Of a stretch of 64,000 bases of DNA, positions 1-64,000 are shown in pieces; the stretch's first letter is position 1, and each line of letters opens with the position of its first letter. The position numbers and the translations under genes are program-made. Source of the stretch: Alphaproteobacteria bacterium (GTDB lineage: Bacteria > Pseudomonadota > Alphaproteobacteria > SMXP01); contig JANQPV010000020.1 of NCBI GenBank assembly GCA_028285305.1, forward strand, positions 62,001-126,000. The letters are read 5' to 3'. The notes below the pieces were generated by a model, which saw only the letters and a list, made by a program, of their open reading frames with translations, was not told where the DNA came from and searched no databases.

Positions 1-1
1 G

Positions 2-274
2 ACGGCGCGCTGGGCGGTGCTCGATGCGGCACAAAAGGCGGACGCGGGCGAACCTTTCCGAACGGAGGCGGCCATGGCGAAACTCCTCGCATCGGAAGGC
101 GCAGGCCGCGTGGTCGACCGCGCCATTCAGATGCATGGCGGGTACGGCGTGACCAAAGATTTGCCGCTGGAGCGTTGGTACCGGGAACTCCGTATCCGGC
201 GCATCGGCGAAGGCCCAAGTGAAGTCCAGCGCCTTGTGATGGCGCGCGATTTGATCGGCCAATCCCTGCACTAA
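2..274 (+). CDS. acyl-CoA dehydrogenase, C-terminal part (cut by window edge)
   Basis: C-terminal end of a flavin-dependent acyl-CoA dehydrogenase, the first oxidation step of beta-oxidation. The frame is open from base 2, so the gene starts before the window; an internal GTG at 17 is not a credible start. The hallmark C-terminal block is present: [20 protein letters not shown] (the quinone-free FAD-binding helix region) followed by [12 protein letters not shown], in which the Glu of GEGPSE lies at the usual catalytic-base site of the YEGTxxIQ motif. It ends with TAA 13 bases before the CoA-transferase gene, so the two are probably co-transcribed and act on the same acyl-CoA. The substrate cannot be told from this fragment. 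Confidence 0.93.
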
Positions 275-287
275 CGAAAGACAGTAT

Positions 288-1484
288 ATGCGCGAGTATC
301 CTTTGAAGGGTGTCACCGTTATCGATCTGGGTCAGGTTTACCAAGGCCCCTATGCGGGCTTTCTTCTGGCCAAGGCCGGGGCGGATGTCATCAAGGTGGA
401 ACCTCCCGGCGGCGAACCGCTTCGGGCGCGGGAGGCCGTCTCGGGCCGCGCTCTTTTGCCCATGGCGATGCTCAATCAACACAAGCGGGCAATCACGCTC
501 AATCTGAAAACGGAAAAGGGTAAGCACCTTCTCATAGAGCTGGCCAAAAAGGGCGATGTACTAATTGAAAACTATGCGCCTGGCGTGTTGGATAAGCTTG
601 GTGTCGGTGCGGATGCTCTGATGAGCGCCAATCCGCGCCTCGTTTATGCATCGGCAACGGGGTACGGACTGTCGGGACCGGAACGAGACAGTCTTGCCAT
701 GGATATCACGGTCCAAGCGGCGTCGGGCGTGATGAGCATTACGGGCTTTCCCGATTCGCCACCCGTCAAAGCGGGTCCCGCGATTGCCGACTTTATTTCG
801 GGCACGCATCTATATGCGGGTATTGTGACCGCTCTTTTCGAACGGGAAAAAACCGGACAAGGAAGACATGTGGAAATCTCCATGCAGGAAACGCTCTATC
901 CGACGTTCGCGTCCAATCTCGGCCTCATGACCCAGGACCATGACGGGGCGCCGCCCCGCGTGGGAAATCGCCACGGCGGTTTGGCGCTTGCACCGTACAA
1001 TGTTTATCCAGCCAAAGATGGCTACGTCTCCATTATTTGCATCAAGGAAAGCCATTGGGGGAACCTACTTAAAGCAATGGGGCGGGAAGATCTGTCCGAA
1101 GATGAGCGCTTCTCGAACAACGCGCAGCGTGTCCGGCATATCGACGAGACCGACACTCTTGTGTCTGAATGGACGAGCGCTCATACGCGAGATGAACTCT
1201 TTGAATTAGCGCGCGAGTATCGTGTGCCGTCGGCGCCGGTGCGAGACCTTGTCGAAGTGACCCATAATGAGCACATGCATGCACGTGGCATGCTTCATTG
1301 GCTCGACCATTCAAGCCTGGGGCGCATTGTTGTCCCCGACAGCCCGATCCGCTTCACCGAAACGCCGCCGATGGGCGCTGCCGAAAATCCGGGGCTGGGA
1401 CAACATAATGACGAGGTTCTTAGGGACTTTCTCGGTATCTCGGAGGAAGAGATCAATCAGTTAGCAGAGGAGGGAGTGATTTGA
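288..1484 (+). CDS. CaiB/BaiF (family III) CoA-transferase
   Basis: Family III CoA-transferase that moves CoA from an acyl-CoA donor to a free carboxylic acid in the cytoplasm. The 398-residue length is normal. The N-terminal Rossmann-like part has VIDLGQVYQGPYAGFLLA and VIKVEPPGG (residues about 11-43), both family hallmarks, and the expected catalytic Asp falls at about residue 168 in the segment PAIADFISGTH. It lies directly behind the acyl-CoA dehydrogenase, which suggests that it activates the acid that the dehydrogenase then oxidises. Specificity in this family (carnitine, formate/oxalate, succinate/benzylsuccinate, bile acids) cannot be read from motifs alone. Confidence 0.93.
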   Translation: MREYPLKGVTVIDLGQVYQGPYAGFLLAKAGADVIKVEPPGGEPLRAREAVSGRALLPMAMLNQHKRAITLNLKTEKGKHLLIELAKKGDVLIENYAPGVLDKLGVGADALMSANPRLVYASATGYGLSGPERDSLAMDITVQAASGVMSITGFPDSPPVKAGPAIADFISGTHLYAGIVTALFEREKTGQGRHVEISMQETLYPTFASNLGLMTQDHDGAPPRVGNRHGGLALAPYNVYPAKDGYVSIICIKESHWGNLLKAMGREDLSEDERFSNNAQRVRHIDETDTLVSEWTSAHTRDELFELAREYRVPSAPVRDLVEVTHNEHMHARGMLHWLDHSSLGRIVVPDSPIRFTETPPMGAAENPGLGQHNDEVLRDFLGISEEEINQLAEEGVI

Positions 1485-1502
1485 TTTGCAAGGCAAACTC
1501 GC

Positions 1503-2579
1503 TTACCCGTTGGGCTGCACCAAGATCTTGGCATGTTTCTCCGGAGAGGCCAGATCTTCGAAAGCGTCCGCAACACCGTCCAGTCTGACCTTTCCGGTGA
1601 TCAGAGGGCTGACGTCAATTTCTCCCTCGGCAATCTGGCGCAGGGAATGCGCAAACTCGTCACCGGAATACGCCACGACAAATCGAAAGTCTAGCTCCTT
1701 GACGACAGCGATATAGGGCTCGAACTGGTCGGCCTCCATACAAACACCCACTACAATAATGCGTGTCCCAGTCGGTGCTCCTTCAATGATTTGGTTGATA
1801 ACGCCGGGCACGCCGACGCATTCAAAGATCACTGCGTTTTTGGCCACGCGCCCTGCCTCTTCTAAGACAGTTCTTGCTTGCCCCGAGGTGGGCACATCCA
1901 TTTGCTCCCATGAATCATAAGGAGATCTCTGGGCCGGATCGATGAGCACATCTGCCCCCATCCTTTCTGCCAGGCGGCGACGGGCCGGTGAGAAATCAGC
2001 AGCCATTACCGGACCGAAACCGGCGGCCTTTAACGCAGCAATGACGGCAAGACCCACTGGTCCACATCCGACCACCAAGGCCACGTCGTCGTTGGTCATC
2101 TGCGCCTTGACGACCGCGTGAGCACCGACCGCCATGGGTTCGGTCAGCGCCGCATATTCCGTGCTCAGGCCATTTGGGATTTCAAGCAACAAATCGCTTT
2201 GCAGAACCATCCGCTGGCCGAAGCCGCCAGGGAAGTTGTTGGAGTAGCCAACGGTTTCCGCGCCAACGGAACCAGTCACTACGGGCATGGCACATACATT
2301 TGTGCCAACGGGCAGTGCCGCCTGCGTGCCAGGTCCATAGTCCAAAATCTCGGCACTGAATTCATGTCCAAACACAACGTCTTGCGTCGAATCAAAGTTC
2401 ATTCCGCTTCCCGTCCGGCGGGCATAGTCCGTCATTAAATCAGCGTGATGGAGGGCGTGAAGGTCGGATCCGCAAATTCCGCAAGACCGCGTCTCAACCA
2501 AAACTTGGCCCGTGCCGGGAACGGGATCGGGTATTTCATCCAGAACGAGTGATGCGCCACGGCGTATGACTGCTTTCAT
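1503..2579 (-). CDS. zinc-dependent alcohol dehydrogenase (MDR family)
   Basis: Medium-chain NAD(P)-dependent alcohol/polyol dehydrogenase. The reading frame is open to 2705, but the start at 2579 is preferred because GAGGAG lies 8 bases upstream and the protein then begins MKAVIRRG as in the family (358 residues). Visible motifs: SCGICGSDLH (31-41) with the catalytic-zinc Cys36, GHE at 71-73, and the NAD-binding GCGPVG at 171-176. The four-cysteine structural-zinc lobe between residues 80 and 120 is missing, so it should bind only the catalytic zinc. It converges on the CoA-transferase gene with an 18-base gap. Substrate unknown; threonine-dehydrogenase-like and aromatic alcohol dehydrogenases look similar. 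Confidence 0.9.
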   Translation of the reverse strand: MKAVIRRGASLVLDEIPDPVPGTGQVLVETRSCGICGSDLHALHHADLMTDYARRTGSGMNFDSTQDVVFGHEFSAEILDYGPGTQAALPVGTNVCAMPVVTGSVGAETVGYSNNFPGGFGQRMVLQSDLLLEIPNGLSTEYAALTEPMAVGAHAVVKAQMTNDDVALVVGCGPVGLAVIAALKAAGFGPVMAADFSPARRRLAERMGADVLIDPAQRSPYDSWEQMDVPTSGQARTVLEEAGRVAKNAVIFECVGVPGVINQIIEGAPTGTRIIVVGVCMEADQFEPYIAVVKELDFRFVVAYSGDEFAHSLRQIAEGEIDVSPLITGKVRLDGVADAFEDLASPEKHAKILVQPNG

Positions 2580-2775
2580 GGGCTGCTCTCCTCTTTTGGG
2601 TCGGTTCAGGCCTTCTGCCAGCTCGAATTTCGAAGCCACCAACACTGATTGGCAATGAGCATAGCACGTGCCTTGGGTGCAACAAGGCCGGTTAAGGACG
2701 TGCAAAAGTAACGAACGCCCACGGGGTTCTGTCGCTCTACTCGATGAGGGAACAAAGCAACATGCCGACCGCCCT

Positions 2776-3663
2776 TTAGGCGGACGTTATCGCACATCGA
2801 TTTTCTTCGGCGAAAGAAGCCTGCATGATGAGATCGCCAATGATGGTACCGATTTCCTTATGCAATAAGAAATGCCCTCTCCCGCTAACCGGCTGGAAAA
2901 CGGCGTTCGGGATGGCGTCTTGCAGGTAGCGCGCATGTTCGATCGGCACAAGCGAGTCTTCTTCGCCGTGCCACACGGACACAAATTGAGTGATGCTGCT
3001 CAACTCAAACCCCCAAGAACCTCGAACAGCCCGGTAGTCTTCGATGACTCCTCGGGTCCCGGCGGATGTAGCTTCCTTCATGAAGGCGGCATCTTCATCC
3101 GCCAGCCCTTGCACAATCTCAATGTCGTCTTGGGACTGAAGAGACTTTAGGAGCGACGCTCTTGCGGCGGCGGCACTTCGCGGCTGTGATGCTTTGAGAA
3201 AGAACGCTTTAACACCCGGTCGGCTCTTCGACCCTCGAAAGAGAACATGGTCTGTTTCGAGATCAAAATCCAACTCTTGATTTGTGCTCATCGGCGCCAT
3301 ACCGGCGACCGTCGAAACAGACGTGACCCGCTCGGGCATGCGCGCGGCACAAGCAAGCGCGTAGACACCGCCCGCGGACCAGCCAAGCACACCAAACTTG
3401 TCTAATCCCAGTTCATTAGCAAGGCGCTCAGTATACCGTGCGATTTCGGCAGGTGTGAAAGACTGGCTAAACGTGCTGATACCGATGCCAGGACGGTCTG
3501 CGGCGACTATGCGAACGCCTTGCGCCTTTAGCACTGGGTCCGCAAATCGAATGTCCAAACGGCAACTGCCGCCAGCATGAAAATAGAGGATCGGATATCC
3601 AGCGGGATCGCCATATTCCGCGAATCCGAGCATTTCACCTTTGGTTTCTGGTTGTTGGTCCAC
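2776..3663 (-). CDS. alpha/beta hydrolase
   Basis: Serine hydrolase of the alpha/beta fold, 295 residues, cytoplasmic (no signal peptide). The oxyanion segment FHAGGS lies near residue 29, the nucleophile elbow GWSAGG puts the catalytic Ser at 96, and the catalytic His is in RGHFLLH near 264, with an Asp in EEDSLVPI before it. The start used is a GTG at 3663 without a clear ribosome binding site; an ATG at 3633 preceded by AAAGGTGAA is an alternative that would remove ten residues. It is a single gene, pointing away from the AbgT gene, and shares a 149-base divergent region with it. Substrate not inferable; esterase or lactonase roles are likely. Confidence 0.85.
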   Translation of the reverse strand: MDQQPETKGEMLGFAEYGDPAGYPILYFHAGGSCRLDIRFADPVLKAQGVRIVAADRPGIGISTFSQSFTPAEIARYTERLANELGLDKFGVLGWSAGGVYALACAARMPERVTSVSTVAGMAPMSTNQELDFDLETDHVLFRGSKSRPGVKAFFLKASQPRSAAAARASLLKSLQSQDDIEIVQGLADEDAAFMKEATSAGTRGVIEDYRAVRGSWGFELSSITQFVSVWHGEEDSLVPIEHARYLQDAIPNAVFQPVSGRGHFLLHKEIGTIIGDLIMQASFAEENRCAITSA

Positions 3664-3812
3664 GTGGTTGTCCCATATCTCGCCGCCCTACTTTACCCAA
3701 TGGGCTGTTAGCGCTGGGTTAAATCTCAAGAAGCCGCTTACCCTTTGTTAAGCCATTGCACTTTTGCAGCTGAGCCCCCTATGGTGGCCGCGGGCTCAAG
3801 TCTTAAGAAAAT

Positions 3813-5414
3813 GTGAGTTGGATGTCGGAAACCTCAAAAGGCGATCGCGCGCTCAGTCCCCCGTCCGCGCAATCGGGTATACTCGGTTGGATAGAACGCA
3901 CAGGAAACAAGCTTCCGGACCCGGTCTTCATCTTTGTCTACCTGCTTGCCGGACTCGTTGTCGTCAGCGTGATTGCGGCGCTCGCGGGATACTCCGTTCC
4001 CCATCCGACTCAAATTGTTGAAGAAACAGGCGAGCCCTTCCTCGTGGAGGCGGTCAGCCTGCTCTCGCCCGATCTCATCCAACGGCTCTGGGTGGATATG
4101 CCGAAGACATTCACCCATTTTCATCCGCTTGGGTATGTTCTCGTCGTGATGTTAGGCGCCGGCGTGGCCGAGCGGTCCGGCCTCTTTGCAGCGGCGATGA
4201 CTTCCGCAGTGCGCCGCGCGCCCACTTCCCTACTAACGCCGGCCGTGGCCTTTGTTGGCATGTTGTCGAGTGTTGCCGCAGATGCCGCTTATGTGGTTTT
4301 GATTCCTCTTGCGGGTGTTCTTTACGCCGTCGCCGGCCGCCACCCCATTGCCGGGATCGCGGCTGCATTTGCGGCTGTTTCGGGCGGCTACTCGGCCAAC
4401 GTGGTTCCGGGCCAATTCGATGCACTGCTGTTCGGCATTACCGAACAAGCGGCCGAAGCGCTCGTACCCTCTTATGACGCAAACATAGCTGGAAACTGGT
4501 TCTTCATTGCCGCGATGACATTTGTCTTCTTACCGGTCATATGGTTTGTGACCGATCGCTTCATCGAACCCCGCTTAGGACCTTACAAACCCGAGGGTGC
4601 TGCCGCGGATCTCATGCAGGAAGGCGATGGGTCGCTGTCGGACGCCGAACGCAAAGGGCTGAAATATGCGGGCGTTGCCTCGCTTGTTATCGCCCTCTTA
4701 TGGCTTGCCATGACAATCGGCCCGGGAACACCTCTTCTGGACGAGCAAGCTCCACCAGAGGCCCGGCTTTCACCCTTTTACCGCTCCCTGGTCGGTGGCT
4801 TCTTTCTCTTGTTCCTGGTCGCCGGTTGGGTCTACGGACGGACAGCGGGAACTGTGAAAGATCACCGGGATATCGTGCGCATGATGACGGATGCCATGAG
4901 CGATATGTCCTACTATTTGGTTCTGTCGTTTGCGGCGGCCCATTTCGTTGCCATGTTCAATTGGTCAAACCTCGGCCTGATCTTTGCGGTTCAAGGAGCC
5001 GGAGCAATTGAGGCGGCCGGACTTCCCACGCCTGTGACGCTCACGCTCATCATATTGCTGACCGGTGTCGTCAACATCTTTGTCGGTTCGGCGAGCGCAA
5101 AGTGGGCGCTGCTTGCGCCCATTATGATTCCCATGCTGATGCTTCTCAATGTCAGTCCGGAAATGGCAACCGCCGCCTATCGGGTCGGCGATGGGGCAAC
5201 CAACATCATTACACCGCTAATGGTGTATTTCCCCCTCATTTTAATGTTTTGCCATCGCTGGCAAGCGAATTTCGGCATTGGGAGTTTGACCGCAACGATG
5301 GTCCCCTATTCACTGGGTCTGCTGATCGCCGGGTTGGTGATGACGATTTTTTGGGTGGTGCTCGGCATTCCGGTCGGTCCGGGCGTGGGCGTGGGGTACA
5401 CGCTGCCAAATTAG
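3813..5414 (+). CDS. AbgT family transporter
   Basis: Polytopic inner-membrane transporter of the AbgT family. Known members import p-aminobenzoyl-glutamate (E. coli AbgT) or export sulfonamides and related aromatic acids (MtrF). The 533 residues hold about eleven hydrophobic segments from residue 33 on, with the family-like blocks LGYVLVVMLGAGVAERSGL and the glycine/serine-rich GSASAKWALLAPIMIPM in the second half. GTG at 3813 follows AAGAAA; ATG at 3822 is an equally possible start. The stop is TAG at 5412, followed seven codons later by the SDR start with its own GGAGG, so the two genes form an operon. Direction and substrate of transport are open. Confidence 0.9.
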   Translation: MSWMSETSKGDRALSPPSAQSGILGWIERTGNKLPDPVFIFVYLLAGLVVVSVIAALAGYSVPHPTQIVEETGEPFLVEAVSLLSPDLIQRLWVDMPKTFTHFHPLGYVLVVMLGAGVAERSGLFAAAMTSAVRRAPTSLLTPAVAFVGMLSSVAADAAYVVLIPLAGVLYAVAGRHPIAGIAAAFAAVSGGYSANVVPGQFDALLFGITEQAAEALVPSYDANIAGNWFFIAAMTFVFLPVIWFVTDRFIEPRLGPYKPEGAAADLMQEGDGSLSDAERKGLKYAGVASLVIALLWLAMTIGPGTPLLDEQAPPEARLSPFYRSLVGGFFLLFLVAGWVYGRTAGTVKDHRDIVRMMTDAMSDMSYYLVLSFAAAHFVAMFNWSNLGLIFAVQGAGAIEAAGLPTPVTLTLIILLTGVVNIFVGSASAKWALLAPIMIPMLMLLNVSPEMATAAYRVGDGATNIITPLMVYFPLILMFCHRWQANFGIGSLTATMVPYSLGLLIAGLVMTIFWVVLGIPVGPGVGVGYTLPN

Positions 5415-5435
5415 TTCAAGGGAGGATTTCAGCTT

Positions 5436-6326
5436 ATGACCAGCGCAAAAGAAAGGGCGGGACGACGTCTTGAAGGCAAGGTCGCGGTCATCACAGGAGC
5501 CGCAAGCGGTATGGGCTGGGCCACCACACACCTGTTTATGCAGGAAGGTGCGAAAGTTGTGGGGCTCGATCTCAACGAGGAAAATGGTGCATCTCTGATC
5601 GAGTCGTTGTCTTCGGCAGAGCTGGTGAACGCGTTTCGTTTCCTTCCTGGTGACGTTGCAAATGAGCTCGACGTTGAGCGCTCGATTCTTCTCGCCGCAG
5701 ACACGTTCGGTCATCTTGACATTATGTTCAACAACGCAGGCGTGGGCGGCGCGTTTGGGCCCATCACCGAGACCGATGTCGGCCATTGGGACGAAACCTT
5801 CGCGATTAATACGAGAGGCGTATTCTTGGGGGTGAAACATGCGGCAAAGGCTATGGTTCGCCAAGGGCGTGGCGGCTCGATCATCAACACCGCTTCTGTG
5901 GCGGGTCTTTCGGGCGGCGCCGGATCTCCCGCTTATTCGGCTGCGAAAGCGGCGGTCATCAATTTTACAAAGAATGCGGCTTTGGAGTTTGCGCCGGACC
6001 GCATCCGCGTGAATGCGATCTGTCCCGGATTAATCTTTACACCCCTTATGCATCGTGGCCGGGAGGCGGACGCTGAAGAGACAATGCGCCAGATCCAACC
6101 CTGGCCCGAGCGAGGTGAAGCCGAACATATTGCGCACGCGGCTCTCTATCTGGCCAGTGACGAGAGTGCCTTTGTAACCGGCGAAGCCCATGTGGTTGAC
6201 GGTGGGTATTCTTCATCCGGGGGTCTCACAAGCCAACCTCTCATTGGCGGGAGAAACCAAACGCGGGTGGGTGTTGCCTACGGCACGACTGGGAGGGATC
6301 CCACGTTCCGGAAACTGGGCAGATAA
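5436..6326 (+). CDS. SDR family oxidoreductase
   Basis: Classical NAD(P)-dependent short-chain dehydrogenase/reductase, 296 residues. The cofactor motif TGAASGMG sits at 20-27, NNAG at 99-102, catalytic Ser154 and YSAAK at 167-171. A C-terminal extension of about 35 residues after the last helix (rich in Gly and Arg, ending KLGR) goes beyond the usual 250-residue core. An AAGGGAGGA ribosome binding site lies 12 bases before ATG 5436. Placed 21 bases behind the AbgT transporter, it probably oxidises the alcohol carried or produced by that pathway. Substrate unknown. Confidence 0.92.
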   Translation: MTSAKERAGRRLEGKVAVITGAASGMGWATTHLFMQEGAKVVGLDLNEENGASLIESLSSAELVNAFRFLPGDVANELDVERSILLAADTFGHLDIMFNNAGVGGAFGPITETDVGHWDETFAINTRGVFLGVKHAAKAMVRQGRGGSIINTASVAGLSGGAGSPAYSAAKAAVINFTKNAALEFAPDRIRVNAICPGLIFTPLMHRGREADAEETMRQIQPWPERGEAEHIAHAALYLASDESAFVTGEAHVVDGGYSSSGGLTSQPLIGGRNQTRVGVAYGTTGRDPTFRKLGR

Positions 6327-6407
6327 GCCTCACGCCCAATGCATAAATCGACACAGTAAGAGCCGCCGGATCTTGTCAGCTCTACCGAAGCGGGAGTACA
6401 CATGTAG

Positions 6408-6436
6408 CCGGATGGGGATGGACGTTATCCGGTTTT
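6408..6436 (+). terminator. weak rho-independent terminator candidate
   Basis: Inverted repeat CCGGAT (6408-6413) and ATCCGG (6427-6432) followed directly by TTTT. The six-base stem and 13-base loop are short, so this is only a candidate end for the AbgT-SDR transcript. It lies 80 bases after the SDR stop and just before the next gene. Confidence 0.3.
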
Positions 6437-6448
6437 GGGGATCGACGC

Positions 6449-7216
6449 GTGGATAAACTCGGTCATGCAGCGGGCCTGCTGTTCAAACTCGTTTTCCTGG
6501 CGGCAATTTGGTCACCGCCCGTTATGGCGTATGAAGATGACATCGACCTCGACGAGGAAGTCGAAGAGGCAGGGGGTTACGGGCCGGGGCGGACACCCTC
6601 CGTTCAGGCTGAGCTGCACCATCAGGGCTGGCTTAGTTTCGCCCTTCCCCCCGGCTATGAGAGGGCTGAAGGAGAATCGTACGCTCATCTGCAGAATCCG
6701 GCTTTCATCAAACCCGGCGGACGGAGTGCGTTAAGGAGGGCTCTTCCTGACCACGAGATCACGCGATCTTTGCGACGGCGATGGCTCGCCGATGATAAAA
6801 GATCCCTTTTGACGTTCCGTTCTCGCCCTTTGTCCACTCTACCTTCCTTTTCTTCCAAAGACCCACAGAAACGACAGGAAGAAATTTGCAAGCGGATTAT
6901 GGGATATTGGGACCGCAGCGCTTTCGCTCTTTACGATGGCCAGAGCGGCATCGGGCGGTGTGTCAATTATGATGGAGCTTTTGTCGCTGTTTTCACGCGC
7001 GAAATTGACAACTATCTTGTTATGATCGAATCCATCGATTTTGTAGAGTATATCAAGTGGAGGGAAGGGTCGCGCGTGCTCTTTGATACGCTCAGTCCAC
7101 AATCAAAATGGTGGGCTCTCAGAAGGGCTGCCAATGCAACGGACTCGGAGATCGTACTGAGAAGCGTTCGGAAGCGTACCGTGTGGGTTCATACAAATCC
7201 CGCCGATTATGAGTAA
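6449..7216 (+). CDS. hypothetical secreted protein
   Basis: 255-residue protein of unknown function. The first about 28 residues are a Sec signal peptide: a short basic start, a hydrophobic core (LLFKLVFLAAIW) and a likely cleavage site after VMA. The mature part begins with an acidic stretch (about residues 28-42, rich in Asp and Glu), then a mixed alpha/beta region with many charged residues; the only cysteines are in EEICKR and IGRCVN, possibly a disulfide. GTG at 6449 is the best available start. No known domain was recognised. The following MAPEG gene is separated by 112 bases. Confidence 0.7.
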   Translation: MDKLGHAAGLLFKLVFLAAIWSPPVMAYEDDIDLDEEVEEAGGYGPGRTPSVQAELHHQGWLSFALPPGYERAEGESYAHLQNPAFIKPGGRSALRRALPDHEITRSLRRRWLADDKRSLLTFRSRPLSTLPSFSSKDPQKRQEEICKRIMGYWDRSAFALYDGQSGIGRCVNYDGAFVAVFTREIDNYLVMIESIDFVEYIKWREGSRVLFDTLSPQSKWWALRRAANATDSEIVLRSVRKRTVWVHTNPADYE

Positions 7217-7328
7217 GCGCCTGCTCTCGTGCTCGTAGGCTTTCGTCACTCTCTAAGCGCTCAGGTGCTGCCGCAGAGCGGCGTTCGGTCCCAACTAAAG
7301 CGATTGTCTCGGAAGTCAGGAGAATCCC

Positions 7329-7724
7329 GTGCCAAGCAATTTTGAGTATCCAATCATCGTGAGCGCTTTGGCGCTTCTCGTCTACTACTACACGCTCTTT
7401 CGAGCCGGGACGTCCAGAACCAAGTATAACGTGGAGGCGCCATCCCATTCAGGACCGCCCGAGTATGAACGGATCGTCCGTGTTCACCAAAACACGCTTG
7501 AACATCTGGCGCTGTTCTTGCCCGGCCTTTGGTTGTTTGCATTTACCGTCGGTCCGGTCTGGGCCGCGGGTATTGGGGTCATCTGGCCGCTTGCCCGTTT
7601 GTGGTATGCTTTCGGCTACTATGAAGATGCGGCCAGACGCACGGCCGGTCTTCTTATCAGTATGCCCCCTATATACATCTTTGTTCTGGGATCTCTTGTA
7701 GCCGCTATCTTGAAACTCGTGTGA
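7329..7724 (+). CDS. MAPEG family membrane protein
   Basis: Small integral membrane protein of the MAPEG superfamily (membrane-associated glutathione/eicosanoid metabolism), 131 residues with four hydrophobic helices. The family signature ERIVRVHQNTLEHL at about residues 48-61 carries the conserved Arg, His, Asn and Glu thought to bind glutathione. The start is GTG 7329 with AGGAGAATCCC immediately upstream, a good ribosome binding site. Bacterial members are annotated as microsomal glutathione-transferase-like but few have been tested. A soluble GST gene lies 6 kb away, so glutathione-linked detoxification is plausible. Confidence 0.88.
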   Translation: MPSNFEYPIIVSALALLVYYYTLFRAGTSRTKYNVEAPSHSGPPEYERIVRVHQNTLEHLALFLPGLWLFAFTVGPVWAAGIGVIWPLARLWYAFGYYEDAARRTAGLLISMPPIYIFVLGSLVAAILKLV

Positions 7725-7861
7725 TGTCAAAGCGCTAGAGAATCGCTCCTCGCGACGATAACAATGATTGAGAAATCTGTCCCGCCGCGCTAGGCTATGC
7801 CGAAAGCAGCCGAGCGGTCGAAACAAGAAAGAAGTATACCGCGCGGGGGGAGGAGGAACCC

Positions 7862-8572
7862 ATGTCTGCGCTCAATGAACCGGCTGGGCCGGCTCCAAGG
7901 CTTGTGACACAAGACGAAGATCGTTCGTTCACATCGGCCGAGCTTGGCGCTCTTGCCCATCTCTATCGCGGTGAGGTTTATCGGAGTACGATCTGGCGCA
8001 CCCGGCTTGATAATACAACGAATTGGGCCGTCGTTACGCTGGGCATTGCATTGTCGATCAGTTATTCCGATGCGCAAGCGTCACCGCTTCCTCTTCTTCT
8101 TGTTGGTTTGCTGACCATCTTTTTTGTGTTCCTGGAAGCTCGGCGTTACAGGTACTTCAATGTGTGGCGCGCCCGCGCGCGCTGGATGGAAAAGCACCTT
8201 TATGCTCCCATGCTTCGTCACGAACCGTACCAGAAGGAAGAAGCTTGGCGCGACCAACTGGCGCTCGACTATTGTGAACCGAAACACCATATCAGCTATG
8301 CGCGCGCGATCGGCCGGCGTCTTCGCCGTAATTATTTCTGGATCCTGGGCATTCAGGCGATGGCCTATTTTGGCAAAATTGTCGTCCATCCCACAGCTCT
8401 GACATCCTGGGCCGAATTGTGGGAACGTGCTGCGATTGGTCCCATTCCCGGCCAGTTGGTGTTGACCGCCGGCATCGTCTTCAATGCCTCTTGGATACTC
8501 TTTACACTGTATATTCAAAGATTGGATCACCTTAAACACAGCGATTCGGGAAACATTGTCGCTATGGGCTGA
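7862..8572 (+). CDS. DUF2270 family integral membrane protein
   Basis: 236-residue predicted membrane protein of the DUF2270 family, function unknown. After an acidic cytoplasmic start it has the conserved block LAHLYRGEVYRSTIWRTRLD (about 29-48), then two close hydrophobic helices (about 50-90), an amphipathic basic middle (RRYRYFNVWRARARWMEK) and further helices after residue 150. A very strong GGAGGAGG ribosome binding site precedes ATG 7862. It stands alone between the MAPEG gene and a 310-base gap. I recognise the family by these blocks only and can offer no role. Confidence 0.85.
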   Translation: MSALNEPAGPAPRLVTQDEDRSFTSAELGALAHLYRGEVYRSTIWRTRLDNTTNWAVVTLGIALSISYSDAQASPLPLLLVGLLTIFFVFLEARRYRYFNVWRARARWMEKHLYAPMLRHEPYQKEEAWRDQLALDYCEPKHHISYARAIGRRLRRNYFWILGIQAMAYFGKIVVHPTALTSWAELWERAAIGPIPGQLVLTAGIVFNASWILFTLYIQRLDHLKHSDSGNIVAMG

Positions 8573-8882
8573 ATGAAATACGGTTCAGGATCACAGATCT
8601 TTAATCGTTCAACGATATCGCGAGTGTGTTGTTTCGGTAGTTCGCCTTGAGACATTCTCGTTCACCTGATGGCCACCCTTAACTCTTTGCGTTCGGGCGG
8701 GTGACACTCGACTCTGCGGCGAAATCCGTGCGCAGACCCGCATAACGCCGGAACAGTTTGTTGGATGAGGAGAAGTCACGGCTATCCTCGGCACGTGAGT
8801 CTGGTCTTTCGGCGTTGGGTTACATATAAACGGGTACGGGCGGCTTGCCGCGTTACCCCTCAGTGATCGGGAGGAACTTTTA
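8573..8882. other. 310-base intergenic region
   Basis: No convincing gene. Near its 3' end, about 8832-8858, there is a GCGGC-tt-GCCGC hairpin flanked by GGGTA and TACCC (one bulged base), placed just before the GGGAGG ribosome binding site of the next gene. With an upstream AT-rich TACATATAAA this probably holds the promoter and leader of the small secreted protein. Nothing else was seen. Confidence 0.5.
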
Positions 8883-9329
8883 ATGCGTACACTTCTCATG
8901 ATGACGGTTCTTTGCGTGCTCGCATGGCCCGCATCGGCACAAGAAGGCCCCGTCGAGGCAACCGATCCGACACCAAAACCTGCGATCATAGGCACATGGA
9001 TCGGGATCGTCGATCAGCATTTTTCGGGCTCCTATCCGGCGGTTATGGAAATCTCGACGGAAACCGAAGGCATTTCCGAATACGCCTCCTTTCCGTGTGC
9101 CGGGAAACTAACCCGTATCAGAGATCGCTCAGGCTTTGTCTTTGAGGAGACGATCACATATACAGAAAAGGAGCCGGACGATGGCGGCTGCATTAACGGC
9201 TATATCACGATGGAGGTCATCGGGAACGAGATGGCCTGGACTTGGCATGGGGCGGCGCCATATGAAGATACGATCGCGCTCGGTACGTTCTACCGGGTGA
9301 TTGACATGAGCCCCCCGCCGGCGGAATGA
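8883..9329 (+). CDS. hypothetical secreted protein
   Basis: 148-residue exported protein. A clear Sec signal peptide (MRTLLMMTVLCVLAWPASA, cleaved before QEG) is followed by a single beta-rich domain of about 110 residues beginning IIGTWIGIVDQ and ending LGTFYRV. This pattern (GTW start, alternating strands, one Cys in FPCAG and one in GGCING that could form a disulfide) recalls small lipocalin-like or beta-barrel periplasmic proteins. That likeness is only structural intuition. GGGAGG precedes the ATG. Its stop overlaps a possible upstream start of the LLM gene, whose real start is 48 bases further on. Confidence 0.75.
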   Translation: MRTLLMMTVLCVLAWPASAQEGPVEATDPTPKPAIIGTWIGIVDQHFSGSYPAVMEISTETEGISEYASFPCAGKLTRIRDRSGFVFEETITYTEKEPDDGGCINGYITMEVIGNEMAWTWHGAAPYEDTIALGTFYRVIDMSPPPAE

Positions 9330-9376
9330 AAAGTCCTCTTGTCGAGGCGTATCCAAACCCTAAGAGGAGCAACATA

Positions 9377-10411
9377 ATGAAACTCACGATCGCGATTGGC
9401 GGATACGCCAGAGACGACATCAAAGCACAGGCCGATTTTGTCGTCGCGGCAGAGAAACTGGGCGTTGATTGCGTGTGGTCCGCCGAGGCGTGGGGGCAGG
9501 ACGCGATCACCAGCCTCGCCTATATGGCCGCGCTCACAGAGAAAATTCATCTGGGTACGGGCATTATGCAAATCAGTGCAAGGGCTCCCTCGATGACGGC
9601 GATGACGGCATTGTCCATGCACAATTTGTCGAATGGGCGGTTTCGCCTAGGATTGGGAGCGAGCGGCCCGCAAGTTGTCGAAGGGTTGCACGGCGCCGCC
9701 TACAAGGCCCCACTCAGCCGCCTCAAAGAACATGTTGAGATCTGCCGCATGGCCTTTGCCGGCGAAAAACTCCGATATGACGGCGCCTTCCACCGGCTGC
9801 CTCGGCCGGGCGGCGAAGGTAAGGCGATCCGTCTGGACCACGAACCGGCCGACATTCCGATTTATCTTGCAACGCTCGGCCCCAAATCGCTGGAATATAC
9901 GGGAGCGGCCGCTGACGGGTGGCTCGGAACATCGTTCTCGCCGGAACATGCAGACGCCCATTTGGACCATATCAAGGCCGGAGCAGAAGCGGCAGGGCGC
10001 TCAGTCTCCGACATCAACATCAACGTCGCACTGGCAGTGGCCATCGGAGACAATGTCGAGGAGATCATCGAGGCGCGCCGGGGCGGTGTTGCCTTCCAGA
10101 TGGGAGGAATGGGCTCGGCGCAAACAAACTTTTATAATGATGCCTTTAAGCGTGCTGGGTATGAAGACGATGCGCGTGCGATCCAGTCTCTTTGGATAGA
10201 GGGGAAGCGCAAGGAAGCGGCCGAGCGGGTGCCCGATTCCATGATCACGGAATTCCAAGCAGTGGGTACTCGTCAGATGGTACTGGAGCGGATTAAAAAG
10301 CACCAAGATGTCGGCGTCGACAGTCTAACGCTTCGCCTCGACGGCAAAACCGTCGCGGACCGACTCACGCTGTTGGAACAGGTTAGCGATATCGTAAAGG
10401 GGCTCGACTAA
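9377..10411 (+). CDS. LLM class F420-type oxidoreductase
   Basis: Luciferase-like TIM-barrel oxidoreductase, 344 residues, of the F420-dependent LLM group. The frame is open from 9326, but ATG 9377 has AAGAGGAGC eight bases upstream and starts MKLTIAIGGYARDD as in the family. Blocks seen: GTGIMQISARAP at about 76-87, FRLGLGASGPQVVEG at about 108-122, and YLATLGPKSLEYTG and DGWLGTSF in the second half. Such enzymes carry hydride transfer with F420 or FMN; which cofactor is used here cannot be decided from sequence. The stop lies inside a hairpin arm (10399-10426). Confidence 0.88.
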   Translation: MKLTIAIGGYARDDIKAQADFVVAAEKLGVDCVWSAEAWGQDAITSLAYMAALTEKIHLGTGIMQISARAPSMTAMTALSMHNLSNGRFRLGLGASGPQVVEGLHGAAYKAPLSRLKEHVEICRMAFAGEKLRYDGAFHRLPRPGGEGKAIRLDHEPADIPIYLATLGPKSLEYTGAAADGWLGTSFSPEHADAHLDHIKAGAEAAGRSVSDININVALAVAIGDNVEEIIEARRGGVAFQMGGMGSAQTNFYNDAFKRAGYEDDARAIQSLWIEGKRKEAAERVPDSMITEFQAVGTRQMVLERIKKHQDVGVDSLTLRLDGKTVADRLTLLEQVSDIVKGLD

Positions 10412-10589
10412 TTTCAGTTTAGCCCCACCTGGAGCGTTTCCCGGTGTGAGCTTGAGACTCGATTGATCGAGGATCAATCGACCAAGCGGACGGGATCGTT
10501 CGGCGCGAATGCGCCTCACCACCGCCCGGAAACGCGCAAAACAAAGATTCTGGAGCCGTTTTGTGTTTCCTAAAAAACTAAAACGGCTC
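10399..10589. repeat. region of stacked inverted repeats between convergent genes
   Basis: Four inverted repeats follow one another: GGGGCT/AGCCCC (10399-10404, 10421-10426); GCGTTTCC-cGGTG with CACCG-ccc-GGAAACGC (10434-10446, 10520-10535), which encloses the tight hairpin CGATTGATC-gag-GATCAATCG (10460-10480); and GAGCCGTTTT/AAAACGGCTC (10553-10562, 10580-10589). The first overlaps the LLM stop codon and the last the ABC-F stop codon. It may be a two-way termination region or a structured RNA. None of the stems has a long T run, so ordinary rho-independent termination is not clear. Confidence 0.6.
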
Positions 10590-12265
10590 TAGGCAGCGGA
10601 TTTCTTCTGCTTGTGCTTTTTCGACTTTTTTTTGGAGCTAGCCACTTTATCGGCGCCCTTCTTCGTATTGGCGGGATTCTCGTTGGCTCGATCTGCCTGA
10701 GATACCAGTTTACGGTAATCGCGCAGGTCCCCGTCATAAGGCTCGGCCCGCCCATCTTTGACAAGCCAGACTTGATCAGCGGTCGCCTCAGCCAAGAAGA
10801 CGTCGTGGGTAATCAAAAGGACGGCTCCCTTGAATTCGTTCAGTGCATAGATCAGCGCCTCCCGGCTATCTATGTCGAGATGAGACGTGGGTTCGTCGAG
10901 AATCAGGATGTGGGGCTGATCGACGGCCATCAGTCCCATGAGCAACCTAACCTTCTCCCCACCGGAGAGATTTTCCACTTTGGTGTCAACTTTATCTGCC
11001 GAAAAGCCCATTTGTGCTGCGGCGGCGCGGACTTTGGCGACCCGCGCGTCTTTGGGCAAAACGCGGCTGACATGCTGTAAGGCGGTGTCGCCTTTGGAGA
11101 GTTCATCCAACTGATCTTGAGAAAAATACCCGATGCGGATCGACCCCGGCGCCGTTAGCTCGCCGGCCATGAGTGGCAAGCGATTCGCGATGGACTTGAC
11201 CAAAGTCGTTTTGCCTTGTCCGTTGGTTCCCACAATCGCGATGCGGTCCTCAGGATCCACCCGCAAACTGACGTTTTTTAGGATCACCGCATCTTCTCCG
11301 TACCCCAGCTTCGCCTTTCGCATTTGAAGCATGGGAGGCGCCAACTGATCTTCAGGTACTGGGAAGTGAAAAGGGATCGTGCGTTCAGACAGCGGGATCG
11401 TAATTTCCTGCATCTTTTCCAGCATTTTGACGCGGGATTGAGCTTGGCGCGCCTTGGATGCCTTTGCCTTAAACCGGTCAACGAATGCTTGAAGATGGGC
11501 CCGGTCTGCCTCTTGTTTTTTGCGCTGACTTTCCAACTGAGCGACTTTGGCCGCACGCAATTTCATCCATGCATCATAGCCGCCGGGGTTCAGCGTAAGT
11601 TGACGGTGTTCCAGGGCCAGGGTATGGGTTACGCAGCGGTTCAGCATCTCGCGGTCATGGGAGACTAAAAGAACCGTGTGCGGATACTTTTTGATATAGT
11701 TTTCAAGCCAAGCCGCGCCTTCCAGATCCAAATAGTTGGTAGGCTCGTCGAGGAGGAGTAGGTCTGGTTCTGCAAAGAGCACCCCCGCGAGGGCAGCCCG
11801 CATACGCCAACCGCCGGAAAACTCTCGTGCTTCCCGGTAAGAGTCGAGCTCGGTGAACCCAAGGCCGGCCATGATCTCAGCAGCACGGGCCTCCCCTGAC
11901 CAGGCATCGATATCCACAAGGCGGGCATGAACCTCCGCGATCCGGTCGGGGTCTTGCGCGGTCTCGGCTTCTTCCAAAAGCGATTGACGCTCTGTGTCGG
12001 CGGCGAGCACGACTTCCAACAACATATCGTTCGTGGGCGGTACTTCTTGATCAACCCAGCCGAGCTTTGCCCTTGTGTTGAGCCTGATGGCGCTGTCGCC
12101 CGTGGGACTGGCAATTTCCTCGCGGATGAGGCGCAGCAGTGTTGACTTTCCGGTACCGTTGCGTCCGACGAGTCCCACCTTCCAGCCAGCCGCAATCGTG
12201 GCGGTCGCGCCTTCGAATAAGGGCCGCGCTTCGATTTGGTGGTCTAGATTCTCGATCGTCAGCAT
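10589..12265 (-). CDS. ABC-F family ATP-binding protein (Uup/YheS type)
   Basis: Soluble twin-ATPase of the ABC-F class, which acts on ribosomes rather than in transport. Two nucleotide-binding domains are complete: Walker A GRNGTGKST and GTNGQGKTT, signatures FSGGWRMRAAL and LSGGEKVRLLMG, Walker B LLLLDEPTNYLD and ILILDEPTSHLD. The linker between them is rich in Lys, Arg, Gln and Ala (about residues 240-290), the P-site tRNA interaction motif, and a Lys-rich tail closes the protein. The frame is open to 12301; ATG 12265, beginning MLTIENLDH, fits the family best (558 residues), though no strong ribosome binding site was seen. Likely housekeeping rather than catabolic. Confidence 0.93.
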   Translation of the reverse strand: MLTIENLDHQIEARPLFEGATATIAAGWKVGLVGRNGTGKSTLLRLIREEIASPTGDSAIRLNTRAKLGWVDQEVPPTNDMLLEVVLAADTERQSLLEEAETAQDPDRIAEVHARLVDIDAWSGEARAAEIMAGLGFTELDSYREAREFSGGWRMRAALAGVLFAEPDLLLLDEPTNYLDLEGAAWLENYIKKYPHTVLLVSHDREMLNRCVTHTLALEHRQLTLNPGGYDAWMKLRAAKVAQLESQRKKQEADRAHLQAFVDRFKAKASKARQAQSRVKMLEKMQEITIPLSERTIPFHFPVPEDQLAPPMLQMRKAKLGYGEDAVILKNVSLRVDPEDRIAIVGTNGQGKTTLVKSIANRLPLMAGELTAPGSIRIGYFSQDQLDELSKGDTALQHVSRVLPKDARVAKVRAAAAQMGFSADKVDTKVENLSGGEKVRLLMGLMAVDQPHILILDEPTSHLDIDSREALIYALNEFKGAVLLITHDVFLAEATADQVWLVKDGRAEPYDGDLRDYRKLVSQADRANENPANTKKGADKVASSKKKSKKHKQKKSAA

Positions 12266-12333
12266 CGGCGAAGGGATTAGCAGACACACGCCGTAATGCA
12301 AGCAGATAAAGAGAGTCCGGTTCTGGCGCCTTG

Positions 12334-13902
12334 CTAAGGCGAAGACTGCGATGCCAGCCGTGGCTGATCTTGCTGGCGCCGTGCTTTCCCCGAACCCTGC
12401 GGTCCTGCTAAAGCACGCACGAGTGCTGCTTCAATGTCTTCCGGCCTCGAACCCTTTCCCGCGATTTGATCGTCGGGACGCAGAAGCAGTGCCTCACCGT
12501 CTCTGATTAATCCGTCGGGATCATTGACTTGAAGGCGAATGGTTGTCTCAATCCGAACATCATACTTGGTTTCGAGTTGGCGCACCGGCTTCGCCCACTT
12601 GGGCGGCGAACCGATGATGAGCTTGAACCCGCGATAGGCGCGAGGTAAGCCCAGGCTTGGGTGAGGTTCGCCCGTCCAAGCGCCAGGGAGGATACCATCT
12701 GAAACGAAATGATCTGTCTGGTTCTCAATTGCCTTTTGGAGGCTTTTCCGTTCAGCTTTGGTCATTGTTTCCAAACGAACTTCGAGATCTTTAGGCGTTT
12801 TGAAGGTACCTAACGCTTGGTACACGTCGCGCAGTTTGGTCATGTTGTGCATGCTGGTCTCGGCGTTGGTTGATGCCACGGGCCGGCACTCTGTGTCATA
12901 ACTATCCAAGAGGGCTTCGTCGGCTAACCCCTTGTCAACCAGTGCTAATTTCCAAGCGAGATTGTGCACATCAAGAACGCCCGTGTTTAGACCCAATCCT
13001 CCCGTTGGGGGAAAACGATGGGCAGCATCTCCAACGAGAAATGAGCGCCCTTTTCGGTAGGTCTCGGCGATTTGGGAATGGGCGGTCCATTTGCCCATGC
13101 TCAATAGCTCTATCGGAACGTCCAATCCCAATCCGCGTTTGATGTAGGCAACGAGCTCTGACTCGGATACATCCACGGCCTTGGCTGGAACCATGAAGAC
13201 GTGAGACTTGTCCATCTCGTGCACGATGAGCGTTCCCGACCCTTCCGGGTTGAGAATCCAGAACAAGGGGCTCGGCCGGTTCTTGATCCACTCAGTGAGG
13301 TCGGCCTTGAAGTGCACCATATAGAATTCGGCCAAGTTTTCATGGCCTTCCATTTGTATACCAAGTTTATCACGGGTTGCACTCCCTGCCCCGTCCGCGG
13401 CAATAAGCCAGCGGGCTTGGATATCGATCTGTTCTCCTGCCCTTTCTATCCTTGCGCTCACACCGTTAGGCGCAGGCTTGATGTCCATGCAATGGGTATG
13501 GGTCGCCATGTGCGCCAACTCGCTTTTCTGGGCGCGTTCAAGCAGGATCGGGCACAGGAGGTTTTGCGGCAAATTGGTCCAAGAGAAGTCGGCATTGTCT
13601 TCAATCAAATTGAGACGGCCGATCTCCTTTCCCGCCAATTGCGCGACCCACGTAATGTGTTTCGTTTCCGGTCCTGGCACTGCCGCCTCGATTTCATTGG
13701 CCACGCCGATCTTCTCAAAGATTTCCATGGATCGCCTGCGAATGACGTGTGCCCGGGGCGTTGTCGGAAGCGCGTCCGTTCTCTCGACGACAAGGCTCTC
13801 AATTCCTTGCTGTTCCAACAAAAGGGCGCACGTTATGCCGACTGGGCCACCACCCACGATGAGAACGGGTATTTCTTGGGGTAAGGATGAAATCAGGCTC
13901 AT
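12334..13902 (-). CDS. FAD-dependent aromatic monooxygenase (class A)
   Basis: Class A flavoprotein hydroxylase of the UbiH/PheA/TfdB/MhpA group, using NAD(P)H and oxygen to hydroxylate an aromatic ring. Motifs: FAD-binding GGGPVG at 17-22, the second FAD motif LVGDAAHRFPPTGGLGLNTG at about residues 285-304, and a C-terminal thioredoxin-like region. The frame is open to 13980; ATG 13902 (522 residues) follows AGGGACACGGTG and lies 10 bases after the GST stop. It is the last gene of the operon VOC, CMD-nitroreductase, GST, monooxygenase. In context it probably makes the dihydroxylated substrate for the VOC ring-cleavage-like enzyme; the actual substrate is unknown. Confidence 0.9.
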   Translation of the reverse strand: MSLISSLPQEIPVLIVGGGPVGITCALLLEQQGIESLVVERTDALPTTPRAHVIRRRSMEIFEKIGVANEIEAAVPGPETKHITWVAQLAGKEIGRLNLIEDNADFSWTNLPQNLLCPILLERAQKSELAHMATHTHCMDIKPAPNGVSARIERAGEQIDIQARWLIAADGAGSATRDKLGIQMEGHENLAEFYMVHFKADLTEWIKNRPSPLFWILNPEGSGTLIVHEMDKSHVFMVPAKAVDVSESELVAYIKRGLGLDVPIELLSMGKWTAHSQIAETYRKGRSFLVGDAAHRFPPTGGLGLNTGVLDVHNLAWKLALVDKGLADEALLDSYDTECRPVASTNAETSMHNMTKLRDVYQALGTFKTPKDLEVRLETMTKAERKSLQKAIENQTDHFVSDGILPGAWTGEPHPSLGLPRAYRGFKLIIGSPPKWAKPVRQLETKYDVRIETTIRLQVNDPDGLIRDGEALLLRPDDQIAGKGSRPEDIEAALVRALAGPQGSGKARRQQDQPRLASQSSP

Positions 13903-13912
13903 CACCGTGTCC

Positions 13913-14710
13913 CTAGTTGAGCTGTGCTTCGATATCGGGCCAGACGGCTTCGCCATTCTGCCTGAACATGTCGCGAACAAAGTCAGGGGTCCATTCGTCT
14001 ACGGCCTTTTTGAAGCTCGGAAGCGCCTTCAGATTTTCAAACCAATTCGCGACATTCGGGCGGATCGAATGGTCGAACAGGCTGCCCATGGCCATGTCAT
14101 CCATACGAACGACATAAGCGAGTACGCTGGCTTCGGCCAAACTCACGCGATCTTCCACCAGCCATGTCTGCCCGACGAGACGGCTCTCCATGCGATCTAA
14201 CATCTTGATGAACGTCCGCAGCGCGTCACCGAATTCCGGCGCGTTGACACCGTGCTCAATCACACTGCGTCTTATGGCGCGCGCTCTTTCATTCGGCATC
14301 GCATTGATGTTCGCTTCGCGGACTTCTTCCGGTTGCTGAAGGATTAACGGACGGGGACCGATGGCGAACGTGATAATGGGCGCAGCAGGATGAACCTCGT
14401 CATCGACAAGGCGGATCCACTGTCCCACCTCATATCGCGCATAGGGATCTGTGGGAGTGAGCTCCGGCTCCTTGGACAGCGCTTCAAGATACTGAATGAT
14501 CAAAGAAGATTCCGTCAAGATGCGGCCGTCGTGTTCAATCGTGGGCACGACGTGTTTGGGGTTGAGCTTCACATACCAGTCTTGGTGCTGCTCTCCCGCC
14601 ATCAGATCGATTTCATGGCTTTCAAAGTCGATATTCTTTTCGGCCAAGACGAACCGCACCTTTTGAGAGCAAGTCGACAATGCGTTGTGGTACAACTTGA
14701 GTGCAGACAT
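13913..14710 (-). CDS. glutathione S-transferase
   Basis: Soluble GST, 265 residues. The N-terminal thioredoxin-like domain (1-80) begins LKLYHNALSTCSQKVRFVLAE, with STCS at the place of the catalytic Ser/Cys, then VVPTIEHDG with the cis-Pro and LTESSLIIQYL with the Glu-Ser pair that holds the gamma-glutamyl group. The all-alpha C-terminal domain follows to residue 265, somewhat longer than usual. It sits 4 bases after the CMD-nitroreductase gene and 10 bases before the monooxygenase. In such operons GSTs act as maleylpyruvate-type isomerases, dehalogenases or ether-cleaving lyases; which applies is open. Confidence 0.92.
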   Translation of the reverse strand: MSALKLYHNALSTCSQKVRFVLAEKNIDFESHEIDLMAGEQHQDWYVKLNPKHVVPTIEHDGRILTESSLIIQYLEALSKEPELTPTDPYARYEVGQWIRLVDDEVHPAAPIITFAIGPRPLILQQPEEVREANINAMPNERARAIRRSVIEHGVNAPEFGDALRTFIKMLDRMESRLVGQTWLVEDRVSLAEASVLAYVVRMDDMAMGSLFDHSIRPNVANWFENLKALPSFKKAVDEWTPDFVRDMFRQNGEAVWPDIEAQLN

Positions 14711-14714
14711 ATGC

Positions 14715-15989
14715 TTATCCCTTGTTCAGGAAGGCTGATCCGAACTGATCGAGATCGGCAAGTTTCTCTACAGAGCGACGCGAAAGCGGGCCATGACCTT
14801 GACCGACCGCATATCCGACCGGCAGGAACGCGCACGGATACCACGGGTCCGGGATGTCTAACAGCTTTCGAATTTCATTCTCTTCTTCACAAAGAAGAGT
14901 GGTCAACGTACTACCCAATCCTTCAGCGCGGCACCCGAGAAGGAAATTTTGGACCGCGGGATAGATAGAGGCGCCGCCGACAACGGACGGCCGGTCTCGC
15001 CCTTGATCTGTGATGTGAAGGAGATTTGGATCGAATACGAAAACGCAAACGACAGGTACTTTGGCAAAGTTGGACGACAGATGATCGCCCGCCTGCAAGG
15101 CGCGCTCGGTTGGCGCGGCCTTATCTTCGGGCAAGCTTTCCAGCGCCTTTCGTCCGAGCGAAGCGTACTTGTCCCAAAGCGGTGCGTAAAGTTCGCCCAT
15201 TCGTGCCTTTTTTGCTGGGTCTCGCACAACGATGACCCGCCACGGCTGACGATTACCGCCAGAGGGACCGAAGCTCGCCATTTTAAGGATCCGCACCAAC
15301 TGTTCGTCTGTGACGGGATCTTCGCGCAAACGGCGGACGGCCCGTGTTGTGCTGGCCGCTTCGTACAGATCGATTGGCACCCTATGCGAATGGGACAGTC
15401 CAGGCGCCGGTACTTCAACGGAAGGCTCAGGCGGGTCAAATGTTGTGAGTACACCTGAGACGAGCTGATAAAATCCCACATGTGTCACAACTTCGATTGT
15501 GGCGGTCTCGCCTAAGACTGTTTTCGCTGTATCAAATGTTAGATCACTGATGCGGCGGTTATAGACCAGTTCCCGCGCAAGTTGATGTGCGGCAGCCAGG
15601 TCGCCGCGCTCCAGGATCGGCTGATCGCCCCGAGCAATTGCCTCTATGGCGTGTTCCGGCACACCGACATTTTTCGCGACCATCGCATGCACTTGAAATT
15701 CAAAGTCCACATTCCAAGCACGCGCTACGGTCAGTACAGCGATCTCTCGAACGGCAGGATCCATAACGGTTTCCTCGCGGAGCGCCATGCCAACTCGTTC
15801 GAGATGTACTCCAATGCCGGGTGTTCTGAGCCAGGCATCGAAGGGGCCGCACAAAGAGCCGTCGTCGCGAATGAGAATTCGTTTGCCCGGCCCCTGGGCA
15901 CGAGGGCTTTCGACGACCGCGTTGTATAACACTTTGGCGTCGTCCTCAATTTCGCCCGGAGTCTGAGGCGTCAATCGAGTCTCGGTCAT
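14715..15989 (-). CDS. carboxymuconolactone decarboxylase-like / nitroreductase fusion protein
   Basis: One 424-residue frame joins two enzyme domains. Residues about 20-185 are a carboxymuconolactone decarboxylase (AhpD superfamily) domain: LRTPGIGVHLERVGMAL, ILTVARAWNVDFEFQVHAM-type core with His101, and a C-terminal helix pair. It lacks the redox CxxC of AhpD, so a lyase-type role fits better. Residues about 203-424 are an FMN nitroreductase domain: TTRAVRRLR at about 214-222, FGPSGGNRQPWRV at 240-251, and a conserved tail ending in SRRSVEKL. The linker near 186-203 is Pro-rich. The gene overlaps the VOC gene by four bases. Both halves would thus be made in a fixed ratio, perhaps passing one intermediate. 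Confidence 0.9.
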   Translation of the reverse strand: MTETRLTPQTPGEIEDDAKVLYNAVVESPRAQGPGKRILIRDDGSLCGPFDAWLRTPGIGVHLERVGMALREETVMDPAVREIAVLTVARAWNVDFEFQVHAMVAKNVGVPEHAIEAIARGDQPILERGDLAAAHQLARELVYNRRISDLTFDTAKTVLGETATIEVVTHVGFYQLVSGVLTTFDPPEPSVEVPAPGLSHSHRVPIDLYEAASTTRAVRRLREDPVTDEQLVRILKMASFGPSGGNRQPWRVIVVRDPAKKARMGELYAPLWDKYASLGRKALESLPEDKAAPTERALQAGDHLSSNFAKVPVVCVFVFDPNLLHITDQGRDRPSVVGGASIYPAVQNFLLGCRAEGLGSTLTTLLCEEENEIRKLLDIPDPWYPCAFLPVGYAVGQGHGPLSRRSVEKLADLDQFGSAFLNKG

Positions 15990-16555
15990 TTGTAGGTCTC
16001 CGCAAAGATGTCAGCGTCGGGCACTTTTTTATCGTGCATTTCTAGCATCTTTGCGGGATCACACATGTAACCGAAGAAGTTTTTGTCGAACAATCCCTTG
16101 GACAGCCATTCATTCGTTTTATCTTTCGACGTAAAGTTGTCGACCCCAATCTCAACTTCATTCCCATCGGGATCATTGTAGTAGAAGGATGTCTGGAAGC
16201 CGTGATTGACGCAGTAAGTGGGTTCAAGTCCGTGCTCGTCCCGTAGCCGCTTATACGCCATCAAGAGGTCGTGTAGATTGTCGAACAGGTAAGCGAAGTG
16301 GGCAAGACCAGCACTGTCTGGGTCCTTTGGTTTGAGGTCAGGCCGGCTGGCTATCAGGATTCGGTGATGTTCATCATCAAAGGTGAGAAAGGTGACAACA
16401 TCATTCTCAAACATGGGCTTGGCGTTGAGGAAAGTCTTGTACCAATCACGCATCTTCTCGAATTGGGGTGACTGCAAAACGATATGCCCAAACCTTTGGG
16501 GACGCTCACCCTCAGGTAAGGGGACCGGAATCTGTGCGGTAGCTTGTGGGGCCAC
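15986..16555 (-). CDS. VOC family protein, extradiol-dioxygenase-like
   Basis: Vicinal-oxygen-chelate metalloprotein, 189 residues, like single-domain type I extradiol (catechol 2,3-) dioxygenases. Candidate metal ligands are the His in RFGHIVL, the His in GLAHFAYLFD and the Glu in NEVEIGV, spaced as expected for two beta-alpha-beta-beta-beta units. The start is set by the ribosome binding site: AGGAGG lies seven bases before GTG 16555, so the upstream ATG codons in the same frame (16576, 16594) are not used. First gene of the operon, 4-base overlap with the next. Probably opens the ring made by the FAD monooxygenase; a mere binding role cannot be excluded. Confidence 0.85.
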   Translation of the reverse strand: MAPQATAQIPVPLPEGERPQRFGHIVLQSPQFEKMRDWYKTFLNAKPMFENDVVTFLTFDDEHHRILIASRPDLKPKDPDSAGLAHFAYLFDNLHDLLMAYKRLRDEHGLEPTYCVNHGFQTSFYYNDPDGNEVEIGVDNFTSKDKTNEWLSKGLFDKNFFGYMCDPAKMLEMHDKKVPDADIFAETYK

Positions 16556-16605
16556 GAGTCTTCCTCCTACTTTCATTGGTCGATTGACAAGCAAAATAGG
16601 ATTTG

Positions 16606-16628
16606 TTATTCACTTGTCAAGTGAATAA
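16606..16628. promoter_or_regulatory. TetR operator, perfect 11-bp inverted repeat
   Basis: TTATTCACTTG (16606-16616), one centre base, CAAGTGAATAA (16618-16628): a perfect palindrome between the divergent aromatic operon and the TetR gene, so binding would block both. Its right half contains GTGAATAAT, the same string found at the second TetR operator near 37072. Confidence 0.82.
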
Positions 16629-16638
16629 TGAAGGTAAT

Positions 16639-17235
16639 ATGAAAACACGTGCACAACAACGCAAAGAAACGCGCCAACTGATCGTGGAAGCGGCTATCCG
16701 GAACTTTTCTGATGTTGGGTTTCATGGAGCCAGCACGAGAGACATCGCAACGGATGCCGGAGTGACACAGGGCCTCTTGACTTATCACTTCAAAAATAAG
16801 GAAGAGCTGTGGAAGGCGGCTGCAGACAAGATCTTCTTTGAATTGAGGCGTCAACTTGAAGACAGGCAACAGGAGTTCGCCGGACAATCTGAAAGTACAG
16901 TCGTTCGTGAAGTTACGAAGTCTTATATTCGGTACACGGCCAAAAGACCGGAATTATTCCGTTTCATGATGGAGGAGGGAAAGCGTCCCGACAAACGTAT
17001 GAAATGGCTGGTCGATAAGCATCTAAATCCAGTGTATGCAGAATTTACTAAGTCCTTTGGCGTTTCTAAACCGCTGCGCCCGCATATGTTCTATGCCTTA
17101 GTGGGTGCGGCCTCTTCGATTTTCGCACTTGCACCAGAGTGTAAGAGGCTCACCGGCTTAAACCCACTTAGTTCGGAAGCGATTGAAGCCCATGCGGATC
17201 TTATTTCGAAGCTTCTGTTTCCTCTGAAAGACTAG
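16639..17235 (+). CDS. TetR family transcriptional regulator
   Basis: 198-residue TetR-type repressor. The N-terminal DNA-binding domain is typical: RQLIVEAAIRNFSDVGFHGA, then the helix-turn-helix STRDIATDAGVTQGLLTYHF at about residues 33-52 and KNKEELW. The C-terminal ligand domain contains ELFRFMMEEGK, as in a subgroup that regulates aromatic and lipid catabolism. ATG 16639 follows GAAGG; an in-frame GTG at 16621 inside the operator is an alternative. It is divergent from the VOC/nitroreductase/GST/monooxygenase operon with the operator between them, which suggests it represses that operon and itself until a substrate binds. It is paralogous to the regulator at 37072. Confidence 0.92.
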   Translation: MKTRAQQRKETRQLIVEAAIRNFSDVGFHGASTRDIATDAGVTQGLLTYHFKNKEELWKAAADKIFFELRRQLEDRQQEFAGQSESTVVREVTKSYIRYTAKRPELFRFMMEEGKRPDKRMKWLVDKHLNPVYAEFTKSFGVSKPLRPHMFYALVGAASSIFALAPECKRLTGLNPLSSEAIEAHADLISKLLFPLKD

Positions 17236-17336
17236 GGCCAGAGAAACTGAGATCGCGCTATGCGATTTGACGCGAATAAGCTAAGACATCGTCCTAATCG
17301 AGATGCGGCCCACTATGAAGACCAAGGACGATTAAA

Positions 17337-18134
17337 ATGAAGAAACTTGCGACTCCTGCTTTTCAGTCTATTGTCGGTGCGCTTTTGTTGGGCTTTGTAA
17401 GCGCTTGCACGCCGGTTATCGATTTCAGTCCGGATCCTAACCCGCTGCCAGAGATCCTTGCGACCGCCGATCGATCGGAAGCGGACAAGGCTCGAGATGA
17501 AGAAAGAAAACCGGCACAGGTCCTGCACTTTTTCGGGGTCGAATCCGGTTTGACTGCGCTCGACATCGTGGCCGCCGGCGGCTGGTATACGGAGGTCTTG
17601 TCCGCCGCTGTCGGCGCCGAGGGAACCGTTTACGCGCAAAACCCAAAAGTGATGCTTGAGCTCGGAGACGGCCGGGCGGATAAGGCCTTAACAAAGAGAC
17701 TTACCGGCAATCGTTTGCCCAATGTGATCCGTCTGGATAGGGAACTTGATGATCTAGGACTTGAGCCGGGGTCGGTTGATTTCGCCCTGACGGCCCTTAA
17801 TTTCCACGATGTCTATAACGAAAACCCCAGGCAGGCTCGGGATTTTCTTCAGGTCATTTACACGGTCCTCAAGCCAGGCGGTGTGTTGGGCCTGATCGAT
17901 CATCAAGGCGCTCCCAATGCGGACAATATTAAGGCGCACCGAATGCTAAAAGACGATGCCGTCGCGTCGGCGAAGTCGGTGGGGTTCCGGGTCAGCTCCA
18001 GCTCGGTGTTGGAGAATCCAGACGATGATCGGATCAAGAATGTGTTCGACCCGGAAATTCGCGGCAAGACCGATAGATTTGTGTTGAAGCTGACGAAACC
18101 GACAGAGTCCCGCAAGCTGTTTGACCTGCTTTAG
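17337..18134 (+). CDS. lipoprotein with class I methyltransferase fold
   Basis: 265-residue protein with a lipoprotein signal (MKKLATP start, hydrophobic core, VSAC with the lipidated Cys24) followed by a Rossmann methyltransferase-like domain. Motif I is LTALDIVAAGGWYTEVLSAA (about residues 73-92), motif II/III PNVIRLDRELDDLG, and FALTALNFHDVY and VLKPGGVLGLIDHQG match motifs IV-VI. It belongs to a known type of exported methyltransferase-like protein. Since SAM is not expected in the periplasm, the activity is uncertain and it may bind another ligand. The 3' end overlaps the convergent oxygenase gene by four bases. Confidence 0.85.
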   Translation: MKKLATPAFQSIVGALLLGFVSACTPVIDFSPDPNPLPEILATADRSEADKARDEERKPAQVLHFFGVESGLTALDIVAAGGWYTEVLSAAVGAEGTVYAQNPKVMLELGDGRADKALTKRLTGNRLPNVIRLDRELDDLGLEPGSVDFALTALNFHDVYNENPRQARDFLQVIYTVLKPGGVLGLIDHQGAPNADNIKAHRMLKDDAVASAKSVGFRVSSSSVLENPDDDRIKNVFDPEIRGKTDRFVLKLTKPTESRKLFDLL

Positions 18135-19075
18135 CTCGCGATCTTGTAGCGATCCACCTGAATATCCTCGTCGCCGACGGCGGCGTAATTGTCGTCAATG
18201 CGACCCTGAATGAATTCCTTCCAAGTGAACGGACGATATTTCGGCTCCCCCAGTGCAGCGATAGGCTCAATTACCGCTGTTGAACTCGGTTGATAGAAAA
18301 ACGGCATGGAATAGCGCGATGTTCCGGAAGGCACCGGAACCACCCGGTGTACAGCGGCCTTGTACTGACCGTTGGACCAAACCTGTGCGACGTCGCCGAT
18401 GTTTATGACCAGCGCATCGGGATTGGGCGAAACAGGAATCCAACCGTTTTCATCGGACAGTGTTTCTAGGCCGCCGATTTCATCCTGATAAAGAAGCGTT
18501 ATGGCGCCGGGGTCGGTGTGGTGGTGAAGGGCCATGTCTCCCAAAGGCGTCACGCCTTTGCGTTCACTTGTCTCTAGCAGATCCGAGGGCGGATAATGGT
18601 TGAGACGAGCGGTATTCGTGGGGCTGCCGGAGAAAGCCTGATCTAAGGTACCATCAGGCTGTCCGAGCGCCCGGCACACAAGATCCATTAGCGCCTTTGC
18701 AAGTTCGGAGCTTGCGTAGAAGTAGGCGCACAATGCGTCTTTGAAGCCTTGCGGCCGGTCGGGCCAACGCATACGTCCGGGGCCGCTTCTGGGCCGCGGG
18801 GCGTAATAGTCGAACACTTCCTTTTGATCCCGCTTTTGTTTTGTCAGTTCCCGGTCGAAATAGCCCATAGGATTGTCCGCAGAACGCATAACTGCACGTT
18901 TTTCGGACTTGGGAAGCGCGAAGAAGGCTTGCGCCTGAGTCATTAAATTCTGAAGGTGATCGTCCATGCCATGACCCACTGCCAAGAAGAAGCCGTGATC
19001 CCGGCAGGCGCCATCGATTTCGCTTAGAGCTTTTGCGTCGATGTTCGACACATCAATGGTCGGAACGTGGCCCAT
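18131..19075 (-). CDS. 2-oxoglutarate/Fe(II) oxygenase, isopenicillin N synthase-like
   Basis: Soluble non-haem iron dioxygenase of 314 residues. The N-terminal DIOX_N part begins VPTIDVSN and contains CRDHGFFLAVGHG; the double-stranded beta-helix carries the iron triad: HTD in LHHHTDPGAI (about residues 184-186) and the His of AAVHRVVP, with the 2-oxoglutarate-binding R-x-S as RYS shortly after. The frame is open to 19135, but ATG 19075 behind GGGGAAAGAG gives the usual start. Such bacterial enzymes hydroxylate or desaturate small molecules or split ethers. It stands alone, convergent with the lipoprotein gene, and its substrate is unknown. Confidence 0.9.
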   Translation of the reverse strand: MGHVPTIDVSNIDAKALSEIDGACRDHGFFLAVGHGMDDHLQNLMTQAQAFFALPKSEKRAVMRSADNPMGYFDRELTKQKRDQKEVFDYYAPRPRSGPGRMRWPDRPQGFKDALCAYFYASSELAKALMDLVCRALGQPDGTLDQAFSGSPTNTARLNHYPPSDLLETSERKGVTPLGDMALHHHTDPGAITLLYQDEIGGLETLSDENGWIPVSPNPDALVINIGDVAQVWSNGQYKAAVHRVVPVPSGTSRYSMPFFYQPSSTAVIEPIAALGEPKYRPFTWKEFIQGRIDDNYAAVGDEDIQVDRYKIAS

Positions 19076-19151
19076 TCTCTTTCCCCACAGCCATGGATTT
19101 AGATCCACACTATCAGCTGGAGGGACGGCGCACAAATGTGCGGATGTCTCG

Positions 19152-19901
19152 TTACTTCAGGCGAACGTAGGTGACGTAGGAATTGTAGATACGGTCCGAA
19201 TAGAACGGTTCGATCGGCGGTATCCCTATTCCGGTCATTTGTTCTCCAGAGCGAAAATGACGTCCATCATAAAGCGCCGGGAAGATCGTGTATTCGTCAA
19301 CTTCCTGCATAAGCAATTCCCAAAACGGAGCATCGTTGCGTTTTGCTTCGAATGTCTGGTGGGTGGCCTCGTAGGGCGTGTTGTCGTCAAAAATGATGTG
19401 ACGGAATCCTTTTGCTTTTGCTTGAAGCAGCCGTGGCCATTTATCCTGATGATCGTCGAAGAATACAACGCAATTGTCGCGCTCTTCGGGAGGAACCACA
19501 ATGCTTAGCACACTGAAATCCTGCCAAGTGTATTCTACTCTTTGAAGTCGATATTCAGGAAGAAACTGCGCCGGATCCAAGAATTGGCGGGATGCCAAGA
19601 TCGGATCTGTGCAGATGATATGAGCCTCGGGAACAGCTTGCTCGATTACCCACGTCGAAAAGCCGCGCCATGTTCCCACTTCGACAACAGACTTGGGATC
19701 GACTTTTCGTAGAAAGTAGTACAGCGCCAGAGCGCCATTGCTGGCGAGGCCGTTCGTATTTTCAAAGGGACGATTGGGCCAGACGTCCGCGAAGGATCGC
19801 GCGCAGTTCTCAATTTCGACTTTGAGTAGATTTTGGAGCGGGTCCGTGTTGTTCTCCCGCTGCGCCAATTCCGTCACCAGACTGCCCTCGCGATTGTTCA
19901 C
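19152..19901 (-). CDS. class I SAM-dependent methyltransferase
   Basis: 249-residue protein with a methyltransferase-like Rossmann core: motif I VVEVGTWRGFSTWVIEQA at about 73-90, followed by a carboxylate at the end of strand 2 (ICTDP), and CVVFFDDHQDKW and IIFDDNTPYEA, the paired acidic motifs seen in the CmcI/macrocin-O-methyltransferase-like group, which bind a metal. The start is a GTG without a clear ribosome binding site. Methylation of a hydroxyl on a sugar or catechol-type acceptor is likely for the group, but the substrate is unknown. It has a 76-base gap to the oxygenase gene downstream and a 64-base gap to the citrate synthase. Confidence 0.75.
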   Translation of the reverse strand: MNNREGSLVTELAQRENNTDPLQNLLKVEIENCARSFADVWPNRPFENTNGLASNGALALYYFLRKVDPKSVVEVGTWRGFSTWVIEQAVPEAHIICTDPILASRQFLDPAQFLPEYRLQRVEYTWQDFSVLSIVVPPEERDNCVVFFDDHQDKWPRLLQAKAKGFRHIIFDDNTPYEATHQTFEAKRNDAPFWELLMQEVDEYTIFPALYDGRHFRSGEQMTGIGIPPIEPFYSDRIYNSYVTYVRLK

Positions 19902-19965
19902 TGTTGGGACGGATTCTAGATTAACAGGGTTAACGTGATCCTATTTCACGGCCCGCGGCCTTAAC

Positions 19966-21183
19966 TCAAGCTTGCGCGCCTTCGCTGGGATGCACCCCCG
20001 TGTAACGGGCCCGGGGCCGGATAAGTTGACCCGCCCGATTCTGTTCCAACGCGTGGGCGATCCAGCCCGCCGACCGACCAATAGCGAAAAGGGCGATGGC
20101 GGCTTCGGCAGGAAGACGCAAATGGCGCTCTAAGAGCACCAATGCGAAGTCGACGTTTTCCTGGTGTCCAATTTTTCGGCGCACCTGGTCCAAGCAGTCT
20201 TGTTCGAGCTGGCTCAAGCTCAGTCTTGAAATGATGGCTCGGGCGCGAGGGTCGCCCTCCGGATAAAGCGGATGGCCGACACCGGGCACCCGCTCGTCGC
20301 GGCGAAGATGGCTGTCGATCACCTTTGCCGGGTCACCCGTTTGATCAACTTTTTCCATAAACACACGCACATTGTCGGACGCACTTCCATGGAGCGGACC
20401 GGAGAGTGCGGACAAGCCCCCGATCACGCATGCGCTTAAGGAGGCGCCGGTAGAGGCAGCTACACGCGCCGCAAACGTCGAAGCGTTTAGTTCGTGGTCC
20501 GCCAATAGTACCAACGCAAATCGTAGCAAATCAGCGCCTGCAGGATCCAAACTCCATGCTTCGGCCAGCTGGACGTGAGTCTGACGACCGCTCATCTCTC
20601 TACGGACAATCGCGGCCGTAATCGCTCTGATGAGAAATGCGCCCTTCAAATGAAGCAACGACTCGTGGGCGTGACGAATGGGCAGGTCGGTGGTGCCCAT
20701 ATTCGCAAGGGCTGCGGTCGTCCGGGAAATGACAGACCATCGGTCCCACCCCTCTCCCATTGTTCCAAGGTGGATCAAGTCGTCCGAGTTTACGGGCGCT
20801 TGGAATGCAATCGCATCAGGCGCGCCCCAAAGAAACGCGGCCACTTCCTCAAACGTGAGGCGCTCGGCCAGCTCAATCGCGTTTCTCCCTCTGTAGAAAA
20901 GACTGCCATCCTCGATGAGAGTCAGTTCGGACTCCAGCACCGGGAGCCCGAAATCGAGCGTTTCGGCGGCGATTCGATCGGGCTTTCGGCCCGTCTTTCG
21001 TCGTTCTATGAGCAGGTCGATGTCATCGGCAGCGTAGACCTTTCGTCGCGGATCCGCGTTACCGCTTTCACTGTTGATGGAGCGGATCAATCCGCGGCTG
21101 ACATAGGAATAAAGAGTCGGCCGCGAGACGCGCAGCCGCTTAATGGCCTCCTCCGCCGTAACAAATTTACCGATTTCCGACAT
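19966..21183 (-). CDS. citrate synthase with N-terminal helix-turn-helix domain
   Basis: 405-residue citrate/2-methylcitrate synthase fold with an extra N-terminal MerR/excisionase-type HTH (about residues 7-62: FVTAEEAIKRLRVSRPTLYS, then RKVYAADDIDLLIERR). The catalytic triad is complete: His265 in GPLHGSA, His304 in GVGHPLYPEGDPRA, Asp345 in ENVDFALV. So it could both condense acetyl-CoA with an oxoacid and bind DNA. The frame is open to 21342, but ATG 21183 has GAGAGA next to it and starts at the HTH. It is transcribed away from a second citrate synthase across a 99-base region with two palindromes, the likely binding site of its own HTH. Products of this type are known but little studied. 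Confidence 0.92.
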   Translation of the reverse strand: MSEIGKFVTAEEAIKRLRVSRPTLYSYVSRGLIRSINSESGNADPRRKVYAADDIDLLIERRKTGRKPDRIAAETLDFGLPVLESELTLIEDGSLFYRGRNAIELAERLTFEEVAAFLWGAPDAIAFQAPVNSDDLIHLGTMGEGWDRWSVISRTTAALANMGTTDLPIRHAHESLLHLKGAFLIRAITAAIVRREMSGRQTHVQLAEAWSLDPAGADLLRFALVLLADHELNASTFAARVAASTGASLSACVIGGLSALSGPLHGSASDNVRVFMEKVDQTGDPAKVIDSHLRRDERVPGVGHPLYPEGDPRARAIISRLSLSQLEQDCLDQVRRKIGHQENVDFALVLLERHLRLPAEAAIALFAIGRSAGWIAHALEQNRAGQLIRPRARYTGVHPSEGAQA

Positions 21184-21200
21184 TCTCTCGCACAATATAG

Positions 21201-21237
21201 ATTGATTTATCTGAATCAATATTGACGATATATATCG
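21201..21237. promoter_or_regulatory. two palindromes in the divergent citrate synthase promoter
   Basis: ATTGATT (21201-21207) and AATCAAT (21214-21220) form an inverted repeat with a six-base spacer; directly after it CGATATATATCG (21226-21237) is a perfect 12-base palindrome. Both lie between the two divergent citrate synthase genes. They are candidate operators for the HTH-citrate synthase or, for the second, for the PadR regulator nearby, whose own upstream palindrome shares the ATATCG/CGATAT core. Confidence 0.6.
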
Positions 21238-21282
21238 ATCTGTCCATCTAGTCCATAGGCATAACAATCCAAGGAGAGTTTT

Positions 21283-22374
21283 ATGACGGTGGCGACAGGT
21301 GGATTGGACGGTGTTGTGGCAGCCAAAACGGTTATGAGCCACGTGGACGGCGAGGCGGGCAGGCTGATCGTGCGAGGGTATGATCTCGGCGATCTGGCGG
21401 ATCGCTTTACCTTCGAAGAACTTCTCGGTGTTCTCTGGGACGGATTCGTGGATATCCGCCCAGACTCAATTCGTGCAGATCTTGGTGAAGCGCGTATGGA
21501 GGCCTTTGGTATTTTGCAAACATGCCTTCCTCTGCCCTCCAATTTGAGTGCCGTCGAACAGCTGCGTTTCCTGCTAAGCGCCTTACCCGATCATACGCTG
21601 GAAGAAAGACAGGCTCTTTTGGCGGTCGCGGCGGTGCCTGTTTTCACGGCCGCTGTTCTTCGATTGCGGACGGGGCGTAGTGCGATTGCTCCGGACGCTC
21701 GGCTGAACCACGCTACAGACTTCCTTCGCATGCTGAGAAATGAACCGATTCCTGATCATGATTCCGAAGCGCTGGATACCTACCTCGTTACCGTCGCCGA
21801 TCACGGACTGAACGCCTCGACATTTGCGGCCCGGATTATCGCGTCGACGCAGGCCGGTCTGTTCTCGGCTGTGGTCGGGGGCCTGTGCGCGCTGAAGGGA
21901 CCGCTGCACGGAGGCGCGCCTGGTCCCGTTCTCGATATGCTTGATGCGATCGGCCGTCCAGAAAATGCTAAGACATGGCTGACGGAAGCGGTTGCTCAGG
22001 GAGAGCGGCTAATGGGATTCGGTCATCGCATTTACCGAGTGCGGGACCCTCGCGCAGATGTATTGAAAGCGGTGGCGAAACGTCTCAAGAATGATACGAA
22101 CCGTATTCAGCTTGCGGAGGAAATTGAGGCCGCCGCTCTCTGTGTCCTCGCCGACCAGAAAAAGGGCCTTACGCTTGAAACAAATGTAGAGTTCTACACA
22201 GCGCTCGTCCTTGAAGCTCTAAGACTGCCTCGCGAGAGCTTCACGCTTATATTCGCGATGGGCCGTGTCGCAGGATGGACGGCACATATCCTTGAGCAAT
22301 TGGATGGAGGGCGGATTATTCGCCCACAATCTGATTATGTTGGCCCCATGCCGCAGGTAGCCGGGACCGCTTGA
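21283..22374 (+). CDS. citrate synthase family protein
   Basis: 363-residue citrate/2-methylcitrate synthase-like enzyme without an HTH. His209 in GPLHGGA and His248 in GFGHRIYRVRDPRA are the two catalytic histidines. At the site of the catalytic Asp the sequence is NVEFYTALVL with Glu303, not the usual NVD. The family members I know best have Asp, so the change may alter activity or specificity. AAGGAGAG lies six bases before the ATG. It is divergent from the HTH-citrate synthase and the two may assemble together or compete for substrate. A PadR gene follows after 185 bases. It is not likely to be the main Krebs-cycle enzyme, given the context. Confidence 0.9.
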   Translation: MTVATGGLDGVVAAKTVMSHVDGEAGRLIVRGYDLGDLADRFTFEELLGVLWDGFVDIRPDSIRADLGEARMEAFGILQTCLPLPSNLSAVEQLRFLLSALPDHTLEERQALLAVAAVPVFTAAVLRLRTGRSAIAPDARLNHATDFLRMLRNEPIPDHDSEALDTYLVTVADHGLNASTFAARIIASTQAGLFSAVVGGLCALKGPLHGGAPGPVLDMLDAIGRPENAKTWLTEAVAQGERLMGFGHRIYRVRDPRADVLKAVAKRLKNDTNRIQLAEEIEAAALCVLADQKKGLTLETNVEFYTALVLEALRLPRESFTLIFAMGRVAGWTAHILEQLDGGRIIRPQSDYVGPMPQVAGTA

Positions 22375-22524
22375 GCACTTCGTCCATTCTCGGACGCCTC
22401 TGCATCAGCAACAAATATAATCAAAGATCACTTTTTGGCGCGTCGGCCAAGTCCGGCGCGTCTTTCTTTGGGCCGGTGTCACTAACACTATTTAATGTCG
22501 TTATTGACTCTATAGCAGCTGCGG

Positions 22525-22540
22525 TATATCGTTCGATATA
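22525..22540. promoter_or_regulatory. PadR operator candidate
   Basis: TATATCG-TT-CGATATA, a perfect 16-base palindrome ending 19 bases before the PadR start codon and lying over its likely promoter. PadR regulators commonly repress themselves through AT-rich palindromes of this sort. Confidence 0.65.
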
Positions 22541-22559
22541 TCTTGGAAAGGTTTTAGAT

Positions 22560-23123
22560 ATGTTCTGTTATACTATGAGGACACCCCGCCGCCGGACAAG
22601 CATGCGCGGTCATCGCTACGGCCCGTGGTCATGGGAAGCCCGTTTTTTCAACAAGGGAGAGCTAGGGTTGGCTATTTTGGCGCTTTTGGATGAGGGGCCC
22701 AAGCACGGCTATGAGCTCATGAAGTCCCTGGAAGAGCGGTCTCACGGACTTTATCGGCCGAGCGCAGGCTCAATCTACCCGACCTTACAACAGCTCCTCG
22801 ACCAAGATTTGGTCAGTGCAAAGGAACAAGAGGGTGGCAAGAAAGTCTACGAGTTAACCGATCGTGGAAAAGAGGAGGTTAAGAAGCGCGCGGAAACGAT
22901 CGAGGAGATCTGGGCTCGGGCGGACGGTGATGAATGGACTGGTTGGCGCTACGCCTATCATGCAGAATCTTGGGAAGTCATGCGGCCTGCTTTTCGATTG
23001 ATGCGTGTTGCTGTGCGAACCGTTGCCGAAGCGCAGGACCCGGAGGACGTTGTTGAAGACGTGCGCGATATTTTGCGCAAGGCCCGACGCGATATCGAAA
23101 AACTGGGAGAGAAAGATGATTAG
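22560..23123 (+). CDS. PadR family transcriptional regulator
   Basis: 187-residue PadR repressor. After a basic, disordered start (RTPRRRTSMRGHRYGPWSW) comes the winged helix: GELGLAILALLDEGPKHGYELMKSL, SIYPTLQQLLDQDLV and the wing GGKKVYELTDRGKEEV. An acidic alpha-helical C-terminal dimerisation arm follows. The frame is open to 22371, but ATG 22560 fits because GGAAAGG lies 9 bases upstream and the palindromic operator sits just before it; ATG 22575 is a further option. PadR proteins answer to phenolic acids or drugs. Its targets here may be itself, the next transporter, or the citrate synthase pair. Confidence 0.92.
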   Translation: MFCYTMRTPRRRTSMRGHRYGPWSWEARFFNKGELGLAILALLDEGPKHGYELMKSLEERSHGLYRPSAGSIYPTLQQLLDQDLVSAKEQEGGKKVYELTDRGKEEVKKRAETIEEIWARADGDEWTGWRYAYHAESWEVMRPAFRLMRVAVRTVAEAQDPEDVVEDVRDILRKARRDIEKLGEKDD

Positions 23124-23292
23124 GACTCATAAATTTCGTAAGAAGTTGAAGCTCGCCAAAGCAAAGAGGCTCGCGCTCAAGCGGTCGTCTATGAGACGCA
23201 TGATTCGCAGGCTGTCCTGTCATGCCGCGGCATGGACAACGCACAGCCCGCCGATCGAACGGTGCTCATCTGCTTGCGTCTGTCTTCCATAA
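23116..23292 (+). CDS. small basic ORF overlapping the PadR stop (uncertain)
   Basis: A 58-codon frame starts with ATG 23116, overlapping the PadR stop by eight bases, with GGGAGAGAAAG just upstream, so it could be translationally coupled. The first 32 residues are very rich in Lys and Arg (KFRKKLKLAKAKRLALKR); the second half has four Cys. No similarity is recognised. It may be a real small protein, or chance; conservation would decide. Confidence 0.3.
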   Translation: MIRTHKFRKKLKLAKAKRLALKRSSMRRMIRRLSCHAAAWTTHSPPIERCSSACVCLP

Positions 23293-23547
23293 TTACATTT
23301 GGTTGGCGCTTCGCGCAAAAGGCCCCTTTCCTGTTGTTTAATGCGAGGCGCCAACAACGGTGTTGGCAAGTCGGCAAGCTACGAATTCGGTGAACCGTTG
23401 AATGACGAATTCTGGAGCTGCGATACGGGCTTCGAGATCACCAAAATATCTGGCCAAATATCACTGCGAATATGCAAAGATGCTCCCGTGATGGTGTCCA
23501 TCTAATGGAAAGTCGCGGGTCCACGCGGCGAGGGGAGATTTGCATCC
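23293..23547. other. intergenic region with a long stem-loop
   Basis: Gap before the GPH transporter. GTTGGCGCTTCGC (23302-23314) pairs with GCGAGGCGCCAAC (23343-23355) over 13 bases with one G-U pair; the loop of 28 bases contains AAAGG/CCTTT. No T run follows, so it is more like an RNA structure or processing site than a classical terminator. The remaining 190 bases show no credible gene; a 68-codon open frame at 23299-23505 has no ribosome binding site and unconvincing composition. Confidence 0.5.
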
Positions 23548-25017
23548 ATGGCCACGGCGACGCATGCGGGAGGCGATCTCACCGGCGAACGGCGGATCGG
23601 AACAGGCATACTTTTGGCGTACGCCCTTCCCAATATCTCCATATCCGTCGTGTATTTCCCCCTCAATCTCTACATTACGCCCTTTTATTCCGAAGTGCTT
23701 GGGCTCAACCTCGCCGTCGTGGGACTGGCCCTCTTTGTTACCAGATGGACTGACGTCATCACTGATCCGCTGATCGGGACACTCAGTGATAAGACAAAAT
23801 CGAGGATCGGCAGGCGAAAGACATGGATTCTTGCGGGCATCCCGTTAATGCTCTTTGCCTTCTGGATGCTTATGGTTCCGCCCGAAGGCGTGAATATCAC
23901 CGTTTGGTATTTGCTCGCGTTCATCTTCCTCGTCTATTTGTCCAATACGATGATCGATCTGGTCTACAATGCGTGGGGGGCGGAGCTTTCACGTGACTAT
24001 CATGAACGCTCGCGGGTGACTGGTTTCCGCGAGGCGTTCGGCACGTTCGGATCGGTGCTGGCTCTCTCCATTCCGCTTGTCATGGCCTCGGTGTTTGGGA
24101 TCAGCGGACTTCAAAACATGACCTTCGCTCTTGCCATTGCGACCGTCATTCTTCTTCCCTTGCTCAGCATTCCCATGTTTTTGTTCGTGCCGCAACCGGA
24201 GCCTGATCGGGTCGAGCGCACGCGGGCAAGCGTGTGGCAAGATGTGAAATCGATCTGGCGGAATGGCCCGTTCCGCCGACTGCTCATTGTTAGCCTGTGT
24301 CTGCTTTGCGGCTTGGCCATGACGGCGGCGCTTTCGGTCCTTTTCGTCAGCCACCGCGTGGGGAGGCCGGACCTCTTTCCACTTTTCGTGTTCATGTACT
24401 ACCTGTCGAATCTGGTCGCAATCCCATTCTGGGTTGCTGTGGGCAATCGCATCGGCAAACATAAGACTCTTCTCTTGGTCATTGTCTCCCTCAGTTTTTG
24501 GAGTGCTTGGCTGCCCTTCGTTCCAACGGAGTGGACATGGGTGTTCCTCGCCCTGATGATGCTCAAAGGCGCCTGCAGCACGGGTCCGACACTTTTTTTG
24601 TTGACCTCAATGATGGCTGACGTGATCGATGTGGACACGTTGCGATCAGGAGAGCAACGTGCAGGTCTCTTCTTCTCGATTTGGGGGATGGTCAAAAAGG
24701 GAGCCGGCGCCTTCGGCGCTCTCATCGCGACGGCCGGTGTTACGTTGTTCGGATTCGATCCACGCTGCGCGAGTACGCCCGAACGGCTTGAGGCGCTTCA
24801 GGCCAAGGCGCAAGAAGGCGCAGACATTGCGGTCTGTCAGAACGACCCGATGTCGTTGTTCATGCTCGCTTGCTTTTACAGTATCTTTCCCGCCCTCATT
24901 ATGGTCGCAGCGATGCCGTTGCTGCGGCGCTATCCCCTCAATGAAGAACGCCAGCAAAGGATGCGCGCGCGCATCTCCAAGCGGTCTTCACCTTCAGTTC
25001 AATCGGCCGACACTTGA
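23548..25017 (+). CDS. MFS transporter, GPH (glycoside-pentoside-hexuronide):cation symporter type
   Basis: 489-residue inner-membrane carrier with twelve hydrophobic helices. The GPH signature blocks are visible: LLAYALPNISISVVYFPLNL at the first helix, RWTDVITDPLIGTLSDKTKS with the conserved Asp and Arg between helices 2 and 3, RIGRRKTWIL, and ADVIDVDTLRSGEQRAGLFF near the C-terminal third. Such proteins use sodium or proton gradients to take up glycosides, though many in degraders carry other organic substrates. GAGGGGAG is 12 bases before the ATG, rather far. It precedes the EF-G leader; no neighbour suggests a sugar pathway. Confidence 0.9.
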   Translation: MATATHAGGDLTGERRIGTGILLAYALPNISISVVYFPLNLYITPFYSEVLGLNLAVVGLALFVTRWTDVITDPLIGTLSDKTKSRIGRRKTWILAGIPLMLFAFWMLMVPPEGVNITVWYLLAFIFLVYLSNTMIDLVYNAWGAELSRDYHERSRVTGFREAFGTFGSVLALSIPLVMASVFGISGLQNMTFALAIATVILLPLLSIPMFLFVPQPEPDRVERTRASVWQDVKSIWRNGPFRRLLIVSLCLLCGLAMTAALSVLFVSHRVGRPDLFPLFVFMYYLSNLVAIPFWVAVGNRIGKHKTLLLVIVSLSFWSAWLPFVPTEWTWVFLALMMLKGACSTGPTLFLLTSMMADVIDVDTLRSGEQRAGLFFSIWGMVKKGAGAFGALIATAGVTLFGFDPRCASTPERLEALQAKAQEGADIAVCQNDPMSLFMLACFYSIFPALIMVAAMPLLRRYPLNEERQQRMRARISKRSSPSVQSADT

Positions 25018-25032
25018 CAAGTCTATTGAATG

Positions 25033-25161
25033 CTCCTAACTCCCCTCTGTCAAAAAAACACGGCAGAGGTCGGAGGTCACCATGATCGAAAAAAGCCAGC
25101 ACCAGGAGGTGCACTGACTTTCCGCTCCTTCTTAGGAGGAAGCGGCAGCGCCCCTCCTAAG
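25033..25161 (+). promoter_or_regulatory. structured leader upstream of the EF-G paralogue
   Basis: Within the 304-base gap before the EF-G gene three hairpins can form. CCTCTG (25044-25049) with CAGAGG (25064-25069), extended by CTCC (25033) with GGAG (25072), would hide a ribosome binding site. GCACC-agga-GGTGC (25099-25112) lies inside the small reading frame. CTTAGGAGG (25131-25139) pairs with CCTCCTAAG (25153-25161). Repeated AGGAGG and CCTCC strings allow alternative pairings. This is the layout of a translation-dependent attenuator. The remaining 160 bases to the EF-G start show nothing clear. Confidence 0.5.
25082..25117 (+). CDS. candidate 11-residue leader peptide
   Basis: ATG at 25082, five bases after CGGAGG, opens a frame of eleven codons (MIEKSQHQEVH) ending in TGA at 25115. 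The hairpin 25099-25112 lies within it and a second one just after its stop, so a ribosome moving or stalling here would change the downstream folding. It is small enough to be chance; the excellent ribosome binding site and its place before a translation factor make it worth noting. Confidence 0.4.
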   Translation: MIEKSQHQEVH

Positions 25162-25321
25162 TGAAAATCGCAGTAGACACAGTCGCTGCCTTTCGCGCAA
25201 CACTTCAAAACCAATTTGGGCTGGCGAGTGCTCGCTGGCCGATGAGTATGTTTATATTCGTCCGAACGCGGGCGCTTCGGCGCACCAGCGATCGGCACCT
25301 TATGCACGAAAGGGGTCCAAC

Positions 25322-27394
25322 ATGACCCGCAAAAACGTAAGTACGCACTTTGAACGAAACATTTCGGCCATCCGCAACATTGGTATCATGGCCCATATTG
25401 ATGCGGGAAAAACCACGCTTACGGAGCGAATCCTGTACAATACTGGACGCATCCACAAAGTCGGCGAAGTCCACAAAGGGAATGCAGAAATGGATTGGCG
25501 TGCGCTTGAGAAGAAGCACGGCATCACGATTTCTGCAGCCGCCACCTCATGTGCCTGGCGTAATCATCAGATCACTATTCTCGATACGCCCGGCCACGTG
25601 GATTTCACGATTGAAGTGGAACGGTCTCTACGGGTGCTGGATGGCGCCGTTGCGATTTTCTCCGGTGTAGCGGGCGTAGAGCCACAGTCGGAAACGGTTT
25701 GGCGTCAGGCGGACAAACATGGCGTGCCGAGAATATGCTTCATCAACAAGATGGACAATCTAGGAGCGGACTTTGGCCGCACTGTTTCAATGATCGCGGA
25801 ACGGCTGAATGCGGAACCGTTGGTCGTGCAATTGCCGATCGGCTCTGAAACCGAATTTTGTGGTGTATTGGACCTTGTCACACTCACCGCTCTTCGGTGG
25901 CCCGATGGGCAATCGAAACCTGTTCGGTCAGAAATCCCGGATGGGCTGGTTGACCGGGCGCGCCTGGCTCGCGCCAATTTGGTCGAACAGGCGGCGTCAC
26001 TCGATGACAAGTGCCTCGCTCGCTATCTTGAAGTGGGTGACGAAATCCCGGCGGAAGATCTCTCCGGTTACATCCGGACCCTGTGCGTGTCGGGACTTGC
26101 AACGCCCGTTCTGTCCGGTTCGGCTTTCCGGAACATCGGTGTGCAGCCTTTGCTCGATGCGATCGTCGACTGGTGCCCCTCGCCGCTGGATCGGCCGAAT
26201 GTCGTGGGTTCGCATCCCGAATCTGGTTTGGCGCAGGAACGGTTTGCTGACAATGGCGCGCCGCTATGCGCACTTGTCAGTAAGGTGCAAGTTACTGCGT
26301 TCGGACCTCTTGCAACAATTCGCATTTATTCGGGTGCGCTCACGAAAGGTCAAATGATCTTGGCTTCGGGTTCCGGTGAAACTTTCCGGGTTGGCCGCAT
26401 CTTGCGCATGCACGCCGATCAGCAAACGGAGCTTCCCGAGGCGGGAGCCGGAGATGTTGTGAGTTTGACAGGTCTCAAATCGGTGAATGCGGGTGAGACG
26501 CTCTGCGATCCGGATGCGCCGATTCTTCTCGGCGGGCTAGACGCTCCGGACCCGGTGATCGAAGCCGCCGTTGAACCCAAAGGTTCAGCCGACCAGGAAA
26601 AGCTGGCGGCCTCTTTGGTAATGATGGCGCGCGAAGATCCGTCTTTGAAGCTGTCGACCGACACCGAAACCGGTCAGTTGCTGCTTTCCGGTATGGGTGA
26701 ATTGCACCTTCAGATCTGTCTGGAGGAGTTGCAAGAAACCCACGGGGTCAGCGCAGCTTTGGGGCGGCCTCGAGTTGCCTACAAGGAGGCGCTGACCAAG
26801 CCAGTGACGATCGATCATACGCTGCGCAAGCAATCGGGAGGACCCGGACAATATGCCCGGGTGAAGCTTGAGATCGAACCGGCGGACGGCGATGTACTCG
26901 TCTTTGACGATTGCATTACGGGCGGCGCCGTTCCTGCGGAATTCGTTCCGTCTGTGGAGCGAGGCCTCTCCGCCGCTATGTCAGAAGGGCCATTGTGTGG
27001 GTACCCGATGTCCGGGCTCAAAGTGGCTCTGGTTGACGGCGCCTTCCATCCCGTCGACAGTTCAGCCTTGGCGTTTGAACGGGCGGCTAGCGAGGCTTTT
27101 CGTCTGGCCGCGGTCGATGGGGCGCCCGTGATCCTTGAGCCCGTTATGAGGGTTGAGGTGACAACGCCGGAGGATCATGTGGGCGCCATCATCGGCGACT
27201 TAAACGGGCGCCGTGGGCGGATTGTTCTGACCGAGACGTCGCCGTCCGGTCACCGGATCGAAGCTCATGTGCCGCTGGCGGAAATGTTCGGCTATGTTGG
27301 TGCGCTTCGGTCTTTGTCGAGCGGCCGGGCGGTCTTCTCGATGGTGTTCGACCACTACGCGAAGGCACCAGCTGAAACTGTCAAGTCTAGCTGA
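25322..27394 (+). CDS. elongation factor G paralogue (EF-G2-like)
   Basis: 690-residue translational GTPase, full EF-G length with domains I-V. G1 AHIDAGKT (24-31), G3 DTPGH (88-92) and G4 NKMD (142-145) are intact. Switch I is unusual: MDWRALEKKHGITISAAATS (57-76) instead of the common MDWMEQEQERGITI. Domain IV keeps the tip histidine (His576, in AFHPVDSS) needed for translocation, but its GGRGQYGHV element reads GGPGQYARV. No rpsL, rpsG or tuf lies nearby, so this is a stand-alone copy and not the main fusA. Likely a stress- or drug-related second EF-G; it might also be a recycling factor. AAGGGG precedes the ATG, and a terminator follows. Confidence 0.93.
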   Translation: MTRKNVSTHFERNISAIRNIGIMAHIDAGKTTLTERILYNTGRIHKVGEVHKGNAEMDWRALEKKHGITISAAATSCAWRNHQITILDTPGHVDFTIEVERSLRVLDGAVAIFSGVAGVEPQSETVWRQADKHGVPRICFINKMDNLGADFGRTVSMIAERLNAEPLVVQLPIGSETEFCGVLDLVTLTALRWPDGQSKPVRSEIPDGLVDRARLARANLVEQAASLDDKCLARYLEVGDEIPAEDLSGYIRTLCVSGLATPVLSGSAFRNIGVQPLLDAIVDWCPSPLDRPNVVGSHPESGLAQERFADNGAPLCALVSKVQVTAFGPLATIRIYSGALTKGQMILASGSGETFRVGRILRMHADQQTELPEAGAGDVVSLTGLKSVNAGETLCDPDAPILLGGLDAPDPVIEAAVEPKGSADQEKLAASLVMMAREDPSLKLSTDTETGQLLLSGMGELHLQICLEELQETHGVSAALGRPRVAYKEALTKPVTIDHTLRKQSGGPGQYARVKLEIEPADGDVLVFDDCITGGAVPAEFVPSVERGLSAAMSEGPLCGYPMSGLKVALVDGAFHPVDSSALAFERAASEAFRLAAVDGAPVILEPVMRVEVTTPEDHVGAIIGDLNGRRGRIVLTETSPSGHRIEAHVPLAEMFGYVGALRSLSSGRAVFSMVFDHYAKAPAETVKSS

Positions 27395-27400
27395 GCCATT

Positions 27401-27436
27401 GTCCCCTCGTGAGATCACTCTCATGAGGGGACTTTT
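27401..27436 (+). terminator. rho-independent terminator after EF-G
   Basis: GTCCCCTC-g-TGAGA (27401-27414) pairs with TCTCA-t-GAGGGGAC (about 27419-27432) around a four-base loop, followed by TTTT. A strong 13-bp stem with one mismatch, seven bases after the EF-G stop and just before the convergent hydrolase ends. Confidence 0.85.
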
Positions 27437-27438
27437 CG

Positions 27439-28203
27439 TTATAGTCCGTGTTTTGATAGAAAACTCACTAGAGCCTCATTGAATGCGTCCGGTTGATCTA
27501 TGTTGGCGGCGTGACCAGCCTTGGGGATTATGACCTGAGACGCTCCCGGTATCTTTTTGGTCATGTAGTCGCTTGCGATCAAAAAAGGTTTGTCCTCTTC
27601 GCCTACGATCACCAGACTGGGCACCTTAATGTCTGGCAGGAGGTTGATGACCCTAGGAGTGTTTTGGGTGAGCAGATATCTGGCGGCCCAAGCGAGCCCC
27701 TCGATATCTTTATGCTGACTTTGTGCCTGTTCTGGGGAGCGGCTCTGCAAGGCACTTGCGCCTTTGGCCTCGATCGCGTCCGCTCTCACCCGGGCCATCT
27801 TGTTCCACTCCTCGCGGGCTTCGTCTTTTTTGAATCCGGGTCCTGTATCAATGATAAGGAGCGCCTTCACTCGTTCCGGGTAATCCGCATAAAAGGCGAG
27901 CGACATGTAGCCGCCCAAGGATAGGCCGCCGATTACAGCGTCTTCAAAGTCGAGATGATCGAGAAGAGCGGCCATATCCGCAGTCGTTAGCGCCTCGCTG
28001 TAAGCGTTTTCGTCTCTGGGCGAATCGCTTTGGCCGTGACCTCGCATGTCCCAAAGGATGAGCGTGTGATCTTTGGAGAGCGCTTCTATCTGCCCGCGCC
28101 ACATTTGCGAAGTTGCTGAATAGCCGTGGGTTAGGAGGACCGCCGGCCCGGTGCCGTGGATCTCGTAGTAGATGTCAACGCCATCTCTGTTCAATGTGGG
28201 CAT
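27439..28203 (-). CDS. alpha/beta hydrolase
   Basis: 254-residue alpha/beta hydrolase resembling 3-oxoadipate enol-lactonases and meta-cleavage hydrolases. HGYSAT (26-31) supplies the oxyanion hole, WDMRGHGQSD the family RGHG block, GLSLGG (93-98) the nucleophile Ser95, GEEDKPF the Asp and AGHAANID the His near residue 231: a full triad. It is cytoplasmic and monocistronic, ending against the EF-G terminator. Hydrolysis of a lactone, ester or vinylogous ketone from the aromatic operon is plausible but unproved. Confidence 0.9.
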   Translation of the reverse strand: MPTLNRDGVDIYYEIHGTGPAVLLTHGYSATSQMWRGQIEALSKDHTLILWDMRGHGQSDSPRDENAYSEALTTADMAALLDHLDFEDAVIGGLSLGGYMSLAFYADYPERVKALLIIDTGPGFKKDEAREEWNKMARVRADAIEAKGASALQSRSPEQAQSQHKDIEGLAWAARYLLTQNTPRVINLLPDIKVPSLVIVGEEDKPFLIASDYMTKKIPGASQVIIPKAGHAANIDQPDAFNEALVSFLSKHGL

Positions 28204-28323
28204 GCTGGATCTCTTCCTGTATTGAGGGCTCTCGAATATCTGCTGGTTTGAAAAGGCAATCCGGTAGCATTCATCCTACTAGATTATCTTGCGATATATT
28301 CAACTACTTTTGCTGGTTGCCAC

Positions 28324-28608
28324 ATGAAGTACTATTGTCTTGAAAGGATAAGTGACCCCAGGAAGCTCGTTTCAGCGCTCGATGAATTGCTCCCATCTCA
28401 ACAACACCCTTGGATCATCACTTCGGATCGGGGCGATGCCGTTGCGTACTTCAATATCGACCAAGAGGATGAAAATACTTTTGTACAGGCTGATATGAGC
28501 GGGCGGCACTTCAATCGTGATGCAGATGTTATTGCAGTACTGAGGTCACTTCGGGATATTGTTGGTGGGGAGATACTGGACGACAACGATGAAATTGTTC
28601 CCGACTGA
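28324..28608 (+). CDS. hypothetical protein
   Basis: 94-residue soluble, acidic protein with no recognised domain. The sequence has a compact alpha/beta look: MKYYCLERISDPRKLVSALD, then WIITSDRGDAVAYFNID and a C-terminal helix ADVIAVLRSLRDIVGG. Codon use appears normal and the start ATG is the first in the frame, though no strong ribosome binding site was seen. The 120 bases upstream are AT-rich and should hold a promoter. It could be a small adaptor or immunity-type protein, but nothing supports a specific role. Confidence 0.6.
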   Translation: MKYYCLERISDPRKLVSALDELLPSQQHPWIITSDRGDAVAYFNIDQEDENTFVQADMSGRHFNRDADVIAVLRSLRDIVGGEILDDNDEIVPD

Positions 28609-28634
28609 TCGACGTCAGATTCGAGCCCACACGA

Positions 28635-29117
28635 TCACACCTCTTTCAGTTTCTTCCAGGCGCCCCAGGCGAGTAGGCCGAACGCAATGTGAACGGCGAT
28701 CACAGGAGGCCATCCGCTGACGTAGATAACGTTGTTGATCCATCCGCCAGGGAACGGTCCACCATCAAAAGTGAGGCCGCGGGTGCCTGCTAAGGCATTT
28801 GCAATGGCTGGCAAGGTGAAGAGCCAGGCGGTCACGAGCAAAGACCAAAAAAGCCAGAGAAATTGGCGCGCGGACAAAGAGAGAATTGGCGCGATGGCCG
28901 CCACCCCGATGAGGAGGAGGCCGTTGGTGATGCCCTCCAAATGGGCCATGTTCCACGCCCGCCCCTCGCCCGGTACTTGGAAGTCAATCGACGGCACGAC
29001 CGGCCAGAGAACAATCTCGCCCAGTAGCATGAACATATAGAACCAGCCGGTGATGATCGCCGATATCAAAAGGCCAGCGCCGTTGAGGACAAGCAGCACG
29101 CGATGTTTTTCGGTCAT
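28635..29117 (-). CDS. small membrane protein resembling styrene-oxide isomerase
   Basis: 160-residue protein with four hydrophobic helices (about 8-30, 64-82, 86-108, 134-152). It matches what I recall of styrene-oxide isomerase (StyC): similar length, a VPG-x-W block before helix 2 (FQVPGEGRAW), then His59 and Asn65 in AHLEGITNG, the His-x5-Asn spacing of the haem-b ligand His and the active-site Asn, and RGLTF at 113-117 where StyC has RGLTFGP. Such enzymes convert epoxides to aldehydes by a Meinwald rearrangement. It is 50 bases downstream of the LLM oxidoreductase gene in the same direction. Epoxide isomerase activity is inference; a haem-binding membrane protein of other function is possible. 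Confidence 0.65.
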   Translation of the reverse strand: MTEKHRVLLVLNGAGLLISAIITGWFYMFMLLGEIVLWPVVPSIDFQVPGEGRAWNMAHLEGITNGLLLIGVAAIAPILSLSARQFLWLFWSLLVTAWLFTLPAIANALAGTRGLTFDGGPFPGGWINNVIYVSGWPPVIAVHIAFGLLAWGAWKKLKEV

Positions 29118-29167
29118 CGATATCCTCCCGTTCGATGTGCGCCTGCCATAGTTCTGGGTTGGTTGGA

Positions 29168-29923
29168 TTAGTCAACCAGCTTTCGCACTTCGGCGGGAGT
29201 AGGTCCGCCGGGCAAGATGATGACCACCGCATCGTCGAAGCCGGCCCCGGCATAACGGGACAAATCCTCCTTAAGTTTGCCCAGATCCGTTTCCCTGCTG
29301 ACATTGATCGTCGAAACGAGGGAGCGGGTGCCCCCTGCCGCGCGGAACGTCTTCGCCGTTTCGACAACTTCGTCGACGGGCTTGTAAGCGCCGGAGGCGA
29401 TCCAGCCATCATACTCTTTTGCGGCCTTCTCAACGCCGTTCCCCCATGTGCCGAAAAAGAAAGGTGGGCCTCCCTGAACATGGGGCCAGGGACTGAGATC
29501 CGTGGCGCCCCGTTTGCCTGTTTTCAGTGCCTCGCGCAGCTCCGCAATCGTCTCCCGGTAAGCTCCGAACCGACCCGCATAGTCCCGGTCCAAGGTCAAG
29601 AAATCCTTTTCCGTGGACCCCGCGCCGACGCCAATGATCAGTCGGTCACCGCATATTTGCTGAAGAGAAAAAATCCGGTGGGCCAAGTCCATTGGGTGAT
29701 AGAGCGTGACCTGCAATATGGCGGTCCCCAAAGGTACTTCCTCAGTGACAGTTGCCGCAACCGTTAACATCATGAGGGGGTCGGGCAAGAAGAATCCCCT
29801 TCCGATCGCTTGCGGTACCCAAAGACTTTCGAACCCTTCGCCCACATACATTTTGGATTGTTCGCCAATAGCCCGTGGATTGGCGGGATCGGCGATTGCT
29901 CCGATGATGGCTCCAAGTCTCAT
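29168..29923 (-). CDS. LLM class F420-type oxidoreductase / monooxygenase
   Basis: 251-residue luciferase-like TIM-barrel protein, on the short side for the family. MRLGAIIGAIADPANP forms the first strand, FESLWVPQAIGRG and TEEVPLGTAILQVTLYHP the following blocks, and RLIIGVGAGSTEKDF the flavin/F420 phosphate region. The C-terminal part has FFFGTWGNGVEKAAKEYDGW. It overlaps the upstream crotonase gene by four bases, so both are made together. It could add oxygen to, or reduce, the CoA ester handled by that protein. Which cofactor is used cannot be told. Confidence 0.88.
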   Translation of the reverse strand: MRLGAIIGAIADPANPRAIGEQSKMYVGEGFESLWVPQAIGRGFFLPDPLMMLTVAATVTEEVPLGTAILQVTLYHPMDLAHRIFSLQQICGDRLIIGVGAGSTEKDFLTLDRDYAGRFGAYRETIAELREALKTGKRGATDLSPWPHVQGGPPFFFGTWGNGVEKAAKEYDGWIASGAYKPVDEVVETAKTFRAAGGTRSLVSTINVSRETDLGKLKEDLSRYAGAGFDDAVVIILPGGPTPAEVRKLVD

Positions 29924-30669
29924 TTTTCTTCTTCCTCTTGCTGATTAAACCTAGTCTCGATCACCCGATCTTCGGGCAAAGGCCGGCTGAGAAATTGCCC
30001 GAGCTTCACTTCTTTCAAAGCCGCTTCGCGGCTTGCATCGTCGTCTGGGACGTTTTGGATGACATATTTCGCGGTATCAAGGGCCCCTTGGTCAAAGCCA
30101 GCGATGCGTTTTGCCAGTCTCATTGCTTCATTTCGGCACTCTCCCGGTGCGGAAACACGATTAATGAGGCCGAGAGACGCGGCCCGTTCGGGCGAGATGG
30201 GCAGTCCGGTCAGCGCCATTTCGGCGACCACCTTCTTGGGGATAGAAAGGTGCAGCATAGCGGCAGCCACGCCGCCGTAAATTCCGTGGGTAATCTGAGG
30301 AAGCGCAAAGGTGGCGGTGGGTTCAGCAATAGCTAAATCACAGGCCGAGGCGAGCGTAATCCCGGCGCCGACCACCGGCCCGTTGAGCGCCGCAATGAAA
30401 ATGGTGTTGCAATTATAGAGCTGCTTGAAGAATGACCACTGATCCTTGCCTTCACCATGACCGACCGGCTCCTTGAGATCCATTCCCGCACAGAAGGATG
30501 GTCCGGCTCCGGTGATGACAGCAACCTTGATACTGTCCAACCGGCTGTCCAATACTTCTTTGAATTCTGACCGGAGCACGCGATTGAGGGCATTGCGCTG
30601 ATCTGGGCGATTGAGAGTGATTGTCGCGATCGCGTCTTCAGATTGAAATTGCAAGTAATCGAAGGTCAC
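29920..30669 (-). CDS. enoyl-CoA hydratase/isomerase family protein, atypical active site
   Basis: 249-residue crotonase-fold protein. The oxyanion-hole blocks are present: SFCAGMDLKE (58-67) and GPVVGAGITLASACDLAIA (98-116). The two glutamates of classic hydratases are not: the site in GGGCELA is Thr105 (GAGITLA), and the site in PEIxLG is Gln125 (LPQITHG). So plain hydration is unlikely; isomerase, hydrolase or lyase chemistry on a CoA ester fits better. It overlaps the LLM gene by four bases and follows the MFS gene by 33 bases. The C-terminus is a run of Glu. Confidence 0.85.
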   Translation of the reverse strand: MTFDYLQFQSEDAIATITLNRPDQRNALNRVLRSEFKEVLDSRLDSIKVAVITGAGPSFCAGMDLKEPVGHGEGKDQWSFFKQLYNCNTIFIAALNGPVVGAGITLASACDLAIAEPTATFALPQITHGIYGGVAAAMLHLSIPKKVVAEMALTGLPISPERAASLGLINRVSAPGECRNEAMRLAKRIAGFDQGALDTAKYVIQNVPDDDASREAALKEVKLGQFLSRPLPEDRVIETRFNQQEEEEK

Positions 30670-30702
30670 GTTGTCTCTCTCACCGGTGCTTAATCAACGA
30701 CG

Positions 30703-32013
30703 TCAAGATAAGGCTCCAGACGCTGTTTGGGCCTCGGTTATGTCTCTTCGCACGCTGAACGATGCCCACCAGAACATGGCTGCGGCAATGAAATAGGTGG
30801 ACGTTGTTAACAGGATTGCCTTGGTCAACCCCTCTCCTGGAACGCCGGTATCAAAAAAATCGCTCAATTGACCGATGAGCGCGCCGCCAAGTCCATAGCC
30901 GACGAAACTCAATGCCATGGTTTTTGTGGCGGAGGCTACGCCGCGCATTTGAACGGGCGCTGTGCTTTGAATCAGGCTGTTTGTGATCGCAAGCATGGAA
31001 TTGCCGCAGATGATTGCCATCGTGAAGAAGACGAGGGATATGACATAGTCACCGCTCATGATCGCTAAAAAGGAAAACGGGAACGCGATGAGCTGGGATC
31101 CGGCAAGGATCCACGTGTACCAGCGGACATCTCGCTCTGATAGGCGGTCGGCCAGATAGGCCGCACCTACGAGGCTCAGCAGACCCGCTATCCCCATAAT
31201 CGGTCCCACTGTGGTGCCAACTTGTCCGGCCGTGAGTTCGAACTTGCGCATGTAGAAGCTGGGAATCCACTGGACGATCCCATACGCGCCAATCGATTTA
31301 AAGGCAGAGCCGATGACGATCAACATAAAGGTCTTTGTGCCGATTAAATGACGCATTGACTCTGAAAAGCTGACTCGCCGAATCTGCTTGATGCCGTCCG
31401 CCTGACCGCGCTCGGGCGCGCGAACGGTCAAATACAGGACCGCTGCCAAGACGAGCCCCGGCAAGCCAAAGAGAATAAATGTCCAGCGCCAGCCAAACGC
31501 ATCGGCGATGATGCCGCCCAGAAAAAGGGATAGCATCAGCCCGATCGGGATGCCGGCGCTACACACGGCGATCGCCGTCGCGCGTCGCTTCAGGGGGTAT
31601 TTGTCCGAAATAAGAGAATAGGTTGTGGGCGTCACGCCGGCCTCCCCCAGAGCCACGCCCATCCGGGCAATGAGGAGTTGGGTAAAGTTTGACACCAGTC
31701 CTGCTGCGGCGGTCATCGCACTCCAAAACGATAAACAGGCCACCAGAACTGTTTTGCGCGGAATGCGGTCAGCCAGGCGGCCGATCGGAATGGCGAAGAT
31801 GGCATTCGTCAAACCGAATGCGAGTGCCAGATACCCCAATTGGCTATCCGTCAAGCTTAGGTCAAGCTTGATGTCCTCTTGGACGATGGAAAGGACTTGA
31901 CGGTCCAAGAAGTTCATCACCGACACAACAAAGAGCAGCGCGAGCATGTACGTGCCCGACTCGCTTTGCCTGATAAAGCCTAAGTTGCCGGCCGGTCGGT
32001 CGCTGACACTCAT
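30703..32013 (-). CDS. MFS transporter
   Basis: 436-residue major facilitator with twelve predicted helices. MNFLDRQVLSIVQEDIKLDL at helix 1, GRLADRIPRKTVLV between helices 2 and 3 (motif A) and GVALGEAGVTPTTYSLISD at helix 4 are typical of the group of anionic and organic-acid carriers that includes many in lipid and steroid degraders (spinster-like). The frame is open to 32046, but GGGAGG lies six bases before ATG 32013. It sits between the two crotonase genes in the same direction, so uptake of the substrate of this pathway is likely. Confidence 0.9.
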   Translation of the reverse strand: MSVSDRPAGNLGFIRQSESGTYMLALLFVVSVMNFLDRQVLSIVQEDIKLDLSLTDSQLGYLALAFGLTNAIFAIPIGRLADRIPRKTVLVACLSFWSAMTAAAGLVSNFTQLLIARMGVALGEAGVTPTTYSLISDKYPLKRRATAIAVCSAGIPIGLMLSLFLGGIIADAFGWRWTFILFGLPGLVLAAVLYLTVRAPERGQADGIKQIRRVSFSESMRHLIGTKTFMLIVIGSAFKSIGAYGIVQWIPSFYMRKFELTAGQVGTTVGPIMGIAGLLSLVGAAYLADRLSERDVRWYTWILAGSQLIAFPFSFLAIMSGDYVISLVFFTMAIICGNSMLAITNSLIQSTAPVQMRGVASATKTMALSFVGYGLGGALIGQLSDFFDTGVPGEGLTKAILLTTSTYFIAAAMFWWASFSVRRDITEAQTASGALS

Positions 32014-32109
32014 AGTGGTCCTCCCTGGCGCCGCTGATATTGACATGCGGCTTTTGGGGGAGCTTATCCATTTGGGATGCGTTTGGCAGGCGAGGACTGG
32101 TCCAAGGCT

Positions 32110-32130
32110 TAATCATCACATACGTGATTA
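32110..32130. promoter_or_regulatory. inverted repeat upstream of the MFS gene
   Basis: TAATCA (32110-32115) and TGATTA (32125-32130) form an inverted repeat with a nine-base spacer in the 124-base gap between the upstream crotonase and the MFS gene. It could be an operator for the downstream half of the cluster. Short, so modest support. Confidence 0.35.
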
Positions 32131-32137
32131 GCTCTTG

Positions 32138-32932
32138 TTACTTACCTCGGAATTTGGGTTCGCGTTTCTCGACAAAGGCCGCAACCCCTTCTTTCACATC
32201 GTCGGTTTCAACGCAGATGTTTTGGGCATAGGTCTCGAATTCTAGAGCTTCTCTGAGACCTGGTTCCATGTTTCGGTAGATCGCCCGCTTGGACAGGCGG
32301 ATTGCTATGGGCGGGCCGGCGGCAAAGCTCATGGCCATTTCTATGGCGCGGGGTAGAAGATTCTCCGGCTTTGTCAGCTCGGAGACAATGCCCATATCCA
32401 CCGCCTCTTGGGCTTCGATCATTCGGCCTGACCAGATAAGCTCGGCCGCTTTGGCGGTGCCGACCAACATGGGCAGGAAGTAGGTCCCGCCCCAATCGGG
32501 GTGCAGCCCCCGCCGGGAAAACGTTAGCCCCACCCGCGCCGTGTCAGCGGCAAGACGGATATCGCAGGCGAAAGCAATGCCTAATCCGCCGCCCGCCGCC
32601 GGACCGTTGATGGCGGCTATATAGGGTTTTGCCGCGCCCCGCATAGCGAGAATGATTTGATCGCGGATAGGCGAAATTTTGTCTGAAGACGGATTCATTT
32701 TTTCCCGTTGTTTGGGATCGTTTAGCGCCTTCATGTCGCCGCCGGAGCAGAAGGCCTTTCCGGCGCCGGTGATGATTACCGCTCGGACATCGTCGTTCTC
32801 ATTGCTGTGCAGAACCGCGTTGAGCAAGTTTTGACGGACCTTGCCGTTGAGGGCGTTGTAGCGTTCCGGCCGGTTGAGAGTGATGGTCGCGACGTTGTCC
32901 GTGATGTCGTAAAGGATATGTTCGAAGTCCAT
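32138..32932 (-). CDS. enoyl-CoA isomerase-like protein (PaaG type)
   Basis: 264-residue crotonase-fold protein close to the PaaG/PaaB kind. FCSGGDMKAL (61-70) and GPAAGGGLGIAFACDIRLA (110-128) form the oxyanion hole. The hydratase glutamates are absent; instead GLHPDWGGTYFLP (142-154) carries Asp146, the acid used by PaaG, which converts ring-epoxide CoA esters to oxepins or shifts double bonds. That likeness comes from memory of PaaG's IPDxGG block. It follows the small VOC gene by three bases. A 124-base gap separates it from the MFS gene. Confidence 0.87.
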   Translation of the reverse strand: MDFEHILYDITDNVATITLNRPERYNALNGKVRQNLLNAVLHSNENDDVRAVIITGAGKAFCSGGDMKALNDPKQREKMNPSSDKISPIRDQIILAMRGAAKPYIAAINGPAAGGGLGIAFACDIRLAADTARVGLTFSRRGLHPDWGGTYFLPMLVGTAKAAELIWSGRMIEAQEAVDMGIVSELTKPENLLPRAIEMAMSFAAGPPIAIRLSKRAIYRNMEPGLREALEFETYAQNICVETDDVKEGVAAFVEKREPKFRGK

Positions 32933-32935
32933 GAC

Positions 32936-33304
32936 TCACTCTATCCGTTCGCAAAAAATAAGTCGGTTGCCGTTCGGGTCGTCGATCGTCATGTCGCGCC
33001 AGCCCCACTCTTGGTCTAGATAGCCGGGCCGGGCGTGTTTGTAATTCTTGGCATTGAGCGCCTGGCAATAACCGGCTACATCATCGATTTCGATACGGAC
33101 GGATGACCCCGGAGACGCATCGCCGAAATGTTCCGATAAATGCAATTCACACTCGCCGAGCTTTACTCCCATATAGAGGGGCGTCCCGGGCTCAAATCGA
33201 AACTCGAAATCGATCTCGAAGCCCAGAAAATCGATGTAAAAGGCGCGGGTCGCGTCTTCGTTGAAACTGCGAAAGATAGGAATGGGCGGCTTGGCGTTCG
33301 TCAT
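32936..33304 (-). CDS. VOC family (glyoxalase-fold) protein
   Basis: 122-residue single VOC domain of the bleomycin-resistance/glyoxalase group: IPIFRSFNEDATRAFYIDFLGFEID start, ECELHLSEHFGD in the middle, and MTIDDPNGNRLIFCERIE at the end with the typical PxGxxxxF block and terminal Glu. The frame is open to 33349; ATG 33304 with GGAGA upstream gives the family start. It is the first gene of the cluster, three bases before the PaaG-like gene. In the bleomycin-resistance group such proteins bind a drug without catalysis, so it may sequester an intermediate. Confidence 0.85.
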   Translation of the reverse strand: MTNAKPPIPIFRSFNEDATRAFYIDFLGFEIDFEFRFEPGTPLYMGVKLGECELHLSEHFGDASPGSSVRIEIDDVAGYCQALNAKNYKHARPGYLDQEWGWRDMTIDDPNGNRLIFCERIE

Positions 33305-33506
33305 CGGCGGTCTCCGTGAGAAAATGAAGTGCTCCTCCCCATCAGACAATTCTGAGCATCGCTTGTCGAGTGGTTTGTTGCGGCTCGCCTTACTTTTTGG
33401 CGACTGATCCTTGCGCCGATTAATTAATTAGAGTTGCGACAATCGGATTGATCGCATATCGGCGAGGGGATAAAGTCGTGAGCATTTTCCCCGAGGAGCC
33501 GCCAAG

Positions 33507-34874
33507 ATGAGCACCGCCGATCCAGAAAGTTCAGCCAATCCGCGTCTCCAGCGAGATCCACCCGGATGGTTGCGAGTGTTGACGTCGAAAATCGGCAGCC
33601 GACACATCGATCCCTCTGTACGGCAAAAGCGGCGCACCAAGTTCGAGGCCAATCGGCACCGGAAGGGCGAGCCTCACAGGGTCGAGTATTTTCACCAACT
33701 GGATGATCCCTACTCCCATCTGGCCGCGCAGACGCTAAAGCCGCTCATAGAGCGGTATGATATTGAGCTGGTTCCTCACTTGATCCGTGCTACCGGAGGC
33801 ATCAGTCAGCCGGAGATGGAAAAGCTCGCCGTATGGGCCCGGCGCGATGCAGAACTTATCGCGCCCCACTATGGTCTGTCGTTTTCCGGCAATGTGCCAA
33901 CCGTACCAGAAGCGAACCATGCGGCGACAGCTGCGCGAGCCTTGGCGGAATTGGATGCAGAAGGGTTCGTACACGCTGCACCTGAACTCACTGACGCCCT
34001 TTGGCGCGGAGACTGCGATGCACTTAAGGCGTCCAACCGAAATTTGGCATCACAAGAAGACGCAGATCGCGTTTTGACTGAAGGCTCAGAGCGTTTGCAC
34101 AAGCTGGGGCATTATTCCGGCGCCATGTTCTATTATGGCGGCGAATGGTATTGGGGGGCGGACCGGCTTCTGCACTTGGAAAAGCGCTTGCGGGACTTGG
34201 GCGCTTGCAAGGCTTCCGATGAGCCATTCATTGTGCCGCGGCCGGATATCGATGTGAGCGGTGTTGATGCGAGCGCCCTAGAGCTCCACTTTTATCCATC
34301 TCTAAACTCTCCGTATACAGCCGTCATCTACGATAAAACTGTCGAACTCGCCAAGGCTTGCAACATTCGGTTCTATCACAAACCCGTTTTACCGATGATC
34401 ATGCGCGGTGTTCCTGCACCTATGAATAAGATGCAGTACATCGTCTTCGACGCGCACCGGGAAGCTGAACTCTTAGGCGTGCCGTTCGGGCCTATGTGTA
34501 CACCTATTGGAGAACCCACGCGCCGACTCTACTCTCTCTTTGCCTGGGCCCGAGAACAAGGGAAGGAAGAAGCTCTTCTCAGTTCCGGCCTTAGGCACGC
34601 CTTTGCCATGGGCGTTGGGCTGCATACGGATAAGGGTATGCGGCAAGTTGTGGAGGCGGCCGGTCTTGATTGGTCTCGAGATTCTTCTCTCATTGGGAAT
34701 GACGGCTGGAAAACCGTTACCCGTCAATACCAAGATGAAATGATTGATGGGCTGGGGCTCTGGGGAGTTCCCAGCTTCCGGCTGTCGGGGCCCGAGGGGG
34801 AGCCGGACCTGGCCGTTTGGGGACAAGACCGACTATGGCTGGTCGCGGCCGAGATCAAGCGGCGCGCGCACTAG
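33507..34874 (+). CDS. tandem DsbA-like (HCCA isomerase/kappa-GST) protein
   Basis: 455-residue protein with two consecutive thioredoxin-fold DsbA-type domains. The first runs from about 57 (EYFHQLDDPYSHLAAQTLKP) to 235, the second from about 257 (LELHFYPSLNSPYTAVIYDK) to 450, each opening with the F-x5-(S/D)PY signature of 2-hydroxychromene-2-carboxylate isomerase and kappa GSTs. No CxxC is seen, so disulfide exchange is unlikely; glutathione-dependent isomerisation of a ring-cleavage product is the known chemistry of the group. The second ends with GLWGVPSFRLSG, the usual cis-Pro block. Start ATG follows GAGGAG. A basic tail precedes domain 1. Monocistronic. Confidence 0.8.
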   Translation: MSTADPESSANPRLQRDPPGWLRVLTSKIGSRHIDPSVRQKRRTKFEANRHRKGEPHRVEYFHQLDDPYSHLAAQTLKPLIERYDIELVPHLIRATGGISQPEMEKLAVWARRDAELIAPHYGLSFSGNVPTVPEANHAATAARALAELDAEGFVHAAPELTDALWRGDCDALKASNRNLASQEDADRVLTEGSERLHKLGHYSGAMFYYGGEWYWGADRLLHLEKRLRDLGACKASDEPFIVPRPDIDVSGVDASALELHFYPSLNSPYTAVIYDKTVELAKACNIRFYHKPVLPMIMRGVPAPMNKMQYIVFDAHREAELLGVPFGPMCTPIGEPTRRLYSLFAWAREQGKEEALLSSGLRHAFAMGVGLHTDKGMRQVVEAAGLDWSRDSSLIGNDGWKTVTRQYQDEMIDGLGLWGVPSFRLSGPEGEPDLAVWGQDRLWLVAAEIKRRAH

Positions 34875-34939
34875 GCTCGCACAGTGCGGCGAACCGGTTG
34901 GCTGATTATCCCCAACACGGTGTCCCCGCCTGACCGAAC

Positions 34940-35494
34940 CTATGCTTTCGCGCTTTGCCAGAACTTCAGCATTCGCCCGGTGGAACCGTCGCGCGCAATA
35001 ATGAGATGGTAGAGCGCGGCTAGGATATGGATTCCGATCAGTATAATAATGGCTTCAGTAATGTACTCATGTATCGTACGTACGGTGAGGAACACCTCTT
35101 CGTTTCCAACACCATCCCCGAAGGCAAACAAGCCGAATGGGTTCACTATCGAATTCGCGTTCATCGCGCTCAACATGCCCGTCGCAATCATGCTACCAAT
35201 GAGTAGATAGAGCCCCACGTGGGCCGCATGGGCGGCAAATTTTTGCCACCCCGGCATCGTGTCGGGCAAAGGCGGCGCGCCATATCTTAAGCGCAGCAAT
35301 ATTCTTAGCACGAATAGTACTGTGACTATGATGCCGATCTGAGCATGGTCGATGCGGGATTCAAAGCGGTCAGCATCTTCCATAATGCCTCCGAATTTCT
35401 GTGCGACATTCAAATCCAGCATGATCAGAATCGCCATCAGCCAGTGGACAACTTTTTGCGCGATCTGATAATCCACTCGTGTGTTCGCTGCCAT
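34940..35494 (-). CDS. cytochrome b561 family protein
   Basis: 184-residue di-haem b561-type membrane protein with four helices (about 14-30, 50-68, 86-110, 142-166). Candidate haem ligands His17 (VVHWLM), His50 (IDHAQIG), His92 and His156 match the usual pairs. It begins YQIAQKVVHWLMA, the family start. Such proteins pass electrons from quinol to a periplasmic partner. It is the last gene of the operon SDR, AhpD-like protein, cytochrome b561 (36 bases after the AhpD gene). GGGAGG precedes the start. Confidence 0.9.
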   Translation of the reverse strand: MAANTRVDYQIAQKVVHWLMAILIMLDLNVAQKFGGIMEDADRFESRIDHAQIGIIVTVLFVLRILLRLRYGAPPLPDTMPGWQKFAAHAAHVGLYLLIGSMIATGMLSAMNANSIVNPFGLFAFGDGVGNEEVFLTVRTIHEYITEAIIILIGIHILAALYHLIIARDGSTGRMLKFWQSAKA

Positions 35495-35530
35495 GTGCGC
35501 CTCCCTTAAACTGTCCGTTTCTCTTGTTTT

Positions 35531-36082
35531 CTAGAGTTTGGGCGCCTCGGCGCGCTGCTCGTGCTCTAAACCTTCGTGTTTTCCGATACTCCAACCTATC
35601 CCCGACAAATGCGTCTGCGCCCAATCGCGCGCCTCCTGATCCGTGACGGTGGCGAGCGTGTCATTGTAGCGGTTCATAAATCCTCCAAGTGCGCACACAG
35701 AAATAAGTGTACGGACTTCTTCATCGCTGAAATGCTCGCGTAGAGCGGAATGGTGTTCCGGCATGACGGCGTTTGGCGTGGCACCCGCGGCTAAGCCGAG
35801 TGCAAGCGCGGCTCGTTCCTTCGGGTCAAAGAGCTCGGATCGTTCGAAATTCCATAGAGCCCGGATCTTCTCAACAGGTACACCGATTTTGTCGAGACCA
35901 TAGGCTCCGTGCGCCTGACAATGGCGACAGCCCGACGCGAGACTGGAAATTGTGAACGTCATCATATTGATCTCAATCCCCGGCGGCGCCGTGAATATCA
36001 TGATCTGTAGCTCTTTCAGCTTGCCGTACATTTCAGGCCAGGCGCCCAAGTCCCAGTTTTGACGATCCATGTATTCGGTCAT
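35531..36082 (-). CDS. carboxymuconolactone decarboxylase/AhpD-like protein
   Basis: 183-residue alpha-helical protein of the AhpD/peroxidase-related family. The redox block SGCRHCQAHGAYG gives Cys52, Cys55 and His58, the CxxCxxxH pattern of alkyl-hydroperoxidase AhpD, so unlike the fused CMD domain at 14715 it should be redox active. The frame is open to 36118, but ATG 36082 follows GAGAAG with a good distance. It lies 38 bases after the SDR and before the cytochrome b561, suggesting a redox or peroxide-relief role linked to the membrane. Ends in TAG. Confidence 0.88.
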   Translation of the reverse strand: MTEYMDRQNWDLGAWPEMYGKLKELQIMIFTAPPGIEINMMTFTISSLASGCRHCQAHGAYGLDKIGVPVEKIRALWNFERSELFDPKERAALALGLAAGATPNAVMPEHHSALREHFSDEEVRTLISVCALGGFMNRYNDTLATVTDQEARDWAQTHLSGIGWSIGKHEGLEHEQRAEAPKL

Positions 36083-36120
36083 TTTTACTTCTCTAAGAGT
36101 TGTGAAATCCGGCGTCACTC

Positions 36121-36948
36121 TTAAGTATCGTTTCCGGCTTCGTAGCGCTCCGCAATCTGCGCGCCGAGCTTTGCCCCCATCTCAAACAGTTGGTCCGGGT
36201 TCGAGTGGCGCAATTTGGCCAGATCCAGTTCCTGGCCTTGCGCATAGATCAGCTCAGGAACGTTTTGCTTCACTGCCTCTAGAATAGCGCGAGCGCAATC
36301 GGCCGGGTCGTCCCCACCGTCGATGTTTGCGTCGGACTTGCCGCGGCTTGTCCCATCTTTGGTCAGCGCATTGCGCGAGACATTGGTGGCGACGGAGCCC
36401 GGGAGAATATTCGTCACTTGGATGTTATGGCGCACCGACACTTCGGTCCGAAGCGCATCCATGTAGCCAATCAGTCCGTGTTTGGCCGCCGAGTAAGCGG
36501 TGCGAAGCGGCGCCCCCAGACGTCCGGCTACGGAGCTGATTGCGATAATGTGGGCACCGCCAGCCTCGACCATTTTCGGCAACTGCAGTTGGGTAAGCCA
36601 AATGGGGGCGATGAGATCGATGTTGATCAGATCAGTATAGACTTGGGGATCGGTGTGGATGGCCAAGCTGCGCTGGCTGACGCCTGCATTGTTAACGAAA
36701 ATGTCCACCTTGTCCTTCCACGACCAAGCCTCGTCCACTTTTGCGGCCAATTGACCGTAATCCGTAACCTCAAAAGGCAAAACCAAAGACTCTGTAGCAA
36801 GACTATTTGCTACGTCCTGTAATGCTTCAACCCGGCGACCGGATAAGATGATCCGGGCCCCCGCTTTCGAAAACGCGTCGGCGAGCGCCTCTCCAATTCC
36901 GGACGATGCGCCGGTTATCCACACAATCTTGTCCTGAAAATCTCCCAT
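36121..36948 (-). CDS. SDR family oxidoreductase
   Basis: 275-residue short-chain dehydrogenase. TGASSGIG at 12-19 binds the cofactor, NNAG at 86-89, Ser139 and YSAAK (152-156) form the active site, and SGRR after strand 2 favours NADP(H). It looks like the DHRS7/retinol-type branch (ISSVAGRLGAPLRTAYSAAK). First gene of the operon controlled by the divergent TetR, whose operator lies 106 bases upstream. Reduction of a ketone or a lipid aldehyde is plausible. Confidence 0.92.
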   Translation of the reverse strand: MGDFQDKIVWITGASSGIGEALADAFSKAGARIILSGRRVEALQDVANSLATESLVLPFEVTDYGQLAAKVDEAWSWKDKVDIFVNNAGVSQRSLAIHTDPQVYTDLINIDLIAPIWLTQLQLPKMVEAGGAHIIAISSVAGRLGAPLRTAYSAAKHGLIGYMDALRTEVSVRHNIQVTNILPGSVATNVSRNALTKDGTSRGKSDANIDGGDDPADCARAILEAVKQNVPELIYAQGQELDLAKLRHSNPDQLFEMGAKLGAQIAERYEAGNDT

Positions 36949-37053
36949 CGCGCGCTCCTGTTCTCCGGCGGCCTTACTTCCAGATCAGCTCGCCTTCGTC
37001 CCCTGGCGAAAACCACCGGCTTCCTAATATGTCGCTTGACTTACTTAATTATC

Positions 37054-37079
37054 TTATTTACGTCAAGTGACGTGAATAA
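37054..37079. promoter_or_regulatory. TetR operator, 26-base near-perfect palindrome
   Basis: TTATT-t-ACGTCA (37054-37065), AG, TGACGT-g-AATAA (37068-37079): twelve-base arms with one mismatch. Outer strings TTATTTAC and GTGAATAA match the outer TTATTCAC and GTGAATAA of the operator at 16606, with a spacer of ten instead of seven bases. It covers the TetR start codon GTG 37072 and the probable -35 TTGACT lies at 37036. Confidence 0.78.
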
Positions 37080-37728
37080 TAATTCTCCAGGCAAGGTCTC
37101 ATCAACGACCCGTAAACGAGCTCCTCAACAGCGCGCGGAAGAAACACGAAGGGCACTCCTCCAAACAGCGGTCGAGATGTTTACCACGCTCGGCTTTGAC
37201 GGCGTTTCGATCCGGGCGCTCGAAGTCGCAGCCGATGTTCAACGCGGTGCGGTTTCCTATCACTTCGAAGACAAGGCGACACTTTGGAAAGCGGCAGTCG
37301 AGCACATCCTGCAAAACTATTCCAAGCATCTGGGACCGCTTGAAGCCGTCCTCTCCGATCTCGACGAAGAGTCCCGCTTGCGCGTGGTGATCACCGCGTT
37401 CGTTCGCTTTAGCGCTGAGACGCCCGAGCTCAACCGGCTTATCATTCAAGAGGGACGGCACGATACATGGCGGTTGCATTATCTGATCAACACTTTCATC
37501 CGCGACAGGTTTGGCTGGCTGCAAGACAGTTTGGAACTGCTTAACGATCCTCATGCCTATTATATGGCGATTGGGGCCGCGACCTTGGTGTTCGATGTGG
37601 AGCATGAGTGCCGCGAGCTCTTTGGTGTTGAACCAAAGTCAGATGAATTCATAAAAGAGCATGCAGAACGGGTTGCCGACTTTGTCATCTACATGCGGAA
37701 GAAAGAGCTGGAAGTCTCTACCGACTAA
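37072..37728 (+). CDS. TetR family transcriptional regulator
   Basis: 218-residue TetR repressor, paralogue of the one at 16639. HTH: VSIRALEVAADVQRGAVSYHFEDKATLW at about residues 44-70 (shown here by its ends VSIRALEV and DKATLW), C-terminal domain with ELNRLIIQEGRH like the other's ELFRFMMEEGK. The open frame begins at a TTG (37036) that is really the -35 element; GTG 37072 inside the operator is the best start, which would make the mRNA nearly leaderless. Divergent from the SDR/AhpD/b561 operon, which it probably represses together with itself. Confidence 0.88.
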   Translation: MNNNSPGKVSSTTRKRAPQQRAEETRRALLQTAVEMFTTLGFDGVSIRALEVAADVQRGAVSYHFEDKATLWKAAVEHILQNYSKHLGPLEAVLSDLDEESRLRVVITAFVRFSAETPELNRLIIQEGRHDTWRLHYLINTFIRDRFGWLQDSLELLNDPHAYYMAIGAATLVFDVEHECRELFGVEPKSDEFIKEHAERVADFVIYMRKKELEVSTD

Positions 37729-37891
37729 ACCGCCATGCGCCTTACGATGCAGGCGGAGCAATTAGAAGACGAATCCGTATCGAACTTGACGGCAGCGACT
37801 GATTCCAGCACGCTACGCTGCGATGCATTCGGCTGGTGTACTGTGGTTGTTTACTGAATCATCTCACTATTTGGACCGAGGAGGAAAAGTT

Positions 37892-39175
37892 ATGCCGTTT
37901 CTTGCAAGCCGCGCCCTTGGCGCAAGCCTTCTTGCCACAGTCTTCACGGCATGTACGCCCATCGCTCCGATTGAAGCTCAAACACCCCCGGAATCTGCGG
38001 AAGCAATCCATAGGCAGAGCATTGTTATTGATGCGCATGCGGATATCGTTCTTCCAGAAACCCCGATCTCTTACTTAGGTAACGACGGCCTGTCCCAAGT
38101 GGCGCCTCAGAAACTAAAAGAAGGTGGCGTGACAGCCGTTGTAATGGCGGTCGCCGTGGGGCCTGGCGAACGGACGGAAAAGGCCAAAGCCGAGGCCGGT
38201 GCCCTCGCCCACGCAAAGTTGCTTGCTGTGCGCGGACTGGCTGAAGACCCAAAGAACAACCTTTCAATCGCAACGACTTCTCAGGACGTCTTTTCCGCCA
38301 AACGCGACGGTACGACGGCTGTTGTGCTCGGGTTTCAAAACGCACGCGCTTTGCAAGGTGAACTTGACGCAATAGATACTTTTTATGCTGAGGGTGTTCG
38401 TGTTTTTGGTCTCACCCATCTCGGCCACAACGACTTTGCCGATTCTTCCCGCCCGCTTTACGATGGGGTGTCGAAAACCTATGAGCCGGAAGAAGAGCAT
38501 GGCGGCCTGTCGACCCTTGGTGTCGCCGCCATCGAACGGCTCAATCAACTGGGCGCTATCATTGACGTTTCGCAGATGTCGAAGAGTGCCACACTGCAAA
38601 CACTCAGGCTTTCCAAAGCTCCCGTCATTGCAAGTCACTCCAATGTCAAAGCACTGTCCAATGTTACGCGGAACTTATCGGATGCGGAGATCGATCTGAT
38701 CGGCAAGAAGGGAGGTGTGATCCATGTTTCGCCCTTCGGCGGTTATCTTGTCGACCTTTCCCACAAAACTCTTCGCGCTTCCGTTCGGAACGTTAGATTG
38801 AAAGCTGGTCTCCCGGAGAAATATTCGTATCCTTACGAACTTTATTGGGAAATCGAAGATCCAAAACGCCAACGTTTGTTTGTTGCCGAGATGCGTCAAA
38901 CCATCGGTAAAGGGACGGTGGACGATATGCTCGATCATCTCGATTACATCGTCAAACGGATAGGCATTGATCATGTTGGTATTGGCTCCGACTTTAATCA
39001 CGGCGGCGGCGTGGAGAGTTTCGACGATGCCAGCGAAGCCCCGAACGTCACTGCGGCCCTTGTTTAGCGCGGTTATTCGGCGCAGGATATCAATAAGATC
39101 TGGGGTGGGAACTTTTTGCGCGTAATGGGCGAGGTGGAGAAAGTTCGAGAGACACCACAGCGTTCGGATAGGTGA
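37892..39175 (+). pseudogene. membrane dipeptidase (M19) lipoprotein interrupted by an in-frame TAG
   Basis: Zinc dipeptidase of family M19, exported as a lipoprotein (hydrophobic start, FTAC lipobox at about residue 21). AGGAGG precedes ATG 37892. IDAHADIVL near residue 50 gives the metal-binding H-x-D, ASHSNVK and VIHVSP supply His, DHVGIGSDFNHGG the Asp. The usual Glu bridging site reads FQNAR, as in one M19 subgroup. TAG at 39065-39067 stops the frame, yet 35 codons of clear family sequence (RGYSAQDINKIWGGNFLRV and more) continue in the same frame to TGA 39175. So a single base change has removed the C-terminal helix. The protein may be inactive, shortened, or completed by suppression. 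Confidence 0.85.
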
Positions 39176-39196
39176 AGCGTTTTGTCTACCGGTGAA

Positions 39197-39223
39197 CGGA
39201 ACATCTCGAACTGGAATGTTCCG
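39197..39223. terminator. hairpin between convergent genes
   Basis: CGGAACAT (39197-39204) pairs with ATGTTCCG (39216-39223) over eight bases around an 11-base loop, between the ends of the dipeptidase and acyl-CoA dehydrogenase genes. No T run on either side, so it is only a possible two-way terminator. Confidence 0.35.
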
Positions 39224-39261
39224 GACAACACGCTGCTCACTGCTTGTCTTAAGAAGACTCT

Positions 39262-41061
39262 CTAAGCTGACAATACCGAAGGATCGAGTTTACTCAGTTT
39301 TCCCGCACCAGCAGTTACGGCCTGTGTCAAGGAGACAGCTTCGGTCAAGTAAGTGGCCGCATAGAAATCAGCGATTGCGATCTTGGCTTCCAAGAACGCT
39401 TTATCGCTCGCAGATTCGCGGAGCATCTCTGCCGCGGCAAGGGCGCCCCGGGTCAAGTAATGCCCTCCCGCAACATTGCCGAACTGTTTCATATAGCTGG
39501 CTGCGGCCGCATAGACACTTGGCTGATCCTCTTTGGCTGCGTTCAGGAGCCATTTCGTCGAAGTCTCCAGCGCTTCCACCGCATCTCGTAAACGCGTCGC
39601 GATGTTCCGTATAGCCTTATTCTCTGCAGTAGAAGCTTGAGTCGCCGTCTCTTTTACTTCCGTCACGAACGATCCGACTGCTGCGCCGCCATCGCCCTAT
39701 AGCTTGCGTGTGACCAAATCGATCGCTTGGATGCCATTGGTTCCCTCATAGATCGCCGTAATGCGCGCATCACGCATGTGTTGCGCCGCACCTGTCTCTT
39801 CGATGAACCCCATCCCTCCGTGTACTTGCACGCCAAGTGATGTCACGTCGTTAGCTTTGTCGGAAGACCACGCTTTTGCGACGGGTGTTAATATGCCGTC
39901 TCGGGCGGCCGCGCTGTTTCGAACCTGTTCGTCCGGCGCGTGGCGGGCCAAATCATGCTGGACCGCCGCGGCATAACAAATCGCTCTTGAGGCCTCGGTC
40001 AGCGCCTTCATGGAATAGAGCATCCTGCGCACGTCCAAATGCTCATAGATCGGAACTTGGGAGCCCGATTTTACACCGATGGGCCGACCTTGTACCCGCT
40101 CTTGGGCATAGGCAAGGGCGCGCTGAAAACTCCGCTCAGCCACACCTACACCTTGAAGACCGACATCTACGCGAACGGCATTCATCATGACGAACATGTT
40201 CTGCAGACCCTTGTTCTCTTCGCCCAGCAGCGTGCCGTAACACTCGCTGTTCTCGCCGTAGGACATGACGCATGTGGGACTGCCGTGAATGCCGAGCTTT
40301 TCTTCCAGCCCGACACATTTAACATCGTTCGTAACACCCAATGAGCCATCGTCATTCACTTGAATCTTCGGTACAATGAACATTGATATGCCGCGTGTAC
40401 CTTCGGGCGCATCGGGTAATCGTGCCAACACAAGATGCACGATGTTATCGGTCAAGTCATGATCACCGTAGGTGATGAATATCTTCTGTCCCGTGATCTT
40501 ATAGCGACCATCTCCAATGGGCTCGGCCTTGGTCTTCAGATTCGAGAGATCCGACCCCGATTGGGGTTCGGTTAAGTTCATTGTGCCGAGCCATTCACCA
40601 GACACCATTTTGGAGAGGAACAACCGGCGCTGTTCATCGGTCGCTGCGCCGTCAATTGCTTTGATCGCGCCAACGCTCAAGATAGGGCAAAACGAAAACG
40701 ACATGCACGCGGCGCTGACCATGTCGGCAAAAGCAGAATAGAGAACCGTGGGTAGTCCTTGCCCTCCGATGCCTTCTGGAAGGGATAGAGAGAGCCATCC
40801 TCCTTCTGTATACTGCTTATAAGCTTCTTGAAAGCCCGGTGTGGTCCGTACAGTGCCGTTTTCGAGGACCGCGCCCTTTTGGTCGCTCACTTGATTGAGC
40901 GGCGCGAACACATCCTCACATAGCTTTCCGGCTTCGTTCAGAATGGCCGCTACCAGGTCATCGGACACGTCTTTGAAGGCATCGGCTTGTGTGAGCATGT
41001 CCCATCTGGCCATGTGCTGTAGCGTAAACTGCATGTCCTTGACGGGTGCTGTGAATGTCAT
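39262..41061 (-). pseudogene. long acyl-CoA dehydrogenase (DmdC-like) interrupted by an in-frame TAG
   Basis: Long-type acyl-CoA dehydrogenase of 599 codons, the usual length of the group that includes 3-methylmercaptopropionyl-CoA dehydrogenase. FAD/substrate blocks TEPQSGSDLSNLKTKA and KIFITYGDHDL are intact and the catalytic Glu lies in IYEGTNGIQ. Right after RKL the frame meets TAG (39697-39699), then continues in the same frame with GDGGAAVGSFVTEVKETA and about 130 further residues of the expected helical C-terminal domain, ending in TAG 39262. TCG to TAG would be enough. The first part (454 residues) could still fold. It follows the methyltransferase gene by 42 bases in the acyl-CoA dehydrogenase cluster. 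Confidence 0.87.
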
Positions 41062-41103
41062 CAGGCGCCTTTCCGGTTAGGTCGTGTTGTCAGCTGATAT
41101 AGG

Positions 41104-41841
41104 TTAGGACTTCGGTTTTTCGTAGACCGAAATGTGCATCCGGCTTTCCGCAGAGTAGTGTGAACGCTTCCAATCGCCCCATCGGTCTTTCAGAGTGAGG
41201 CCGGCCAAATTGGCCATGAGATCTATTTCTTGCGGCCAGGCGTAACGCATCGGGAGAGGCGTAAGGCGAAGCCCTTGGTCCGTCAACCGGATCTTCTGAT
41301 ATTCGATCACTTGGTGGATCGGATCGTGGATGGCAGCTTCCAGATGGACTGAGCGCGCGTCCAGCTCGACCGTCCGAAAGCCTTTATTGTCTTGAAACTG
41401 ACTTAAGTCAGGCACGAAAGCCTCAATCATAAACTGCCCGCCGGGGCTCAATCGGCCTGCTGTGTTTTTGAAGCAGCGCACCTGATCTTCCTGGGATGTG
41501 AGATTGAAGAGCGTATTGAAAATCAAAAAAATGAAGTCGAAAGGGCCCTCGACGGGGACGTCCGCCATATCGCCAATGACGACAGGAATGGCATCGCCGC
41601 CCGGTTTTTTGCGAAGCTCGGCCACCATATTAGGGCTGGCATCGACGCCTTCAATGGCAACGCCGCGCTTCGCTAGTGGAAGGGCAATCCGGCCAGTGCC
41701 GATTGCAAGCTCCAAAGTGCGGCCGCTGGCCGCCAACTCGTGGATCAGATCTACCGCCTCCCCCGTCGTGCCCGGATCGTGCAGCTCGTCATAGTCAGCC
41801 GCGTTCAATTCACCGAACGTTGCGGGGCCATATCCTTTCAT
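41104..41841 (-). CDS. class I SAM-dependent methyltransferase
   Basis: 245-residue cytoplasmic methyltransferase. Motif I is LELAIGTGRIALPLAKRG at about 39-56, the acidic end of strand 2 is VEGVDASPNM, motif II IPVVIGDMADVP and motif IV PFDFIFLIFNTLFNL, followed by RLSPGGQFMIEAFVP. This is the small-molecule type that starts with YDELHDPGTT. It lies 20 bases after one acyl-CoA dehydrogenase and 42 before the interrupted one, so it belongs to that operon, an unusual partner for beta-oxidation. Substrate unknown. Confidence 0.88.
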   Translation of the reverse strand: MKGYGPATFGELNAADYDELHDPGTTGEAVDLIHELAASGRTLELAIGTGRIALPLAKRGVAIEGVDASPNMVAELRKKPGGDAIPVVIGDMADVPVEGPFDFIFLIFNTLFNLTSQEDQVRCFKNTAGRLSPGGQFMIEAFVPDLSQFQDNKGFRTVELDARSVHLEAAIHDPIHQVIEYQKIRLTDQGLRLTPLPMRYAWPQEIDLMANLAGLTLKDRWGDWKRSHYSAESRMHISVYEKPKS

Positions 41842-41861
41842 GCCTGCCCAGTTCCGCTTCT

Positions 41862-42986
41862 TTAGAATCCGCGTAGTTTTGCGTAGCGGTCTCTGTGGTA
41901 GGCTTGATTACCGTACAGAGCTTCAAGTACGCGGGCGCGCTTGAGGTAGAAGCCCGCGTCAAACTCATCGGTCATGCCGATACCGCCGTGGATCTGTATC
42001 AGTTGGTTGGACATTTCGTGGAGAAAGTCGCCGACCTTTGCTTTGGACAAAGAGCACAGTTCGGCCGTATTGTCCGCACCTTCATCGATCGCCTGGAGCG
42101 CTGCCTCCGCACACGAACGGGCGAGTTCGAGCCCGCCGAAAAGCTCCGCTGCGCGGTGCCCCAACGCTTGGAAAGAGCCAATGACTTTGCCGAATTGCTC
42201 GCGGGTCTTGAGATAGTCAAGCGTCATGTCAAATGCCTGTGCGCTCGTGCCTAACATCTCAGCCCCAACACCGGCTCGGGCGCGATCTAGAACAGTTTCA
42301 ACGAGTGTGTATCCTTGGTCCTGGTTACCAATTATTGCTTCAGGGCCGACAGTTGTCCCATCGAGGGTGATCTGAGCGTAGTTTCGACCGTCCATCATCG
42401 GCATGGGCGTACGCTGAACCTCTGCTGCCGGAACCAAAAGAAGCGTTTGTCCGTCTGGGTCAGTTTCAGCACCACCGGTTCGGGCACTTACGATGAACGT
42501 CGTCGCGGTCATGCCTTCTTGGACGAATGACTTGGTTCCCGACAATGTGAAGCCGGCGCCATTCTTCTTAGCCCGCGTGATTGCACTTTCAGGCCGATGG
42601 CGGGGGGCCTCGTCGACGGCCAGGGCGAGAATCTCACTGCCATCCACCACCTTGGGGAGCAGCGCGGTCTTCTGCTCTTCGGAGCCTCCCAGCACCAGAG
42701 CCGACGCGCCAACATAGGCCGAAGCGAAAAGCGGCGACGGCGTGAGTTGACGGCCCATTTCTTCAAGGACCAAACCGAAGGTGAGGTAGCCAAGATCGGA
42801 TCCGCCATATTGTTCCGGCACTAAGATACCGGTCCAGCCCATCTCGACCATGGACGCCCAAAGGTTTGGATCAAACGACTGTCCCGCATCCCTCAGCTTG
42901 CGGAACGTCTCCACCGGCCCCTTGTCTGAGACCCAGGACTTGGCCTGATCGCGCAGGATAGATTGTTCTTCAGTCAGCGCTGCCAT
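41862..42986 (-). CDS. acyl-CoA dehydrogenase, subunit-like (374 residues)
   Basis: FAD-dependent acyl-CoA dehydrogenase. GWTGILVPEQYGGSDLGYL at about 50-68 is the family entry block, and the C-terminal QIHGGIGMTDEFDAGFYLKRA is normal, but at the place of the catalytic YEGT Glu the sequence is LYGNQAY (about 357-363), without Glu. It directly follows a second acyl-CoA dehydrogenase (three-base gap). Such adjacent pairs form alpha2beta2 enzymes in actinobacterial steroid side-chain degradation, where only one subunit is catalytic. The same arrangement here is inference. Substrates could be branched or ring-bearing acyl-CoAs. Confidence 0.92.
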   Translation of the reverse strand: MAALTEEQSILRDQAKSWVSDKGPVETFRKLRDAGQSFDPNLWASMVEMGWTGILVPEQYGGSDLGYLTFGLVLEEMGRQLTPSPLFASAYVGASALVLGGSEEQKTALLPKVVDGSEILALAVDEAPRHRPESAITRAKKNGAGFTLSGTKSFVQEGMTATTFIVSARTGGAETDPDGQTLLLVPAAEVQRTPMPMMDGRNYAQITLDGTTVGPEAIIGNQDQGYTLVETVLDRARAGVGAEMLGTSAQAFDMTLDYLKTREQFGKVIGSFQALGHRAAELFGGLELARSCAEAALQAIDEGADNTAELCSLSKAKVGDFLHEMSNQLIQIHGGIGMTDEFDAGFYLKRARVLEALYGNQAYHRDRYAKLRGF

Positions 42987-42989
42987 AGC

Positions 42990-44207
42990 TTATCCTTTTT
43001 GGGTGGTCTCAGGCAGGCCTAAGATATTCTTTGAGATGATGTTGTTTTGAACTTCGTAAGAGCCGCCATAGATCGACATGGCTTTGCCCCACAACAGCTC
43101 GCGAACGCTGTTGCGTTCTTCCTCAGTGAAGAGATCGCCCTCCCATCCCAAGCCTTGGCTGCCCATGATTTCCATCGTGAGCTCGGCCTTTGTTTGAGCA
43201 ACACGCGTGTTAGAGTTCTTCAATATGGACGCCGCCGCGCTCACTTCCACGTTTCCTTTGGCTTCCGCTTGAATGCGAGAGATGGTGAGATAGTGCGCCT
43301 GCTCGTCCATCAAATGCTTGACGAGCCGCTGGCGGAGATCGGCATCGGACAGCGTGCCGTCTTTGCTCACACCAACATAGCGCTTAGCCTTTTCGCCAAG
43401 GGATTCTTCGGTTACCGCGTCAGGACGGCGCGCGCTGGTTTGGCTCTGCCGCTCATGTTGAAGCAGACGTTTCACAACGCTCCAGCCATCGTTTACGTCC
43501 CCAAGCAGATCGTTTTTCTCCGCGTAGGCATCATTGAAATAGGTCTCGCAGAAGGGGGAGGCGCCGGAGATCAACTTGATGGGCCGCGTTTCCACACCTG
43601 GTTGATCCATAGGAAGAAGAACGAAACTGATCCCATCGCGCTTGCCCGCTTCGGGGTCGGTGCGCACCAGTGCACCGCACCACTGGGAAATGTCTGCGCC
43701 AGACGTCCATACCTTTTGTCCGTTCACCACATAGCGGTTGCCTTTGTCTTCCGCCTTGGTTTGAAGCGATGCCAAGTCCGATCCGGCGTTCGGCTCCGAC
43801 AATCCTAAGCACCAGCGGACCGCGCCACTTGCGATGCCGGGCAAGTGACGCTCTTTTTGGTCGTCCGTGCCGTACTCAAGGATTGTTGGTCCCACCATGG
43901 TCACGCCCATACCCGCCAGCATGGGGATGGGGTTAAAGGCGCCCGCCTTTGCCAACGCTTTAGCGACGACCTTGGCTTCTGGATGGCTTAGCCCCGCGCC
44001 GCCATATTCTTTGGGCCAGGTCGGTGCGCCCCAGCCTTTTTCCGCCAATTTCTGTCGCCATGTCTCAAAGTCACTCGAGCCGTCTCCGCCGCCCTCCAGG
44101 CCCACTTCGTAGCCTTTCAGGGACTTTGGGAAGTTGCTTTCGATCCAGGTTCGCGCATCGTCACGCACCGCCTCGAGATTTGCTTCTGCCGTCATCGGGT
44201 TTTCCAT
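42990..44207 (-). CDS. acyl-CoA dehydrogenase, subunit-like (405 residues)
   Basis: Second member of the adjacent pair. Blocks: GAPTWPKEYGGAGLSHPEAK (about 55-74), GLSEPNAGSDLASLQTKAED (FAD/substrate, about 136-155), KVWTSGADISQW and a C-terminal MSIYGGSYEVQNNI. The first Glu of YEGT is Gly here, with a Glu four residues later, as in several multi-subunit dehydrogenases. The start is ATG 44207; ATG 44195 is an alternative with better neighbours. It heads the minus-strand operon of two dehydrogenases, methyltransferase and the interrupted dehydrogenase. Electrons should go to ETF. Confidence 0.92.
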   Translation of the reverse strand: MENPMTAEANLEAVRDDARTWIESNFPKSLKGYEVGLEGGGDGSSDFETWRQKLAEKGWGAPTWPKEYGGAGLSHPEAKVVAKALAKAGAFNPIPMLAGMGVTMVGPTILEYGTDDQKERHLPGIASGAVRWCLGLSEPNAGSDLASLQTKAEDKGNRYVVNGQKVWTSGADISQWCGALVRTDPEAGKRDGISFVLLPMDQPGVETRPIKLISGASPFCETYFNDAYAEKNDLLGDVNDGWSVVKRLLQHERQSQTSARRPDAVTEESLGEKAKRYVGVSKDGTLSDADLRQRLVKHLMDEQAHYLTISRIQAEAKGNVEVSAAASILKNSNTRVAQTKAELTMEIMGSQGLGWEGDLFTEEERNSVRELLWGKAMSIYGGSYEVQNNIISKNILGLPETTQKG

Positions 44208-44329
44208 TAACGTGATTGTCTTGGTGCACAGGCATAAACGGGGATTTAAGGAAAATCCAGCCTTGCGCGCAATTGCCGCCCCCTGCGCGCCCCAAACAGC
44301 GTTCCGCTAATATGTATTTCGAAGTGTGT

Positions 44330-45334
44330 CTATTCCTGTCTGCCGTGTTGATGCACTTCGTGGCCGTCCGGATAGGTGGGCGTCCAGTCTTGGAGGAACG
44401 GCGGCTCGGCCACAAAGACCATGCTCTCGTTGATTGTATAGTTCACGGGATAGACTCCCATTGGTTTTGCCTCTCCGGACTTTATCCGCTCAAGGGTATC
44501 GCGAACGTCCTTCACGTACATGCGCTCCAGATTGGGGATGGTCCCTTTGTCATCAGAGTGAGCGCCGCGGAACCGGGTCTCCGGCCGGGTCTCCGTTTCA
44601 TTCAGGACCTTGTTCGCAGACTGAAGGAAATCGCCCAGATTTGCCTTTGGGAGGAAAGCCGTGACCACGCCGCTGGCGGTGATGAAATCGCCAGTGAACA
44701 TCATTTGGCGCTGTTTGTCATAGAGGGACACTGAATTGTCCGTGTGACCGGGCGTATAGAGAAGGACTAATTCGCGGCCACCGAGATCCATGACTGAACC
44801 GGGCTTGATCCATTCGCCCACTGTCCAAATGGGCGCCGCGACGGCCTCCGCCGAGCCCATATGCTGTTCCCAAGAGAGAGCGAGAGTGTCGCCGACGGCC
44901 TGTTCCCGCAAGTGGGGCACGTCGACAATGGCGATGCGTTCCCACTCGCCCTGGCCGGTATGATCATAGTGGAAGTGGGAGGGCATGAACGTAAGCGGTA
45001 GGTCCGTCAGAGAGCGGACCACCGGACGAATGTCATAGTGGCCGACACCCGCATCGAAGAGAAGGGCGCGGTTCTCCCCAATCAGGAGATAATTGAAGTT
45101 GTTCGCCCAGGAGCGGGGCTCGGCTATTGCATAGGTCAGCTCATCGATCTTTACCACGACGAAGTAGGCATCCTCTCCAAAAGGTTCGCCATCTTCGATA
45201 GTGGCGGCTGTTTTGACCGCTGGAACCGGCTCGCCGGTGGTCGCCAACGGAACAATAATGCGATGACGTTGCCAGACGCCCACTGCCGCTGCGACGGCGA
45301 GAACAATGGTCAGGCTTAGTAAGATACGAGTCAT
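44330..45334 (-). CDS. MBL-fold metallo-hydrolase, membrane anchored or exported
   Basis: 334-residue metallo-beta-lactamase-fold hydrolase. An N-terminal hydrophobic segment (about 4-20) acts as an uncleaved anchor or signal. The zinc motif H-x-H-x-D-H reads SHFHYDHTG with His120, His122, Asp124 and His125; LLYTPGHTDNSVSLYD gives the next His and FTGDFITASG the bridging Asp. A C-terminal His-rich HEVHQHGRQE could bind metal as well. The frame is open to 45391, but AGGGGGG just before ATG 45334 decides. It is alone and ends 122 bases after the acyl-CoA dehydrogenase operon start. Could be a lactonase, sulfatase or thioesterase. Confidence 0.9.
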   Translation of the reverse strand: MTRILLSLTIVLAVAAAVGVWQRHRIIVPLATTGEPVPAVKTAATIEDGEPFGEDAYFVVVKIDELTYAIAEPRSWANNFNYLLIGENRALLFDAGVGHYDIRPVVRSLTDLPLTFMPSHFHYDHTGQGEWERIAIVDVPHLREQAVGDTLALSWEQHMGSAEAVAAPIWTVGEWIKPGSVMDLGGRELVLLYTPGHTDNSVSLYDKQRQMMFTGDFITASGVVTAFLPKANLGDFLQSANKVLNETETRPETRFRGAHSDDKGTIPNLERMYVKDVRDTLERIKSGEAKPMGVYPVNYTINESMVFVAEPPFLQDWTPTYPDGHEVHQHGRQE

Positions 45335-45709
45335 GACGGGCCCCCCTTTTGTGCTTTTTTCCACTATTTCATATAGGGACGCTCGCGTCACGGTTGGGAA
45401 TTTGAGCTCGGCTTCTAGAGCACGCGCACCCGCCGCATTGGCATCGCATCGGAATCGGGTTGTCGAACGGCCGGACCATTTCGCCGCGATTGCACTTCAA
45501 AACCTCGAGCGCGTCGCCGGTCAGGAAATGAGCCGAAGTGAGGCTTTGATTCGCTGGAATCTCGAACCAAGTTGAACGCGTACTTTGGATCGACATGGCG
45601 TCCGGAACGGTCACGCGTTCTCTTAGGGTAAAGGTCTGAGGAAGCAGAACAGTGACTTTGGAAGATATCCATTTTGTTGCCGGGAGTCTCGGACGCAGGC
45701 TCCTGCAGA
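45335..45709. other. 375-base gap, possible gene remnant on the minus strand
   Basis: No accepted gene. A minus-strand open frame runs through most of it (45369 to 45863) and its part from about 45660 to 45420 reads like protein (LPQTFTLRERVTVP, SAHFLTGDALEVLKC, RPFDNPIPMRC), but it overlaps the regulator gene, lacks a ribosome binding site and ends in a Cys-rich low-quality tail. It may be a decayed gene. The promoter of the MBL-fold gene must also lie here. Confidence 0.35.
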
Positions 45710-46282
45710 CTAATCCTTTTCCGCTTTGCGCCTCAGGTAAGCCCGGGCCTTGTGGCGGGAGCCGCAGGTTTTCATGGAGCACCAGCGGCCTGACCGATTC
45801 TTGGTATGATCGTAGAACGCCCATCCGCAGGTCTCCAATTCGCAGCATTTGAAACGTTGCCAAGTTCCGTTGACCTGGCTCGCGAAGACGATTTCCATCA
45901 GTGCGCCGATGACTCCGGCTACACCTTCGTTGGTGGACCGTAAATCGGTTGTCCCGTCTTCATTCACCGCCATGTGGAAGGTTAGTTTTTTGACGAAGTC
46001 GTCGACGTCAGCGGCACCGGACGCCGGGTCAATCACAAAGCGCCTGAGGGCCTCTCGATAGTTTTGGAGCTGTTCGAGATCCTGTTGCAATAGAGTGCGC
46101 TGCCCTTTCCACAGTCCGGCTTCTCGGAGCCACCGGAGCGCGGATTGAGGGCTGGCCAAGTCTTCAAGACCCAACTCTCCCGACCAAGTGTTCAAAAAGC
46201 CATGCACGATTATCAACCGGCCTGGTGCCGCTTTGTCTTCAGTTCGAAAAATGGGAGCAGAGTGATTGGAAGTCTCAGTCAT
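45710..46282 (-). CDS. CGNR zinc-finger/ABATE-domain regulator
   Basis: 190-residue putative transcription factor. The N-terminal about 135 residues form an ABATE-type ligand domain (FLNTWSGELGLEDLASPQSALRW-like start, helical), and the C-terminus is a CGNR zinc finger: Cys147, Cys152, Cys168 and Cys173 with CGWAFYDHTKNRSGRWCSM. The signature CGNR itself reads CGSR, an Asn to Ser change at the DNA-contact position. It is divergent from a VOC gene, with the inverted repeat CTTTTACCA/TGGTAAAAG between them. Probably senses a compound and controls the VOC gene and itself. Confidence 0.88.
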   Translation of the reverse strand: MTETSNHSAPIFRTEDKAAPGRLIIVHGFLNTWSGELGLEDLASPQSALRWLREAGLWKGQRTLLQQDLEQLQNYREALRRFVIDPASGAADVDDFVKKLTFHMAVNEDGTTDLRSTNEGVAGVIGALMEIVFASQVNGTWQRFKCCELETCGWAFYDHTKNRSGRWCSMKTCGSRHKARAYLRRKAEKD

Positions 46283-46288
46283 GAGTCT

Positions 46289-46358
46289 CTTTTACCAGCA
46301 ATTGACTTTTAATGGTAATTTTGTCATTTTACTTTCTATCCTATTTAGATGGTAAAAG
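46289..46358. promoter_or_regulatory. inverted repeats in the CGNR/VOC divergent promoter
   Basis: CTTTTACCA (46289-46297) is repeated as TGGTAAAAG (46350-46358), one beside each start codon, with a third TGGTAA at about 46313 between them. The AT-rich middle should hold both promoters. Candidate binding sites for the CGNR regulator. Confidence 0.55.
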
Positions 46359-46367
46359 GAGGAAGGC

Positions 46368-46742
46368 ATGGCAAACGTTTCAATCAGCATCGATGTTCCT
46401 GATCTCAAGCAAGCTGTCGATTTCTATACCGGCGCCCTTGGCTGCCAACTGAGACCGAAACAGCCGAAATTCAATGCCGTGGTGACGGCAGGTCCCGTCG
46501 AGCTGCACCTGCTTCCCAACGAGGCAGGCAGTTGTCCTCACGAGTCGGCAGAAAAGGGGCGCTCTTATGAGCGGCATTGGACGCCGGTTCATCTCGACTT
46601 TCTGGTCGATGATGTTCCAGGCACTGTGGAAAAAGTGGTTGGATCCGGGGGTACCCACGAAGGTGGCGAAAAAGCCGATTGGGGAGAGATCGCCTATTGC
46701 GCCGATCCGTTCGGGAATGGGTTCTGTATCATCCGAGAGTAG
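46368..46742 (+). CDS. VOC family (glyoxalase-fold) protein
   Basis: 124-residue single-domain VOC protein. It starts NVSISIDVPDLKQAVDFYTG, has VELHLLPNEAG with one metal-ligand His, HLDFLVDDVPGTVEK with a second, and ends ADPFGNGFCIIRE with the Glu. GGAGGAAGG lies before ATG 46368. The divergent CGNR regulator suggests induced expression, as with many resistance or detoxification VOC proteins. Whether it is a lyase, dioxygenase or binding protein is not clear. Confidence 0.9.
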   Translation: MANVSISIDVPDLKQAVDFYTGALGCQLRPKQPKFNAVVTAGPVELHLLPNEAGSCPHESAEKGRSYERHWTPVHLDFLVDDVPGTVEKVVGSGGTHEGGEKADWGEIAYCADPFGNGFCIIRE

Positions 46743-46748
46743 TCGAGC

Positions 46749-47132
46749 CTAAACCTGAATATTCAGTTGAGAGAGATCCGGCATGGGGCCTTTCGGATCA
46801 ATGGGTGTAAGGGCGGTCATGAGGCCCACGGGCTCTCTGACCGTGACGATATAGGTCATGCTTCCGGTGACCTCTCCCTCCGCATGCGGAGCGCCCTTGG
46901 GGATATTCAATCTATCGCCTGCCGTGATCTCGACTCTTTTGTTGTCGCCGTCCAAAACGTAACCACCGCCGGCCACACAATAGCCGATGATGTCATAGTC
47001 ATGATGATGGATCGGCAACTCCGGCGAGGCGCCAGAGACATAGGTGGTCGGCCAAAAGCCGGTTTTGGCGATATCCTCCATCACTTCCGCGTGGGTGGAA
47101 AAGAAGTTCCGGTCGACAGTCATCTTGGCCAT
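46749..47132 (-). CDS. cupin domain protein
   Basis: 127-residue single cupin. Motif 1 PIHHHDYDIIGYCVAGGGYV (about 53-72) has three adjacent His, and motif 2 GDRLNIPKGAPHAEGEV (about 85-101) has the His for metal binding. The N-terminal helix resembles proteins annotated as cupin with no known activity. Small metal-binding cupins act as dioxygenases, isomerases or regulators. It converges closely (six bases) on the VOC gene and faces away from the operon starting at 47272. AAGGGAAA precedes the ATG. Confidence 0.88.
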   Translation of the reverse strand: MAKMTVDRNFFSTHAEVMEDIAKTGFWPTTYVSGASPELPIHHHDYDIIGYCVAGGGYVLDGDNKRVEITAGDRLNIPKGAPHAEGEVTGSMTYIVTVREPVGLMTALTPIDPKGPMPDLSQLNIQV

Positions 47133-47271
47133 GGCGTTTCCCTTTCTTTTGATCCGATCTTAGCATGCTAAGTCGCTGTGTAAATGAGGCGCGACGAAGA
47201 GATTGTGGCTTGTTTTTCAATCAAGCCTCGCTCAGGCCCCGCGCAGATCGGGATTGCTTGAACGGAACGAT

Positions 47272-47760
47272 ATGAGCCTCGAAACCATCTACTATATCAC
47301 TCAGATCATCGCCGTTGTCGCGGTCATCGCCTCTCTTCTGTTTGTCGGTCTTCAAGTTCGGCAAAACACAAAAGCGCAACATCTTGTTGCACAGCAGAAC
47401 TACTATTTCTCCAAGAACGAGTTTGTTGGACGGATCGCCGATGACCCTACGTATGCGGATATATATCGCAGGGGACTACAGAACCTGTACGATCTTTCTG
47501 AAACCGAACGTTGGCGGTTTGGCGCCATGATGCAGCTTTCTTTCGATACGGCATTGACCGGCTTCAAGAACCCGGACGCCTTAGGAGAGGGCATTGTTGA
47601 AGCTTGGGAAATCACGCTTCGTCCCGGTTCGATCCAGTGGTGGGAAAACGGCCGATCTCTTTATCCGGAAGATTTTCAAGCTTGGGTGGATAACGCGATC
47701 GAGTCTACTCAAAAAAATTCAAAACCACGTGCTGCTTCGACGACGGGAGGAAAGCTGTGA
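47272..47760 (+). CDS. hypothetical membrane-anchored protein
   Basis: 163-residue protein with one N-terminal transmembrane helix (IIAVVAVIASLLFVGLQVR at about residues 11-29) and a soluble helical domain with conserved-looking aromatic residues (NYYFSKNEFVGRIADDP, RWRFGAMMQLSFDTAL). This pattern, a helix then QVRQNTKAQ, recurs in small proteobacterial proteins of unknown role. The frame is open to 47203; ATG 47272 following GGAACG is a better start. It overlaps the serine hydrolase start by four bases, so the two may form a complex or be coupled. Confidence 0.75.
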   Translation: MSLETIYYITQIIAVVAVIASLLFVGLQVRQNTKAQHLVAQQNYYFSKNEFVGRIADDPTYADIYRRGLQNLYDLSETERWRFGAMMQLSFDTALTGFKNPDALGEGIVEAWEITLRPGSIQWWENGRSLYPEDFQAWVDNAIESTQKNSKPRAASTTGGKL

Positions 47761-48920
47761 ACGACACCATAGATACGCTGTTCCTGGCGGGCATACAAAG
47801 AGGCGACGTGCCGGGTGGCGTTGCGCAAGTGACGACGGGGGATGGTGTGACCTACGAGGGGGCGTTTGGCAGGCGGGTTATCGATCAGCCGGCTGAGATG
47901 TCGCTCGATACCACGTTTTGGATCGCGTCCATGACGAAAGCGATTACCAGCGCAGCCGCCGTTCAGCTTGTAGAACGAGGCAAGCTCGCTCTCGACGGCC
48001 CAGCGAAAGACGTGCTGCCGGAACTCGGCGACGTTCAGGTGCTCGAAGGTATTGACGCGGACGGTCAGCCAAGATCACGACCGCCCACTCGAGACATAAC
48101 CCTGCGGCATTTGCTCACTCACACCGCGGGCTTCTCTTATGAAATGTGGAACGCGGATATTCCCCGCTATAAGGAGGCCGTTGGCTTGCCAGCCACAAAC
48201 ACAGGCTCTAAAGATATGCTCCGTACTCCGCTGTTGTTCGATCCAGGGGCGCGGTGGGAGTACGGTATCAATATTGACTGGGCGGGGCTAATGGTGGAGG
48301 CCATGAGCGGACAGAAGCTCGGTGACTATTTCCGCGACAATTTCTTCGAGCCACTGGATATGGCAAATACGTCCTTCAAGATCACGCCACATATGCGCGA
48401 GCGGCTCGCCAAGGTTCATCATCGTCTCGAGGATGGCTCGCTGTTGCCTAATCTTGAGATGGAGCTGCCTCAAGAGCCGGAGTTCGAGCCGGGCGGGCAC
48501 GGGCTCTATAGTACGGCAGGTGATTACGCGCGGTTTATGCGGATGGTCCTGAACGGTGGCCGGGCGGATGACGGCACCCAAGTTCTTTCGCCGGAGTCCG
48601 TTGGTCTTCTTTCCAAGAACGCCATGGGCGACACCCGGGTGACGCCGATGACGTCGGTCAGCGCTCAAATGTCGAATGATGCGGAGTTCTTTCCCGGCCT
48701 CGATAAGCGCTGGAGCCTGGGCTTCATGACCAACGAGGAGGACGCGCCCACAGGCCGCTCGGCGGGAAGCCTGGCCTGGGCCGGCATCGCCAATTGCTAT
48801 CATTGGATCGACCCAAAGAAAGGCGTTGCCGGCGTGCTGCTGACCCAAATCCTGCCGTTCGCGGACGAACGGGCATTGAAGCTGTTCTATGATTTTGAAA
48901 CGGCGGTGTATGGCGACTGA
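47757..48920 (+). CDS. serine hydrolase of the beta-lactamase class C/EstB family
   Basis: 387-residue penicillin-binding-like serine hydrolase, probably cytoplasmic because no signal peptide is seen. The S-x-x-K motif SMTK at 58-61 gives the nucleophile. LLTHTAGFSYEMWN at about 120-133 and WEYGINIDWAGLMVE carry the Tyr motif, and FEPGGHGLYSTAGDYARF the later HxG block. These are features of EstB-type esterases and transesterases acting on bulky esters. GTG 47757 overlaps the previous stop (GTGA). The MFS gene starts inside its last codons, so hydrolysis and transport are linked. Confidence 0.9.
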   Translation: MNDTIDTLFLAGIQRGDVPGGVAQVTTGDGVTYEGAFGRRVIDQPAEMSLDTTFWIASMTKAITSAAAVQLVERGKLALDGPAKDVLPELGDVQVLEGIDADGQPRSRPPTRDITLRHLLTHTAGFSYEMWNADIPRYKEAVGLPATNTGSKDMLRTPLLFDPGARWEYGINIDWAGLMVEAMSGQKLGDYFRDNFFEPLDMANTSFKITPHMRERLAKVHHRLEDGSLLPNLEMELPQEPEFEPGGHGLYSTAGDYARFMRMVLNGGRADDGTQVLSPESVGLLSKNAMGDTRVTPMTSVSAQMSNDAEFFPGLDKRWSLGFMTNEEDAPTGRSAGSLAWAGIANCYHWIDPKKGVAGVLLTQILPFADERALKLFYDFETAVYGD

Positions 48921-50166
48921 GAGCACCGATGAATCAGCGGATCATCACCCCCAACGCCTGACCCAGGCCCGCCTCTACCTTCTGGCGGCGGCAAGTGCCG
49001 TTGTGACGGCGAACGCCTATTACATCCATCCAATCATTGCTCAAGTAGCGGACGATTTCGGCATCAGCGACGCCATGATCGGCATGGTGCCTGCGTTCAA
49101 TCAGATAGCCCTGGCACTTGGGATTTTTCTATTGTTGCCACTTGGCGATTGGATCAGCAATCGGCGCCTGACTTCGATCTTCGTGACCTGTCAGTTCTTG
49201 GCCATCGCGCTGATGGCGTTCGCCCAAGATTACCGATTGTTCGTGGCAGGATCGACTGTTCTTGGCTTCTTCACGATCGCGCCCTACTTGCTGCCCGCCT
49301 ATGTCTCCAAGCGGGTGGACCCTGCGCAATTGGGTCAAGTAAATGCGATCCTCACGGTGGGGATCATGATGGGGATCCTGCTTGCCCGTGCAGGATCCGG
49401 TTTTCTTGGCGAACATTTCGGGTGGCGGACGGTTTACGTGGTGGCGGCGAGCGTGATGCTGATCGTTTCCATTTTGCTGCCTCTCATCATGGAAGAACGT
49501 GTCGGCGGCGGTGAGCCGGACCCTTCGCGGAGTTATCGGGGCCTGCTATTGTCGCTGGGTTCGATCATTCGCCACTATCCAGAGATCCTCCGTTCCGGTA
49601 CGATCCAAGGTCTCAGCTTCGGTATTTTCCTGTCCGTTTGGATGGGGCTTGGACTGCACCTAACGAGTCCGGACATGGGCTACGGCGTGGATGTCGTCGG
49701 CTACTTGGCGGTGTTTTCCATCCTCAATCTCTTCACGACACCTTTCCTGGGCAAATTGGCGGACCGACTGGGGGCCAAGCGGGCAAGGGTCGGCTTTGCC
49801 GGCTTGCAGCTGGTGGGCGTTGCCTTGCTGCTCTTCACCGGCCACAGTCTTTGGTGGCTCGTTCTCCCCATTCTGCTGATGAATTTTGCCGGACCTCTTG
49901 TGGATATTACCGGGCGCATGACGTTCCTGTCTCAGGATCCGGACATCCGTACACGGTTGATGACAATCTACATTGTGATGATGTTTGTGGGCGGAGGCGC
50001 CGCCAGCTGGGCTGGGACCGCCGCTTACGATTGGGGCGGGTGGATCGCCAATGCCGGCCTGGCGGTTTGTCTGTCGATCTCGGCTCTCGGTTTGGCAATT
50101 TGGAGCTATTGGGAGGAGAAAGTGACCCAAGAGGAGAATTCGACGGGGGATCCACCTCTCCCTTGA
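48910..50166 (+). CDS. MFS transporter
   Basis: 419-residue twelve-helix major facilitator of the drug:H+ antiporter or sugar efflux type. Features: NAYYIHPIIAQVADDFGISD at helix 1, LPLGDWISNRRLTSIF (motif A) and ILLARAGSGFLGEHFGWRTVY (motif C-like, shown here broken by its ends ILLARAGSG and GWRTVY). ATG 48910 overlaps the previous gene by eleven bases; ATG 48889 is possible too. The last residues (PPLP) and its TGA come from the left end of the palindromic element 50155-50321, so insertion of that element probably replaced the original C-terminus. Confidence 0.9.
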   Translation: MATESTDESADHHPQRLTQARLYLLAAASAVVTANAYYIHPIIAQVADDFGISDAMIGMVPAFNQIALALGIFLLLPLGDWISNRRLTSIFVTCQFLAIALMAFAQDYRLFVAGSTVLGFFTIAPYLLPAYVSKRVDPAQLGQVNAILTVGIMMGILLARAGSGFLGEHFGWRTVYVVAASVMLIVSILLPLIMEERVGGGEPDPSRSYRGLLLSLGSIIRHYPEILRSGTIQGLSFGIFLSVWMGLGLHLTSPDMGYGVDVVGYLAVFSILNLFTTPFLGKLADRLGAKRARVGFAGLQLVGVALLLFTGHSLWWLVLPILLMNFAGPLVDITGRMTFLSQDPDIRTRLMTIYIVMMFVGGGAASWAGTAAYDWGGWIANAGLAVCLSISALGLAIWSYWEEKVTQEENSTGDPPLP

Positions 50167-50321
50167 GGGGAGGTCAAAAAAAATGGTCCGTAGCTGCAAT
50201 TTTTTGGGTGGGGGATTGTGCCTTCGCATCTATGGACTTTTATTGCAGTCGGTAGGTGATGAACCCCACCCGAAAAATCATTCACTTGCTCTGATTTTTC
50301 GGCCTCCCCTCAAGGGAGAGG
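50155..50321. repeat. palindromic MITE-like repeat element
   Basis: A 167-base element with 19-base perfect terminal inverted repeats, CCTCTCCCTTGAGGGGAGG (50155-50173) and its complement at 50303-50321. Inside, ATTTTT-t-GGGTGGGG (about 50198-50212) and CCCCACCC-g-AAAAAT (about 50263-50277) pair as well, so most of the element folds back on itself. Each end is in turn a small hairpin. No coding content. It looks like a non-autonomous transposable repeat, probably present elsewhere in the genome. Confidence 0.7.
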
Positions 50322-50333
50322 CGATTTCTCTTT

Positions 50334-51488
50334 TCACCCCGTCTCCAGCCCGAGCCACAAATGATGATACCCCCGCAACATTGAGGAGTGGGTCGGCTCG
50401 TTGTCGGCGCCTCGAGGGTGATGGATGCTCTTGTAGCGCTGGAGCATGCCGCGGATGGCTGAACGCGCCTCCATCCGTCCCAAGAGTGCGCCCATGCAAA
50501 AGTGGATGCCGTGGCCGAAGGTCAGATGATCGTTCCGCTCCCGGTCCAATCTGAATTCATGGGCGTTTTCGAACTGGCGTGGGTCGCGATTTGCGGCGCC
50601 CATGATCACATAGACCAACTCGCCCGCCTTAACGGGTTGTCCGTGAAACTCGGTGTCTTCCATGGCTTTGCGCGCGACCCAGTGAACGGGGCATTGGTGG
50701 CGCAGGGTTTCCTCGACGGCGGCGTCCACCTTGGACGGATCTGCGCGCAACTCGCTCCACAAATCCAGATTGTTGGCGGCGTAATAGAAGAAATTGCTGA
50801 TCAAGTTGGTCGTGGTTTCGTTGCCCGCAATGAGGAGGAGCATGCAAAAGCCGACAATGTCCTCATCCGTCATTGCCTCTCCGTCGACGGAGGCGTGGAC
50901 GAGCTTGCTGATCAGATCATCATCGTCTCCGGCCCGGCGCTCCGGGAGCAAAGCCTGAAAATATTCCGCCATCGCCATAATCTCCGGCATGCGTTGTTCT
51001 TCGGTTTGACCGGAGGCGGTGTTGGTGAGCGCATCGGACCAGCGCTTGAAGTCATCTTTGCGCTCAAAGGGAATGCCCATCAATTTGGCGATGAGGGCGA
51101 CCGGCAACGGGATGGTCAGCGCCTGACAGATGTCGACAGTCTCTTGGCCCTCAAAGTCGTCCAGCATGCCTTCGACCAGGTCGTCGATTTCTTCCGCCAA
51201 AGCGTTCAAATAGCGGCTGGTGAAGACCTTGTTGATGATCGAGCGCAGCTGCGTATGGCGGGGCGGGTCGTCCGTTAGCAGAGGAAGAGCGATGACGTTT
51301 TCATCGCGCTCGCCCATGCCCGAAGAGGAGAACACTTTCGGATTCTTGAGCACACCGATGACGTCTTCATAGCGGCTCAGTACCCAGCCGTTTGAGTCGT
51401 CTGCCCACCAGATGGGCTGCTCCTCCCGCCATTTTTCGTAGCTGGGATAAGGATCGGGAAGAATTTCCGAAACGAAATTTTGCGTCAT
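50334..51488 (-). CDS. cytochrome P450
   Basis: Soluble 384-residue bacterial P450 monooxygenase. I-helix oxygen motif AGNETTTN at 221-228, ExxR as EETLR (259-263) and the haem-binding loop FGHGIHFCMGALLGRMEAR with Cys331 are all intact. HTQLRSIINKVFTSRYL near 78-94 is the C-helix region. This resembles class I P450s that take electrons from a ferredoxin; no ferredoxin or reductase gene is seen in the window, so the partners must be elsewhere. Likely hydroxylates a hydrophobic substrate (steroid, terpene, alkane or aromatic). It is alone, ending 12 bases from the repeat element. Confidence 0.94.
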   Translation of the reverse strand: MTQNFVSEILPDPYPSYEKWREEQPIWWADDSNGWVLSRYEDVIGVLKNPKVFSSSGMGERDENVIALPLLTDDPPRHTQLRSIINKVFTSRYLNALAEEIDDLVEGMLDDFEGQETVDICQALTIPLPVALIAKLMGIPFERKDDFKRWSDALTNTASGQTEEQRMPEIMAMAEYFQALLPERRAGDDDDLISKLVHASVDGEAMTDEDIVGFCMLLLIAGNETTTNLISNFFYYAANNLDLWSELRADPSKVDAAVEETLRHQCPVHWVARKAMEDTEFHGQPVKAGELVYVIMGAANRDPRQFENAHEFRLDRERNDHLTFGHGIHFCMGALLGRMEARSAIRGMLQRYKSIHHPRGADNEPTHSSMLRGYHHLWLGLETG

Positions 51489-51636
51489 GGTTTCCTCGCC
51501 TTCTCGGGGTTTCGGCGAAATCTATATCATGTTCTAGTATTGGTCAACGGGTGTTGGAGGGGTGTCCATGCGATTATTTCGACGGAACTGATCTTCTCGG
51601 CCGTTCTCTTCTCATCAAGAGCAATGGGATGAGATC

Positions 51637-52230
51637 ATGCGCCGCTTCACTCTAGTATTGGCCCTTACCATCAGCGCCGGCCTTCTTGCCGGATGTTCGT
51701 CGCCTCGCGACAAGGCCGCCAAAAATCGCCCGCCTATGCCGGAAGGGGCGCAAGTTCTTAAGCCTGCCGCTTTCGTCTTTATGGGCTTTGACACAAACGG
51801 GGATTACGCCATCAGCCGGGAAGAGTTCAACACTGGCATCCGTCACACCTTCATGATTGTAGATTCGGACGGGTCGGGCATGATCGAGTTGATGGAGTAT
51901 CAAAACTGGTCCGACGTGGCGCTCGGCTCACGCTACGCCAGCCCCACGTGGGAGCGCGTGAACCGCAACGGTTCCGGCGGGATCGATGAAATCGAGTTCA
52001 TTTCTGAGTTTACGCAAATCGCAACCGAGTATGGTTTGTCGACCGGGGATGGTCTTCTGCTCGCAGAATTGACCGGCGATATGCAGGAATTGATGGCAAG
52101 CATGCGCGCGAACATGCGGTCAAGCGGCGGCCGGATGCCCGGCGGGCGCGGCATGCCTGGCGGTGGGCGCGGCGGCGGCGGCGGAATGCCTGGCGGGCAG
52201 TTCCCGCTGGATGTAGCGCAGGCGGAGTAA
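51637..52230 (+). CDS. EF-hand lipoprotein
   Basis: 197-residue exported lipoprotein: hydrophobic signal and LLAGC with the lipidated Cys20. Three calcium-binding EF-hand loops follow: DTNGDYAISREEF (about 52-64), DSDGSGMIELMEY (about 75-87) and NRNGSGGIDEIEF (about 109-121); the first two have all acidic positions. The C-terminal about 40 residues are Gly/Met/Arg-rich (GGRMPGGRGMPGGGRGGGGG and so on), probably disordered. Calcium binding in the periplasm is likely; function unknown. ATG is preceded by GATGAGAT, a weak site. Confidence 0.85.
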   Translation: MRRFTLVLALTISAGLLAGCSSPRDKAAKNRPPMPEGAQVLKPAAFVFMGFDTNGDYAISREEFNTGIRHTFMIVDSDGSGMIELMEYQNWSDVALGSRYASPTWERVNRNGSGGIDEIEFISEFTQIATEYGLSTGDGLLLAELTGDMQELMASMRANMRSSGGRMPGGRGMPGGGRGGGGGMPGGQFPLDVAQAE

Positions 52231-52236
52231 GATCTC

Positions 52237-53307
52237 CTACTCCTTCTGACTATCAAAACTGTCCGGGTCGATGCCGGCGGCTTTCATGCGTTTCCGCCAG
52301 CGGTCGTGGGCGAGGACTTGCATGTCTTCCACCGTGTCGAGCTCGTCCGTGATCTGAAGGCCGATGAGGGTTTCCATGACGTCTTCGAGGGTGACAAGAC
52401 CCACCATTGAGCCGTATTCATCGACAACCAAAGCGATATGGCTTCTTTCCTGCATCAGGCGATCGAAACAGGCGGAAGCGGACAATACGTCGGGCAACAC
52501 AAGAAATTCCCTCTCAAAGTCGGTCATCGGGCGGTCGAACTCGTCCTTGCCCTGGGCCACCAGAAGATCGGACTTGAGGACATAGGTCATCACGTCATCG
52601 CCTCCGTCTTTGTACAGAGGGATACGTGAGAAGGGATTCTTTTCGTGCTTAGAAAAGAATTCCTTGACCGCCATGGTTCCGGGCACGGAAAAGACGACAG
52701 TGCGCGGGGTCATAATATCCCGCACCGAAAGCTGATCGAGGCGCATCAGGTTTTGAACGATCTTGAGCTCCTTCTTCTCCAGCAGACCTTCGGTTGCACC
52801 GATCTCGGCCATGGCTTCCATCTCTTCCCGGCTAAACGTGTATGCGCTGGCACCGGAGCGGGAGATGAGGCGGGTGATTCGCTCAGACATCCACACAAAC
52901 GGCAGCAGCAATTTCGTCAGCCCATCTATCAAGTGACCGAACGTGGGGGCCAGTTGCTGCCAATAGGCGGCGCCGATAGTCTTTGGAATGATTTCCGAGA
53001 AGACGAGAATGAGGAGCGTAAGGACACCAGAAACGACCCCCAGATACTGGCTGCCGAATACGAAGGAGGCTTGCGCCCCGACCCCGGCGGCCCCCACGGT
53101 GTGGGCGATTGTGTTGGCGGTGAGGATGGCAGCCAACGGCCGGTCGAGATTTCCGCGTAGCTTGGCTAAGACTTTGGCGCCCGCGTTACCTTTTGACTCC
53201 AGCGTTGCAATGTAGGAGGGCCGAACCGAGAGCAGTACGGCTTCGGCGATGGAGCAGAAGAACGATACGCCGATCGCGAGCACCAAATAAAAAATCAAAA
53301 GGCTCAT
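52237..53307 (-). CDS. CNNM/hemolysin C family transporter-like protein (DUF21 + CBS)
   Basis: 356-residue inner-membrane protein. Residues 1 to about 190 form the DUF21/CNNM domain with four helices (LIFYLVLAIGVSFFCSIAEAVLLSV at the start, then VFSEIIPKTIGAAYW, the conserved SEIxPK block). Two CBS domains follow (about 195-250 and 260-315): IMTPRTVVFSVPG and VVDEYGSMVGLVTLEDVMETLIG. The C-terminal CorC/HlyC domain is missing or very short. Members transport Mg2+, usually as exporters. No link to the catabolic genes is obvious. Confidence 0.93.
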   Translation of the reverse strand: MSLLIFYLVLAIGVSFFCSIAEAVLLSVRPSYIATLESKGNAGAKVLAKLRGNLDRPLAAILTANTIAHTVGAAGVGAQASFVFGSQYLGVVSGVLTLLILVFSEIIPKTIGAAYWQQLAPTFGHLIDGLTKLLLPFVWMSERITRLISRSGASAYTFSREEMEAMAEIGATEGLLEKKELKIVQNLMRLDQLSVRDIMTPRTVVFSVPGTMAVKEFFSKHEKNPFSRIPLYKDGGDDVMTYVLKSDLLVAQGKDEFDRPMTDFEREFLVLPDVLSASACFDRLMQERSHIALVVDEYGSMVGLVTLEDVMETLIGLQITDELDTVEDMQVLAHDRWRKRMKAAGIDPDSFDSQKE

Positions 53308-53463
53308 ATGCCTGACCTATCTCCCCAGGGCCGCCTGATTGGTGTCTTGCCCGTCGAATCGCACTATAGCGGACTTCCTTACTTTTTCCTTCATCAACCG
53401 GAGTTTGACGTGGCCGTCATTCCGCGCTCTAAAGACGCAAAATGGGAAAGGCAAGTACATTGA
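53308..53463 (+). CDS. small ORF between CNNM and nitroreductase genes (uncertain)
   Basis: A 51-codon frame from ATG 53308, sharing CATATG with the divergent CNNM start, to TGA 53463 inside the nitroreductase gene. Its composition looks protein-like (MPDLSPQGRLIGVLPV, PYFFLHQPEFDVAVIP) but no ribosome binding site precedes it and no family is recognised. It may be the decayed end of something larger or chance. Confidence 0.22.
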   Translation: MPDLSPQGRLIGVLPVESHYSGLPYFFLHQPEFDVAVIPRSKDAKWERQVH

Positions 53464-54137
53464 ATTATGACGACGTGGTCTTGGGGCGCCGCAGCATCAG
53501 GGGCTATAAACGCGAACCCGTTCCTCAATCTCTTCTTAAAGAAGTCATTCAAATGGCTATGCGTGCGCCATCCTCGCTTAACACACAGCCATGGAACTTT
53601 TATGTGGTCTCCGGCGAGCCACTGGACCGGATTCGTGCCGGAAACACGGAGCGCAATTTGGCGGGGGTTCCGGATTCGCGGGAGTTTCGCAGTCATGGGG
53701 CGTATGAGGGGGTGCACCGGGAGCGACAGATCGAAATCGCCAAACAGCTCTTCAAAGAGATGGGCATAGAGCGACACGATAAAGAGGCGCGGCAGGATTG
53801 GGTTCTGCGTGGCTTCCGGCAGTTCGATGCGCCGGTATCTATTGTCGTGACCTATGACCGCTCGATCCATGGCGGTGATATTGCCCCCTTTGATTGCGGG
53901 GCGGTAACCAATGCCCTTGTTAATGCGGCTTGGTCCCGGGGGCTCGGTTGTGTCATCAACAGCCAGGGCATCATGCAGTCCCCCGTCGTGCGCGAGCATG
54001 CGAAGATCCCAGACGATCAAGTAATCATGATTTGTGTGGCGATGGGATTTCCAGACGATAGCTTTCCGGCAAACGTTGTTGTGTCAAAACGCAAATCCGT
54101 GGACGAAGCAGTAACGTTCGTGGGGTTTGAAGAGTAG
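53442..54137 (+). CDS. nitroreductase family FMN protein
   Basis: 231-residue FMN-dependent oxidoreductase. GRRSIRGYKREPVPQSLL near 17-34 is the family start; APSSLNTQPWNFYVVSG (about 47-63) binds FMN; DCGAVTNALVNAAWSRGLG and GFPDDSFPANVV lie in the second half. Such proteins reduce nitroaromatics, quinones or enones, or act as dehalogenases. ATG 53442 lacks a good ribosome binding site; TTG 53460 with GGAAAGG 9 bases upstream is an alternative that would start at NYDDVVLG. It is monocistronic and converges with the paraoxonase gene (six bases). Confidence 0.92.
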   Translation: MGKASTLNYDDVVLGRRSIRGYKREPVPQSLLKEVIQMAMRAPSSLNTQPWNFYVVSGEPLDRIRAGNTERNLAGVPDSREFRSHGAYEGVHRERQIEIAKQLFKEMGIERHDKEARQDWVLRGFRQFDAPVSIVVTYDRSIHGGDIAPFDCGAVTNALVNAAWSRGLGCVINSQGIMQSPVVREHAKIPDDQVIMICVAMGFPDDSFPANVVVSKRKSVDEAVTFVGFEE

Positions 54138-54143
54138 CCCGCC

Positions 54144-55190
54144 TCATTCGCCAAGCGGGCAAACCATCACGTGACCGTCGAAAACGGAACCGACGACCAA
54201 CTTACCGTCATGAACCGCGCCGACGCTAGACGCGTTGATCTCCCCGTTGAGAGCAATGAACACGTCCTCCGGCTCCGGATCATTCGGGTCGATGCGCACA
54301 ACATGGGATGGCGCCGGGATAGAGGGATCGCCCTGATGTGCGAGAAGCTTGAACAGTTCTGGGTGACCGCCCACCCAAACCGTGCCATCTGCGTCCACAT
54401 CGATGTTATCGGTCATGGTGTTCAGCTTCCAGCGGCCCTTGCGTGTTAGCTCACCGCTTTCTACGTCGCGATCGAAAAGGGTAACCCGGCGCTTCATCGA
54501 TTCCGCTACGAACAATGTTCTTCCGTCCGGTGCTTGATTGATCCCATTCGCAAAAATAAGTCCCTTCTTGGCAAATCGTCCGCTTGTGCCATCGAAATAA
54601 GCAATGCTTGTTGCGGGAAGCGCTAGCGGGTTTTCTAATGGCGCCAGAATGCCACTCGTGTAGCCCTTGCTGTTTGTCGCGTAGAATTGGTTTGGACCGA
54701 CCGCCAAGACATCGTTGGCGGTGTACATCTCTTCAAAGGAAATGCTTTCAACCTGGGTGAGTGAACCACCTTCTCCAACTTCAAAGATATCAACCGCGTC
54801 GACCTCTCCGGTAGGATGATTAATCACGAAGAGGCGCGTGCTCCCTTCACCATGCCACAAGCTCACGCCATGGGGATTGTAATCGCGGTCATCGGTCGGC
54901 CAGACTTTTGTGACCTCCGACTGCGATGCCAAGTCAAAAACATAGACGCCGTCACCGGGATTGTCTGTCAGTTCCCGGCGGCGATCCGTTGCCGAAACGA
55001 AGACGTGACCTGTTTGATGGTCAATCACCAAGTCCTCTGTTCCCGGACTTATAGAAACCGGTGTGCACTCTTCTACTAGATGGGGCTCGAGGCTCTGGAA
55101 AGCACCGGAAACGGGCACTAGAGTAGAGCCCAATCTCCACAAGACACCCAACACAACAATGCCAACAGCGACAAGGACCAATCGGACCAT
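54144..55190 (-). CDS. paraoxonase/arylesterase (PON) family protein
   Basis: 348-residue six-bladed beta-propeller lactonase/arylesterase similar to mammalian paraoxonases. With ATG 55190 (behind GGGGGTGAG), residues line up with PON1: Glu52 and Asp53 in GTEDL, His107 in NPHGVS, Asn159 and Asp160 in ANDVLAVG, Asn215 in FANGIN, Asp261 and Asn262 in TDNIDVD, the known calcium ligands and catalytic His. Cys42 and Cys344 match the PON1 disulfide. An N-terminal hydrophobic anchor (about 3-18) places it outside the membrane, as with PON1. It could hydrolyse lactones, including acyl-homoserine lactones. It lies 48 bases downstream of the phosphotransferase. Confidence 0.9.
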   Translation of the reverse strand: MVRLVLVAVGIVVLGVLWRLGSTLVPVSGAFQSLEPHLVEECTPVSISPGTEDLVIDHQTGHVFVSATDRRRELTDNPGDGVYVFDLASQSEVTKVWPTDDRDYNPHGVSLWHGEGSTRLFVINHPTGEVDAVDIFEVGEGGSLTQVESISFEEMYTANDVLAVGPNQFYATNSKGYTSGILAPLENPLALPATSIAYFDGTSGRFAKKGLIFANGINQAPDGRTLFVAESMKRRVTLFDRDVESGELTRKGRWKLNTMTDNIDVDADGTVWVGGHPELFKLLAHQGDPSIPAPSHVVRIDPNDPEPEDVFIALNGEINASSVGAVHDGKLVVGSVFDGHVMVCPLGE

Positions 55191-55238
55191 CGATCTCACC
55201 CCCACAATACTTTTGGGCTTAGGGTGGCGACGGTGCGA

Positions 55239-56288
55239 CTACCCTGCCCTGTTCACGGCCTGTTCGGCCAAATCTAAAGAGCGGCCAATTCTTTCGAACA
55301 TCTCGTCCATGTCAATGCCTTCGGTGCTCTTTTTCCCGGCGCGATATCGGGCGTAGACGCCGTGAATAATGGCCGCGCCCTTCCAGCGGTTAAAGCCGAT
55401 GTAGTAGTTCAGTCTGCTGAGATCGCGGCCGGTTTTTGCTGCATAGCGGGCCGCCAATTCGGCGCGGGCAGGAAAGCCCGGCACGCTCGTCGCCGCGTCG
55501 GGCTTTGGGTCGATCCCTTCCGCCGGATCGGGGAACTGAATGACGGCGTAAGCAAGATCCGCCATCGGATCTCCAAGAGTAGAAATCTCCCAATCGACCA
55601 CAGCGGCAACTGAATGGTCCGGACCGATGAGTACATTGTGCAAGCCATAATCTCCGTGCACAATGCGAATAGGGCCTTGATCTGGGAGATGATCGAGAAA
55701 GTACTGCTGAAGTTCATGGGCGCGGGGATCGTCGAACTGTGCGTCGTCGACCGAGGCCGTCCAGGAACGGTACCAAGTCTTGAGCTGACGGGCGACATAA
55801 CTGTCGCGTTTGCCTAAATCGCCCAGGCCCACTTCGTCCGGATCAACGCTGTGGAGATCAGCGAGGACGTCGATAAACGAAAATGCGGTATTGCGGCGTT
55901 CGGCCTCTGGAATGAGGGCATTTGTATCATCAGCCGTGTACAGAGGCTTGCCGTTCACCCAGCCCATGACATAAAACCAGGCACCCGTGATGTCTGGGCT
56001 TTCGCAAAATCCGTAGGCGGCTGGGACCGGAACGGGGGTTTGGCCGAGGGCCGATATTAGCGCCCATTCGCGGCTCATATCATGGGCTTTGGGAAGAAGT
56101 TGGCCCTCCGGAGGGCGGCGGATAACCGCATCCTTGCCGTTCATATCTTTCAGGCGATACGTCAAATTCGAATGGCCGCCTTCGAGCCGGGTCCATTCGA
56201 ACGGGGGCTTCAGGTCAGGGACATTTTCCGCGATCCAAGCTTCGACAGCACTGACTTTGTATCCGGGTAGATCCGACTGCATATTCAA
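55239..56288 (-). CDS. phosphotransferase family protein (APH/ACAD10-11 N-terminal type)
   Basis: 349-residue kinase-fold protein of the APH family that accompanies acyl-CoA dehydrogenases in bacteria and is fused to them in human ACAD10/11. Blocks: LEGGHSNLTYRL (glycine-rich loop, about 34-45), DAVIRRPPEGQLLPKAHDMSREW with the Lys/Arg region, IVHGDYGLHNVLIG (catalytic HGD-x2-x2-N, about 198-211) and AVVDWEISTLGDPMADLAY (the DxE metal site). ACAD11-type enzymes phosphorylate 4-hydroxyacyl-CoAs, which would suit this gene region. GGCATTG... no strong ribosome binding site seen upstream. Confidence 0.92.
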   Translation of the reverse strand: MNMQSDLPGYKVSAVEAWIAENVPDLKPPFEWTRLEGGHSNLTYRLKDMNGKDAVIRRPPEGQLLPKAHDMSREWALISALGQTPVPVPAAYGFCESPDITGAWFYVMGWVNGKPLYTADDTNALIPEAERRNTAFSFIDVLADLHSVDPDEVGLGDLGKRDSYVARQLKTWYRSWTASVDDAQFDDPRAHELQQYFLDHLPDQGPIRIVHGDYGLHNVLIGPDHSVAAVVDWEISTLGDPMADLAYAVIQFPDPAEGIDPKPDAATSVPGFPARAELAARYAAKTGRDLSRLNYYIGFNRWKGAAIIHGVYARYRAGKKSTEGIDMDEMFERIGRSLDLAEQAVNRAG

Positions 56289-56320
56289 TGTCCTAATTTA
56301 GCAAATGCAATTGTGGTTGC

Positions 56321-56635
56321 TTACGGATCAAATGTTTCCGCCAATTCGACTGAGCCGCCAGATGTTAATACGGGACAGCCTTTCGCCATTTCGATAGCAT
56401 CCTCGACAGTGTCGGCTTCGAAAACCCCGTATCCGGAAACCGGGTTTGGGCCTCCGTCGCTTGTTACGCCACCGTCACTGTGCACCGTGGTGGACGGGCC
56501 CACGGGATTGCCGCCATCGACAACTTTGCTGCCCATTTGACCATACCAGGCGCCCCAGGCCTCCATCGCCTTTTGTTGGTCTTCCGGCGTGTCGGGCATG
56601 CCGCCCCCATGGTAGACGAATAGATATTTCGGCAT
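56321..56635 (-). CDS. YciI-like (YCII-related) protein
   Basis: 104-residue single-domain alpha/beta barrel of the YCII-related superfamily (also called DGPF/PhnB-like). MPKYLFVYHGGG starts strand 1; QQKAMEAWGAWYGQMGSKVVDGGNP is the typical helix-turn with His/Asp-like centre, and VEDAIEMAKGCPVLTSGGSVEL the second repeat. GAGGAGGAGCAC lies before the ATG. Such proteins are small dioxygenase- or lyase-like enzymes, or partners of sigma factors; none has a clear role here. Confidence 0.9.
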   Translation of the reverse strand: MPKYLFVYHGGGMPDTPEDQQKAMEAWGAWYGQMGSKVVDGGNPVGPSTTVHSDGGVTSDGGPNPVSGYGVFEADTVEDAIEMAKGCPVLTSGGSVELAETFDP

Positions 56636-56715
56636 GTGCTCCTCCTCTGCCCTTGGGCTTGTATATGAGCAGAGATGCGGACGGGTGGCAAGTTTAGCCC
56701 GATGTGGGACGTACG

Positions 56716-57966
56716 CTACTCGGCAGGTAACTTAACAGGCGGTTCGTGTTCTTGACGCGACGCGGCCGGCAACAGAAGCAACAATGGAGCGATGAGCACC
56801 ATTAAGAGCGCTGCTCCCTGGAAATAGGGGGCGTACGTCCCAAGCATATCTCTCGACCAACCTGCGGCCACTGCGCCGGTGGCCGAAAAGGATTGAATGG
56901 GTGCGGCCATGCCCATCGCGCGGCCCATGGCTCCGGTTCCAAATGTCGTGGCGTACAGTGTCCCTTGCAAAGGAAGATAGGCGCCCGCGGCAAGTCCCAA
57001 GACCGCAAATGCGGAGAGCGCGGTCAGGTATGTCGAGGACAGGCTCAGCGCCACGACGCCAGCTGCCAAAAGAAGGGACGCGGCGATGAAGAGGAATCTG
57101 TTGTCTAATCGGTCCGCGAGCGTGCCCACGACCAGTTTGCCAATGATCATGCAGAATGCGAGTGTCGACATGAAAGTGGCGCTGCGCTCAACAGAAATGT
57201 CGAGGTCAATGGCAAAGGGCCGGACATTATGCTGCACGCTTGTAAAGACAAACCACGTGATGAGATAGACGGCCGCAAGAATCCAAAACTCGGGACGCAC
57301 TGCAAACGAGCGGAAACCGGCGTGGGATCCGACCGCGTTTTCTGCGCCGTTCGAATGTCCATGTTCATTGGACAAAATGATCCAAGTGAGCGGTCCCAGA
57401 ACCAGCACACTCGATAGGGCGAGGACGGCAAATGCCGTGCGCCAATCGAATGCACTCAACAAAAGAGCGATGATAAAGGGAAATATGATCCCGCCCAGTG
57501 AGGTGCCTAGCGTGACAATGCCGAGTGCCATGCCTCGGCGCCGGTTAAAGTTCCGTGAGACGAGCGTCATGGCGACGAGAGGTCCGCACATGGACGCGGA
57601 AGCAGGCAGAACAAGCGCATAGACTGCCCAAATGACCCAAAGGTTCGGAGCGATGGACACCAAAAACATTCCGCCGACGAAGCAAGCCAGACCGAACGAG
57701 ACCACAAGCTTTGCAGGAAACAGATCAATCCAGCGTCCGGCGAAAAGAGAAATCACTCCTGCCGCATAGCCGAGCAAAGTGATGGCCATCAGGACGCCGC
57801 CTCGGGACGCACCAAACTCCTCCATCCACGGCTCGATCCAGAATGTGAAACTGTAGAAGCCAATTCCAATGACGAAAGCTTGAACTGCAATCATTAGCCC
57901 AAGCACTTGCCATTTGTGCTCGGGTAGCCAGTTGGGTATTGGTCGCGATATGTCGCTTGTACTCAT
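56716..57966 (-). CDS. MFS transporter
   Basis: 416-residue twelve-helix major facilitator, monocarboxylate-like: GIGFYSFTFWIEPWMEEFGASRG at helix 1 (shown by GIGFYSFTFW and GASRG), LFAGRWIDLFPAKLVVSFG as motif A region, RGMALGIVTLGTSLGGIIFP at helix 5. It overlaps the small membrane protein upstream by four bases and, through it, the haloalkane-dehalogenase-like gene, so it probably carries that enzyme's substrate or the carboxylate formed later. The C-terminus is short and charged. Confidence 0.9.
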   Translation of the reverse strand: MSTSDISRPIPNWLPEHKWQVLGLMIAVQAFVIGIGFYSFTFWIEPWMEEFGASRGGVLMAITLLGYAAGVISLFAGRWIDLFPAKLVVSFGLACFVGGMFLVSIAPNLWVIWAVYALVLPASASMCGPLVAMTLVSRNFNRRRGMALGIVTLGTSLGGIIFPFIIALLLSAFDWRTAFAVLALSSVLVLGPLTWIILSNEHGHSNGAENAVGSHAGFRSFAVRPEFWILAAVYLITWFVFTSVQHNVRPFAIDLDISVERSATFMSTLAFCMIIGKLVVGTLADRLDNRFLFIAASLLLAAGVVALSLSSTYLTALSAFAVLGLAAGAYLPLQGTLYATTFGTGAMGRAMGMAAPIQSFSATGAVAAGWSRDMLGTYAPYFQGAALLMVLIAPLLLLLPAASRQEHEPPVKLPAE

Positions 57967-58367
57967 GCACGCCCCTCAATCGGGCTCCGCCGATCCAACA
58001 GCGCCCCGAGGAACCCCAGGATGCCTATTGGGCCAAAGGCATATGGCGCAGGCGTCGCCCAGAGAACCGAATTGCCATAGATCGCCAGCGACAGGCCCAG
58101 CCCTGCAAATCCTAGCGCCATCAGGCTGGAAAACACGACGAGAGATCTATTGCCTATGCGGACAGCGGCAAATAGATACGCCAGCCCCATCATCACCATA
58201 ATGATGGTTCCCACATGCCAGGTGAAGTAAGAAAGCCAAACGGCCTCCGGAGCAAGATCGTTGGCCGCCATGAGAGGATCGACAACCAGTTGCCCGCCGC
58301 CGACAACGTGCCCCACCGCCAACGCCAAAGCGGCCAGACCTGCGAGGATGTAGAGGCCTTTACTCAT
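57963..58367 (-). CDS. small integral membrane protein
   Basis: 134-residue protein with four predicted helices (about 5-22, 48-66, 74-92, 106-124) and a conserved look: AVGHVVGGGQLVVDPLMA, then WHVGTIIMVMMGLAYL with a His that could bind a cofactor. Its function is unknown. It overlaps the dehalogenase-like gene (58364/58367) and the MFS gene (57963/57966) by four bases each, so all three are tightly coupled. It could be a transporter partner or a membrane enzyme. Confidence 0.8.
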   Translation of the reverse strand: MSKGLYILAGLAALALAVGHVVGGGQLVVDPLMAANDLAPEAVWLSYFTWHVGTIIMVMMGLAYLFAAVRIGNRSLVVFSSLMALGFAGLGLSLAIYGNSVLWATPAPYAFGPIGILGFLGALLDRRSPIEGRA

Positions 58368-59332
58368 GCAGGCTTCCCCTTTTCGTCGAGAATTAGCTCA
58401 ACGATCTTCTTACCGTGGGTATCTTGAAGAAAATGGCCGGCGTCGTCGAAGCCATCGAACCTGGCGTTCATTCGGCCTGCCCAGGTTCTGCCCCACTCCT
58501 CCGTAAACACATCATCTGTGCATCCCCAGACGAACTGAACGCCTTTGTCCCAATTGAGGAGCGTTTTGTAATGGAGGGTTTGGGCAGCCGCGTTGCCGTT
58601 GTTGTAACTGTCGAGTGGAATGGAGCGAGGAAAGCGGCGAAAACCATTATAGCCCTCGTCGGGCAGTCCCTTATAGGGCGCGGAAAAACCCTCATAGACG
58701 TCCGCCGCCCGGCCGGAAAGGTCCGGCACTCTGCCCTCCAAGAAGGCCGGGAAAACAACCTTTGGCGATTCATATCTTCCGCTCACCACCAGCAGGAGTC
58801 CAAGGTCGGGTTCGGGGCGATGGTACATGCCGCCTTCATGCCAATTCTTATTCCAGTCTTTGATGCCGTCGGAGTATTTAAACTCGGGATGGTGAAGCCA
58901 CGTGTTCATGATGACCAGATGCTCGAACCGCTCGGGCATCATGGCGGCTTGGGCAAGACCTGTGGGGCCTCCCCAATCCTGGCAGATAAGAGTGATATTC
59001 TTGAGGTCCAGATCGACAATCAGTGACGAGAGGATCTCCGTGTGCCGGGCAATTGTGTGCCAATGGATGTCGATCGGCTTGTCGGAACGGCCGAAGCCCA
59101 TATGGTCCGGTGCGATGCAACGGTAGCCCGCTTCGACCAGGCCGGGAATCATATCTCGGTAAAGGTACGACCAAGTGGGCATGCCATGGGTCAGCAGCAC
59201 GACGGGCGCATCTTTAGGACCTTCGTCCACATAATGCATGCGCAGATCCTGCCACTGGTGGTAACTGGGAGCGAAGGGAAAATCCGGCAGATTTTCGAAG
59301 TTTTCTTCCGCAGTACGCACAAACTCGGTCAT
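58364..59332 (-). CDS. haloalkane dehalogenase-like alpha/beta hydrolase
   Basis: 322-residue alpha/beta hydrolase with an Asp nucleophile. HGMPTWSYLYRDMIP (49-63) matches the HGxPTW oxyanion segment, CQDWGGPTG (118-126) gives Asp119 with Trp120, the halide-binding Trp of haloalkane dehalogenases, and DDAGHFLQD puts the His at about 300. In DhlA these are Asp124, Trp125 and His289. The second halide Trp/Asn was not securely located, so related Asp-nucleophile hydrolases (epoxide or fluoroacetate type) remain possible. The frame is open to 59398; ATG 59332 behind GAGAGGAAATC is preferred. First gene of the three-gene operon with a membrane protein and an MFS carrier. Confidence 0.85.
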   Translation of the reverse strand: MTEFVRTAEENFENLPDFPFAPSYHQWQDLRMHYVDEGPKDAPVVLLTHGMPTWSYLYRDMIPGLVEAGYRCIAPDHMGFGRSDKPIDIHWHTIARHTEILSSLIVDLDLKNITLICQDWGGPTGLAQAAMMPERFEHLVIMNTWLHHPEFKYSDGIKDWNKNWHEGGMYHRPEPDLGLLLVVSGRYESPKVVFPAFLEGRVPDLSGRAADVYEGFSAPYKGLPDEGYNGFRRFPRSIPLDSYNNGNAAAQTLHYKTLLNWDKGVQFVWGCTDDVFTEEWGRTWAGRMNARFDGFDDAGHFLQDTHGKKIVELILDEKGKPA

Positions 59333-59413
59333 GATTTCCTCTCTTTCCCACTCACCAGGTCCGGCGCACAGTAGTATTGCATTGAGCGGGTAACACAAGA
59401 GGCCGGTGCGGGA

Positions 59414-59457
59414 GGCTGGTTTGTGCCGCTAGCCAAAACAACAAAATGGAACCAGCC
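59414..59457. terminator. hairpin between SDR end and dehalogenase operon
   Basis: GGCTGGTT (59414-59421) and AACCAGCC (59450-59457), eight-base stem with a 28-base loop, in the 167-base gap. It might end the SDR transcript. No T run next to it, so weak. Confidence 0.25.
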
Positions 59458-59499
59458 GGGTGTTCGATCCGATGACGCTTTTCGTGCTCGATCCGCCGA

Positions 59500-60342
59500 C
59501 TAAAGGTCATCCAGTTTCGGAAGCCGCGCCAGCATACCTTCGAGCATCTGCTGTCGAGGCATTGTTGCGAGGGTTTTCGCGAGGCCCTCAGCATCCACAC
59601 CAACTACATTATGAATGGGTCTGTCTTCGGTGGCGCAGGCGTAAATAACTTCGGCAACTTCAGCCGGATCGGATTGTTTGCCCCCCGCCTTTTTCATGTT
59701 GTCTATGATGTCAGCCATATAGGCCCCCATTTTGCGGCCATATTGGCCGTACTCATCCGATCCCCGATCCCACGCATCGTTCGCTGACGTATTAAAGCGC
59801 GTATCAAACGCGCCTGGAGCAACGGTGAAGACCTTGATGCCCCAAGCGTGATAGTCCATCGCCAAAGACTCCGTAAAGCCTTCAAGGGCAAACTTGCAGC
59901 CGCTGTACAGCGTGGTGCCTGGACCCCCAATCAGACCGGCGACAGATGTCACCGTAATGATTCTGCCTTTTCGACGTTCCCGCATGTGAGGCAGGACCGC
60001 TCGGCAGACGTTCATTGTGCCGAACACATCGGTCTCGTAAAGGGCGCGCGCTTCGTCGGCGCTGTACTGTTCGAACAGTCCGTGTGCACCTAGCCCGGCA
60101 TTGTTCACAAGCACGTCGATCTCGCCAAATCGCTCGATCCCTTCTGCAACGGCCGTGTCAATGGAGGGGATATCTGTCACATCAAGACGTGTCACCAACA
60201 CACTGTCGAGCTGGGTGAGCCCTGTCTCTTTGTCTGGTGACCGCATGGTCGCGACCACATTCCACCCTTCGGCTTGAAACTTTTTGGCCGCCAGCTTGCC
60301 AAAGCCGGATGACGTGCCAGTGATAAGAACGGTTTGGGGCAT
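59500..60342 (-). CDS. SDR family oxidoreductase
   Basis: 280-residue short-chain dehydrogenase of the type with SDR signature TGTSSGFG at 8-15, NNAG at 80-83, Ser133, and YSGCK (146-150). ATMRSP after strand 2 suggests NADP(H). It resembles the family of 17-beta-hydroxysteroid/retinol-like dehydrogenases (PQTVLITGTSSGFGKLAAKK). No close neighbour on its 3' side; the SDR upstream lies 99 bases away. Ends in TAG. Substrate unknown. Confidence 0.92.
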   Translation of the reverse strand: MPQTVLITGTSSGFGKLAAKKFQAEGWNVVATMRSPDKETGLTQLDSVLVTRLDVTDIPSIDTAVAEGIERFGEIDVLVNNAGLGAHGLFEQYSADEARALYETDVFGTMNVCRAVLPHMRERRKGRIITVTSVAGLIGGPGTTLYSGCKFALEGFTESLAMDYHAWGIKVFTVAPGAFDTRFNTSANDAWDRGSDEYGQYGRKMGAYMADIIDNMKKAGGKQSDPAEVAEVIYACATEDRPIHNVVGVDAEGLAKTLATMPRQQMLEGMLARLPKLDDL

Positions 60343-60441
60343 TGCAGGTTCCTAGTCGGGTGGATGTCCTTTGCTTGAGCTGGAACTGGTTTCGATGTTC
60401 CCTGCTGCTGTTTGGTCATTGTAGAAAGTAAAGAGTGGCGC

Positions 60442-61194
60442 CTAGTGCAGCGTTCGCCCTCCGGTGACCAGCAAGTGTTCGCCAGTTGTGTAGCCTGCCA
60501 GAGGACTGGCGAAATAAGAGACGGCGTGTGCGATCTCTTCCGGCTCGGCCATCCGGCCCAGGGGTACCGATTTTTCCGAAGCCTCAATGTGCTCTTTGGG
60601 CATGCGGTCCAGTATAGGTGTGCGGGTAATGCCTGGGCACACCGCATTGACCGTAATCTGGTGAGGGGCGAGTTCAAGCGCTAAGGATTTCGTAAAGCCA
60701 ATCAAACCTGCTTTTGCGGCGGAATAGTCCGTGAACCCCGCCCCGCCTACGAACGCTCGTTCGGATGAGGTGTTTATGATCCGCCCGGTGCGCTTTTCTT
60801 TCATGTCGTTTACAACAGCTCGGGTACAGTCGGCGGCGGCCGTGAGATTAAGCGCGATGAAGTCATCCCATTGCCCGGCATCTGCTTTGAGGAAGGAGCG
60901 ATTTTCCTTGCGTAAACTGCCACCTGCATTGTTGTGGAGGATCTCGATGAATCCCAATGTCCCTTTCGTCTTCTCAAATGCTGCGGTGAGGGCGGCGCGG
61001 TCCAACAGATCGAAGGCAATCGGCACGCATTTCTTGCCTTCAGCCTCTATCAGCCGTGCGGTTTCGTTTAAGTCGGTCTCGTTGATGTCCATGATGGCCA
61101 CATCGGCACCGTCTTGTGCCAGACGAATAGCGGACGCGCGTCCGATGCCAGAGGCGGCACCTGTGACAACGGCGATTTTTCCTTCGAGACTCAT
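60442..61194 (-). CDS. SDR family oxidoreductase
   Basis: 250-residue classical SDR of the FabG/HbdH type: TGAASGIG at 11-18, MDINE after strand 2 (Asp favouring NAD), HNNAGG at 87-92, Ser144, YSAAK 157-161, and VCPGITRTP. The C-terminus ends with LAGYTTGEHLLVTGGRTLH. The frame is open to 61269, but AAGGAGGATCC before ATG 61194 decides. It follows the aldo/keto reductase by 16 bases, so the two are co-transcribed and may act in sequence. Likely a 3-hydroxyacyl-CoA or ring-alcohol dehydrogenase. Confidence 0.93.
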   Translation of the reverse strand: MSLEGKIAVVTGAASGIGRASAIRLAQDGADVAIMDINETDLNETARLIEAEGKKCVPIAFDLLDRAALTAAFEKTKGTLGFIEILHNNAGGSLRKENRSFLKADAGQWDDFIALNLTAAADCTRAVVNDMKEKRTGRIINTSSERAFVGGAGFTDYSAAKAGLIGFTKSLALELAPHQITVNAVCPGITRTPILDRMPKEHIEASEKSVPLGRMAEPEEIAHAVSYFASPLAGYTTGEHLLVTGGRTLH

Positions 61195-61210
61195 ATGGAT
61201 CCTCCTTTCC

Positions 61211-62185
61211 TTAGAAGCTCCCTCCGGCGCGGGGTGTGTAAGGTTCCTCCAACCTAGCGATTTCTTCATCTGTAAGCTGAATACCTACAGCGGCGATGGC
61301 TTGATCGAGATGCTCAATCTTGCTGGGCCCAATGATTGGCGACGTGACGAAGGGCTTTGACAGCATCCAAGCGAGAGCCACCTGGGCGCGGCCAATGCCC
61401 CGCTGATCCGCCATGGCGTGGACTTGATCAACGATTTCCTTGTCGCGGCCGCCGCTATATCTGTTGTTCAAGTGGACATCGCTTTCAGACCGCTTGGTTG
61501 TTTCGTTCCAGTCCCGGGTGAGGCGTCCGCGAGCAAGCGGGCTCCACGGGATCACGCCAACGCCTTGGTCGAGACACAGCGGCATCATTTCCCGCTCTTC
61601 TTCGCGTTGGAGAAGATTGTAGTGATTTTGCATGCTGACAAATTTGTTCCAACCGCGCATTTCACTCGTATAGAGGGCCTTCGAGAATTGCCATGCGTAC
61701 ATGGACGAAGCGCCTACATAGCGAACCTTACCCGACTCGACTGCGTCGTGGAGTGCGCGCAGGGTTTCTTCAATTGGCGTACGATCGTCCCAACGATGGA
61801 TCTGATAGAGGTCGATATAGTCGGTTCCCAGACGGCGAAGGCTGCTGTCCAACTCGGCCATGATTGATTTGCGGGAAAGTCCGCGGGCATTGCGCCCTCG
61901 CCGCATGGGAAAATAGCATTTTGTCGCGATGACCACTTCGTCGCGATTGGCGAAGTCTTTCAGGGCCCGGCCCAAGATCTCTTCGCTGGTGCCCATCGAA
62001 TAGGCGTTTGCAGTATCAAAAAACGTTATGCCGTTTTCTACTGCATGCTGAATGACTGGGCGTGCTTCTTCTTCCGGCAAGCTCCAGTCATGGATGCCGG
62101 GAGTTTCGTTGCCGAAACTCATACACCCACAACAGATTCGGGAGACTTCGAGACCTGTGTTTCCAAGCTTGGCGTACTTCATCAT
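61211..62185 (-). CDS. aldo/keto reductase
   Basis: 324-residue NADPH-dependent aldo/keto reductase (AKR7/11-12-like). The tetrad is complete: Asp57 and Tyr62 in FFDTANAYSMGTSEE, Lys89 in VIATKCYFP, His130 in LYQIHRWDD. GVIPWSPLARGRLTRDW and the cofactor block TSPIIGPSKIEHLDQAI (about 290-306) are in place. It starts the pair with the SDR at 61194. Such enzymes reduce aldehydes and quinones or act as general detoxifiers. ATG 62185 follows GGAGAATGC; a second ATG is the next codon. Confidence 0.93.
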   Translation of the reverse strand: MMKYAKLGNTGLEVSRICCGCMSFGNETPGIHDWSLPEEEARPVIQHAVENGITFFDTANAYSMGTSEEILGRALKDFANRDEVVIATKCYFPMRRGRNARGLSRKSIMAELDSSLRRLGTDYIDLYQIHRWDDRTPIEETLRALHDAVESGKVRYVGASSMYAWQFSKALYTSEMRGWNKFVSMQNHYNLLQREEEREMMPLCLDQGVGVIPWSPLARGRLTRDWNETTKRSESDVHLNNRYSGGRDKEIVDQVHAMADQRGIGRAQVALAWMLSKPFVTSPIIGPSKIEHLDQAIAAVGIQLTDEEIARLEEPYTPRAGGSF

Positions 62186-62296
62186 GCATTCTCCGTTTTA
62201 TTCGTTGTCCAACGGTCAGCTGTTGCTATTGGGCTGGCGCTACACTTCGTCAAATGAACACGGGCGCAGCTAGACCGAACTCGGCCGCCGCGCCCG

Positions 62297-62761
62297 TTAC
62301 TGTGGATCCATCTTCAACACGCGGCTCTTTATCCGGCACTCGCCCTCCGTTAATTCGTAAATATCCGTGTACACGCCATGCTGCGTAATGGGTTGCGCGG
62401 CTCCCTCGCCCATCGGAGAGACATGCAAAATGAGGTAGACCGTTCCTTCCATCGTGTTTTTTCCGGTCGCCTTGAGGGATGCCGTCGTGACATGGTGCAA
62501 CGTGCGGCGGTCTTGCGGCATCTCGCTCACGCCCCTCTTTATTTCTTCTCGGCTTATGGCGCTTTGAGTTGGAAGAATGAAACTCGCGTCTTCGGTGAAG
62601 AGTTCCGCAACGCCTTCGGCGTTCTTGTTGTCAATCTCCACCGCATACCGATGGATCGTATCAAGACAAGCTCCGGTTTCTTGGCCTGCCAAAGATACAT
62701 CGCTGTGTCCGATCGCAATGGTAACGGCCAAAGTACAAAGTGAAATTCTGATCGAATTCAT
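62297..62761 (-). CDS. exported SnoaL/NTF2-like protein
   Basis: 154-residue protein. A Sec signal (SIRISLCTLAVTIAIGHSDVSLA, shown here by its core LCTLAVTIAIG) is cut before GQETGA. The mature part is an NTF2-like cone: CLDTIHRYAVEIDNKNAEGVAELFTEDASFILPT, a helix then strand pattern typical of SnoaL-like polyketide cyclases or limonene-epoxide-hydrolase-like folds (quoted by its ends CLDTIHRYA and ASFILPT). An export signal is unusual for the family. GGAGCAAATCGGCCC precedes. Stands between the AKR and the thioesterase. Role unknown. Confidence 0.8.
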   Translation of the reverse strand: MNSIRISLCTLAVTIAIGHSDVSLAGQETGACLDTIHRYAVEIDNKNAEGVAELFTEDASFILPTQSAISREEIKRGVSEMPQDRRTLHHVTTASLKATGKNTMEGTVYLILHVSPMGEGAAQPITQHGVYTDIYELTEGECRIKSRVLKMDPQ

Positions 62762-62800
62762 GGGCCGATTTGCTCCTCTCGTTTCGCGTTTCGTCGCGCC

Positions 62801-63574
62801 TCACTCCGGGCGGCGCAGCATGGCGCTTTGGCCTGCGATGGCGAGCAGCGTTCCGTCCTCGGCAAACAGACGTGTATGGCCATGGAAGGCGCCGTTTGCC
62901 ATACCTAAGATTTGGGTGTCAGCCAGGATCCAATCGGATGCGACTATGCGGTGTATGCGGAGGGTATTGTCAAGACTGGTGCAGCCACGGGTCATGCTTG
63001 TGGCGCCGCCGACAAAGTCGCCAATGATGGCGAGAAGCCCCGTCGACATCGGCTCGCCTGCAACGGGCCGAAACCAAAGGCGCTCGATCCCGTCTTCGTC
63101 GGACTGATAGGCCATACGCTTTTCGAACCGGCGCTGTAAGTCATCGCAGTCCCGATAATCGGCAGTCTTTACATCACATTCCATCGGCGGGGGGACGCTT
63201 GGCATGGAGATGATCTGAGCCTCCGGTCGATCGCTTCGGCCACCGAGAGTGGCGTTCGCCGTCAGGACCAGTCGGTCTCCATCCATGAGAGTCGCGCGGG
63301 CCTGAGTTACTTTGCCGCCGACCACCATTTCTTCGACCTCAATGTCTACTGTCCCGGATGCGGGTCCTGCACTGATGAATTGCGCCGTTGTCCAGATGAG
63401 CGGCCGGCCGGTCGAATGCTCCATTGCCATTGCGGCTGCGCCAACCGCAACGCCACCCATCAAGAAATGTCGTCCGGGACCCGGTTGCACAGTCGCAGGA
63501 TCGGTGATGGGCAGACGAAACTGGTTTGGCTCGTCTGTGGAAATGGGCGCGAAGAATGTATGAGAAACGGTCAC
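62801..63574 (-). CDS. acyl-CoA thioesterase family protein (double hotdog)
   Basis: 257-residue protein with two hotdog folds in a row, as in TesB-type acyl-CoA thioesterases. The first (about 30-125) contains GRHFLMGGVAVGAAAMAMEH and PLIWTTAQFISAGPASGTVDIEVE; the second (about 150-255) LWFRPVAGEP, TSLDNTLRIHR, DWILADTQILGMANGAFHG, the usual Asp/His/Gln region, and LFAEDGTLLAIAGQSAMLRR, a strong TesB signature. It probably releases acids from CoA or acts on bulky CoA esters. It is divergent from the TetR gene at 63701, which is likely its regulator. Confidence 0.9.
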   Translation of the reverse strand: MTVSHTFFAPISTDEPNQFRLPITDPATVQPGPGRHFLMGGVAVGAAAMAMEHSTGRPLIWTTAQFISAGPASGTVDIEVEEMVVGGKVTQARATLMDGDRLVLTANATLGGRSDRPEAQIISMPSVPPPMECDVKTADYRDCDDLQRRFEKRMAYQSDEDGIERLWFRPVAGEPMSTGLLAIIGDFVGGATSMTRGCTSLDNTLRIHRIVASDWILADTQILGMANGAFHGHTRLFAEDGTLLAIAGQSAMLRRPE

Positions 63575-63579
63575 GGTAC

Positions 63580-63593
63580 TTTTATATATAAAA
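63580..63593. promoter_or_regulatory. AT-rich palindrome upstream of the thioesterase gene
   Basis: TTTTATATATAAAA, a perfect 14-base palindrome five bases before the thioesterase start, in the divergent region shared with the TetR gene. It may be a binding site or part of the -10 element. Confidence 0.4.
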
Positions 63594-63700
63594 CAAAATC
63601 CGAATTATGATTATGTTTATGTTGAATCTTTGGCTACGTCAAGCTAAAAGCTAGGGAATGCTTTCGAACCTCTGTTCGGTTTTGTCTCGGAGGGCCCAAT

Positions 63701-64000
63701 TTGAGCGAGAATCGTTGGATGTCTGATCTGCACTGGACGCGGCCGGGTCAACAGGATCGCAGCCAGAAAACACAGTCAGCTCTGTTGGACGCGGCAGAAA
63801 CTCTGTTCTTCGAAAAGGGAGTTGAAAATACGTCAGTAGCGGACGTTGCCGCAAAAGCGGGATGCTCCGTGGGCGCTCTTTATCATCACTTCCGCGACAA
63901 GAAGGCGCTTCTCTACGCCCTCTATGATCGAATGACGCAAGAGTACCAAGAGATTAGCCGCAACGCGGTCGACTCGGCTCGATGGCAGGGCGCCTCGATC
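63701..64000 (+). CDS. TetR family regulator, N-terminal part (cut by window edge)
   Basis: Start of a TetR-type repressor that runs off the window after 100 codons. The gene begins with TTG 63701, seven bases after CGGAGGG; an ATG at 63719 in the same frame is a weaker start. The DNA-binding domain is clear: SALLDAAETLFFEKGVENTS, then SVADVAAKAGCSVGALYHHF at about residues 46-65 and RDKKALLYALYDR. It is divergent from the thioesterase gene with a 126-base gap, so control of that gene and its neighbours is likely. Confidence 0.88.
   Translation, partial: MSENRWMSDLHWTRPGQQDRSQKTQSALLDAAETLFFEKGVENTSVADVAAKAGCSVGALYHHFRDKKALLYALYDRMTQEYQEISRNAVDSARWQGASI

Follow-up and report, generated by a model that had tools for sequence, protein, structure and literature searches.

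The described enzyme closest to the protein considered here is styrene oxide isomerase (StyC, or SOI), which acts after StyA and was described in 2024 as dependent on haem and unique in structure. In the SOI of Pseudomonas sp. VLB120 (PDB 8pnu; NCBIfam model NF045734), H58 is the ligand of ferric haem b, and activity is abolished by the mutations N99A and Y103A and impaired by N64A and D95A (PMC11374702). The haem ligand of the Rhodococcus opacus enzyme is H57, and its R111 probably holds a propionate (PMC12502698). In a search of the open-access literature, no paper was found that treats SOI-like homologues beyond styrene metabolism.

The window, a stretch of 64,000 nucleotides from an alphaproteobacterial genome, carries on its minus strand, at 28635-32932, five open reading frames, all of which were confirmed at the place and on the strand given by the original prediction. 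In the direction of transcription they encode a crotonase-fold protein with Asp146 in HPDWGG, the isomerase or PaaG-type position (ECH1; 32138..32932), an MFS transporter (30703..32046), a second crotonase-fold protein without the hydratase glutamates, as had been predicted (ECH2; 29920..30669), an LLM-class flavin/F420 oxidoreductase of 251 aa (LLM; 29168..29923) and a membrane protein of 160 aa and four helices from the styrene oxide isomerase superfamily (SOIL; 28635..29117). The first four match crotonase, MFS, crotonase and Bac_luciferase families, respectively (Pfam/NCBIfam). A glyoxalase-superfamily gene (32936..33349, minus strand), lying 3 bases before ECH1, is probably the first gene of the run, which continues with spacings of 91 bases from ECH1 to MFS and 33 from MFS to ECH2, the expected 4-base overlap of ECH2 and LLM, and 50 bases from LLM to SOIL; another 431 bases separate SOIL from the next gene. 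An operon of glyoxalase-ECH1-MFS-ECH2-LLM-SOIL is plausible, and promoter and terminator scans of the run gave signals no better than those of shuffled sequences. A scan of the ten proteins encoded from 25.3 to 35.5 kb of the window found neither styA/styB nor an aldehyde dehydrogenase; SOIL differs from StyC in having no StyA/StyB beside it.

No Pfam family matches SOIL. Its likeness to StyC, noted in the original prediction, is far above chance: NF045734 matches with an E-value of 4.4e-14 (52.8 bits, which does not reach the curated cut-off of 150 bits), and phmmer relates SOIL to the two solved SOI sequences at 4.6e-7 and 4.6e-5. An AlphaFold2 model of the monomer without haem, made from an alignment of 55 relatives, consists of four long helices with a mean pLDDT of 94.5 and recovers the SOI fold, 8pnu being its single significant Foldseek match (E 1.2e-5, TM 0.80). 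In VIA-align the model and 8pnu superpose over 154 residues (21% identity, Z 16.8), well ahead of the next row at Z 11.2; similarities to haem-copper oxidases and to MAPEG proteins, at VIA Z 7-11, were set aside as insufficient for a helical bundle. The four-helix fold is thus shared over the full length at 21-22% identity. In a tree, the subfamily of SOIL (hereafter B-type) is a branch apart from the true StyC proteins, with which nine Tyr-containing homologues cluster, including a second copy on contig C5 of the source genome.

The haem site is kept while the catalytic site of StyC is not. Aligned with the VLB120 enzyme, SOIL has H59 at the position of H58, N65 at N64 and R113 at R112, and the two features noted in the original prediction are present as H59-x5-N65 and as RGLTF at 113-117, the latter corresponding to the RGL(T)F of StyC including the propionate Arg. 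The axial haem ligand position (H59) and the propionate Arg position (R113; R111/R112 in the two SOIs) are conserved in 87/87 B-type proteins, and the Asn of the H-x5-N motif is variable (N in 47, Q in 28 and H in 12 of the 87). Since the SOI fold, the haem ligand His and the propionate Arg are retained, SOIL is likely, as judged from sequence and model, to be a haem-b protein. In contrast, D95, N99 and Y103 of StyC are replaced by T96, F100 and A104, and equivalents of these three residues are missing from nearly all of the 87 B-type proteins. SOIL has instead gained E61 and N128, both invariant among the 87, and H143, present in 84 of them and missing from Tyr-type homologues. With the Tyr, Asn and Asp of StyC gone, the chemistry of that enzyme is therefore not simply transferable to SOIL, and Meinwald chemistry on the SOIL haem is unproven because A, F and T stand where StyC needs Y103, N99 and D95. 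The catalytic residues and the NF045734 cut-off rule out that SOIL is StyC; it is a member of a separate, widespread and undescribed subfamily of the SOI family.

To place SOIL in its genomic context, 84,980 species genomes were scanned; this gave 98 encoded relatives, from which 80 loci were kept, spread over alpha- and gammaproteobacteria, some Acidobacteriota and Thermoanaerobaculia, and bins labelled Deltaproteobacteria/Myxococcota. In 69 of these 80 loci, one genome per species and counted irrespective of kinship, SOIL is directly adjoined by a gene of the PF10118 'metal hydrolase' family. All 69 pairs are co-directional and many have 4-base overlaps, and no further PF10118 gene occurs in 1.34 Mb of flanks. 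The PF10118 gene lies upstream of SOIL in 34 and downstream in 32 of the 66 pairs with clean ORF starts, a placement on either side which partly answers the question of shared ancestry. A joint action of the two proteins is supported by this adjacency, by the common strand, by the either-side arrangement and by the overlaps. No description of the pairing was found in the open-access literature. The family is also paired with Tyr-type SOI homologues (L021, L023 of the source genome, and L025) and with a homologue having neither the Tyr nor H143 (L020). Among the 11 loci without PF10118, two of which are on contigs shorter than 8 kb, four (L037, L042, L057, L106) carry a flavoprotein with two dinucleotide folds beside SOIL, as if oxygenases had been swapped; no oxygenase is recognised next to SOIL in about seven loci.

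Several individual loci add to this picture. Tandem SOIL duplicates follow a single PF10118 gene in L019 and L088. In Nevskia (L043:1641-10818) a SOIL gene without PF10118 is followed by two acyl-CoA dehydrogenases, a crotonase and a CoA ligase-like gene, together with a ferredoxin-reductase fusion and an alpha/beta hydrolase. In Zhongshania sp. BJYM1 (L106:3378-3881 and 10001-10492), a gene of StyC type lies near one for an aldehyde dehydrogenase, with a B-type SOIL gene 6 kb away. A plasmid gene of Rhodococcus opacus 1CP annotated styC (L151:4438-6459) is preceded by a nitric oxide synthase oxygenase gene and not by styrene genes.

The usual partner, PF10118 (Metal_hydrol/COG3687), is annotated as a predicted metal-dependent hydrolase, and no description of its function was found in the open-access literature. 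Its invariant ligand set is E50, E80xxH83, E133 and E169xxH172, and the order E, ExxH, E, ExxH is the ligand pattern of ferritin-like diiron enzymes. The structure modelled from the PF10118 protein of L027 (pLDDT 94.2) has a ferritin-like helical fold, and in VIA all top rows are diiron-type proteins, with CmlI at Z 12.8 and R2, methane monooxygenase and AurF at Z 11-12. The overall fold and the E/ExxH/E/ExxH spacing are thereby shared with the CmlI/AurF N-oxygenases, R2, R2lox and soluble methane monooxygenase, although the relation is distant (about 10% identity). The Foldseek E-value of 0.03 is below significance, and the assignment to the diiron family therefore rests on fold and ligands. 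Labelled a hydrolase, the protein resembles a diiron oxygenase in its conserved ligands and fold, and is probably one as far as sequence and model can tell.

Although it is the usual neighbour of SOIL elsewhere, PF10118 is unlinked to SOIL in the source genome, which has three genes of the family, on contigs C4, C5 and C28. The C28 protein is closest to the partners in L034 (66%) and L030 (62%), and in these two loci SOIL shares 70% and 66% identity, respectively, with the window protein; the probable partner of SOIL is therefore present but unlinked. The C5 gene lies beside the second SOI homologue (G000:C5:285689-286927; L023:9563-11062), which retains the catalytic Tyr and Asn and is located 24 bases before the PF10118 gene; this Tyr-type homologue is a better candidate than the window gene for real SOI chemistry. 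In the window itself, DsbA-like, cytochrome b561, SDR and TetR genes at 33507-37728 have counterparts of 61-77% identity in another genome (G124), where a Tyr-type SOI-PF10118 pair (L025) lies no more than about 8 kb away from them.

The original prediction read the five genes as one route, in which LLM makes an epoxide that SOIL and a PaaG-like crotonase rearrange. That the genes are closely spaced and co-directional, with 50 bases between LLM and SOIL, speaks for such a route, as does the fact that SOIL homologues do adjoin oxygenase-like genes and, in the Nevskia locus, directly precede acyl-CoA dehydrogenase, crotonase and CoA-ligase genes. However, the LLM/ECH/MFS set is found beside SOIL in none of the 80 related loci, the outcome named beforehand as refuting, and the cluster is ruled out as a conserved unit; isolated ECH or MFS genes near SOIL relatives are of low identity and often on the opposite strand. 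Moreover, contig C68 carries, in a span of under 20 kb and without a SOIL gene, paralogues of ECH1 (68%), MFS (74%), LLM (58%) and ECH2 (73%), and none of the loci L146-L150, which contain LLM homologues, has a SOIL gene beside them (nine LLM matches were obtained at a cut-off of 1e-20 in 385 genomes of the class). Most parsimoniously, SOIL either joined a run of genes for CoA-ester catabolism or was left behind next to it. Nor is LLM supported as the epoxide-forming oxygenase: its best profile is an F420 subfamily, with a score below the cut-off, and it may be an F420 oxidoreductase because genes for F420 biosynthesis are present. CofE and CofD matches lie about 100 bases apart on C5, which by sequence indicate F420 synthesis in the source organism; the CofD family also matches genomes without F420, whereas the CofE family matched archaeal controls only. 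As for the crotonase, Asp146 is confirmed and the hydratase glutamates are absent, G and F occupying their positions (located by visual comparison with known hydratase motifs), and ECH1 thus shares with PaaG, the 1,2-epoxyphenylacetyl-CoA isomerase, the crotonase fold and the single Asp in PDxGG. The label 'PaaG-like' nevertheless depends on that one Asp, and PaaG itself is ruled out by its model TIGR02280 (192.6 bits against a cut-off of 345), several generic crotonase models scoring higher. In the source genome, 95% complete, a search for PaaABCE found no canonical PaaA and PaaC pair to supply the PaaG substrate and gave one partial PF05138 match (PaaA/BoxB-like, on C68). The PaaA/BoxB-like diiron protein of C68, the contig with the paralogues of the window crotonases, MFS and LLM, is encoded at G000:C68:14735-15199 (L155:841-2031) beside another LLM gene. 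Of the original prediction, then, the likely haem-b protein of SOI fold survives in its fold, His and Arg, while the single five-gene pathway, its gene set absent from all 80 loci and its four enzyme types present on C68 without SOIL, is improbable; the idea of an oxygenase working with an SOI-like protein finds no support with LLM in that role and is revived with PF10118 as the partner.

Even with PF10118 as partner, SOIL need not be a catalyst. It may be a cytochrome b-like electron-transfer protein, its haem ligated by H59 and H143 from both sides, through which the quinone pool or a reductase supplies electrons to PF10118, the diiron protein being the sole catalyst. Diiron oxygenases need electrons, the catalytic Tyr of StyC is lost in SOIL, and the second conserved His, found in 84/87 B-type and in no Tyr-type proteins, could render the haem six-coordinate and non-catalytic. 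H59, A104 and H143 each sit some 6-8 residues in from a helix end on the periplasmic face, and would be at comparable depths towards the periplasm when helix position is combined with the published SOI topology, in which both termini are cytosolic. PF10118 is, however, also paired with the H143-less homologues of L020, L021, L023 and L025, and the pairing is therefore independent of the second His; in addition, some members without PF10118 adjoin a flavoprotein that could draw electrons from NAD(P)H directly. An electron-transfer role is judged unlikely. So, and slightly more doubtful, is a structural, sensing or haem-handling role of a haem-binding membrane protein engaged in neither epoxide nor oxygenase chemistry. 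The absence of the StyC catalytic network and several solitary copies, such as that beside tatC in L079, would agree with it, but both the strictly kept polar residues E61, N128 and H143 around the haem and the tight coupling, in either gene order, to a diiron protein suggest a shared reaction and argue against it.

Against these alternatives we give an even chance to the reading that SOIL is one half of an undescribed two-gene system composed of a diiron oxygenase and a membrane haem protein. From homology, residue conservation and gene pairing we infer a joint action, substrate and reaction along the following lines. SOIL, a four-helix protein of SOI fold from a distinct subfamily, would bind haem b in the inner membrane, and the diiron PF10118 protein would oxygenate a membrane-soluble substrate, the conversion of an alkene to an epoxide being the simplest guess. 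SOIL may then bind the product at its ferric haem and rearrange it, as StyC does after StyA. That epoxide rearrangement is the actual chemistry of this diiron/haem system is offered tentatively, at clearly less than even confidence. In the fuller proposal, which is equally tentative, the pair is widespread and its substrate a membrane-borne lipid or hydrocarbon; after epoxidation by the ferritin-like diiron protein, the product would be rearranged by the haem protein, of SOI fold but with a remodelled active site, and the window would represent a split copy. In the source genome the pair would be divided, SOIL ending a CoA-ester catabolic run, an unusual context for it, and the closest B-type PF10118 gene residing on C28.

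The B-type proteins form a large subfamily that shares the haem seat of StyC but has a different active site and is genetically tied to a probable diiron oxygenase that is filed as a 'hydrolase', and they should not be annotated as StyC. If the proposal is true, it would provide a function for two families at once, the SOIL subfamily and PF10118, and the pair offers a direct test case of whether SOI-type haem catalysis reaches beyond styrene oxide.
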